This document shows positions 1 to 33,942 of a stretch of 33,942 nucleotides of DNA, one piece after another. This DNA comes from Bacteroidaceae bacterium (lineage in GTDB: Bacteria > Bacteroidota > Bacteroidia > Bacteroidales > Bacteroidaceae). The stretch lies in NCBI GenBank assembly GCA_017503645.1, contig JAFVSR010000104.1, positions 1 to 33,942 on the forward strand, read 5' to 3'. A program made the translations under genes and the position numbers. Each line of letters begins with the position of its first letter. Position 1 is the first letter of the stretch. Under the pieces are notes generated by a model, which saw nothing but the letters and a program-made list of their open reading frames with translations, was not told where the DNA came from and did not search any database.

Positions 1-229
1 AAAACCGCAGTTTACTAAGCGTAAATGAGGATTTTGAAGGCAAGCGTAACGCAAAAAATTTGTGCAAACGAGTTAAATGCAAAGTTTACTTTGTGATTTT
101 ACAACGAGTGCAGCCAAATTTGGGGAACCAAATACACTTTTAGTCATCTTCTTATTTAAGAACCTTTCATATTTATGTGAAACTCACAAAAAGAGCAAAC
201 GACAAACGACTCATTTCGTTTCTTTTTAC
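1..229. other. Non-coding leader, no gene seen
   Basis: No convincing coding region is present. Reading frames here are short, and the frame continuous with the downstream channel gene has only a GTG at 177, upstream of the likely promoter. The stretch is A+T-rich with small imperfect inverted repeats such as TTTAC...GTAAA near 12-25. I do not recognise any element. Confidence 0.5.
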
Positions 230-237
230 TACTTTTG
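230..237 (+). promoter_or_regulatory. Candidate -7 box of the mscS promoter
   Basis: TACTTTTG is an exact match to the Bacteroidetes -7 element TAnnTTTG and lies 47 bases before the ATG at 285. No good -33 TTTG is present at the expected distance, so this is tentative. If real, it rules out the GTG at 177 as the start of the channel gene. Confidence 0.4.
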
Positions 238-284
238 CCGCGATAGCAAAAAATCATTCAAAAGCATATTACATACCAGCCAAA

Positions 285-1463
285 ATGGAGATAACAAGTT
301 TCATAGACCTCGACAACATATTTCAAATATGGCACAGCAATAATGTATTGCGCTTCGCCGTGTTTGTTGCAGCCGGCATACTGCTGCTACATCTTGCCAA
401 TGCGCTTTGCCGCAGAATTTTCATACCTATCACCAACAAAATCACCCGCAGCACACGATCGTCGTGGGATGACATTCTCTTCAACGAGAATGTAATGACA
501 AGTTGCTGCCAAATGTTGCCACCGATATTGCTGCATATGCTGTTGCCAAGAATGTTCGACACAGAGGGAGATATTTTCTTCTGGACGGTGAAAGTGCTCG
601 ACATATACATCACGGCCTGCGCCATAAAGTTAGCATTTGCCATCCTTAACGCACTGTACGACCTTACGAACCAAAACAGCAGCTTGAGGAACAAAACACT
701 CAAAGGCGTGTTCCAAATGTTCAAGATTATTGCAATATGTATTGGGGCAATAATTATGATAAGCATCGTCATAGACAAGAACCCCGCCAAGGTACTTACC
801 GGTCTTGGAGCAATGGCGGCAGTGCTGATGCTCGTATTCAAGGACCCCATTATGGGACTTGTGGCGGGCGTGCAATTATCGGTCAACGATATGTTGCGCC
901 CGGGCGACTGGATAACATTGCCCAAGCACGATGCCGACGGTATGGTGGTGGAGGTTACCCTCACAACCGTAAAAGTTCAGAACTGGGACAAGACAATAAC
1001 CACCATCCCTCCCTATATACTCGTGAGCGAATCGTTCCAGAACTGGCGAGGAATGTTCGACAGCGGCGGCAGGCGCATAAAACGTTCCATCTACATAGAT
1101 ATGAACTCTATAGGATTCTGCACCAAAGAGCAAATAGAAAAATTCACGCAAAAGGGCTGGATGGAGGGGCTCGACAGCAGCGAAGAGGTTGTAAACCTCA
1201 CCGTGCTACGCAATTTCATTGACATATACCTGCGCAACAACCCGCGTGTAAACAAATATATGACTCTTATGGTGCGCCAGCTGCAACCCACCTCACAGGG
1301 ACTGCCGCTTGAGCTCTATTTCTTCTCGGCAGACACTGCTTGGGTGGCCTACGAGCACCTGCAGGCCGATGTGTTCGAACACATCATAGCTATGTTGCCC
1401 GAGTTTGGTATAAAGGCATTCCAAGCACCGGCAGGCAGCGACTTTGCCAACAGGCAAATATAG
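285..1463 (+). CDS. Mechanosensitive channel, MscS family (YbdG-like)
   Basis: This 392-residue inner-membrane protein should form a pressure-gated pore that releases solutes on osmotic downshock. Hydrophobic segments lie near residues 20-40, 72-90, 98-122, 142-163 and 168-200. The last is the pore-lining type, rich in Gly and Ala (LTGLGAMAAV). The following beta domain has the family hallmark PGDWI at 206-210, an ADG turn at 217-219 and KVQNWDKTI at 230-238, then NWRGM and GGRRIKRS, which point to the YbdG branch. I chose the ATG at 285 over GTG 177 because a candidate -7 box lies between them and the extra residues look non-coding. The stop is only 2 bases from the stop of the convergent methyltransferase gene. 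Channel type is secure; the exact gating role is inferred. Confidence 0.9.
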   Translation: MEITSFIDLDNIFQIWHSNNVLRFAVFVAAGILLLHLANALCRRIFIPITNKITRSTRSSWDDILFNENVMTSCCQMLPPILLHMLLPRMFDTEGDIFFWTVKVLDIYITACAIKLAFAILNALYDLTNQNSSLRNKTLKGVFQMFKIIAICIGAIIMISIVIDKNPAKVLTGLGAMAAVLMLVFKDPIMGLVAGVQLSVNDMLRPGDWITLPKHDADGMVVEVTLTTVKVQNWDKTITTIPPYILVSESFQNWRGMFDSGGRRIKRSIYIDMNSIGFCTKEQIEKFTQKGWMEGLDSSEEVVNLTVLRNFIDIYLRNNPRVNKYMTLMVRQLQPTSQGLPLELYFFSADTAWVAYEHLQADVFEHIIAMLPEFGIKAFQAPAGSDFANRQI

Positions 1464-1465
1464 CA

Positions 1466-2170
1466 TTATTTGTAAATCAAGAAAATACAAGGTATTTTGG
1501 AGAGGTCGGGAACGCGGCCCTTCCAATCCTTCACCGTGCGGGTGCGCACAAACTCGTCGGCACAAGTGAGGTTGGCCGCAATACACAACTTTGTTTGCGG
1601 GCGGCAGTTCTTCAAAACATCCTCAACCATCTTTCCATTGCGATAAGGAGTTTCAATGAATAGCTGCGTCTGGTCCTCGTTATAGACACGCTGTTCCAGT
1701 TTGCGCAACGTTTTGGCACGCTCCTCGGGCTTTATTGGCAGGTAGCCGTGGAAAGCAAAGCTCTGCCCGTTGAAGCCCGATGCCATAATAGAAAGAATAA
1801 TGCTCGACGGCCCCACAAGCGGCACCACCTTGAGCCCTTTGCGCTGCGCAATGGCAACCACATCGGCACCAGGGTCGGCCACGGCAGGACAGCCGGCCTC
1901 GGATATCACACCCATAGGCTTGCCCTCTTGCAAGGGCTTCAGATAACCCGCAATGTCGGCCGGCGAGGTATGCTTGTTCAGTTCAAAGAACTGCGAGCCG
2001 TCAATATCAAACTGCGCATCCACCGAACGCAAGAAACGCCTTGCCGAGCGCACATCCTCCACAATAAAGTGGCGGATACCCGAAATTATCTCGGCATTGT
2101 ACTGCGGCAGTACATTATTCAACGGTGTATTGCCCAAAGTAACGGGCAACAGATATAGTGCTATATCCAT
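1466..2170 (-). CDS. SAM-dependent methyltransferase, RsmI/tetrapyrrole methylase fold
   Basis: This protein of 234 residues belongs to the family that includes RsmI, which 2'-O-methylates C1402 of 16S rRNA. It starts with the typical beta strand (ALYLLPVTLGN) and carries the SAM-site segment GVISEAGCPAVADPGA. That segment replaces the canonical GxPSISDPG of true RsmI, and the protein is shorter than the usual 270-290 residues. It may therefore be the shorter Bacteroidetes paralogue with a different or unproven target. I prefer the ATG at 2170 to a TTG at 2188, because the core fold begins there and the preceding bases are A-rich. It is the last gene of the mtaB-glycosyltransferase operon; the glycosyltransferase stop lies 15 bases upstream. 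Confidence 0.8.
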   Translation of the reverse strand: MDIALYLLPVTLGNTPLNNVLPQYNAEIISGIRHFIVEDVRSARRFLRSVDAQFDIDGSQFFELNKHTSPADIAGYLKPLQEGKPMGVISEAGCPAVADPGADVVAIAQRKGLKVVPLVGPSSIILSIMASGFNGQSFAFHGYLPIKPEERAKTLRKLEQRVYNEDQTQLFIETPYRNGKMVEDVLKNCRPQTKLCIAANLTCADEFVRTRTVKDWKGRVPDLSKIPCIFLIYK

Positions 2171-2184
2171 TTTATTTATTTTAT

Positions 2185-3207
2185 TCAATCATTCACGCTC
2201 TGCGGCAATTGCGAAAAAAGGCGCCTGCCCCGGGCATAGTACTGCCACAGGAGCGAAAAACCGCTTGTGGCGGCAGCGGCAACTGCCTGCTTCATATTAT
2301 CATCGCGGGCAGCAGTGTAATCCTTTTTTATGCGGCCAAAATCGCGGCGCGCACGCAGTACCGCCTTGAAATCGCCCGGACAGCCCGTGAGCAGAAATTT
2401 TATCGCCGCCACATAGTCGAGCACAGAACGCACGCGCATCACACTACCCAACCGCTCGGCAGGCAGGTTTTTATAGAGCAGCAACAGGTTATTCCTAAAG
2501 TTCAGATAGGTCTTTCGCGGGTTGCTCTTTGCAAGTGTCGCACCGCCAACGTGGTACACCACACTCGCAGGAACAGCCATAACCACACCGCCACGTGCCT
2601 GCATACGCCAGCACAGGTCTATCTCCTCCATATGAGCAAAGAATGAACCATCAAACCCACCCACAGCCTTGAACACACTGCCGCGCACCATAAGCGCAGC
2701 ACCTGTGGCCCAAAACACAGGGCAGGGAGTATCGTACTGCCCGTTATCGGCCTCCACGGTATCGAAAAGGCGGCCACGGCAATAGGGGTAGCCATATTTG
2801 TCGATGAAACCGCCCGCTGCACCGGCATACTCAAAACAACTCTTCTGCTTATAAGAGAGCAACTTGGGTTGGCAGGCAACCACCCGTTCATCGGCGTCCA
2901 TCTGTGCAAGCAGCGGAGCAATCCAGCCGCGGGTAACCTCCACATCGCTGTTCAGCAATATATAATATTGGGCGCTCACCTGCGCAAGAGCACGGTTGTA
3001 TCCCTCGGCAAAGCCATAATTGGTGCCAAGTTCAATAACCTCAACCGTGGGAAAGAGGGTGCGCACCCGCGCCACTGAATCGTCTGTAGAGCCATTGTCG
3101 GCCACAATAACCCGCGCCTCGGGGGAGTGCTCCACCACCGAGGGAAGAAAACAGGCAAGCATATCTGCGCCGTTGTAATTCAATATCACTACCGCTACCT
3201 TGTTCAT
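2185..3207 (-). CDS. Family 2 glycosyltransferase (rhamnosyltransferase-like)
   Basis: This 340-residue GT-A enzyme likely transfers a sugar from a nucleotide donor to a cell-surface glycan or lipid. It opens with VAVVILNYNG and has the nucleotide-binding VADNGSTDDS at 35-44, the metal-binding NSDVE at 86-90 and the HMEEIDLCWR motif typical of the WcaE/rhamnosyltransferase branch near residue 215. There is a basic, partly hydrophobic C-terminal region but no clear transmembrane domain. Its ATG overlaps the mtaB stop by 4 bases (ATGA), so translation is probably coupled. Co-occurrence with two RNA-modification genes looks like operon convenience rather than a shared pathway. The sugar and acceptor are unknown. 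Confidence 0.88.
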   Translation of the reverse strand: MNKVAVVILNYNGADMLACFLPSVVEHSPEARVIVADNGSTDDSVARVRTLFPTVEVIELGTNYGFAEGYNRALAQVSAQYYILLNSDVEVTRGWIAPLLAQMDADERVVACQPKLLSYKQKSCFEYAGAAGGFIDKYGYPYCRGRLFDTVEADNGQYDTPCPVFWATGAALMVRGSVFKAVGGFDGSFFAHMEEIDLCWRMQARGGVVMAVPASVVYHVGGATLAKSNPRKTYLNFRNNLLLLYKNLPAERLGSVMRVRSVLDYVAAIKFLLTGCPGDFKAVLRARRDFGRIKKDYTAARDDNMKQAVAAAATSGFSLLWQYYARGRRLFSQLPQSVND

Positions 3208-4535
3208 AGCTGCTCCAATACCTCATCTACCAAAAGCGCCTGTTTATCCTCGCTGAAGCCACCCAGACGCACACGTACCAGGCGATTCACATAAGCAGGG
3301 TTAGCCGGCATCTCCACCCTTATATAGTTACTTGTGAAACCACCCATAGGCATACCCGCACGCGGTTTTTCAAAGAGCACAACAGCCTCCTTGCCTATAA
3401 AACGCTCATAAAAAGCAATTCGTTTTTTCTCGGACAACTCAATGAGCAGGCGGCTGCGGCGATGCTTCTCGGCAGGCGCTACAGCCCCGTCAATCTTCAG
3501 AGCCTGCGTACCCGGGCGCTCCGAGTAGCTGAACACGTGTAACTGCGAAATATCGAGCCCCTTTATAAAGTTATATGCCTTTTCAAAGAGCTCCTCGCTC
3601 TCGCCCCTTGTGCCCACAATAACATCAACACCTATAAAGGCATCGGGCAACAGACGGCGCACCGTGGCAATCTTTTCGGCAAAGAAAGCCGTGTCGTAGC
3701 GGCGGTGCATAAGTTTCAGCACCTCGTCGCTGCCCGCCTGCAACGGTATATGCAGGTGCGGCATAAAACTGCGCGAGGTGGATATATAATCTATAATCTC
3801 GTCGGTTATAAGGTTGGGTTCAATAGAGGATATGCGATAACGCTCAATACCCTCTACCCCATCGAGCGCCTTCACAAGCGACACAAAACTCTCGCCTGTG
3901 GATTTTCCAAAGTCGCCAATGTTCACACCCGTTATAACAATCTCCTTGCCACCCTCGCATGCAGCCATCTGCGCCTGCTCCACAAGCTCGGCCACCTGCG
4001 GGTTACGGCTGCGGCCACGGGCAAAGGGAATGGTGCAATAGGTGCAGAAATAGTCGCAACCATCTTGCACCTTAAGGAAATAACGTGTGCGGTCGCCGCG
4101 CGAACAGGAGTGAACGAAATTGCGCACATCCTTCGATGGCTGCGCATACCACTCGCCACCCTCGCTATGCTTTTCCAAGTTACCAAGATGTTCCAACACC
4201 TGCCCCTTTTTATCGATGCCAAGCACCACATCTACCCCAAGCTCCTTGGATAGTTTCTCGGGCGACAGCTGCGCATAACAGCCGGTAACCACCACATAGG
4301 CCCCTGGGTGCTGCCTCACCAATTTATGAATCGCCTGACGGCATTTCTTTTCGGCCTCCTGTGTCACTGCACAACTGTTTATCACACATATATCGGCCTT
4401 CTCGCCACGTCGTGCCGTGCGTATTCCCGCCTCCTGCAACGTGCGTTCAATGGTCGCCGTCTCCGAAAAATTCAACTTGCAACCCAGCGTGTAATAAACC
4501 GCCTTTTTATCTTTGAAAACAGTATTATCTATCAT
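3204..4535 (-). CDS. mtaB: tRNA t6A37 methylthiotransferase MtaB
   Basis: This radical-SAM enzyme converts t6A to ms2t6A at position 37 of ANN-decoding tRNAs. The 443-residue protein has the UPF0004 domain with cluster-binding Cys19 (LGCKLNFSE), Cys55 (INSCAV) and Cys86 (TGCYAQ). The radical-SAM CxxxCxxC follows at Cys160, Cys164 and Cys167 (CDYFCTYC), and a TRAM-like tail lies at about 375-440. The LGCKLNFSE wording and overall length favour MtaB over MiaB or RimO. I chose the ATG at 4535 over the GTG at 4538. A perfect -7 box lies just upstream at 4556-4563. It is the first gene of a three-gene overlapping operon. The t6A precursor step may depend on the TsaC-like gene at 15015-15587. Confidence 0.92.
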   Translation of the reverse strand: MIDNTVFKDKKAVYYTLGCKLNFSETATIERTLQEAGIRTARRGEKADICVINSCAVTQEAEKKCRQAIHKLVRQHPGAYVVVTGCYAQLSPEKLSKELGVDVVLGIDKKGQVLEHLGNLEKHSEGGEWYAQPSKDVRNFVHSCSRGDRTRYFLKVQDGCDYFCTYCTIPFARGRSRNPQVAELVEQAQMAACEGGKEIVITGVNIGDFGKSTGESFVSLVKALDGVEGIERYRISSIEPNLITDEIIDYISTSRSFMPHLHIPLQAGSDEVLKLMHRRYDTAFFAEKIATVRRLLPDAFIGVDVIVGTRGESEELFEKAYNFIKGLDISQLHVFSYSERPGTQALKIDGAVAPAEKHRRSRLLIELSEKKRIAFYERFIGKEAVVLFEKPRAGMPMGGFTSNYIRVEMPANPAYVNRLVRVRLGGFSEDKQALLVDEVLEQL

Positions 4536-4555
4536 CACTATTACATAATCATTGA

Positions 4556-4563
4556 CAAAGATA
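4556..4563 (-). promoter_or_regulatory. -7 box for the mtaB operon, inside a repeat
   Basis: Read on the minus strand this is TATCTTTG, an exact TAnnTTTG match, 20 bases before the mtaB ATG. Its first bases belong to the repeat unit AGTGCAAGCCGAGTG at 4563-4577, so the repeat contributes part of the promoter. No TTTG is seen at -33; the repeat gives CGGCTTGCAC instead. Confidence 0.55.
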
Positions 4564-4658
4564 GTGCAAGCCGAGTGGAGAATAAAATAAATTCATTTAT
4601 TTTTTATCCCGAGGCGCAGCCTATCTTCGGCGAAAGCCAAAGTAGTGCAAGCCGAGTG
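4563..4658. repeat. Intergenic repeat AGTGCAAGCCGAGTG, two direct copies
   Basis: The 15-base unit occurs at 4563-4577 and again, identical, at 4644-4658. Between them is A+T-rich DNA, then GAGGCGCAGCC and a short hairpin (CTTCGGCGAAAG region, 4624-4636). An imperfect inverted repeat, ACCACAAAAC / GTTTTAGTGGT at 4661-4683, follows. I believe similar G+C-rich units recur between genes in Bacteroidales genomes, but that comes from memory and is not shown here. The 4539-4861 gap holds no coding region. Confidence 0.6.
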
Positions 4659-4765
4659 AAACCACAAAACTTGTTTTAGTGGTTTTTCAACGGCAGTGCG
4701 AAACCATAGCACTGCTTGCGACGACGAGAGCCTTGGTTTATATCTTAATATTATTCATTGTCCTA

Positions 4766-4796
4766 TTGCGCAAGAGAATATTTATTACTAAATTTG
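4766..4796 (+). promoter_or_regulatory. Promoter of the S9 peptidase gene
   Basis: ATTG (TTG at 4766-4768) is followed after 20 bases by TAAATTTG at 4789-4796, an exact TAnnTTTG -7 box. Transcription would begin near 4803 and give a leader of about 58 bases before the ATG at 4862. Confidence 0.55.
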
Positions 4797-4861
4797 CTAA
4801 ATTATAGACACACCTGCATATTTTATGCACATTTAATGCAAAACAACAAACACAAAGCAAT

Positions 4862-6985
4862 ATGAATAAAGGAGTAACAATTATGGCAGCAATGGCACTA
4901 TCGGGGATGATGCTGACCGGATGCAACGGCGCAGGCAGCGAGGAAAGCCCCGCAGTAATAGGCAAATCGGATATAAAAATAGAGGGTGGGCTTATGACAC
5001 CCGAGGCCCTGTGGGCTATGGGCCGCGTGGGCAGCCCCGCCGCATCGCCCGACGGCAACAAAATACTTTATGGCATAAGCTACTACAGTGTGGAGCAGAA
5101 CAAGAGCCACCACACCATAAACATTATGAATGCCGACGGCAGCGATAAAACACTGCTCACCACTACCGCAGCCAACGAAACCGGCGCTACGTGGATAAAG
5201 GGCGGCAGCAAGATAGCCTTCCTATCCAACGAGGGCGGCAGCAACCAGGTGTGGGAGATGAACCCCGACGGCAGCGGGCGTAAGCAGCTCACCAACAGCA
5301 GCAGCGACATCGAGGGCTTCCTTTTCTCGCCCTGCGAGGCAAAGGTCATTCTCATAAAGCGCGTGAAGATAAAAGATAGCACTGCCGACCTTCACCCCGA
5401 CCTTGCACAGTCCAAAGGCATAATCATAAACGACCTTATGTACAAGCATTGGGACGAGTGGATAACCGATGCACCCCACCCCTTTGTTGCCAACTTCGAC
5501 GGCAACAGCATAGACGAGGGCAGCGACCTGCTCGAGGGCACTGCATACGACTGCCCCAACCGCCCCTTTGGCGGCGTGGAACAGCTTGCCTGGAGTGCCG
5601 ACTCAAAGCAGATAGCATACTCCTGCATTAAAAAGACCGGTGTAGCCTACACACTGAGCACCGACACCGACATATTCCTCTATAACACCGAGGACGGCAC
5701 CACACAAAACCTGTGCAAGCTCAGCAGCGAAACGGCTAACTACGGATATGACACCACACCTACATTCTCGCCCGACGGCACCCACCTCGCGTGGCTCAGT
5801 ATGAAACGCGACGGCTATGAGAGCGACCGCAACCGCCTATGCATAATGAACATAGCCACAGGCAAGCAGCGCTATCTCACCGACGACGAGCAGGGCCGCC
5901 CCACATTCGACAGCAACGTAGATTCTTACTGCTGGGCCAACGACAGCAAGAGCCTCTATTTTGTGGGCACCTGGCACGGTACCACACAGGTGTATAACGT
6001 AACCACCGGGGGCACACTCACCAAGCTCACCGACGGCGACTACGACTACACATCGGTGGCCACCACGCCCGCCGGCACACTGCTTGTGAACCGCAGTTCT
6101 ATGAGTGCACCAAGCGACATATATTCAATAGACAACAACGGCAGCATTGCACAGCTCACAGCCGAGAACGAGCATATACTCTCACAGATAGCCATAGGTA
6201 AGGTGGAGGCGCGCTGGTGCAAGACCTTCGACGGCAAGGACCTGCACTCGTGGGTGATATATCCCCCGCACTTCGACGCAAATAAAAAGTACCCCACCCT
6301 GCTATTCTGCAATGGTGGTCCGCAATCGCCGGTGAGCCAGTTCTGGAGCTACCGTTGGAATATGCAGATAATGGCAGCCAACGGCTACATAGTGATAGCC
6401 ACCAACCGCCGCGGCCTCCCCGGTTTCGGTTCGGAGTGGAACGAACAGATAAGCGGCGACTACGGCGGCGCCTGTATGAAGGACCTCTTTGCCGCCATTG
6501 ACGATATTGCCCGCGAGGATTATGTAGATAGCGACCGCCTTGGTTGCGTGGGTGCCAGCTTTGGCGGCTACACAGCAATGTGGATGATGGGGCACCACAA
6601 CAAGCGTTTCAAGGCATTCATTGCACACGACGGCTTCTTTAATATGGAGCAGCAGTACTTCGAAACCGAGGAGAGCTGGTTCACCAACTGGGATTTGGGC
6701 GGCGCACCCTACGAAAAGAGCGCACAGGTGCAGAAATCGTTTGCCAACTCGCCCCACAAGTTCGTGGAGAACTGGGACACACCCATTCTGCTCATCCACG
6801 GCGACCGCGACTACCGCATACTCTCGTCGCAGTCTATGGCCGCCTTCAATGCCGCCAAGCTCAAGGGTGTGCCTGCGCAACTGCTCCTGTTCCCCGACGA
6901 GAACCACTGGGTGCTGAAACCCCAGAACGGCATTCTGTGGCAGCGCACATACTTTGCCTGGCTTGATAAATGGTTGAAGAAATAG
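4862..6985 (+). CDS. Lipoprotein prolyl oligopeptidase, S9 family (DPP-like)
   Basis: A serine peptidase of 707 residues that most likely trims peptides outside the cytoplasm. The N-terminus is a lipoprotein signal with lipobox LTGC and lipidated Cys21. Residues about 35-430 hold repeated TolB/PD40-type beta-propeller blades (SPDGNKILYG, SPDGTHLAWL and similar). The C-terminal alpha/beta-hydrolase domain has the nucleophile Ser566 in GASFGGY, Asp650 in HGDRD and His682 in DENHW, so the triad is complete. Length and layout match dipeptidyl- and acyl-peptidases of the S9B/S9C groups, and the exact substrate preference is not decidable here. It appears to be a single-gene unit with its own promoter. 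No terminator is clear; a palindromic repeat begins 6 bases after the stop. Confidence 0.92.
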   Translation: MNKGVTIMAAMALSGMMLTGCNGAGSEESPAVIGKSDIKIEGGLMTPEALWAMGRVGSPAASPDGNKILYGISYYSVEQNKSHHTINIMNADGSDKTLLTTTAANETGATWIKGGSKIAFLSNEGGSNQVWEMNPDGSGRKQLTNSSSDIEGFLFSPCEAKVILIKRVKIKDSTADLHPDLAQSKGIIINDLMYKHWDEWITDAPHPFVANFDGNSIDEGSDLLEGTAYDCPNRPFGGVEQLAWSADSKQIAYSCIKKTGVAYTLSTDTDIFLYNTEDGTTQNLCKLSSETANYGYDTTPTFSPDGTHLAWLSMKRDGYESDRNRLCIMNIATGKQRYLTDDEQGRPTFDSNVDSYCWANDSKSLYFVGTWHGTTQVYNVTTGGTLTKLTDGDYDYTSVATTPAGTLLVNRSSMSAPSDIYSIDNNGSIAQLTAENEHILSQIAIGKVEARWCKTFDGKDLHSWVIYPPHFDANKKYPTLLFCNGGPQSPVSQFWSYRWNMQIMAANGYIVIATNRRGLPGFGSEWNEQISGDYGGACMKDLFAAIDDIAREDYVDSDRLGCVGASFGGYTAMWMMGHHNKRFKAFIAHDGFFNMEQQYFETEESWFTNWDLGGAPYEKSAQVQKSFANSPHKFVENWDTPILLIHGDRDYRILSSQSMAAFNAAKLKGVPAQLLLFPDENHWVLKPQNGILWQRTYFAWLDKWLKK

Positions 6986-6991
6986 GTAAAG

Positions 6992-7025
6992 CAAACGAGA
7001 TATCTCACATACGTTTGATATGACA
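6992..7025 (-). repeat. Palindrome half, type C, first copy
   Basis: This 34-base unit runs from CAAACGAGATATCTC to GATATGACA and recurs at 7581-7614 and 7672-7705 with one difference. Its reverse complement aligns with the type A half-sites (GTCAT...GAAC...GAG...ATCT), so it is a diverged inverted partner of them. Here the matching left half is absent, suggesting a truncated or rearranged copy directly after the peptidase gene. Confidence 0.75.
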
Positions 7026-7042
7026 AATTCAAAACAAATTGT

Positions 7043-7111
7043 GTCATTGGTTCATTTTGCTTTTGCCACCCGCGATTCACGCGACTAATGGCAGCAAAAC
7101 TCACCGATAAC
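7043..7111. repeat. Imperfect palindrome between peptidase and GIY-YIG genes
   Basis: A 69-base imperfect inverted repeat runs from GTCATTGGTT to CCGATAAC. Inner paired blocks are TTTTGC/GCAAAA, TGCCA/TGGCA and CGCG/CGCG around an ATTCA loop. Its ends again resemble GTCAT...ATGAC, so it is probably a diverged member of the neighbouring repeat family. Confidence 0.55.
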
Positions 7112-7124
7112 AAAACAGAGTTTT

Positions 7125-7522
7125 GTCATTCCGAACCGAAGGGAGGAATCTAAAAAAATACGATTATGTTCAATGTTCATCAATACTGGGTTTATATAAT
7201 GTCAAATAAAAGTCGTAAAGTCTTATATATTGGCATTACCAACGATTTATACAGAAGATACATTGAACATAAAACAGGTATAGTTGAAGGATTTACAAAG
7301 AAATATAGATGTCATCATCTTATATATTTTGAGGAATATAATATTGTAGATGAGGCTATTGCACGCGAGAAAGAATTAAAAGGATGGAGAAGGGAGAAAA
7401 AAGAAAAACTTATAACCTTTTTTAATCCACTAAAAAGGAATTTAGCTGAAGATTTCGGATGGTAATGCAATACATATTATACCTTTTTTGAGATTCTTCC
7501 TCCTTACAGTCGTCAGAATGAC
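7125..7522 (+). mobile_element. Putative GIY-YIG element bounded by inverted repeats
   Basis: The left end at 7125-7151 starts GTCATTCCGAACC and ends GGAGGAATCT. The right end at 7491-7522 starts AGATTCTTCC and ends CAGAATGAC. The two are imperfect inverted copies, and with flanking bases they read TTTGTCATT...AATGACAAA. Between them lies only the GIY-YIG gene plus short A+T-rich spacers. The 83-bp unit at 7728-7810 has the same two ends without the gene. The structure is directly visible; mobility is inferred. Confidence 0.6.
7166..7465 (+). CDS. Small GIY-YIG endonuclease
   Basis: A 99-residue single-domain nuclease of the GIY-YIG fold (the stand-alone type related to COG2827/YhbQ). Visible motifs are VYIM at 9-12 (the GIY position), YIG at 21-23, the Arg30/Arg31 pair, YIEH at 32-35, the metal-binding glutamate region REKELKGW at 67-74, and a C-terminal FNPLKRNLAEDF. 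No DNA-binding domain or signal peptide is attached. The gene is visibly much more A+T-rich than both neighbours, which suggests separate ancestry. It sits between inverted repeats that also occur nearby without a gene. A GGAGG lies 20 bases upstream inside the repeat, too far away to act as a ribosome-binding site. Biological substrate unknown; a role in spreading or maintaining the repeats is inference. Confidence 0.9.
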   Translation: MFNVHQYWVYIMSNKSRKVLYIGITNDLYRRYIEHKTGIVEGFTKKYRCHHLIYFEEYNIVDEAIAREKELKGWRREKKEKLITFFNPLKRNLAEDFGW

Positions 7523-7545
7523 AAAGTGGCAACAAACACAATTTT

Positions 7546-7727
7546 GTCATTCCGAACCGAAGGGAGGAATCTGAAAAGGCCAAACGAGATATCTCACATA
7601 CGTTCGATATGACAAACGGTGTCGAAACACAGTTATGTCATTCCGAACTGAAGGGAGGAATCTGAAAAGGCCAAACGAGATATCTCACATACGTTCGATA
7701 TGACAAACGGTGTCGAAACAGAGTTTT
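7546..7727. repeat. 91-bp tandem repeat of palindromic units (two copies)
   Basis: Copies at 7546-7636 and 7637-7727 differ at only three positions. Each contains a type A half-site (27 bases, GTCATTCCGAAC...GGAATCT), a GAAAAGGCC spacer, an inverted type C half-site ending ATATGAC, and a linker (AAACGGTGTCGAAACA...). A and C within a copy can pair into an imperfect hairpin of about 68 bases. A third type A half-site follows at 7728. Near-identity indicates recent duplication. Confidence 0.85.
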
Positions 7728-7810
7728 GTCATTCCGAACTGAAGGGAGGAATCTGAAGAACAAAGAAAATAACATTTGAGATTCTTCCTCCTTGCAGTCG
7801 TCAGAATGAC
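7728..7810. repeat. 83-bp gene-less copy of the GIY-YIG element (MITE-like)
   Basis: A type A half-site at 7728-7754 is followed by 24 A+T-rich bases and by an inverted half-site at 7779-7810. The latter differs from the right end of the GIY-YIG element by one base (TTGCAG here, TTACAG there). Both right ends are also preceded by TTGAG. It therefore has the element's two ends and none of its coding sequence. The MFS gene starts 65 bases later. I see no gene in 7466-7874. Confidence 0.75.
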
Positions 7811-7874
7811 AAACAAGACAAACAATATATACAAATATAAAATAACATATAAATAAAATAAAAACATACACAAA

Positions 7875-9401
7875 ATGACAGTAACACAAAAAATTCAGAA
7901 AAAACTGAACGACTCGGCAGTGGCACGCTGGAGCGCACTTGCCATAGTATCGTTCACAATGATGATGGCCTACTTCTTCACCGATGTTATGGGGCCACTC
8001 GAAGCACCCCTTACCACTAAGGGCAAACTCGTATATTTCAACAACGGTTCATACCTTGCAGCCGACTCGCTTATGAAAGTGAGCACACAGGAAATAGCGT
8101 CGGCCGAGGATATTGTCGTGGGTAATGAATACACTATCAAATACACCGACAAGCAGAACACTCCACAGGAGGAGACCGTAAAGGTGACATCGGCCATCGA
8201 CGGCCTTGGATGGGGAAGCGACGACTACGGAATATTCTCGGGAGCATACGGCTACATCAACGTATTTCTGCTGATGCTCTTCTTTGGCGGAATAATACTC
8301 GACAAATGCGGAATACGTTTCACAGGTCTTATGAGCACCTCGCTTATGTTCATCGGTGCAATGATTAAATGGTATGCAGTGAGCCGAGGATTCGAAGGCG
8401 AGGTATTCGGGCTGCCCACACAGGTAGCCATCGCTTGCCTGGGCTTTGCCATCTACGGTGTGGGCTGCGAAATTGCCGGCATCACCGTAACCAAGGTTAT
8501 TGCCAAGTGGTTCACAGGCCACGAGCTTGCCCTTGCAATGGGCTTGCAGGTGGCTCTTGCACGTGTGGGAACAGCCTGCGCACTATTCTTTGCACTGCCA
8601 CTGGCACAGCACTTCGGCATAGTATCGGCACCCGTTATGATAGGTGCATCCACCCTGTGCATAGGTATGCTTTCGTACATCGTATATTGCGTGATGGACA
8701 AGAAACTGGATGCATCGCAGAGCGCTACCGAAGGCGAGGCCGACAGCGAGGAGCAGTTCAAGATGAGCGACCTCAAGGTCATCTTCTGCAACAAGGGCTT
8801 CTGGCTCATCACACTGCTGTGCCTTATGTTCTATTCGGCAGTGTTCCCCTTCCTCAAGTTTGCCACCAACCTTATGATTATAAAATATGAGGTGAGCCCC
8901 AGCCTCGCAGGTATAATCCCCGGATTGCTACCCTTTGGCACCATACTGCTCACTCCCATATTTGGCTCTATGTACGACCGTATGGGCAAGGGAGCCACGC
9001 TTATGCTCATTGGTTCGGCTCTGCTCACCGTGGTGCACATACTGTTTGCACTACCCATTTTGAATGTATGGTGGTTTGCTGTGATTGTGATGATACTGCT
9101 TGGCAATGCCTTCTCGCTTGTGCCGTCGGCTATGTGGCCCTCGGTACCCAAAATCATCCCTATGAAACAGCTGGGCTCGGCCTACGCCATAATATTCTAC
9201 ATACAGAACATCGGCCTCTCTATGGTACCTGTGCTCATCGGTAATGTAATACAGAGCAACACCGTAAACGGAACAACCGACTACACCGCCCCTATGGCAA
9301 TCTTCGCCTTCTTTGGCGTGGTGGCAGTCATCATTTCGCTGCTGCTCAAAGGAGCCGACAAGAAGTACAACTACGGGCTTGAGCAAAAGAATCAAAAGTA
9401 A
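7875..9401 (+). CDS. Major facilitator superfamily transporter
   Basis: An inner-membrane permease of 508 residues with about 12 transmembrane segments; the substrate is unknown. The first helix (about 19-40) is followed by an unusual soluble stretch of about 85 residues (40-124, including VVGNEYTIKYTDK) before helix 2, which should face the periplasm. MFS motif A appears as GGIILDKCGIRFTG at 138-151 after helix 2, and again in the second half as GSMYDRMGKG. The central cytoplasmic loop (about 273-305) is acidic (EGEADSEEQF). The start ATG follows a long A-rich leader with no clear -7 box. A long perfect hairpin closes the gene. Members with this N-terminal insert seem to be a Bacteroidales type, from memory. 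Confidence 0.85.
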   Translation: MTVTQKIQKKLNDSAVARWSALAIVSFTMMMAYFFTDVMGPLEAPLTTKGKLVYFNNGSYLAADSLMKVSTQEIASAEDIVVGNEYTIKYTDKQNTPQEETVKVTSAIDGLGWGSDDYGIFSGAYGYINVFLLMLFFGGIILDKCGIRFTGLMSTSLMFIGAMIKWYAVSRGFEGEVFGLPTQVAIACLGFAIYGVGCEIAGITVTKVIAKWFTGHELALAMGLQVALARVGTACALFFALPLAQHFGIVSAPVMIGASTLCIGMLSYIVYCVMDKKLDASQSATEGEADSEEQFKMSDLKVIFCNKGFWLITLLCLMFYSAVFPFLKFATNLMIIKYEVSPSLAGIIPGLLPFGTILLTPIFGSMYDRMGKGATLMLIGSALLTVVHILFALPILNVWWFAVIVMILLGNAFSLVPSAMWPSVPKIIPMKQLGSAYAIIFYIQNIGLSMVPVLIGNVIQSNTVNGTTDYTAPMAIFAFFGVVAVIISLLLKGADKKYNYGLEQKNQK

Positions 9402-9412
9402 GTTTCATTGAA

Positions 9413-9461
9413 CTAACGACAAACAGGCCGCACAAATTCTGTGCGGCCTGTTTGTCGTTAG
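9413..9461. terminator. Bidirectional terminator hairpin, 22-bp perfect stem
   Basis: Arms 9413-9434 and 9440-9461 are perfectly complementary (CTAACGACAAACAGGCCGCACA-type arm, split here by an AATTC loop). It lies between the stops of the convergent MFS and DUF4153 genes. A T-rich CTGTTTGTC within each distal arm could serve as the release tract for a shorter inner hairpin. Confidence 0.8.
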
Positions 9462-9475
9462 TATGCCGTTAATCC

Positions 9476-11086
9476 TCAAAGCCTCTCCTTCGAGAATATT
9501 TTACTCCATTCTACCCAATTGATTTCGACATTATTACCAAATGCATTAAAATTGATATAATCAATAAGTATAAAGAATTTTTCGTGTTCAAAGTAGCTTA
9601 ATTGTGCATCATAGACACCTTCCCGCAAATCTTCTACAAGATTTTTTTTGTTCGCGGCACCGATACGTTCCAGCAGTTGTTTTTGAATATCTTCGAGAGC
9701 AACCTCCACAACGCCATCCTTTGTGTCCAACTGATAATTACCATTTTCATTACGGAGCATTTTAGCATTGTAGATATAAGAATAGCCATCGGGGATTTTC
9801 AAGCCATCATATTTTGCATCTACTCCTATGTATTCTTTTACTATATTCTCCGGTATATCAAACGACAAATCCACGAACTCGCCATTCTCCTTCAGATAAC
9901 GAATAATGTCTTTAAATTCTTTATATATCTCGCGCTGTTCCGCGGTAAAGTCCTGCACCTTGTGATTGTTATTGAAATCCACATTTCCATTTTCATCCAC
10001 AAATCCAAGATTGCGGGCGATTCCCTCCACCCTGCTCTTTTGCGATACCACAGATATGTGCTTGACAGGCAGAGCCAAAGCCGTCAGCATCATCACCACC
10101 CAAATGAGCAACGCACCGAAATATTGCCTACCTGTGCGACACACAAGCAAGGCTACCATAGAGAACGAAACGGCAGCACCCAAAATCACTATCATTATAC
10201 GATTCTCTGTGAAGCCATACTCACCTATGCGATAACCCACCGCAATCCAAAACATCACAAGAGCCGGCAGCAATATAAGTGCCAAACGGGAAAAAAGCCA
10301 CTCGTAAAGTGTAGTTGCAGAAAGCTTTTTTACCAAGCCAAGCAGCATAGCCGACAACATAAATAATAGTGTCAAATATACAACACCACCCTTGGGCAGT
10401 TCCCATAATATCACAATCTGCGCAAAGTATATGTAAAGAATAAGAACATATACAAACAGAGCCGGCACAAACAGTTTGGAAAATACTATTTCTCCTATTT
10501 TGCCAAGCGACACCCCAACATATCTTTTTTCACATAACGATACAAACAGCATGGGGGCCACCAGCAGATACATCATATTAAACAGATGAGATTCCAAGAG
10601 ATTATACAAGCTAAGACCAAATATATAATCAACCGAAGTGAGTATTATGGTAATCAGCCACATAGCCACAGAAGAGAGCAACACTGCGTTGAATGCTCCC
10701 TTAACAAAGCATAAAAATGACGCGGCACAATCCTCGTCACCGGTGTGGCTGTTGCTCAATAACAAAACAATTGTAGCTAAGATATAAAGCGGCAATAGCT
10801 TTATACCCAAGAAACCCAAAATGCCATTATAGAAAATTAAGATAACAAGCATCGCCGACAAATAGTAGAATATGCGTTTTTTGCCACCGAGGTGATTCAG
10901 TGACATTGTTAAAAAAAGCAATAATGGGTAGAGGAGCAAGCCGTCGGGGAGTTGGATAATATTGGGATAATACTCCATTATAGAGAAGGCTACAACAATA
11001 AGCAAAAGTTCCACCTGTTTTTTGCGAGGAAGAGTGATGATTGTTTCTTTTACTGATGATAAAAAGTTGTTGAACAAATTATTCAT
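9476..11086 (-). CDS. DUF4153 family membrane protein
   Basis: This 536-residue protein has about ten hydrophobic segments in residues 25-345, then a soluble C-terminal domain of about 190 residues (EGIARNLGFVDENGN onward), probably periplasmic. The segment KLFVPALFVYVLILYIYFAQ and the following LPKGG match the conserved core of DUF4153 as I remember it. Function is unknown. The soluble part includes DFTAEQREIYKEFKDIIRYL, which would form a helix. The gene is more A+T-rich than its neighbours. It lies downstream of the sigma factor and the small gene but behind a hairpin terminator, so it may be transcribed separately. It ends against the shared 22-bp hairpin. Confidence 0.75.
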   Translation of the reverse strand: MNNLFNNFLSSVKETIITLPRKKQVELLLIVVAFSIMEYYPNIIQLPDGLLLYPLLLFLTMSLNHLGGKKRIFYYLSAMLVILIFYNGILGFLGIKLLPLYILATIVLLLSNSHTGDEDCAASFLCFVKGAFNAVLLSSVAMWLITIILTSVDYIFGLSLYNLLESHLFNMMYLLVAPMLFVSLCEKRYVGVSLGKIGEIVFSKLFVPALFVYVLILYIYFAQIVILWELPKGGVVYLTLLFMLSAMLLGLVKKLSATTLYEWLFSRLALILLPALVMFWIAVGYRIGEYGFTENRIMIVILGAAVSFSMVALLVCRTGRQYFGALLIWVVMMLTALALPVKHISVVSQKSRVEGIARNLGFVDENGNVDFNNNHKVQDFTAEQREIYKEFKDIIRYLKENGEFVDLSFDIPENIVKEYIGVDAKYDGLKIPDGYSYIYNAKMLRNENGNYQLDTKDGVVEVALEDIQKQLLERIGAANKKNLVEDLREGVYDAQLSYFEHEKFFILIDYINFNAFGNNVEINWVEWSKIFSKERL

Positions 11087-11111
11087 AACTATATTGTTTC
11101 TTTTATGCTAT

Positions 11112-11145
11112 ATACAATAAAAAGAGATTGTTCCCAATCCCTTTT
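11112..11145 (-). terminator. Terminator after the sigma factor/small protein unit
   Basis: On the minus strand AAAAGGGATTG (11145-11135) pairs with CAATCTCTTTT (11130-11120) across a GGAA loop with one mismatch, followed by a T-rich tract (TTTTATTG). It lies 19 bases after the small gene's stop. Confidence 0.7.
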
Positions 11146-11164
11146 ATAAAATAAGACTTTCTGT

Positions 11165-11338
11165 TTAGTTAAGTACGAAATCCTGTACTATTCCATTTTC
11201 TCCATTGCACACTCTGAAGTTGCGGGCGAAATTTCTTATAAATTCCAGTGATGTGAGCGATGGTGAAGGCATTCTCTCGCTCCGCAGTGCTTTTTTAATA
11301 ATGGAGTGTTTTAATTCAGGGGTAGATTTTTTATCCAT
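11165..11338 (-). CDS. Small conserved-looking protein downstream of the sigma factor
   Basis: A 57-residue soluble protein, basic at the N-terminus (MDKKSTPELKHSIIKKALRS). It carries the segment SPSLTSLEFIRNFARNFRV at about residues 25-43. From memory, short Bacteroidales proteins beside ECF sigma genes often share a 'TLxFIRxFARxY' pattern, and this would be one of them. The ATG at 11338 is well placed 116 bases after the sigma factor stop, with a hairpin between them and a U-tract terminator after. There is no membrane segment and there are no paired cysteines, so it does not look like a classical anti-sigma factor. Function unknown. Confidence 0.65.
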   Translation of the reverse strand: MDKKSTPELKHSIIKKALRSERMPSPSLTSLEFIRNFARNFRVCNGENGIVQDFVLN

Positions 11339-11392
11339 AGGCTGTTTAAGTTTTCTTTCTATTATTAAAACGCAAGAAAAGCCTGTATAGTA

Positions 11393-11427
11393 TTTCGGCC
11401 GTAACATTTTTTTTGCTACGGCCGAAA
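11393..11427 (-). terminator. Hairpin between sigma factor and small gene
   Basis: An 11-bp perfect stem, TTTCGGCCGTA / TACGGCCGAAA, encloses a 13-base loop rich in A on the minus strand. No T-tract follows on that strand (ATACTATAC), so it may be a weak terminator, attenuator or RNA-stability element that sets the expression ratio of the two genes. Confidence 0.5.
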
Positions 11428-11454
11428 CTGATATAAAAAGTTTATGATTAGTTC

Positions 11455-12048
11455 TTATTCGAGTACAAGCGAAATATGCTTCTCGGCTGCTATGCGGCGC
11501 ATATTGAGGATGGCGTAACGCATACGGCCAAGCGCAGTGTTTATGCTCACGCCTGTGATGTCGGAAATCTCCTTGAAGGAGAGCTGTTGATAGTAACGCA
11601 TAAAGACAACTTCGCGTTGGCAATCGGGCAGTTCGTTCACCAACGCACGCACATCGCATAGCACCTGCTCGTTTACCATCTTGTTCTCTATGGTGCCCTC
11701 GGCAAGGGCCGCGTTGTTTAGCAAATCGACCTCGGTTTCATCGTTCGAAACAAGATTCTCGTTGCGTTCCTGGCGAAACTGGTCTATAACAAGGTTGTGC
11801 GCTATGCGGGTAATCCACGCGCCAAACTTGCCGTCGGGCTGATAGCGGCCCTCCTGCAACCTGGTAATTGCCTTTACAAAGGTCTCCTGGAAAATATCCT
11901 CGGCCACCTCCTTAGTGCGTACAATAAAATATATGTAGTGATATAACCTATCTTTGTGACGATTCAGCAAAACATCAAATGCCGAATTATTGCCCCCAAT
12001 ATACAGCGACACCAACTTGTCGTCGGTCATCTGCGCTAATTTCTCCAT
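11455..12048 (-). CDS. ECF-type RNA polymerase sigma factor (sigma-70 family)
   Basis: A 197-residue two-domain sigma factor. Region 2 spans about residues 22-92, with DIFQETFVKAITRL at 51-64 (polymerase and -10 contacts) and FGAWITRIAHNLVIDQFR at 75-92. Region 4 spans about 130-185, with the helix-turn-helix LSFKEISDITGVSINTALGRMRYA at 156-179. A non-conserved acidic linker lies at 100-125. No anti-sigma factor gene is adjacent; the next gene encodes only a 57-residue protein. The start could also be Met7. A plausible promoter lies at 12128-12159. The regulon cannot be told from this window. Confidence 0.93.
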   Translation of the reverse strand: MEKLAQMTDDKLVSLYIGGNNSAFDVLLNRHKDRLYHYIYFIVRTKEVAEDIFQETFVKAITRLQEGRYQPDGKFGAWITRIAHNLVIDQFRQERNENLVSNDETEVDLLNNAALAEGTIENKMVNEQVLCDVRALVNELPDCQREVVFMRYYQQLSFKEISDITGVSINTALGRMRYAILNMRRIAAEKHISLVLE

Positions 12049-12127
12049 TGTTTTCTAATTATTGATTTTGGAGTAGAATTGGTCTATAGGCAATTGGTTT
12101 TAGGTTATTTATAATGAATTATCGCTG

Positions 12128-12159
12128 CAAAGAAAGCTATTTTAAGCATAAATTCCAAA
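12128..12159 (-). promoter_or_regulatory. Candidate promoter of the sigma factor gene
   Basis: On the minus strand TTTG (12159-12156) is followed after 20 bases by TTTCTTTG (12135-12128), one mismatch from TAnnTTTG. The -33 box lies within the arm of the fmt terminator hairpin. The leader would be about 70 bases. Confidence 0.4.
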
Positions 12160-12186
12160 CATTTGAAAAAAAATGTTTGGAATTTA
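12149..12186 (-). terminator. Terminator hairpin after fmt
   Basis: A 16-bp perfect inverted repeat (TAAATTCCAAACATTT and its complement) encloses a 6-base loop. It starts 34 bases past the fmt stop and closes the long minus-strand run that ends in fmt. Confidence 0.7.
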
Positions 12187-12219
12187 ACAATATCCGGCAA
12201 TAGTTTGCGTTAATGAGTG

Positions 12220-13212
12220 CTACCTGTTTATACTGCACCCCTGCATAGAGAAACCACGCAAGAGGTCGCCAATGGGCATACGCTTTTTGCCCGGAATCTG
12301 CACCGAAAGCAGTGATATGTAACCACCCGTCACCGCCACTTTGGCATATTTCTTGCCATCGGTGAGCAAAGTGCCCGCCTCGTGATTGTGGGCGGCTACC
12401 TCCTTGGCCACCTCATATACCTTTATGGGGAGAATGGCGCCCGTGGCATCGCACAGTTCAAACCAGGCTGCGGGATATGGCGACATACCGCGCACAAAAT
12501 CGTAAACAGCGGTGCAGGGCTTTTCCCAATCGATGCGACAGGTGTCGCGGAATATTTTGGGTGCGGGGCGCAAATCGCTCTCTTGTGCAAACATCTGCTG
12601 CTGAGGCTGTGCTGTGGCCGTGCCGTTCACAATAGCCTCAACGGTGCGCAGCACGGTTTCACCACCCTGCAGCATAAGTTTATCGTGCAGGGTACCGGCA
12701 GTGTCGCACTCCTCTATCGCCACTACATCGCGGAAGATGACGTCGCCCGTGTCTATCTCGTGCTTCAGGAAGAAGGTGGTGACACCCGTTTCCTTGTCGC
12801 CGTTTATGATTGCCCAATTTATGGGCGCTGCACCGCGATACTGCGGCAGCAACGATGCGTGCAGGTTGAATGTACCCAGGCGAGGCATATTCCACACGCT
12901 CTCGGGCAGCATACGGAAGGCCACAACTATCTGCAAGTCGGCACGCCAGGCGGCAAGGGCTGTTTGGAAATCCTCGCTCTTGAGCGATTCGGGTTGCAGC
13001 ACGGGCAGCCCCTCCTGCACTGCATACTGCTTCACAGGGCTCATAAGCAGCTGGTTGCCGCGTTTGCTTATCACCTTATCGGGCATTGTGACAACGCCCA
13101 CCACCTCGTAACCGCAGGTGGCGCAGGCACGCTGTTTTTCGAGCAGACGCCTTAACGGCTCCACGGCAAAATCGGGCGTGCCAAGATATACGATTCTTAA
13201 TTTATCGTTCAT
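12220..13212 (-). CDS. fmt: Methionyl-tRNA formyltransferase
   Basis: This enzyme formylates initiator Met-tRNA using 10-formyltetrahydrofolate. The 330-residue protein opens with RIVYLGTPDFAVEPL. Its active site matches E. coli Fmt with an offset of eight residues: Asn116 and His118 in FNLHASLLPQYRGAAPINWAI, and Asp154 in HEIDTGD. The SKRGNQL loop at 49-55 corresponds to the tRNA-binding insert. The C-terminal OB-like domain covers about 215-325 and ends LLRGFSMQGC. It is 15 bases downstream of the chloride-channel gene and is the last gene of the run. No def gene accompanies it here, unlike the common def-fmt pair of other bacteria. Confidence 0.95.
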   Translation of the reverse strand: MNDKLRIVYLGTPDFAVEPLRRLLEKQRACATCGYEVVGVVTMPDKVISKRGNQLLMSPVKQYAVQEGLPVLQPESLKSEDFQTALAAWRADLQIVVAFRMLPESVWNMPRLGTFNLHASLLPQYRGAAPINWAIINGDKETGVTTFFLKHEIDTGDVIFRDVVAIEECDTAGTLHDKLMLQGGETVLRTVEAIVNGTATAQPQQQMFAQESDLRPAPKIFRDTCRIDWEKPCTAVYDFVRGMSPYPAAWFELCDATGAILPIKVYEVAKEVAAHNHEAGTLLTDGKKYAKVAVTGGYISLLSVQIPGKKRMPIGDLLRGFSMQGCSINR

Positions 13213-13227
13213 TTGTCAATACAGTTT

Positions 13228-15018
13228 TTAATCCGACGTAAATTCGAGCAATGTTTTGCGGTAGGCAGTGAAGATTGCCGATTTCGATATAAAGCCTATA
13301 TACTCGCCACCAACACCCTCGACAGGCAGGTTCCAGGCATTGGTCTCCTCGAACTTGCGCATAACAGCCTCCATAGGCTCCTCTATGCTGAGGCGCACAG
13401 GCGCTTCGCGCATAAGGGTGGCCACCGTGTAGCGGTGATAGAGTTCTTGGCGGAACATTATGTGGCGCACATCGTCGAGGAAAAGTATTCCCACAAGGTG
13501 GTCGCTTGCATTAACAACAGGGAAAATGTTACGTTTGGTCTTTGCCACCACGGCTGTGAGCGCGCCCAGGTCCATATCGGGGGTAAGGCGCATAAAATTC
13601 TTCTCTATAACATCTTCAACCTTTAGGATGGTGAGCACGGCCTGGTCCTTGTGGTGGGTAATGAGCTCGCCACGCTGTGCCAGACGCACCGCATATATAT
13701 TATTCTTATCCACTATCTTAACGGTGAGATAGGAGAACACCGACACTATCATAAGCGGCAAGAAGAGAGCATAACCGCCCGTGAGTTCGGCTATGAGGAA
13801 CACACCCGTGAGAGGCGCGTGGAACACACCCGACATAAGCGCAGCCATACCAAAGAGGGCAAAGTTGCGGTCGGACACATATACACCCCACCCCGTGAGG
13901 TTGCACAGACCGGCGAACAGATAGCCCGACACGCAGCCCAGGAAGAGGCTGGGTGCAAAAATACCTCCGCAACCACCACCACAGTTGGTCACCGTGGAGG
14001 CAAATGCCTTAAATAATATAATAAGGAACATATAGAGGAAGAGGAACTTTGCGTGGCCGTAGAAGAGTGAGTTGTTCAGAATAACATCGGCCGAGGAGCC
14101 GTTTATAAGATGGTGTATCATCTCGTATCCCTCTCCGTATAGTGGCGGAAACAGAAATATGAGCACGCTGAGCACGCTGCCACCCAAAGCCAGGCGCACA
14201 TAGGGGTTGGTGAAACGCTTGAAGAAACGCTCGATGCCGGTGGTCACCTTGGTAAAATAGAGCGACACAAGGCCGCACACAATACCAAGCATAATGACAT
14301 AGGGCACACGCGCAAGGTCGAAGTTATCCTCCAAATGGAACTCGAACATAGCATCGGTACCCATAAGCAGATAAGAGAGCGTGGCAGCCGTAACGCTCGA
14401 AATGAGCAACGGCAGCAGCGACGACATTGTGAGGTCGAGCATAAGCACTTCGAGTGTGAACACCAGGCCAGCAATAGGCGCCTTGAAGATACCCGACACC
14501 GCACCCGCCGCACCGCAACCAATGAGCAGCATCATCACCTTCTTCTCCATCTTGAAGAAGGAACCCAGGTTTGAGCCTATGGCCGAACCGGTCATCACAA
14601 TGGGCGACTCGGCACCCACCGAACCGCCGAACCCGATGGTTATGGCACTGGCAAGCAACGACGACCAGGTATTGTGCCTGCGTATCTTGCCCTGGCGGCA
14701 CGATATGGCATAGGGCACTTTTGTGACACCGTGGCTTATGTCGTCGCGCACCACCTTGCGTATGAGCAGGCCGGTGATGAAGATACCTATAACAGGATAC
14801 ACCAGATAGAGCCAGTTAAAAGTGTCTTTGTCGAAACCACCTGTGAGAAGGTGCTGTATGAGGTGTATGAGATGCTTGAGCGCATAGGCGGCAAGGGCCG
14901 AAAGGACACCCACCACAAAACTCAGCATAAGAATAAACTGGGTTTGCGATATATGCTTTTCGCGCCACTCTATAAAGCGGTCGAGCAAAGATTTTTCGTC
15001 TTTGTTTTGTGTGTTCAT
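13228..15018 (-). CDS. Voltage-gated chloride channel/antiporter family with CBS domains
   Basis: A 596-residue CLC-family membrane protein. The selectivity segment is SHGVTKVPYAI at 95-105. The gating-glutamate motif is GSVGAESP at 132-139, where Glu137 corresponds to the external gate of CLC antiporters. A third hallmark, GGGCGGIFAPSLFLG, lies near 350. Residues about 455-585 form two cytoplasmic CBS domains, which usually sense adenine nucleotides. Presence of the gating Glu is compatible with either a proton antiporter or a channel. The start overlaps the tsaC-like stop by 4 bases, implying translational coupling; fmt follows after 15 bases. The link to translation genes is probably positional only. 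Confidence 0.93.
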   Translation of the reverse strand: MNTQNKDEKSLLDRFIEWREKHISQTQFILMLSFVVGVLSALAAYALKHLIHLIQHLLTGGFDKDTFNWLYLVYPVIGIFITGLLIRKVVRDDISHGVTKVPYAISCRQGKIRRHNTWSSLLASAITIGFGGSVGAESPIVMTGSAIGSNLGSFFKMEKKVMMLLIGCGAAGAVSGIFKAPIAGLVFTLEVLMLDLTMSSLLPLLISSVTAATLSYLLMGTDAMFEFHLEDNFDLARVPYVIMLGIVCGLVSLYFTKVTTGIERFFKRFTNPYVRLALGGSVLSVLIFLFPPLYGEGYEMIHHLINGSSADVILNNSLFYGHAKFLFLYMFLIILFKAFASTVTNCGGGCGGIFAPSLFLGCVSGYLFAGLCNLTGWGVYVSDRNFALFGMAALMSGVFHAPLTGVFLIAELTGGYALFLPLMIVSVFSYLTVKIVDKNNIYAVRLAQRGELITHHKDQAVLTILKVEDVIEKNFMRLTPDMDLGALTAVVAKTKRNIFPVVNASDHLVGILFLDDVRHIMFRQELYHRYTVATLMREAPVRLSIEEPMEAVMRKFEETNAWNLPVEGVGGEYIGFISKSAIFTAYRKTLLEFTSD

Positions 15019-15587
15019 TCTCTTATTATGGCTACCGTGCCGTCGGCCGATAGTTTTATTATGCTCGAGGATTTGGGCCTTCCCATATCGAGCTGTTTGT
15101 AATTCACAACATAATCGACAGCCTCTATAATCTCGGGGCTTATCTCGCTGTAGTTTGCGGGGGTGGGCTCGCCGCTTATGTTAGCCGATGTAGAGACAAC
15201 GGCCTTTTGGAAACGGTAGCACAACTCCTTGGAAAACAGTTCCGATGTCACACGGATACCCACACTCCCGTCCTCGGCTATGAGGTTGGGGGCGAGGTTG
15301 CGTGCGCCATCGTATATTATTGTGAGCGGCTTGTTGGTGAGCTCCACCAAATCCCACGCCACAGCAGGCACATTGCCCACATAGCGCGACAAGCGGTCGG
15401 CACTATCCACAAGCAGCAGCAGAGCCTTGCTGTCGGCACGCCGCTTTATCTCATATACGCGTTTCACGGCATCGGGGTTGGTGGCATCGCAACCAATGCC
15501 CCAGACGGTGTCGGTGGGATAGAGTATCACGCCACCCTTGCGCATAACCTCAACAGCCTTTTTGGCCTCTTCGGCAATTGTTCCCAT
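15015..15587 (-). CDS. tsaC: L-threonylcarbamoyladenylate synthase (YrdC/Sua5 family)
   Basis: The enzyme makes threonylcarbamoyl-AMP from threonine, bicarbonate and ATP for the t6A37 tRNA modification. The 190-residue protein is a single YrdC domain without the Sua5 C-terminal extension. It shows YPTDTVWGIGCDA at 23-35, the basic KRRADSKALLLL at 48-59, GIRV at 110-113 and the conserved STSANISGEPTP near 132-143. It follows prfC after 11 bases and overlaps the chloride-channel gene by 4. Its product feeds the substrate that MtaB (3204-4535) later thiomethylates. Confidence 0.9.
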   Translation of the reverse strand: MGTIAEEAKKAVEVMRKGGVILYPTDTVWGIGCDATNPDAVKRVYEIKRRADSKALLLLVDSADRLSRYVGNVPAVAWDLVELTNKPLTIIYDGARNLAPNLIAEDGSVGIRVTSELFSKELCYRFQKAVVSTSANISGEPTPANYSEISPEIIEAVDYVVNYKQLDMGRPKSSSIIKLSADGTVAIIRE

Positions 15588-15598
15588 AGCAACCTACA

Positions 15599-17173
15599 TT
15601 AAAATTCACTTGTAAAATGGAAACGGATACTCTTGAAGTCGTTCTGTGCCATCTGCAACACATAGTTGCTGTCGGCCAGGAACACATCGCGCCCGTCGAT
15701 ATCCTTTGCCATATATTGGTATTTGCGTTTCTTGAAATTCTCGAGCTCGGCAGCATCGTCGCTCTCTATCCAGCAGGCTTTGTATAGGTTCACGGGCTCC
15801 CAACGGCACTTGGCGTTGTACTCGTTCTCCAGGCGGTACTGAATAACCTCGAACTGCAACTGCCCCACCGTGCCGATGAGCTTGCGGCCGTTGTGCTGGT
15901 TCACAAACAGCTGTGCAACGCCCTCGCCCATAAGCTGGTCGATACCCTTGGCAAGCTGCTTGGTTTTCATAGGGTCGGCATTCTCGATGTACTTGAACAT
16001 TTCGGGCGAGAAGCTGGGCAGGCCCTTGAAATGTAGATTCTCGCCTTCGGTGAGCGTGTCGCCAATCTTAAAGTTACCGGTATCGGGCAAGCCGATGATA
16101 TCACCCGGGTATGCCTCCTCAATGGTGCTCTTGCGCTGCGCCATAAACTGTGTGGGCGACGAAAAACGCAAATCCTTACCCAGGCGTATGTGTCGATAGG
16201 GTGTGTTGCGCACAAACTTGCCCGAACATATTTTGCAAAATGCCACGCAAGAACGGTGGTTGGGATCTATGTTGGCTGTAATCTTGAATATGAAGCCTGT
16301 GAATTTGGGGTCCTCGGGGTTGACCACGCGCTCCACGGCCTGCACAGGGCGTGGGCTTGGGGCTATCTTCACAAAGCAGTTGAGCAACTCCTCTACACCA
16401 AAGTTGTTGAGTGCCGAACCAAAGAACACGGGAGCAACTCGTGCGTTGAGGTAATCCTCCACGTTGAATTCGGGGTATACGCCATCAACCAATTCCAAGT
16501 CGGAACGCAGTTTCTCGGCAAGCTGCTCGCCTATGTTGGCATCGAGTTCGTCGCTGTTTATATCGATGGCCACCTTCTCGGTCACACGCTGTTTATTAGG
16601 GGTGAAGAGGTCGAGCTTCTGCTCAAAGATGTTATACACGCCCTTGAAACGGGCACCCTGGTCGATGGGCCAGCTGAGCGGGCGCACTGCAATCTGCAGC
16701 TCCTGCTCAAGCTCGTCGAGCAGTTCAAAGGGATCGCGGCCCTCGCGGTCCATCTTGTTCACATACACAATAACGGGGGTGTTACGCATACGGCACACAG
16801 CCATCAGCTTACGCGTCTGTGTCTCCACACCCTTAGCGCTATCTACCACAATTATTACACTATCCACTGCGGTGAGTGTGCGGAAGGTATCCTCGGCAAA
16901 GTCCTGGTGTCCCGGGGTGTCGAGAATATTTATTTTATATCCCTCGTAATCGAACTCCATCACCGATGTTGTCACGGAGATACCACGCTGTTTCTCTATC
17001 TCCATCCAGTCCGATGTTGCAGTCTTTTTAATCTTGTTCGACTTTACAGCACCCGCTACCTGAATCTGGCCACCAAAGAGCAACAGTTTCTCGGTGAGCG
17101 TTGTCTTTCCGGCATCGGGGTGCGAAATTATCGCAAATGTTCTTCTTCTACCTATCTCTTCGTTTACGTTCAT
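15599..17173 (-). CDS. prfC: Peptide chain release factor 3
   Basis: RF3 is the GTPase that recycles RF1 and RF2 from the ribosome. The 524-residue protein has the P-loop [10 protein letters not shown] at 17-26, a switch I region with QRGISV near 62-67, switch [10 protein letters not shown] at 85-92 and NKMD at 139-142. EF-G-like domains II and III follow, including the typical SPTQFMAQ segment near 350. I use the ATG at 17173 rather than the TTG at 17182, since family members begin just before the [13 protein letters not shown] segment. Length matches the family. The gene lies between DUF4924 and the tsaC-like gene in an apparent operon. Confidence 0.95.
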
Positions 17174-17205
17174 AGTGAACAATATGTTTTATCGCGTTAG
17201 TCTCT

Positions 17206-17760
17206 TTAATCTTCACTCTCCAAATCGAGCCTGCCCTCCTCTTCCTCCTTGAAGTAGAGCGCCAGCATCGATATAAATTTACCAATTTCGGCTGTTGCAG
17301 CGGCCGTTTCGCTGTTTATTTCGCGTTTCTGCGCCTTCATAAGCCACAGCATATAAAGCGCATCGAAGCAGTTCTCAATCTCGCCCTTGTCGCGCCCGTT
17401 GCTCTTGTTGCGGAACTCCACAATAAAGGGGAGCGCCTTGTAATAGGCAGCCGAGTAGAACGGCACCTTGGGCGACTTGAGCAGACGCAAATGCAGGTCG
17501 GTGAGGTTTATCAGCACGTTCTTGTTTATTTGCAGGTGGCCGGCATCCTTCACACCTTCAATGCGCATCATCTCCATCAAATTCCCGTACCAGGCCTGCA
17601 GTTCCTGTGCCTGCTCCTGCGGCAGGTTGTAGGGGGCGACAAGCGCATCGGCCACCTTGGAGGCCGACAGTTCATAGGCACGCAGCAAGTCCTCGACCTG
17701 CCACATATACAGCAGATATTCTGCTATATTTTTCTTTCGCAGTTCTTTAGATATAAACAA
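17206..17760 (-). CDS. DUF4924 family protein, probable TTG start
   Basis: A 184-residue soluble, helix-rich protein of unknown function, recognised by its beginning FISKELRKKNIAEYLLYMWQVEDLLRA, typical of Bacteroidetes DUF4924 proteins as I recall them. No ATG is available at the right place: the frame upstream reads I-V-L-F before ISKEL, and the TTG at 17760-17758 gives MFISKELRKK. An upstream start at 17928 would add 56 residues that merely translate the end of the exporter gene in another frame. The C-terminus is strongly acidic (FKEEEEGRLDLESED). It begins 11 bases after the LysE-like stop and lies 32 bases before prfC, so the three are probably cotranscribed. Confidence 0.75.
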   Translation of the reverse strand: MFISKELRKKNIAEYLLYMWQVEDLLRAYELSASKVADALVAPYNLPQEQAQELQAWYGNLMEMMRIEGVKDAGHLQINKNVLINLTDLHLRLLKSPKVPFYSAAYYKALPFIVEFRNKSNGRDKGEIENCFDALYMLWLMKAQKREINSETAAATAEIGKFISMLALYFKEEEEGRLDLESED

Positions 17761-17771
17761 AACAATAAAAA

Positions 17772-18464
17772 TTAGTGAAATGTATAAATTCCTGTAATTA
17801 TGAGCACAGCACCGATGAATGCACCTATCATCACAAGCGTGCCAATGATGCGGTTTATAATCCACACGCCACGCACATCGAAACGTGCCCTGAGCTTGCT
17901 CACGGCATATGTAATAAAGAGCCACCAAAGCATAGCACCGCCAAAGATGGAGGCATAGCCTATGAATTGGTTATGTAGCGGCTGCTCGGGCAGCATAAAG
18001 TTCAGCGGAGTGAACAGGGCAAGGAAAAGCAAAACCAGCAAGGGGTTGGAAAAGGCAAGGAAAAAGCCCGTTACCCCGTTATGCACCAAGCTGCTTTTGT
18101 TGCGGCTCACCTTGTGGGTATTCTTCGAAGGGTTGCTGCGGAATGTGTGAACACCAAATATAAACATAAGCACTGCGCCAATGAGCTGCAACCAGAAAAG
18201 AGCCGTGCGGTTGTTTATAAAATCGTAGATAAACGAAAGGCCGTAACCCGTGATGAGTGCGTATATAATATCGCTCAATGCAGCGCCCAAGCCTGTCACA
18301 AGGCCATATATACGCCCTTTGTTAAGCGCTCTCTGCACACACAGAATACCGACAGGGCCCATAGGTGCCGAAGCCACAATGCCAATGAGGGCACCTTTGA
18401 ATATTATCTCAACCAGCGATATCTGCGATACCAATTGCAGAAAGAAATCGTTAATTTCGTTCAT
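17772..18464 (-). CDS. LysE/RhtB family exporter
   Basis: A 230-residue membrane protein with six predicted helices that probably exports amino acids or related small metabolites. The first helix ends in the family signature SAPMGPVGILCVQRALNKGR (32-51), followed by GLGAALSDIIYAL at 58-70. A basic loop at about 107-125 (RSNPSKNTHKVSRNKSS) separates the two halves, and a second half-signature reads FFLAFSNPLLVLLFLALF. Substrate unknown. It seems to be the first gene of the run reaching to fmt. A weak -7-like CAACTTTG lies at 18498-18491 on the minus strand. Confidence 0.88.
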   Translation of the reverse strand: MNEINDFFLQLVSQISLVEIIFKGALIGIVASAPMGPVGILCVQRALNKGRIYGLVTGLGAALSDIIYALITGYGLSFIYDFINNRTALFWLQLIGAVLMFIFGVHTFRSNPSKNTHKVSRNKSSLVHNGVTGFFLAFSNPLLVLLFLALFTPLNFMLPEQPLHNQFIGYASIFGGAMLWWLFITYAVSKLRARFDVRGVWIINRIIGTLVMIGAFIGAVLIITGIYTFH

Positions 18465-18564
18465 TTTACCTACTAAATTTTCACTAAATGCAAAGTTGGC
18501 ATTTTTTTATGAGAAATCATACACTACAGGCACACTTTTTTCACTAACATATAAATTATATATA

Positions 18565-18600
18565 TAAAAAACAGGCGGAATACCCTAAAGTACCCGCCTG
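18565..18600 (-). terminator. Rho-independent terminator after the DUF308 gene
   Basis: On the minus strand CAGGCGG (from 18600 as CAGGCGGGTAC) pairs with CCGCCTG (18578-18572), followed directly by six T residues and TATATA. It begins 23 bases after the DUF308 stop. Confidence 0.85.
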
Positions 18601-18623
18601 CATATAGTTACATTTTGCGAAAA

Positions 18624-19157
18624 TCACTCGATGGCCCTTGAACGGCGCATAAGATATAGCGAGTTCACGAGGTCCGAAATGCCCGCGAGTATCGCGCCCA
18701 CACCCACCACAAGGAAGGGAATGGCCGCAGCCTCAAAAGGATTCACCACCACAAGCACGCCCATTGCAAGCAGCAAAAGCGGCACAATATACATATAAAA
18801 ACGCAAATGCAGGCTGCGCTGTACCGCAAGCAACACCACAAGCTGATAAAAGCCCATTGCAAGCAGCATAACACCCAAAACAAGCATCAACAGCGAGAGG
18901 AAGAAGCCGGGCGACAACAGCAACCAGGCACCAAGCAGAATGGCCGCTGCACCAACCGTTACGAGCACGAACGTGTCGAAACTTTTTGACAAGCCACGCT
19001 TGTGCAACAGATAAACATTGAACAGAGATATAACACCCGACACTATGAAGGCCGCGCCTATAAACTGAATAATCACCGGCATAAACGCCTCGCGCAACAC
19101 CACCATAAGCACACCAATAAGAATTGTGCACAAACTGCGAACCACTAAACTTATCAT
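18624..19157 (-). CDS. DUF308/HdeD-like membrane protein
   Basis: A 177-residue protein made almost wholly of six hydrophobic helices in three hairpins. Glycine-rich turns (GAAFIVSGVISLF, GAAAILLGAWLLLSPG, GVGAILAGISDLVNSLYLMRRSR) match the HdeD/DUF308 repeat. HdeD of E. coli is linked to acid resistance, but that role should not be assumed here. The ATG at 19157 is preferred to the TTG at 19166. It is separated by about 85 bases from the phosphopantetheinyl transferase gene upstream and ends with a strong terminator, so it may be the last gene of the ssb run. Confidence 0.8.
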   Translation of the reverse strand: MISLVVRSLCTILIGVLMVVLREAFMPVIIQFIGAAFIVSGVISLFNVYLLHKRGLSKSFDTFVLVTVGAAAILLGAWLLLSPGFFLSLLMLVLGVMLLAMGFYQLVVLLAVQRSLHLRFYMYIVPLLLLAMGVLVVVNPFEAAAIPFLVVGVGAILAGISDLVNSLYLMRRSRAIE

Positions 19158-19242
19158 ATTAAACAATTTTTACAAAATGCCGACACAAGGCACACAATAT
19201 AAACAACGGAAAAGGGCTGTTTGCTCTGCAAATGATAAAAAA

Positions 19243-19890
19243 TCAGAGCCGCACTATTTGCGGCACTACACTGCCTTCCACACAGAGCGACAACAGCAAA
19301 CCCTCGTCAAAGATATACGACAATGCATAATTGCCACCCCTGCACCCTTGCAGCGAAACAGCAAAAAAGCCACTCGGACCGGGAGCAAAGCAAGGCATAG
19401 AAAGACGCTCTTTGTAATCGCTGCCACCGGCAAGTTTATACACCGCCTCGTATGCAGTCCATCGAAGGAGCATATATTTCTCCTCAATTTCGGGAGGCAA
19501 TGCAGTATGCTCGCCATCCCTCATCACAAACGAGCGCGCCACACCCACTTTGCGGGTAACAGGCTCGGCATCTATGCCTATGGGTTGCGATGGAGAATGG
19601 GCCAACACGGCATAGCCACGTGTGTGCGATATGCTTATATACCCGCCGACACCTGCAAGCATAGGGCGACCGCTATCCATATATTCGATACGCGCCTCGC
19701 TGCCAAGCACTGCACGCAAAAGCAGGCGTACGGCAAGCCACTCGGCCCTACGGGCCTCGCTGCCAAAGGAGCGGGCGTGCCGTAGCAGGGCATCGTTGCC
19801 CAACATAACAGCAAGCTGTTCCCAAGTTTCCTCTATTGCCCACACGGCGACAACAACATCACCGCAGGTATATCTATTTGCTATCGGCAT
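19243..19890 (-). CDS. 4'-phosphopantetheinyl transferase superfamily protein
   Basis: A 215-residue enzyme that should transfer the phosphopantetheine arm of coenzyme A to carrier proteins. The signature blocks are present: GRP at 74-76, SISHTRGYAVL at 86-96, the Mg-binding GIDAE at 105-109 and WTAYEAVYKL at 144-153, where the usual WxxKEAxxK has Tyr instead of Lys at the fourth position. Length and two-fold layout fit the Sfp-like group more than the short AcpS. Its start overlaps the end of gldE by 17 bases, so the two are likely coexpressed. No polyketide or peptide synthetase is nearby, and the carrier protein is unknown. Confidence 0.88.
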   Translation of the reverse strand: MPIANRYTCGDVVVAVWAIEETWEQLAVMLGNDALLRHARSFGSEARRAEWLAVRLLLRAVLGSEARIEYMDSGRPMLAGVGGYISISHTRGYAVLAHSPSQPIGIDAEPVTRKVGVARSFVMRDGEHTALPPEIEEKYMLLRWTAYEAVYKLAGGSDYKERLSMPCFAPGPSGFFAVSLQGCRGGNYALSYIFDEGLLLSLCVEGSVVPQIVRL

Positions 19891-21232
19891 CGTTATCCTC
19901 GCCTTGGGGTTGCATAAGCGTGGCTTTTATTTTTATAAGACGGTGCCTGTCCTTGCTCATAACCTCGAACTCCACACCGCCGCACACAATTTTTTCGTGC
20001 AGGCGGGGGAACTCGCCCTTCACCTCGAGCAAAAGGCCGGCAAGAGTATCGGCCTCACCGGCAATATTCTCAAACAAATCGGCATCGAGCGACATAATCT
20101 TGAAGAAATCGGCCAACATAGTCTTTCCCTCAAAGATAATGGTATTGTCGTCTATGCGCTCATACGAAGAATCGGGCTCGTCGAACTCGTCGTTAATCTC
20201 GCCCACAATCTCCTCTATTATATCCTCGAGTGTGATGAGGCCCGACACGCCGCCGAATTCATCGACCACAATGGCCATATGTATGCGCGATGTTTGAAAA
20301 TCGCACAACAGGTCATCTATTTTCTTTGTTTCGGGCACAAAGTAGGGCTGACGTATGAGCGACTGCCAACGGAAATTGGCACCACGGTTCAGATAAGGCA
20401 AAAGGTCTTTTATATACAGCACACCGCGAATGTCATCCTGCGTGCCGGCATACACCGGAATGCGCGAATAGGCATTGTCGGCCGCACAGGCAAGCACCTC
20501 GTTGTAGGGAGCGCGAATATCGAGCATCACCATATCCATTCGCGAGGTCATAATGCTGCACACCGTTTCGTCACCAAAACGTATTATACCCTCGAGCATA
20601 TTCTTCTGCTCGCCAATCTCCTTTTTATCGGTAAGTTCAAGCGCCTGTTCAAGTTCATCGACCGACAACGAATAGTTGTTCTTCGAAGCCAAACGCTCGG
20701 TAAAAGCTGTTGAACGCACCAGCAGCTTGGAGAAGGGAGCCACAAGGCGGAACATCAGATAAAGGCCGTTAGATGCAAAAAAGGCAAAACGGCGCACGTT
20801 GTTCTTTGAATAAATCTTGGGCATCACCTCGCCAAAGAGCAGCAACAGGAAGGTGAGTATTACGGTGAGCAAAACAAACTCCAACCACTTGGCATTATCA
20901 CCAAAGGAGAGTATCGACATAAAGAAATAGTTGAGCAACATAACTATACCCACATTCACAAAGTCGTTTACAATGAGAATGGTGGCAAGCAGCCTCTCGG
21001 GCTCCTTGAGCATAGTTATTATGTGCTGCGCCGACAGGGATTTATCCTCGGCAGCCTCTTCGAGTTCTGCACGGTTAAGCGAAAAGAATGCAATTTCGCT
21101 ACCCGATGCAAAGGCCGAGAAGCAGAGTAAAAGAAGAGCTATAAACAATGCTACCATAGCACTCGTCGAGGGGGCTGTTATTGCAACCTCGGGGAGCGCA
21201 AAAGCAAATAGCTGCAAAAAAGCAGGTATCAT
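19874..21232 (-). CDS. gldE: GldE-like CNNM/CorC family membrane protein
   Basis: A 452-residue protein with an N-terminal DUF21 (CNNM) membrane domain (about 1-190, containing GSEIAFFSLNRAELEEA), a pair of CBS domains (about 210-335, with MTSRMDMVMLD and DEFGGVSGLITLEDIIEEIVGEI) and a C-terminal CorC/HlyC domain (to about 435). The layout is that of Mg/Co-efflux-related proteins. Next to ssb, the Bacteroidetes version is called GldE after Flavobacterium gliding genes, but Bacteroidales do not glide, so an ion-transport or envelope role is more likely. The ATG at 21232 is used rather than the TTG at 21235. The gene begins 18 bases after the ssb stop and overlaps the next gene. Confidence 0.85.
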   Translation of the reverse strand: MIPAFLQLFAFALPEVAITAPSTSAMVALFIALLLLCFSAFASGSEIAFFSLNRAELEEAAEDKSLSAQHIITMLKEPERLLATILIVNDFVNVGIVMLLNYFFMSILSFGDNAKWLEFVLLTVILTFLLLLFGEVMPKIYSKNNVRRFAFFASNGLYLMFRLVAPFSKLLVRSTAFTERLASKNNYSLSVDELEQALELTDKKEIGEQKNMLEGIIRFGDETVCSIMTSRMDMVMLDIRAPYNEVLACAADNAYSRIPVYAGTQDDIRGVLYIKDLLPYLNRGANFRWQSLIRQPYFVPETKKIDDLLCDFQTSRIHMAIVVDEFGGVSGLITLEDIIEEIVGEINDEFDEPDSSYERIDDNTIIFEGKTMLADFFKIMSLDADLFENIAGEADTLAGLLLEVKGEFPRLHEKIVCGGVEFEVMSKDRHRLIKIKATLMQPQGEDNDADSK

Positions 21233-21250
21233 CAATTACAGAAAATTCAA

Positions 21251-21637
21251 TTAGTAAACAGAACTATCAGTTGCGGGGCCCTCAATGGATGCGGGTGTTG
21301 CGCCACGCGACGAGAGCATCTCCATTGTTTCGGCGAGAATTTCAGTGCGGTAACGACGGATACCGTTCTGGTCCTCGTATGTATTGGTTCTTATCTTACC
21401 CTCGATGTATATTCTGTCACCTTTGTGAACATACTTTTCGGCCACCTCGGCAAGACCACCCCAAAGAACCACGTTGTGCCACTCGGTTCTCTCGGGCACC
21501 TGGGTACCATTCTGCAATGTATAAGCACGTTCTGTGGTGGCAAGCACCATATTGGCAACAGCCACATTACGGTCCAAATGACGTACATCGGGGTTCTTAC
21601 CCACGTTACCAATTAAAATAACTTTATTTACTGACAT
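21251..21637 (-). CDS. ssb: Single-stranded DNA-binding protein
   Basis: A 128-residue SSB that coats single-stranded DNA in replication and repair. The OB fold begins MSVNKVILIGNVGKNPDVRH and contains ERTEWHNVVLWG and YVHKGDRIYIEGKI, all typical. The ATG at 21637 is used, since an upstream in-frame extension does not resemble SSB. The C-terminus ends ATDSSVY and lacks the acidic DDxPF-type tip through which most SSBs recruit partner enzymes. It also lacks the usual long disordered linker. The gene is first in the ssb-gldE-phosphopantetheinyl transferase unit, with a promoter at 21700-21732 and a small hairpin in its leader (21670-21683). Confidence 0.93.
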   Translation of the reverse strand: MSVNKVILIGNVGKNPDVRHLDRNVAVANMVLATTERAYTLQNGTQVPERTEWHNVVLWGGLAEVAEKYVHKGDRIYIEGKIRTNTYEDQNGIRRYRTEILAETMEMLSSRGATPASIEGPATDSSVY

Positions 21638-21669
21638 ATTATAAAACGTTAAATTTCTAAATTTTGCAC

Positions 21670-21683
21670 GCACCAAATGGTGC
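21670..21683 (-). promoter_or_regulatory. Short palindrome in the ssb leader
   Basis: GCACCAAATGGTGC-type palindrome (5-6 bp arms) lies between the promoter and the ATG, about 33 bases before the start codon. It could be an operator or an RNA hairpin. No regulator is indicated. Confidence 0.3.
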
Positions 21684-21699
21684 CAAAGCAAATCTTTTG

Positions 21700-21732
21700 C
21701 GAAGATACTACAAAGAAAAGCTGTTAGCCAAA
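21700..21732 (-). promoter_or_regulatory. Promoter of the ssb operon
   Basis: On the minus strand TTTG (21732-21729) and TATCTTCG (21707-21700) are separated by 21 bases. The -7 box differs from TAnnTTTG by one base. The leader would be about 57 bases. Confidence 0.5.
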
Positions 21733-21883
21733 TATTATATTATAAATTTTACTTTTTAATAAATAAAGAGCCCCAAATTAACATTTTTAACCGAGCGAAT
21801 TACAAAAACAAATAAAAAAGAGACAAAACCGCCCTCAATTAAGTGGCAAACAACGATTTTTGCACAAAAAAAGTCGATTATAT

Positions 21884-21914
21884 TTCGGCGTGAACAAAAA
21901 AAGCTATATATTTG
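21884..21914 (+). promoter_or_regulatory. Promoter of the HU gene
   Basis: TATATTTG at 21907-21914 is an exact TAnnTTTG match. A TTCG at 21884-21887, one base off TTTG, sits 19 bases upstream. The HU ATG follows about 45 bases after the expected start site. Confidence 0.6.
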
Positions 21915-21966
21915 CCTTCCGAAATTTGGTCGTGCACCATATTATAACATAAAATATATAAATAAA

Positions 21967-22242
21967 ATGACAAAAGCAGAGATTGTAAACGAGATTGCAA
22001 AGAAGACAGGTATTGAGAAAGCAGTGGTTCTCGCTTCGGTAGAATCATTTATGGAAGTAGTGAAGACATCTTTGGCAAATCACGAGCCGGTGTATCTACG
22101 CGGTTTTGGCAGCTTCATCATCAAACAGAGAGCTGAGAAAACAGCCCGTGATATCCACAAGGAGAAGACAATCATCATCCCCGCACACGATATCCCCGCA
22201 TTCAAGCCCGCAAAAACATTCGTAAACGAAGTGAAAAAATAA
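21967..22242 (+). CDS. HU family DNA-binding protein
   Basis: A 91-residue nucleoid protein that bends DNA as a dimer. The N-terminal helices (MTKAEIVNEIAKKTGIEKAV) and the signature RGFGSFIIKQRAEKTARDIHKEKTI at about 45-69 are clear. The beta-arm reads KTARDIHKEKTIIIPAHDIPAFKPAK, so the common RNPKTG is replaced by TARDIHKE and the arm-tip proline (IIPAHDIPAFKP) is kept. Strong promoter boxes lie upstream. A 29-codon basic gene follows after 28 bases and shares its terminator. Confidence 0.93.
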   Translation: MTKAEIVNEIAKKTGIEKAVVLASVESFMEVVKTSLANHEPVYLRGFGSFIIKQRAEKTARDIHKEKTIIIPAHDIPAFKPAKTFVNEVKK

Positions 22243-22270
22243 TTGTTGTTAATTTATAAATTTAGTAATT

Positions 22271-22360
22271 ATGCCCAGCGGTAAAAAGAAAAAAAGACAT
22301 AAGATGTCTACGCACAAGCGTAAAAAAAGATTGAGAAAGAACAGACATAAGAGCAAGTAA
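22271..22360 (+). CDS. 29-residue basic protein, AURKAIP1/COX24 (mS38)-like
   Basis: This tiny frame encodes MPSGKKKKRHKM then STHKRKKRLRKNRHKSK. The HKxxTHKRKKRLRKNRHK pattern matches the COX24/AURKAIP1 C-terminal domain, which in mitochondria is the small ribosomal subunit protein mS38. In Bacteroidetes very similar micro-proteins sit next to HU genes, from memory. A ribosomal or RNA-bound role is therefore likely but inferred. More than half of the residues are Lys or Arg. The ATG is 28 bases after the HU stop, and a U-tract hairpin terminator follows 18 bases after the stop, so HU and this gene form a two-gene unit. Confidence 0.8.
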   Translation: MPSGKKKKRHKMSTHKRKKRLRKNRHKSK

Positions 22361-22378
22361 GCTCGTCTGCACAATCAC

Positions 22379-22434
22379 AAAAAACAAACTTGCAAGGATA
22401 GGGAAACACAATGCTTCAAGTTTGTTTTTTGTTT
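22379..22434 (+). terminator. Terminator after the HU/COX24-like unit
   Basis: AAAAAACAAACTTG (22379-22392) pairs with CAAGTTTGTTTTTT (22417-22430), with a 24-base loop and a continuing T-rich run. Some read-through into the RNase gene is possible, since no clear promoter is seen for that gene. Confidence 0.7.
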
Positions 22435-22491
22435 TAAGAAGGAGTTTGAACCCCGAAAACAAACTCGACGAACACCACCCTACTCAAAGGT

Positions 22492-22523
22492 AAAGAGGCT
22501 CACCTTTTAATAAAAAGAGGCTC
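22492..22523 (+). repeat. Two direct AAAGAGGCTC copies in the RNase leader
   Basis: AAAGAGGCTC occurs at 22492-22501 and 22514-22523, 22 bases apart (two helical turns), shortly before the GTG start at 22552. This could be a protein-binding or RNA-processing site. No function can be assigned. Confidence 0.4.
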
Positions 22524-22551
22524 TACTTCTAAATCAAAAATACAAAGAATT

Positions 22552-24129
22552 GTGACAAGCGAACTTATTGTAGATGTTCACTCCAAAGAGGTTTCCATAG
22601 CCATAACCGAAGAGAAACAGCTTGTGGAATTCCAAAAGGAGGAACAGACAGAAACATTTTCGATGGGCAACATCTACCTTGGGCGCGTAAAAAAACTTAT
22701 GCCCGGGCTCAATGCCTGCTTTGTCGATGTAGGTTCCGAGAAAGAAGCATTCCTTCACTATTTAGATTTAGGCCCACAATTTTACTCTTTACAGAAGTAT
22801 CTGAAACAGATTACCAGCGACCGCAAAAAGAGTTTCCCTATGTCAAAGGCAAGCATAATGCCCGAGAAGAAGAAAGAGGGAAACATTTCCGAGGCGCTGC
22901 AAACAGGGCAGGAGATACTTGTGCAGGTAACCAAAGAGCCCATAAACACCAAAGGGCCACGCCTAACCTGCGAACTATCTTTTGCCGGCCGATTCCTGAT
23001 ACTCATCCCGTTTGAGGACAAAGTATCGGTATCATCAAAAATAAAGTCTCCCGAGGAGCGCACAAGGCTCAAACAGTTGTTGCAAAGCATAAAGCCGAAG
23101 AACTTTGGAATAATTGTGCGCACAGTGGCAGAGGGCAAGAAAGTGGCAGAACTCGATGCCGAGCTACACAGCCTTGTAAACAATTGGGAGTCGCTTGTCG
23201 GCAAGGTGCAGAAGAGCACCAAGCCCCCCACCCTGGTTCACGCCGAATCGGACAGGACACTTGCTCTGCTACGCGACCTCTTCAACCCGTCGTACGAGAG
23301 CATACACGTGAACGACATTGAGGTATATAAAAAGATAAGAAACTATGTATCGGTGATAGCACCCGAAAGCATAGACATAATTAAACTATACCGTGGGGAA
23401 CTGCCGATATTCGACCACTTCGGGATAACGAAACAGATAAAATCCTCCTTCGGCAGGATAGTATCGTTCAAAAGCGGAGCCTATCTTGTGATAGAGCACA
23501 CCGAGGCGCTGCACGTTGTAGATGTAAACAGCGGCAACAGAGCCCGCAACAACGCAAGCACTCAGGAGGAGAACGCCTTGGAGGTGAACCTGGGAGCCGC
23601 CGACGAACTGGCACGCCAGCTGCGCCTCAGAGATATGGGCGGAATAATAGTTGTCGATTTCATAGATATGGACAAAGCCGAACATCGACAAGCGCTCTAT
23701 GAACGAATGACCGAAAATATGAGCCGCGACAGAGCAAAGCACAACATACTGCCGCTCAGCAAATTCGGCCTTATGCAGATAACGCGCCAGCGAGTGCGCC
23801 CGGCAATAAATATGCCCGTGGAGGAGAGTTGCCCCGTATGCTTCGGCAAGGGAAAAGTACAGTCGTCGATACTGTTTACCGACACACTTGAGAGTAAAAT
23901 ACAGACATTGGTACAGACATTGGGAATGAAATCGTTCAAACTGCACGTTCACCCCTTTGTTGCTGCCTACATAAAACAAGGTATAATATCAATGTATCGT
24001 AAGTGGCAGATGAAATATGGTTTTGGAATACGCGTCATACCCAACCAGAAACTTGCCTACCTTGAGTATCATTTCTACGACAAGAAAGGCAAAGAGGTGG
24101 ATATGAAGGAAGAATCGGAAATCAAGTAA
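22552..24129 (+). CDS. rng: Ribonuclease E/G family endoribonuclease
   Basis: A 525-residue single-strand endoribonuclease for RNA processing and decay; the size is closer to RNase G than to RNase E. An S1-type RNA-binding domain spans about 36-135 (NIYLGRVKKLMPGLNACFVDVG) and carries an insert rich in Lys (RKKSFPMSKASIMPEKKKEG). The catalytic metal site is Asp324 in VVDVNSGN and Asp369/Asp372 in VVDFIDM. The zinc link is Cys427 and Cys430 in CPVCFGKGKV. It starts with GTG at 22552; no ATG precedes the conserved TSELIVDV. It converges with the hexose-phosphate mutase gene at a shared terminator. A leader repeat may allow autoregulation, which is known for RNase E in other bacteria. Confidence 0.93.
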   Translation: MTSELIVDVHSKEVSIAITEEKQLVEFQKEEQTETFSMGNIYLGRVKKLMPGLNACFVDVGSEKEAFLHYLDLGPQFYSLQKYLKQITSDRKKSFPMSKASIMPEKKKEGNISEALQTGQEILVQVTKEPINTKGPRLTCELSFAGRFLILIPFEDKVSVSSKIKSPEERTRLKQLLQSIKPKNFGIIVRTVAEGKKVAELDAELHSLVNNWESLVGKVQKSTKPPTLVHAESDRTLALLRDLFNPSYESIHVNDIEVYKKIRNYVSVIAPESIDIIKLYRGELPIFDHFGITKQIKSSFGRIVSFKSGAYLVIEHTEALHVVDVNSGNRARNNASTQEENALEVNLGAADELARQLRLRDMGGIIVVDFIDMDKAEHRQALYERMTENMSRDRAKHNILPLSKFGLMQITRQRVRPAINMPVEESCPVCFGKGKVQSSILFTDTLESKIQTLVQTLGMKSFKLHVHPFVAAYIKQGIISMYRKWQMKYGFGIRVIPNQKLAYLEYHFYDKKGKEVDMKEESEIK

Positions 24130-24142
24130 ACAGACACACTCT

Positions 24143-24183
24143 AACAAAATAGCCCGCAAGCATCGCTTGCGGGCTATTTTGTT
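24143..24183. terminator. Bidirectional terminator, 19-bp perfect stem
   Basis: AACAAAATAGCCCGCAAGC pairs perfectly with its complement across an ATC loop. T-runs on both strands (ATTTTGTT) make it a terminator for both the RNase and the convergent mutase gene. Confidence 0.9.
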
Positions 24184-24198
24184 ATATACAGCCGTTTT

Positions 24199-25938
24199 TT
24201 AGATACCCATAGCCTTTTTCATATCCTCTATGATGGTATCGGCCTTTGCGCAAGCGGCTTTGTAGTCGTCGCGTGTGGGCATTGCAGCCTTAGCCTCCAT
24301 ATAGAACTTGATTTTGGGCTCGGTACCCGAAGGACGAACAGAAACCTTGTTGCCGCTCTCGGTAAAGTACTGCAGCACGTTAGATGTTTCGGGCATATCG
24401 AGGTCGGTTACATTGCCGTCGCCATCCACAGCCTTCAAAGCCTTGAAGTCCTTGTAGCAAACAACCTTCTCGCCTGCCATCTCCTTAAGAGGATTGGCGC
24501 GGAAGTTCTCCATCATCTGGCGTATCTCGTCGGCACCGCTCTTTCCGGGCTTAACCACATTCACTGTAATCTCCTTTGAGAAGCCATACTCAACGTAGAT
24601 GTCCAAAAGCATCTCGTATAGTGTCTTGCCGTTCTCCTTGGCCCAAGCGGCAACCTCGGCAATGAGGCTGCAAGCCGATACAGAGTCCTTGTCGCGGCAG
24701 AAATCCTCGGCCAAGAAGCCGAAGCTCTCCTCACCACCGCCGATATATACCATCTTGCCCTCGTTGTCGCGGATAACCTTGGCAATCCATTTGAAACCGG
24801 TGTAGCAATCGTACATTTTGATGTTGTTCTTCTCGGCAATGTTCTTGATAACCTCTGTGGTAACGATTGTCTTTACAACAAACTCCTTGCCTGTCATCTT
24901 GCCCAACTTGGTGTACTGGGTAATGATGTAGTAGAGGAAAATCATACAGGTCTGGTTACCGTTTACAATAACCCACTCGCCCTTGTCGTCCTTGCAGGCA
25001 ATGGCCAAACGGTCGGCATCGGGGTCGGAGGCCATTACAAGGTCGGCATCAATCTCCTTGGCAAGGTTCATAGCCATAGTCATAGCCTCGGGGTTCTCGG
25101 GGTTGGGCGATACCACTGTGGGGAAGTAGCCGTCCTTCACCATCTGCTCCTCTACGCAATGGATGTTCTCGAAGCCCCAACGGCGCAACGATGCGGGGAT
25201 GAGCACGCGGCCGCAACCGTGGATGGGAGTGTAAACAATCTTCAAATCCTTGTGCTTGCTTATAACCTCGGGGTCGATGATAAGAGTCTTTACACGGTCG
25301 AGGTACGCATTGTCAACCTCCTCGCCTATAATCTCAATGAGAGCGGGATTACCCTGGAACTTAATATCCTCCACGCGCACCTTCTCCACATTCTCGATGG
25401 TCTTTACATCGTGGGGAGAGAGCATCTGCGCACCGTCGTCCCAATAGGCCTTGTAACCATTGTACTCCTTGGGGTTGTGGCTGGCTGTGATGTTGACACC
25501 GCTCTGGCAGCCGAGGTAACGGATGGCGAAAGATATTTCGGGTGTGGGGCGAAGATCCTCGAAAAGATACACCTTGATGCCGTTGGCCGAAAAGATATTT
25601 GCTGTTATTTCGGCAAACAGACGGCTGTTGTTGCGGCAGTCGTGACCCACAACCACCGAGATTTGCTCACGGTCTTTGAAAACCTCGTTCAAATAGTTGG
25701 CCAAGCCCTGTGTGGCCTTGCCCACGGTGTAGATGTTCATACGGTTGCTGCCTGCACCCATAATACCGCGCAAGCCACCGGTACCAAATTCCAATTCGCG
25801 ATAGAAAGCATCGATAAGGGGAGTCTTATCCTCGTTGTCGAGCATAGCTTGAACCTCTTTACGTGTCTCTTCGTCATAGGCGGGAGAGAGCCACTCGTTG
25901 GCTTTCTCTGTTACCATTTTAATAAGTTCCTGATCCAT
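24199..25938 (-). CDS. Phosphoglucomutase/phosphomannomutase family (alpha-D-phosphohexomutase)
   Basis: A 579-residue cytoplasmic enzyme that interconverts hexose 1- and 6-phosphates and so links glycolysis to sugar-nucleotide synthesis. All four domains are visible: FGTGGLRGIMGAG at 51-63, the phosphoserine loop TASHNPKEYNGYKAYW with Ser153, the metal loop DPDADRLAI near 305, the sugar loop GGGEESFGF near 400 and the phosphate loop RPSGTEPKIKFY near 545. The FGTGGLRG start and this length match the long PGM2-like group. It could supply precursors for the glycosyltransferases at 29615-32700. It lies 152 bases after the C69 peptidase gene and may have its own promoter, though no clear -7 box is seen. 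Confidence 0.92.
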   Translation of the reverse strand: MDQELIKMVTEKANEWLSPAYDEETRKEVQAMLDNEDKTPLIDAFYRELEFGTGGLRGIMGAGSNRMNIYTVGKATQGLANYLNEVFKDREQISVVVGHDCRNNSRLFAEITANIFSANGIKVYLFEDLRPTPEISFAIRYLGCQSGVNITASHNPKEYNGYKAYWDDGAQMLSPHDVKTIENVEKVRVEDIKFQGNPALIEIIGEEVDNAYLDRVKTLIIDPEVISKHKDLKIVYTPIHGCGRVLIPASLRRWGFENIHCVEEQMVKDGYFPTVVSPNPENPEAMTMAMNLAKEIDADLVMASDPDADRLAIACKDDKGEWVIVNGNQTCMIFLYYIITQYTKLGKMTGKEFVVKTIVTTEVIKNIAEKNNIKMYDCYTGFKWIAKVIRDNEGKMVYIGGGEESFGFLAEDFCRDKDSVSACSLIAEVAAWAKENGKTLYEMLLDIYVEYGFSKEITVNVVKPGKSGADEIRQMMENFRANPLKEMAGEKVVCYKDFKALKAVDGDGNVTDLDMPETSNVLQYFTESGNKVSVRPSGTEPKIKFYMEAKAAMPTRDDYKAACAKADTIIEDMKKAMGI

Positions 25939-26090
25939 AAATCAATAGTTTATTGTTTGTTAATTGTATATACAACAAATAATGTGTTCATTGTTCGCAC
26001 GGGCGGCATTGCAGCGCTGTTAAATATTGCGAAACGGCCGAGCCCTCTTAACCAAAAGCAGTTAACCTTGCGAATATAAACAAATAATCT

Positions 26091-27734
26091 TTATTTTGAA
26101 AGAGGGAGCAAATATTTATCTCCTGTTTCCTCTATTAAGCGCTTTTTATAAGCCTCGGGGTAACCCGGGCGCACCACCGTGGCACCAATGCCGGTGGATG
26201 TGCGCTTGAAGCGGCCGTTCTCCTCGGGCTTAACAACCAAGTCGTTGTATTTCACTATGATATACTCGCCGAATTTCTTCCACTCGCGCAACACCTCCTC
26301 GGCACTGTTGCACGAAAAATCCTTGATTGCGGCAAGCGCATATTTGGGTGCATCCTTCAACGATGCAGCAAACTGTGCCTCAAGTTCCAGCGATGCATCA
26401 TAGATTCTCTTCTCAATATCGCCGCGCACGCGCATCAGGTCGGGCTCGACAAGCGAATATTTGGGATATATCATATTTGAAACCCAGTTGAACACCCAGA
26501 ACGACGAATCCCAAGAGAATGTCACAGGGTCGGCATTTGCAGCCGAATAGCAGGCCGGCACACGGTCGAGGCAGCAATATACCGGAGTATATACAATCAT
26601 ATTGGCATCGTCGCAACCAAACCACAACACGCCGCCAATTTCGTTGGGCAGATGGCTGCGCATTTGTGCCACAAAAGTGAATGCCGACTGGAAGGTGGAT
26701 ATCGGGCGCTCGTTGAAATACTCCTTGCCATCGTATTTGAACGTGAGCGGCGACAGGCGGTAAGGCATATTATAGATGCCGCCACCTAAGTCCTCGTTAA
26801 CGGCAAAGGGAGTGCCCTCGAAGTGGTCGCGCATAGCAGCCTGCACATCCTGCAAGGTAAGCTGCTTTTTAGGCTTGAAGTAGAGAGGCATAGGAGTGGC
26901 AGTGACATCGCCCGATGCCCAGGCAAGATACTCGTTCATATCGGCATCGGCATACATATTGAAGAAGCTCCACGCGCGTGCATCGCACCAGCGCAGGCCG
27001 CCGAAATCGGGCGGGCAATAGGCCATAGCGAAACTGAAATCCTCGTCTTTGCCGCTGAAATAGCCCTTCTTGCGGGCAAATTTTATCACATCCTTGGAGT
27101 ACATCACATTCTCCTTGTCCTTCATATCGAATTTATGTATGCGCGCCTGGTTGGCGTGTGCGGCTATGCAGTCGTCGGGGATGCGCACCGCCACCCACAC
27201 GGTACCCTTCTCGCTACCCTTGCCTATCATTTCGAGAATCCACACCTCGTTGGGGTCGGCAATCGAGAAGCTCTCACCTTCGCTGTAATAGCCATACTCC
27301 TGTGTGAGGGTGGTCATAACCTCAATGGCCTCACGAGCGCTTTTTGAACGCTGCAACGCAATGTATATGAGCGAGCCGTAATCTATTATTCCTGTTGAGT
27401 CGGCAAGTTCGTGACGACCACCAAAGGTTGTTTCGGCTATGGCAACCTGGTGTTCGTTTATATTGCCTATTACGTTATATGTGACAGGCGCTTCAGGGAT
27501 AGAGCCAAGATACTTGCCCGTATCCCAGTCGTAAATGGGGCGCATAGTACCCTCGGGGTTCACCGATGCGGGATAATGAGCCAGAAAACCGCTCATACCA
27601 AAACTGTCGGCACTGTACGACACAAACACCGAGCCATCGGCCGAGGCCTTCTTACCCACCAGGAAATTGGTACAGGCATCGGCAACCTGCGCGGCACACA
27701 CCACCGCCACAAGTACAAAAAGTAACTTTTTCAT
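26091..27734 (-). CDS. Secreted C69-family dipeptidase (PepD-like)
   Basis: An exported peptidase of 547 residues. The signal peptide MKKLLFVLVAVVCAAQVADA is followed directly by Cys21 in ACTNFLVGKKASADGS. C69 enzymes are N-terminal nucleophile hydrolases, so removal of the leader would expose Cys21 as the nucleophile. Further family signs are the long central region with ITNEHQVAI-like IGNINEHQVAIAETTF near 88-104 and SFSIADPNEVWILEMIG near 155-171. Length is at the upper end for the family. The gene follows the M23 peptidase by 13 bases and likely shares its promoter, which suggests joint processing of peptides or peptidoglycan outside the cytoplasm. Confidence 0.88.
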   Translation of the reverse strand: MKKLLFVLVAVVCAAQVADACTNFLVGKKASADGSVFVSYSADSFGMSGFLAHYPASVNPEGTMRPIYDWDTGKYLGSIPEAPVTYNVIGNINEHQVAIAETTFGGRHELADSTGIIDYGSLIYIALQRSKSAREAIEVMTTLTQEYGYYSEGESFSIADPNEVWILEMIGKGSEKGTVWVAVRIPDDCIAAHANQARIHKFDMKDKENVMYSKDVIKFARKKGYFSGKDEDFSFAMAYCPPDFGGLRWCDARAWSFFNMYADADMNEYLAWASGDVTATPMPLYFKPKKQLTLQDVQAAMRDHFEGTPFAVNEDLGGGIYNMPYRLSPLTFKYDGKEYFNERPISTFQSAFTFVAQMRSHLPNEIGGVLWFGCDDANMIVYTPVYCCLDRVPACYSAANADPVTFSWDSSFWVFNWVSNMIYPKYSLVEPDLMRVRGDIEKRIYDASLELEAQFAASLKDAPKYALAAIKDFSCNSAEEVLREWKKFGEYIIVKYNDLVVKPEENGRFKRTSTGIGATVVRPGYPEAYKKRLIEETGDKYLLPLSK

Positions 27735-27747
27735 AATCGTTTTTTAT

Positions 27748-29424
27748 TTAGTATATTATATTTTTTTCCACAACCGTTTCGTTACCCACATTATCGGTAA
27801 CCACAAGGCGCAGCGCGTGCTTGCCGCGTGACACCTTCTCTCGTTTGAAATCGCAGGTGATGCGGCCGTTCTTGCTGCTGTATTCAAACAGCACGAACCG
27901 GCCGTCAATGGTTCCACGGAACGATGCAATGCCCGTGTGTTTGTCGGCAACGGCAAAGATGGCACGCCCATTACGAGCCCACTGCTTCTCCTTCACTGCA
28001 CTCACCCGCGGTGCAACGGTATCCACCGCCACGGCATAGCTGCCAAGCATATATAGGTTGGCAGTAACAACACCGCCGGCCACCTTGCCACCCACAGAAC
28101 TGCGTTTTTGGCCGGCTATACGCTCTAAGTAACATTTATCGCCAAACGGCAACAGCGCAGCAGGGATATCAAGTGCAAGGCGTGCGGCACGCCACAGAGG
28201 AACAGGCGCAGCGGCTAAATTATAAAGAGGCGATGGGGTGCTTTCATCCACCTGCAGCCGCATATAAAAATCGTCGAACAGGGCGCCACGCGGTACAAAA
28301 AGCAAACAACCGTGCAGGCGCACTTCGTTGTTCAGGTACCAACGCAACATATTGCCACCCGAGTGACAAACCGGGGCAATATCGCACAGCTTGCCCGCAA
28401 CAACAAAAGAGCACACACTGCTGTTGCCGTGGTAGTCGCGCAAGCGATATTCCACCTTGTAGAGGCGCTCCTCGCAAAAATCAACAATACCCGCTGCCGC
28501 ATCGGCATTCAGCATACGCAACGGATTATTAGGCAACAGATAGGAGCGCAAGAACCACCCATCGCCCGCTTGCAGCCTTTCGTAATCGGCCCAGGCGTTT
28601 ATAAGGCGATTCTCGGAATATGAGAAATTATCCATCCTTGCTGCAAAGCGCAACGAGTCGTCAACAAGCAACTCAATCTCATATATACCATACTTGTTTG
28701 TGGTACCGCTCATATAATCGAGCCCTTTAAGACCGAAGCCCACACGCCCCCACACCGTGAGTGTATCGGCAAGCACGCCACCCTGCACCTTGCGCACCTG
28801 CGAGGCAGCAGCTCCGCACACGGCACCCCGCCCCTCAATAGGGTAAAAAGCCACGGCCTGCGCCACCGGCGGGCGGTTATCGGCCAAATCGGCGGCATAG
28901 AATTTCAATGGGTTGTATAGTTCTTCGCCATCGGCCGAACGCACCTCGAAATGCAGATGCGGGCCAAAGGAGTAGCCGCTGTTGCCCGCATAGGCAAGCA
29001 CATCGCCACGCTTCACGGGTAGTTCCCCGGGGGCAAATTCAATATCCACGGCAAAGCACTCATCGGCATATTGGCGCTCACGCACCGCTTGCGCCACAGC
29101 GGCAGGGAATCTCTGCAAATGGCCGTAAACGGTCATATAGCCATTATCGTGCATCACATAGAGCGCACGGCCATAGCCACCGGCCTGCACTTTGGCACGG
29201 GCTATATAGCCATCGGCAACCACCATTATAGGCTTGCCCTCAACACCTTGTGTCTTAAAATCGAGCCCCGCGTGAAAATGATTGCTGCGCAGTTCCGCAA
29301 AATTTCCGCTCAAATAGAGAGGAAAATCAAACGGCACAGAAAACTCTGCCGCCTGCTGGGCACTTGCACCCGTGACAAACAGCAAAAGTATATATATCGT
29401 TACAAAAAAACTTTTTCTTATCAT
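27748..29424 (-). CDS. Secreted M23 (LytM-type) metallopeptidase
   Basis: A 558-residue exported protein with a signal peptide (cleavage likely after GASA, residue 22). The LytM domain lies at about 40-180 with zinc ligands His51 and Asp55 in NHFHAGLDFK, catalytic His102 in YGHLQ and His156/His158 in GPHLHFEVR, so it looks active on peptidoglycan cross-links. The remaining 370 residues contain beta-rich repeats (GIYEIELLVDDSL, GIASFRGTIDGRFVLFEY, KHALRLVVTDNVGNETV) resembling immunoglobulin-like modules found in other Bacteroidetes M23 proteins. It is the first gene of a pair with the C69 peptidase. A perfect -7 box lies upstream. Confidence 0.9.
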   Translation of the reverse strand: MIRKSFFVTIYILLLFVTGASAQQAAEFSVPFDFPLYLSGNFAELRSNHFHAGLDFKTQGVEGKPIMVVADGYIARAKVQAGGYGRALYVMHDNGYMTVYGHLQRFPAAVAQAVRERQYADECFAVDIEFAPGELPVKRGDVLAYAGNSGYSFGPHLHFEVRSADGEELYNPLKFYAADLADNRPPVAQAVAFYPIEGRGAVCGAAASQVRKVQGGVLADTLTVWGRVGFGLKGLDYMSGTTNKYGIYEIELLVDDSLRFAARMDNFSYSENRLINAWADYERLQAGDGWFLRSYLLPNNPLRMLNADAAAGIVDFCEERLYKVEYRLRDYHGNSSVCSFVVAGKLCDIAPVCHSGGNMLRWYLNNEVRLHGCLLFVPRGALFDDFYMRLQVDESTPSPLYNLAAAPVPLWRAARLALDIPAALLPFGDKCYLERIAGQKRSSVGGKVAGGVVTANLYMLGSYAVAVDTVAPRVSAVKEKQWARNGRAIFAVADKHTGIASFRGTIDGRFVLFEYSSKNGRITCDFKREKVSRGKHALRLVVTDNVGNETVVEKNIIY

Positions 29425-29462
29425 ATCCTTCGTTTACCGCAGAAAATCTTCGCGACATATCG

Positions 29463-29470
29463 CAAAGATA
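29463..29470 (-). promoter_or_regulatory. -7 box of the M23/C69 peptidase unit
   Basis: On the minus strand this reads TATCTTTG, an exact TAnnTTTG match, 38 bases before the M23 ATG. No clear TTTG lies at -33. It is divergent from the glycosyltransferase promoter at 29555-29586. Confidence 0.5.
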
Positions 29471-29554
29471 ACGAAAACTTATCAATCACCACCCACATAG
29501 CGTTAAGAATAAAGCAACAATACTTAAAATAACCATAAAATAAACAAGTATATT

Positions 29555-29586
29555 TTTGTTATTATCGGCAGCTTGTAGTATCTTCG
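29555..29586 (+). promoter_or_regulatory. Promoter of the glycosyltransferase operon
   Basis: TTTG at 29555-29558 is followed after 20 bases by TATCTTCG at 29579-29586, one base from TAnnTTTG. The first glycosyltransferase ATG is 28 bases farther on. Confidence 0.6.
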
Positions 29587-29614
29587 CAGTAGTATAAAAA
29601 CCTGAAAGGCAATA

Positions 29615-30586
29615 ATGAAATTAAGCATCATAGTACCGGTATATAAAGCAAGGCGACACCTGCAAAATTGCATCGAAAGCATATTGCAGCAGACCTACAC
29701 CGACTATGAGCTCATTCTTGTGGACGACGGCTCGCCCGATGGTTGCGGCAACGTGTGCGACCGATATGCACAAGAGTGCGACAAAGTGCGTGTTATTCAC
29801 AAAAAAAACGGCGGCCTCTCATCGGCCCGCAACGCAGGCATAGCTGCCGCCAAAGGAGAGTACATCACATTTGTGGATGCCGACGACATAGTAGCATCGG
29901 GCACATATTACTACAATATGCGCATACTGCTTTCCAACCCCGACATAGACATAATAGAGTACCCCGTAAACATACACTACGAAACACCGCAGAGCCGGAT
30001 AATATCCTTCAAACCCGAAAAAGTATCGGGAAACAGAGAGATAATTGTCGATTGGATAAAGCGCAAAGGATACACACACGCATACGCCTGCAATAAAATT
30101 TACCGCAGCGACCTGTTTACCTTTGTACGCTTCCCCGAGGGAGAGGTATTCGAGGACCTCTACACCACCCCTATGCTATACGGCAGTTGCGACTGCGTCT
30201 ATTATTCCGACTGCGGTTTCTATTACTATATCGACCGCAAAGAGAGCATATCGAACAGCTACTCATTCAAAACAAGATACTTCCTTTACCGCAACACGGT
30301 GAACCTATACAAAAAGGTAAAGAACGAGTACAAAATGGAGCAAGAGGCCAACGAGATGCTGCTCGATTGCGCCAACAGGCTCACCGACCTGCTGCGCTGC
30401 AGCGACGGCCCCAAAGAACAATATGCCCAAGCCTGCGATATGCTGCGCGACGAAAAGATAGACGTAAAAACACTATACAATATGAACATACCGGTGCAGC
30501 AAAAGATTAAGTTCATCACGCTATCACTCTTTGGCGCACCCATTCATAGCCGCATACACGCGTTGCTGCGCCGCAAACTATGCTAA
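29615..30586 (+). CDS. Family 2 glycosyltransferase
   Basis: A 323-residue GT-A enzyme for surface glycan assembly. It has the start KLSIIVPVYKARRHL, the nucleotide motif LVDDGSPDGC at 35-44, GGLSSARNAGI at 66-76 and the metal-binding FVDADD at 86-91. The C-terminal half has ordinary family helices, with many aromatic residues (CDCVYYSDCGFYYYIDRKES). There is no membrane anchor. It is the first of three cotranscribed glycosyltransferase genes, 18 bases before the second. The donor sugar is unknown. Confidence 0.9.
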   Translation: MKLSIIVPVYKARRHLQNCIESILQQTYTDYELILVDDGSPDGCGNVCDRYAQECDKVRVIHKKNGGLSSARNAGIAAAKGEYITFVDADDIVASGTYYYNMRILLSNPDIDIIEYPVNIHYETPQSRIISFKPEKVSGNREIIVDWIKRKGYTHAYACNKIYRSDLFTFVRFPEGEVFEDLYTTPMLYGSCDCVYYSDCGFYYYIDRKESISNSYSFKTRYFLYRNTVNLYKKVKNEYKMEQEANEMLLDCANRLTDLLRCSDGPKEQYAQACDMLRDEKIDVKTLYNMNIPVQQKIKFITLSLFGAPIHSRIHALLRRKLC

Positions 30587-30604
30587 CAAACCAACCGGAA
30601 GCGT

Positions 30605-31609
30605 ATGTATCTTTCAATAGTCATACCACACTACAACCTGCCACAGGCACTCCTCAGAAGATGCCTCGACAGCATATTGGCAATAGAGTTGCCCGCAGAG
30701 GAGTATGAAATAATAGTAGTAGATGACGGTTCCGACACACCACCACGCTGGATTAACGAAACATACACCACCGGCAACATAAAACTCATTGAGAGCGAGC
30801 ACAACTGCCAGGGAGCTGCCCGCAACATAGGAATAGAAGCCGCTCAAGGCCGTTACATACAATTCGTGGATGCCGACGACACCCTGCAGTGCAACAACGC
30901 CATCCCCCAATGCATAGAAAAACTAAAACAAGAACGCCCCGACGTTCTACGTTTCAAATATAAGGTATGCCCCAAATATAAAGCTCCAAGCAAAAAAAGC
31001 GAGCAACAAGTAACATTCGGCAATACCATAAGCGGTGCGGTATATATGACCGACAACAACTTGCCCGCCAATGTATGGTGCTATTTTGTACGGACCGAAC
31101 TATTAAGAAAAAAGGAGATACGCTTCACCCACGGCATCTTCCACGAAGACGAGGAGTTCAGTACCATACTCCACTATCACGCACAAACACTTGTGGAGTG
31201 CGATGCCGACATATACAACTACTGCATAAGGAGCAGTTCCACCATAACCGCACGCAATGCCGCCAATGTGGAAAAGCGGCTTGACGACCGTATGACAGTG
31301 CTCGAAAGGCTTGCCACGTTCAGGGCCGGCAGAAGCACGCAAAGCAACAGCATACAAAAGAAAGCACTGCAACGCAAACTCACCACCCTTGTGGTAGATA
31401 CCATAGTGAATCACCTGCGTGCCGGCAAAAGCGCCAAACAGATACACGACCTATGCACAAGGCGCATAACCCCACTGATGCTATACCCCATAGCCGAAGG
31501 CGATTACGGCTGCAAGTTCAAAATATTTCGCAAGCTCGCCAACAGCAAGGCAGGCCTGCATCTGCTGCGCCTCATAATACCAAGCACCCAAAAACCTGCA
31601 AAGCAATGA
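30605..31609 (+). CDS. Family 2 glycosyltransferase
   Basis: A 334-residue relative of the preceding enzyme. It starts YLSIVIPHYNLPQALLRR, has VVDDGSDTPP at 38-47, QGAARNIGIEAA at 69-80 and FVDADD at 87-92. The C-terminal part is basic, with HNxLR-like stretches (NHLRAGKSAKQIHDLCTRR). Its last bases overlap the third gene of the operon by 4 (ATGA), so translation is likely coupled. The function in the glycan pathway is inferred from context only. Confidence 0.9.
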   Translation: MYLSIVIPHYNLPQALLRRCLDSILAIELPAEEYEIIVVDDGSDTPPRWINETYTTGNIKLIESEHNCQGAARNIGIEAAQGRYIQFVDADDTLQCNNAIPQCIEKLKQERPDVLRFKYKVCPKYKAPSKKSEQQVTFGNTISGAVYMTDNNLPANVWCYFVRTELLRKKEIRFTHGIFHEDEEFSTILHYHAQTLVECDADIYNYCIRSSSTITARNAANVEKRLDDRMTVLERLATFRAGRSTQSNSIQKKALQRKLTTLVVDTIVNHLRAGKSAKQIHDLCTRRITPLMLYPIAEGDYGCKFKIFRKLANSKAGLHLLRLIIPSTQKPAKQ

Positions 31610-32700
31610 GAATACTGCTCATAGGTGAATACAGCAACGTTCATTGGACACTGGCCGAGGGGCTGCGCTCATTGGGGCACGAAGTGTGCGTGGCAAGCAA
31701 TGGCGACTTTTGGAAAAACTACAAACGCAACATTTCGCTCACCCGCAGCAAAAGCAAGATAAGCGGAATAAAACTGCTGCTGAAAACACTGCTCACGCTG
31801 CCACGCTTGCGCGGTTACGACGTAGTACAGATAATAAACCCAATGTTCTTGGAACTGCAGGCCGAGCGCATAGCCCCCATATACCGCTACCTGCGCAAGC
31901 ACAATAAGAAGATGTTTATGGGAGCATACGGAATGGACCGCTATTGGGTTGAAGGCTGCACAGCCACCCCCCGCCTGTTCCGCTACTCCGACTTCAACAT
32001 CGGCGACACCCCCATAGACAACAACTACACCCGCGAGCAGATTGCCGACTGGCAGAACACCCACAAAGCACGCCTCAACGAGTACATAGCCCACGATTGC
32101 GACGGAATAATAGCAGGGCTGTACGAATATTTTGCAGTATATGAAAAAGAGTTCAAGGAAAAACTCACATACATCCCCTTCCCCGTCGAGGAGGAAAAGA
32201 GAGGCGAGCTGTACGACGGCAAGCGCAAAATAAGATTCTTCATAGGAATAAACCGTGAGCGCAGCATATACAAGGGAACCGACATAATGCTACGCGCCCT
32301 GGAACGCATAGCCCGCGAGTACCCCACCCGCTGCGAAATAGTGAAGGCCGAAAGTGTTCCCTATGCACAATACCGTCAAATGATGGACAGCAGCGATGTA
32401 CTGCTCGACCAGCTATACGGCTACTCCCCCGCAATGAACGCCCTCCTCGCAATGGCCAAAGGCAAAATAGTGGTAGGCGGTGCCGAGGAGGAATACTACC
32501 AAATGCTTGGCGAGAACACCCTGCGCCCACTCGTAAACGTGACACCAAGCGAGGATGACGTTTACAACAAGCTGAAAGACCTTGTAGAACACCCACAGGA
32601 GATTGCACGCCTGCAACAGGAGTGCGCAACCATTGCAAGGCTGCACCACAACCCGCGCAAAGTGGCCGAGCAGTACCTGAAATTCTGGGAATCGAGATAA
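31606..32700 (+). CDS. GT-B (family 4-like) glycosyltransferase
   Basis: A 364-residue protein with a Rossmann-like start MRILLIGEYSNVHWTLAEGL and a C-terminal domain typical of GT-B enzymes: FIGINRERSIYKGTDIMLRAL near 206-226, then SVPYAQYRQMMDSSDVLLDQLYG and GKIVVGGAEEEYYQML, where the usual ExxGxP region is diverged. The GT family is therefore less certain than for its two neighbours. I chose the ATG at 31606, which overlaps the previous stop; an upstream frame from 31453 only reads the end of the previous gene in another frame. It is the last gene of the operon. No terminator is visible before the tRNA promoter. Confidence 0.82.
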   Translation: MRILLIGEYSNVHWTLAEGLRSLGHEVCVASNGDFWKNYKRNISLTRSKSKISGIKLLLKTLLTLPRLRGYDVVQIINPMFLELQAERIAPIYRYLRKHNKKMFMGAYGMDRYWVEGCTATPRLFRYSDFNIGDTPIDNNYTREQIADWQNTHKARLNEYIAHDCDGIIAGLYEYFAVYEKEFKEKLTYIPFPVEEEKRGELYDGKRKIRFFIGINRERSIYKGTDIMLRALERIAREYPTRCEIVKAESVPYAQYRQMMDSSDVLLDQLYGYSPAMNALLAMAKGKIVVGGAEEEYYQMLGENTLRPLVNVTPSEDDVYNKLKDLVEHPQEIARLQQECATIARLHHNPRKVAEQYLKFWESR

Positions 32701-32756
32701 ACAAAGCCGCTCAAAAAGAGAATATCACTATTTTTGAAAAAATAATTCCCAATACG

Positions 32757-32788
32757 TTTGCATATTTAAGAAAAGTGCATTACCTTTG
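32757..32788 (+). promoter_or_regulatory. Promoter of the tRNA-Ser/tRNA-Glu unit
   Basis: A perfect pair: TTTG at 32757-32760, 20-base spacer, TACCTTTG at 32781-32788. Transcription would start around 32795, 27 bases before tRNA-Ser. Confidence 0.8.
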
Positions 32789-32821
32789 CAACGCAAAATA
32801 AGGGCGTAAGCACTTCCAAAT

Positions 32822-32908
32822 GGAAGTTTGGGTGAGTGGCTGAAACCAGCAGTTTGCTAAACTGCCGTACGGGTTACCGTACCGGGGGTTCGAATCCCCC
32901 AGCTTCCG
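32822..32908 (+). tRNA. tRNA-Ser (anticodon GCT)
   Basis: An 87-base type II tRNA. The acceptor GGAAGTT pairs with AGCTTCC, the anticodon loop TTGCTAA has GCT at 32856-32858, a long variable arm follows (CGTACGGGTTACCGTACC), and the T arm is GGGGG-TTCGAAT-CCCCC. The discriminator is G and CCA is not encoded. Confidence 0.95.
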
Positions 32909-32930
32909 CTTAGGATTTTGCAGAGAATAT

Positions 32931-33002
32931 GGCGCTTTCGTCTAGTGGCTAGGACACATGCCTCTCACGCATGGAACACGGGTTCGATTCCCGTAGGCGC
33001 TA
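32931..33002 (+). tRNA. tRNA-Glu (anticodon CTC), copy 1
   Basis: A 72-base cloverleaf. Anticodon stem CATGC/GCATG frames the loop CTCTCAC, giving CTC. The acceptor begins with a G-U pair (GGCGCTT with AGGCGCT). The T arm is ACGGG-TTCGATT-CCCGT. CCA is not encoded. Confidence 0.95.
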
Positions 33003-33048
33003 CAAAGAAAAAGAAAACAACAACTCTGCAAGCCAAGCCCTTAAATAT

Positions 33049-33120
33049 GGCGCTTTCGTCTAGTGGCTAGGACACATGCCTCTCACGCATGGAACACGGG
33101 TTCGATTCCCGTAGGCGCTA
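33049..33120 (+). tRNA. tRNA-Glu (anticodon CTC), copy 2
   Basis: All 72 bases are identical to the copy at 32931-33002. The spacer between the two copies is 46 bases. A terminator follows within 8 bases. Confidence 0.95.
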
Positions 33121-33127
33121 CTTAGGT

Positions 33128-33156
33128 TAGGACTCCAAACGGAGTCCTATTTTTTT
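33128..33156 (+). terminator. Terminator of the plus-strand tRNA unit
   Basis: TAGGACTCC pairs with GGAGTCCTA around an AAAC loop (33128-33149), followed by seven T residues at 33150-33156. Confidence 0.93.
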
Positions 33157-33168
33157 GCCGATAAATAA

Positions 33169-33406
33169 CACCGAGGATATTATAGCAAGACAATATCATC
33201 CATAGGATGTTGCCCCTTGTAACAGGCGCAACATAATTTATTAGGGCACATACAAAACCTCCTCAGTCTTGCGAAGAACGCAATCCGGCTCCTCCTAATG
33301 AGGAGCAGTTTAATACCCCTACAACAGGTGGCCGCGCGATGAAAGAATGTATAAAAATTGTCTTAAACAAAGAAAAGCTCACAGACCACCGAGGATATTA
33401 GAGCAA
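33169..33406. repeat. 20-base direct repeat, copies 218 bases apart
   Basis: Copies lie at 33169-33188 and 33387-33406 and differ at one position (T versus G). They bracket the hairpins described for this gap. They do not match the ends of the nearby tRNA genes, so they are not obvious tRNA attachment sites. Confidence 0.7.
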
Positions 33407-33435
33407 ACTTAATAGATTCTACGCTTGTATATCAA
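33404..33435 (-). promoter_or_regulatory. Candidate minus-strand promoter in the tRNA gap
   Basis: TAAGTTTG (33411-33404) is an exact TAnnTTTG match, with TTG (33435-33433) 21 bases upstream. It overlaps the right-hand direct repeat and would drive transcription leftward across the hairpins, where no protein gene exists. Confidence 0.35.
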
Positions 33436-33510
33436 TGCTATTTATCAGGGCCCCAACTTTTGCAGGTGAGCCCCTTTTTACCCACGCAACCTGAACCGAG
33501 AATATAAGAC

Positions 33511-33561
33511 AAAAAAAAATACGCGATATTTTCAATTACACGCAGTAATGAAAATTTCGCG
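33511..33561 (-). terminator. Terminator of the minus-strand tRNA cluster
   Basis: On the minus strand CGCGAAATTTTCATTAC (33561-33545) pairs with GTAATTGAAAATATCGCG (33539-33522), with one mismatch and one bulge around a TGCGT loop. A run of nine T residues follows. It lies 27 bases beyond tRNA-Leu(GAG). Confidence 0.88.
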
Positions 33562-33588
33562 ATTCAAATTACATTGAAAGTATTTAAG

Positions 33589-33672
33589 TGAAGAAGATGA
33601 GACTCGAACTCACACGACCCAACGGTCACTACCCCCTCAAAGTAGCGCGTCTACCAATTCCGCCACTTCTCC
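33589..33672 (-). tRNA. tRNA-Leu (anticodon GAG)
   Basis: An 84-base type II tRNA. The acceptor GGAGAAG pairs with CTTCTTC, the loop TTGAGGG places anticodon GAG at 33638-33636, and the T arm is GTGAG-TTCGAGT-CTCAT. The discriminator is A and CCA is not encoded. Confidence 0.95.
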
Positions 33673-33702
33673 ATTCAACCTAACTATCCAGTGCAGCACC
33701 GG

Positions 33703-33783
33703 TGCCCAGAACAGGACTCGAACCTGCACGTCTCTCAACACTCGCACCTGAAACGAGCGCGTCTACCATTCCGCCACCTGGGC
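33703..33783 (-). tRNA. tRNA-Leu (anticodon CAG)
   Basis: An 81-base type II tRNA. The acceptor GCCCAGG pairs with TCTGGGC, the loop TTCAGGT gives CAG at 33750-33748, and the T arm is GCAGG-TTCGAGT-CCTGT. ACC follows the acceptor, so full CCA is not encoded. Confidence 0.95.
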
Positions 33784-33814
33784 ATTAAGCACGCGCGGGT
33801 GCACTCATCAAAAG

Positions 33815-33887
33815 AGCGGAAAACGAGGCTCGAACTCGCGACCCCAACCTTGGCAAGGTTGTGCTCTACCAACTGAGCTATTTCCGC
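33815..33887 (-). tRNA. tRNA-Gly (anticodon GCC)
   Basis: A 73-base cloverleaf. The acceptor GCGGAAA pairs with TTTCCGC, the loop TTGCCAA has GCC at 33854-33852, the D arm contains AGCTCAGTTGGTAGAGC, and the T arm is CGCGAG-TTCGAGC-CTCG. The discriminator is T. Confidence 0.95.
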
Positions 33888-33920
33888 AGTTTCTGTATAG
33901 TTAAATTTTCAAAGAATTTG

Positions 33921-33942
33921 AGCGGAAAACGAGGCTCGAACT
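33921..33942 (-). tRNA. Partial tRNA, probably a second tRNA-Gly
   Basis: The last 22 bases match the 3' end of tRNA-Gly(GCC) at 33815-33836 exactly (acceptor TTTCCGC and T-arm sequence). The rest, including the anticodon, lies beyond the window, so the identity is by similarity only. Confidence 0.75.

Follow-up and report, generated by a model that had tools for sequence, protein, structure and literature searches.

Organization of the locus

The window, by which we mean the whole stretch of 33,942 bp that was analysed, lies on contig C3 of a draft genome of a member of the Bacteroidaceae (2.33 Mb, 108 contigs, 86% complete). It contains an intergenic stretch of 889 bp between a putative S9 peptidase gene (4862-6985) and a putative MFS transporter gene (7875-9401), the identities of these two neighbours being read off their sequences. 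This stretch holds a single gene of 99 codons, which encodes a GIY-YIG nuclease (7166..7465, + strand), and nine repeats (REPs) of three types, hereafter R, r' and r'', which are located between positions 6998 and 7811 in the order r'' [R-gene-r'] [R-r''] [R-r''] [R-r']. The step between the gene-less units is 91 bp, and the repeat/gene cassette as a whole spans approximately 6986..7848.

A lone repeat of the r'' type (6998..7025, - strand) is found upstream of the gene unit. The latter is bounded on the left by R (7124..7151, +), which carries a TGTC tag, a 5-bp stem starting with AT and the ending ATCT, and on the right by r' (7491..7523, -), whose tag points outward. R and r' are distinct sequences: TGTCATTC...GAATCT is common to both, their interiors differ, and their inverted arms of 13 nt are 92% identical. 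A second copy of R (7545..7572, +), which forms an imperfect direct repeat of 44 bp with the R left of the nuclease gene, is partnered by an r'' of the TGTCATATC type (7587..7614, -), and a third copy with one base changed (7636..7663, +) is partnered by another r'' (7678..7705, -). The last gene-less unit (7727..7811) is bounded, like the gene unit, by R and r', which are here 24 bp apart, and each of its ends differs by one base from the gene-unit ends. The original prediction, that a nuclease of 99 residues is the only gene between the repeats and that the same two ends recur 24 bp apart without it, is borne out, the bounds being refined to those given above, so that the gene-less unit measures 85 bp. 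The only other finder match in the window (13039-13073; see below for the finder) has a different tag and lies inside a coding sequence.

At several sites, some of which have the nuclease gene and some not, R is directly preceded by a second type of repeat of ~80-110 bp; this was seen at ~7040-7120 in the window, at ~1353-1446 in locus L036 and in the S9/MFS gap of L069, L070 and L075. This second repeat has a start like GTCATTGG, also starts with GTCAT, and has an end like AACTC(A/G)CCGATAACAAAA; by eye, its two ends appear complementary.

The nuclease

The product of the gene consists of the catalytic domain only. The Pfam GIY-YIG model PF01541 matches it with 56.3 bits against a curated cut-off of 22.6 and is the sole Pfam domain in its 99 aa, leaving no second DNA-binding domain, and the catalytic residues are kept, which places the protein in the GIY-YIG superfamily. 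In 73 aligned sequences G23, R31, H35, E68 and N87 are invariant, and Y10 and Y21 are conserved in at least 90%; an AlphaFold2 model of the nuclease has a pLDDT of 95. The gene is intact and under purifying selection, with a dN/dS of 0.09 against its orthologue in genome G158, and of 0.07-0.09 in the three pairs, out of seven tried, that were neither near-identical nor saturated.

The nearest named relatives of the gene, among the matches listed, are encoded by Bacteroidaceae MAGs. Searches of the protein against NCBIfam and against defence families gave no match, and the PHROGs search gave weak matches alone, the best being to a GIY-YIG homing endonuclease family (E 0.002). Phage relatives are few, namely two records of one phage (E 1e-5, 32% identity). 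A scan of positions 6900-7900 for RNA families detected no intron family, and the matches to miRNA families were far below the cut-off. The gene sits between two intact ORFs and inside neither.

Structure, folding and covariation of the repeats

The repeats of the locus follow a common plan, in which TGTC is followed by AT, three stem bases, GA, a loop, three stem bases and ATCT; the lone repeat at 6998 has AA in place of GA. The TGTC tag is present in all nine, the stems (ATTCC, ATTCT and ATATC) have five contiguous pairs, the loops are 12-17 nt long and the tail is CT. Three single window repeats that were tried fold weakly as DNA (-1.3 to -1.8 kcal/mol, z 0.04 to 0.55), no better than shuffled sequences. 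A pair, however, can fold as a unit: 7727-7811 forms one hairpin of -16 kcal/mol (z -3.9), and 7545-7614 reaches -8.4 kcal/mol (z -1.6).

The exact ends of 27 and 32 bases had been proposed as a dispersed unit, which did not prove to be the case for the left end. With one position left free, its matches without mismatch are the four copies at the locus only, and elsewhere in the same genome it was found at two places with 3 mismatches; the r' type of right end was found elsewhere on contigs C16 (twice) and C95 (once). A search with the literal left end would therefore fail, and the signal came from a relaxed pattern of tag, stem and ATCT, which matched the genome 31 times against 0 in the reversed control, a still looser pattern matching 76 times against 0; thus these repeats are not due to chance. 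Among 48 distinct repeats at 30 loci of the same genome that were picked by a repeat pattern, the neighbours less than 100 bp apart are arranged with the tags outward in 17 cases (spacers of 3-24 bp), with the tags inward in 8, and on the same strand in 1.

Base pairing in the stems is conserved, since the covariation of the three variable positions is well above that in shuffled data. When the repeat ends and GA were required and pairing was not demanded, 167 of the 199 pattern matches in the 80 named loci (see below) paired at all three positions, compared with a mean of 42 and a maximum of 58 when the right triplets were redealt. In loci of the genus that had been collected independently of any repeat pattern, the corresponding numbers are 78 of 82 (shuffled mean 27); a second class of bacteria gives 60 of 69 (shuffled mean 23). 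The conserved part of the repeat is therefore the TGTC tag, the stem that starts with AT and whose next three pairs covary, GA, and ATCT or ATCC. Longer flanking repeats, up to 46 nt in all, were seen at loci L095, L096, L108 and L119; as both the tag and the 5-bp stem are retained in them, variation seems to be tolerated in the loop.

Association of the gene with the repeats across bacteria

A profile scan of public genomes yielded 517 confirmed loci, the best 80 of which are referred to as the named loci. By their record titles they come from 13 named phylum-level groups and two unclassified bacteria, and they contain close relatives; 79 are without stops or unknown residues, and 72 of these, all less than 90% alike, made up the alignment set. 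The finder used demands a contiguous stem of 5 bp and a tag of the form [CTG][GC]TC. It replaced an earlier one (which required 6 or more stem pairs and allowed one mismatch), because 5-bp stems escape the latter, which in the same 80 loci had given a match upstream of the gene in 12, downstream in 13 and outward on both sides in 6, with 53 of 1685 control windows matching.

Among these best 80 of the 517 confirmed loci, a repeat lies within 200 bp of the nuclease gene in 61, and outward tags are present on both sides of the gene in 37, compared with a repeat in 45 of 1685 control windows and within 200 bp of 15 of the 106 other ORFs (120 aa or longer) in the same loci. Five loci among the 80 coincide with copies from the genus studied below; when they are omitted, 56 of 75 lie near a repeat and 32 of 75 have outward repeats on both sides. 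At least one near-repeat locus was found in 11 of the 13 groups represented in the best 80, the two groups without a match, Omnitrophota and Eremiobacterota, having one locus each. Furthermore, 10 of the 19 loci without a finder match were inspected by eye, and at least six of them (L088, L094, L098, L110, L129 and L139) show repeats that break one finder rule and are left uncounted. In the second class, that of a Vreelandella genome, the nuclease family occurs in 138 of 369 genomes (E 1e-12), and a repeat lies within 200 bp of the gene in 26 of the 30 top-ranked loci, several repeats being of the dRS3 form; as one of the 30 was already among the 80, this amounts to 25 of 29 new loci. The predicted link between a GIY-YIG gene and REPs, similar to that between RAYTs and REPs, accordingly holds well beyond the window, and the homologues do not mostly lie apart from such ends, as they would if the link were spurious, but usually adjoin them.

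A loose pattern of the repeat was present in all 50 genomes searched, which account for 50 of the 80 named loci, and in most of them it greatly exceeds the reversed control; G237, G248, G255, G258 and G276 have only four or five matches. The left and right repeats of one gene copy often differ in the named loci. In 60 loci, the similarity of the proteins was compared with that of the hairpins, with a rho of 0.10 (p 0.052), and of 0.015 (p 0.23) across groups. Protein similarity thus does not predict hairpin similarity, and a tight match of enzyme and repeat is unsupported. In the class search, four to seven nuclease-profile matches each, some of them fragments, were seen in genomes G570, G376, G308 and G585.

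Repeat numbers in genomes with and without the gene

The nuclease gene was detected in 11 of the 44 genomes of the genus. The median number of repeats is 73 in these carriers and 9 in the others (Mann-Whitney p 0.0004, with kinship and completeness ignored), although two carriers have few repeats (G130 with 2 and G230 with 7) and two genomes without a detected gene have 103 (G116 and G222). In a sample of 201 genomes of the family, at least 25 repeats were found in 6 of 10 carriers and in 13 of 191 others (Fisher p 5e-5, again ignoring kinship and completeness); the four remaining carriers have 2, 2, 4 and 6 repeats, among them G030 (2), G096 (4) and G160 (6). Repeats equally common without the gene would have spoken against the prediction, and this is not what was found, as carriers are richer; yet the 13 repeat-rich genomes without the gene and the four carriers with 2-6 repeats show that the relation is not strict.

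Sites and alleles within the genus

Fourteen gene copies lie at seven sites with unlike flanks in the 44 genomes: site A, between the S9 peptidase and MFS genes (the genome of the window and G158); site B, at aroA/pheA (G101, G200 and G229); site C (G200 and G202); site D (G101, where the gene is split, G200 and G204); site E, which was assigned by its downstream flank (G130 and G226); site F (G230); and site G (G219). The flanks of sites A, B and C gave a match in 38, 40 and 39 of the 44 genomes, respectively; of the 30 loci listed per site, 25, 30 and 26 contain the two flanking genes together. The nuclease gene is present in 2 of the 25, 3 of the 30 and 2 of the 26, so that the empty sites expected in related genomes do exist, as gene-free orthologous alleles at all three sites.

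Gene-free alleles may keep the repeats. At site B, where the gene-bearing alleles (G101, G200 and G229) have the order R-gene-r'-R, G231 has one R and G206 one R with a base changed; at site C, where the gene-bearing alleles (G200 and G202) read R-gene-R-r, an R-r pair is found plain in G220 and in a similar but altered form in G101. To judge by the finder, most gene-free alleles are devoid of repeats (21 of 27 at site B, 18 of 24 at site C), and the remaining six at each site contain one. The pattern of these alleles suggests that the gene and the repeats come and go together across related genomes, many of those compared being draft MAGs, in which repeats assemble badly. Decayed nuclease copies were also encountered, one with an internal TAG (G200:C97, L043) and one split in two frames (G101:C66, L044/L046), which is what gain and loss of the gene would lead one to expect.

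Direct repeats of 32-44 bp that comprise a whole REP flank the gene in 9 of the 11 genus copies tested (L044, L045 and L050 of the 14 were left out), the exceptions being site E, where they are weak, and site D in G204, where there are none; at site C the duplicated stretch is 41-42 bp long and seems to take in bases outside R. Such a direct repeat may be the footprint of an insertion at a repeat, and tandem growth of repeat arrays could be an alternative source of it. Direct duplication of a REP was also considered as a general rule and rejected, since among the 80 named loci like flanks are direct in 12 and inverted in 11 (9 and 10 of 75 without the five genus copies).

At site A, genomes G116 and G210 have clean gaps of 22 and 24 bp, respectively, with neither cassette nor repeats. 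Their flanking genes are 95%/92% and 93%/91% identical to those in the window, compared with 89%/87% for G158, and it is the more distant G158 that has the cassette, with 86% identity over the gene and its ends, as in the flanks. The cassette is therefore probably older than the split of the four genomes (G000, G158, G116 and G210), all of which are drafts, and in G116 and G210 it was probably cleanly lost, or a gene-free allele was swapped in, which fits better than a fresh gain. As to the proposal that the nuclease spreads or maintains the palindromes, the association of gene and repeats speaks in its favour, whereas these four genomes fit loss or replacement.

Relation to known systems

The original prediction knew of no described system of this kind; the repeats do, however, resemble a class published in 2013. 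According to that survey, the CGTC superfamily has the tag CGTC, TGTC or CCTC, a stem whose first residues are AT, and paired inverted units; its families 1-4 have a stem of 8-9 bp, a loop of 4-5 bp and a CCA-like tail, its members include dRS3 of Neisseria and RPE-6/RPE-4 of Rickettsia, and CGTC-tagged REPs "apparently lack a dedicated transposase" (Di Nocera 2013, PMC3733652). The term GIY-YIG has no occurrence in PMC3733652. The nine window repeats share with this superfamily the terminal tag (TGTC), the stem starting with AT, here followed by three covarying pairs, and the paired inverted units, but differ from it in their shorter stem (5 pairs), longer loop (12-17 nt) and CT instead of CCA tail. 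They are therefore related to the CGTC superfamily and are not strict members of its families 1-4. The repeats at L123, L128, L135 and L142, and at the gamma loci L233, L253 and L254, reach or approach the published form.

A homologue of the nuclease in Neisseria gonorrhoeae (38% identity over 89 aa, pairwise E 1e-21) lies amid 16 dRS3 repeats in a locus of 3267 bp. We take this ORF to be the protein named Ssn, and the likeness to a Neisseria protein inside a repeat array links the nuclease described here to the Ssn nucleases, whose family it presumably resembles. In work said to have appeared in Nature Communications in 2025, the GIY-YIG nuclease Ssn of Neisseria reportedly cleaves single-stranded DNA at the repeat NTS, and homologues with other sequences were reportedly tested as well. 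Both are small GIY-YIG proteins with repeats round the gene, but the gonococcal repeats have 8-bp stems, whereas those of the window have 5-bp stems and longer loops; single-stranded DNA cleavage is reported for Ssn, whereas the nuclease here is known from its sequence; and the gene here lies inside a repeat pair, and its presence and site vary within one genus. No entry named Ssn was among the PDB entries listed, which is uninformative. Two N. gonorrhoeae records of ~2.17 Mb (NZ_CP119140.1 and NZ_CP119142.1) are filed as plasmids and are chromosome-sized.

The locus also resembles REP/RAYT systems (REPtrons) and REPINs, in that a gene is flanked by REPs with a tetranucleotide tag, and in that gene-less inverted pairs are likely miniatures. 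The RAYT, however, is an HUH tyrosine transposase that goes with GTAG REPs (PMC3733652), whereas here a GIY-YIG gene is alone and the tag is TGTC. With I-TevI and other GIY-YIG homing endonucleases the nuclease shares the catalytic fold, but it has no intron, no separate DNA-binding domain and many sites; an intron homing endonuclease of the I-TevI type was rejected, as the gene lies between intact ORFs and there is no intron family at 6900-7900. In the titles and abstract starts searched, we found neither a GIY-YIG gene tied to REP or palindromic repeats, nor a unit of a gene in a repeat pair with several sites, gene-free alleles and direct duplication. The locus is a Bacteroidaceae representative of an apparently known partnership of nuclease and repeats, and its signs of mobility were not met with in the titles and abstract starts searched.

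Discussion

We consider it likely that a stand-alone GIY-YIG nuclease has the surrounding TGTC-tagged repeats as its likeliest substrate, and that repair at cut repeats moves the repeats or the gene. The substrate would probably be the repeats in single-stranded form, on the lagging-strand template or in incoming DNA, a preference that is suggested by analogy with the reported work on Ssn. The gene with its two outward-tagged repeats would then be the gene-bearing form of an inverted repeat pair, and the gene-less pairs would be passive versions of the gene unit. The nuclease would nick or cut at the repeats; if repair then draws on a different copy of the repeat, or DNA is reinserted at a repeat, repeats and occasionally the gene could be copied or deleted, as a result of which a repeat would come to be directly duplicated round the gene. 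What the comparisons establish is the intact and selected gene, its association with the repeats, the pairing and covariation of the latter, and the differences between alleles and sites in the genus. We infer both that the nuclease cuts these repeats and that this cutting drives their spread. Weighing against this reading are the missing correspondence between protein and hairpin types, the frequent difference between the two repeats of one gene copy, the weak folding of single repeats, the exceptions in both directions in the repeat counts, the many gene-free alleles devoid of repeats, the similar frequency of direct and inverted like flanks in the named loci, and the need for loss or replacement at site A. 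More tentatively, and with some doubt, we suggest that the GIY-YIG gene might be the missing mobility factor of the TGTC/CGTC REP superfamily, i.e. that a repeat pair with its own nuclease might be an autonomous element, which would insert at and duplicate repeats already present by cut-then-repair instead of by a transposase, with the gene-less pairs found in many genomes as its miniatures.

The nuclease gene could instead be a passenger, a small selfish or mobile gene that is tolerated where intergenic DNA is rich in repeats; these would not be the substrate of the nuclease and would be spread by recombination, slippage or other transposases. This would be in keeping with the uncorrelated protein and hairpin types, with the repeat-rich genomes that do not have the gene, and with the use of dRS3 by a filamentous phage integrase as well (PMC3898611). 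It is, however, unlikely in view of the difference between the homologues (61/80) and the other genes of the same loci (15/106) in their proximity to a repeat, and of the outward-pointing tags on either side of the gene in 37 of the best 80 among 517 confirmed loci.

Less probable still is that the nuclease and the repeats are a domesticated pair, which would chiefly limit or shape the uptake and recombination of foreign single-stranded DNA, the insertion patterns being side effects. The Neisseria Ssn is said to act in this manner, its presumed gene lies inside a dRS3 array, and the low dN/dS ratios indicate that the nuclease is under constraint; but the patchy distribution (11/44), the several sites and the split copy in G101 are more suggestive of a mobile gene than of a function retained by the host. 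A free-standing homing endonuclease aimed at a host gene site, to which the repeats would be irrelevant, is highly improbable, being already weakened by the seven sites, differing in their flanks, that the gene occupies within one genus, and further by the single domain, the missing intron family and the scarcity of phage relatives.

The preferred reading, a nuclease acting on its surrounding repeats, bears on a class of hairpins known from Neisseria and Rickettsia to gut Bacteroidales, for which the 2013 survey could name no enzyme. The association of these CGTC/TGTC repeats with one nuclease family has here been measured over many bacterial groups, and alleles have been defined at sites in one genus, so that the spread of the repeats becomes testable at the bench with known sequences. 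It also suggests how mobility could be conferred by a plain nuclease that is not a transposase.
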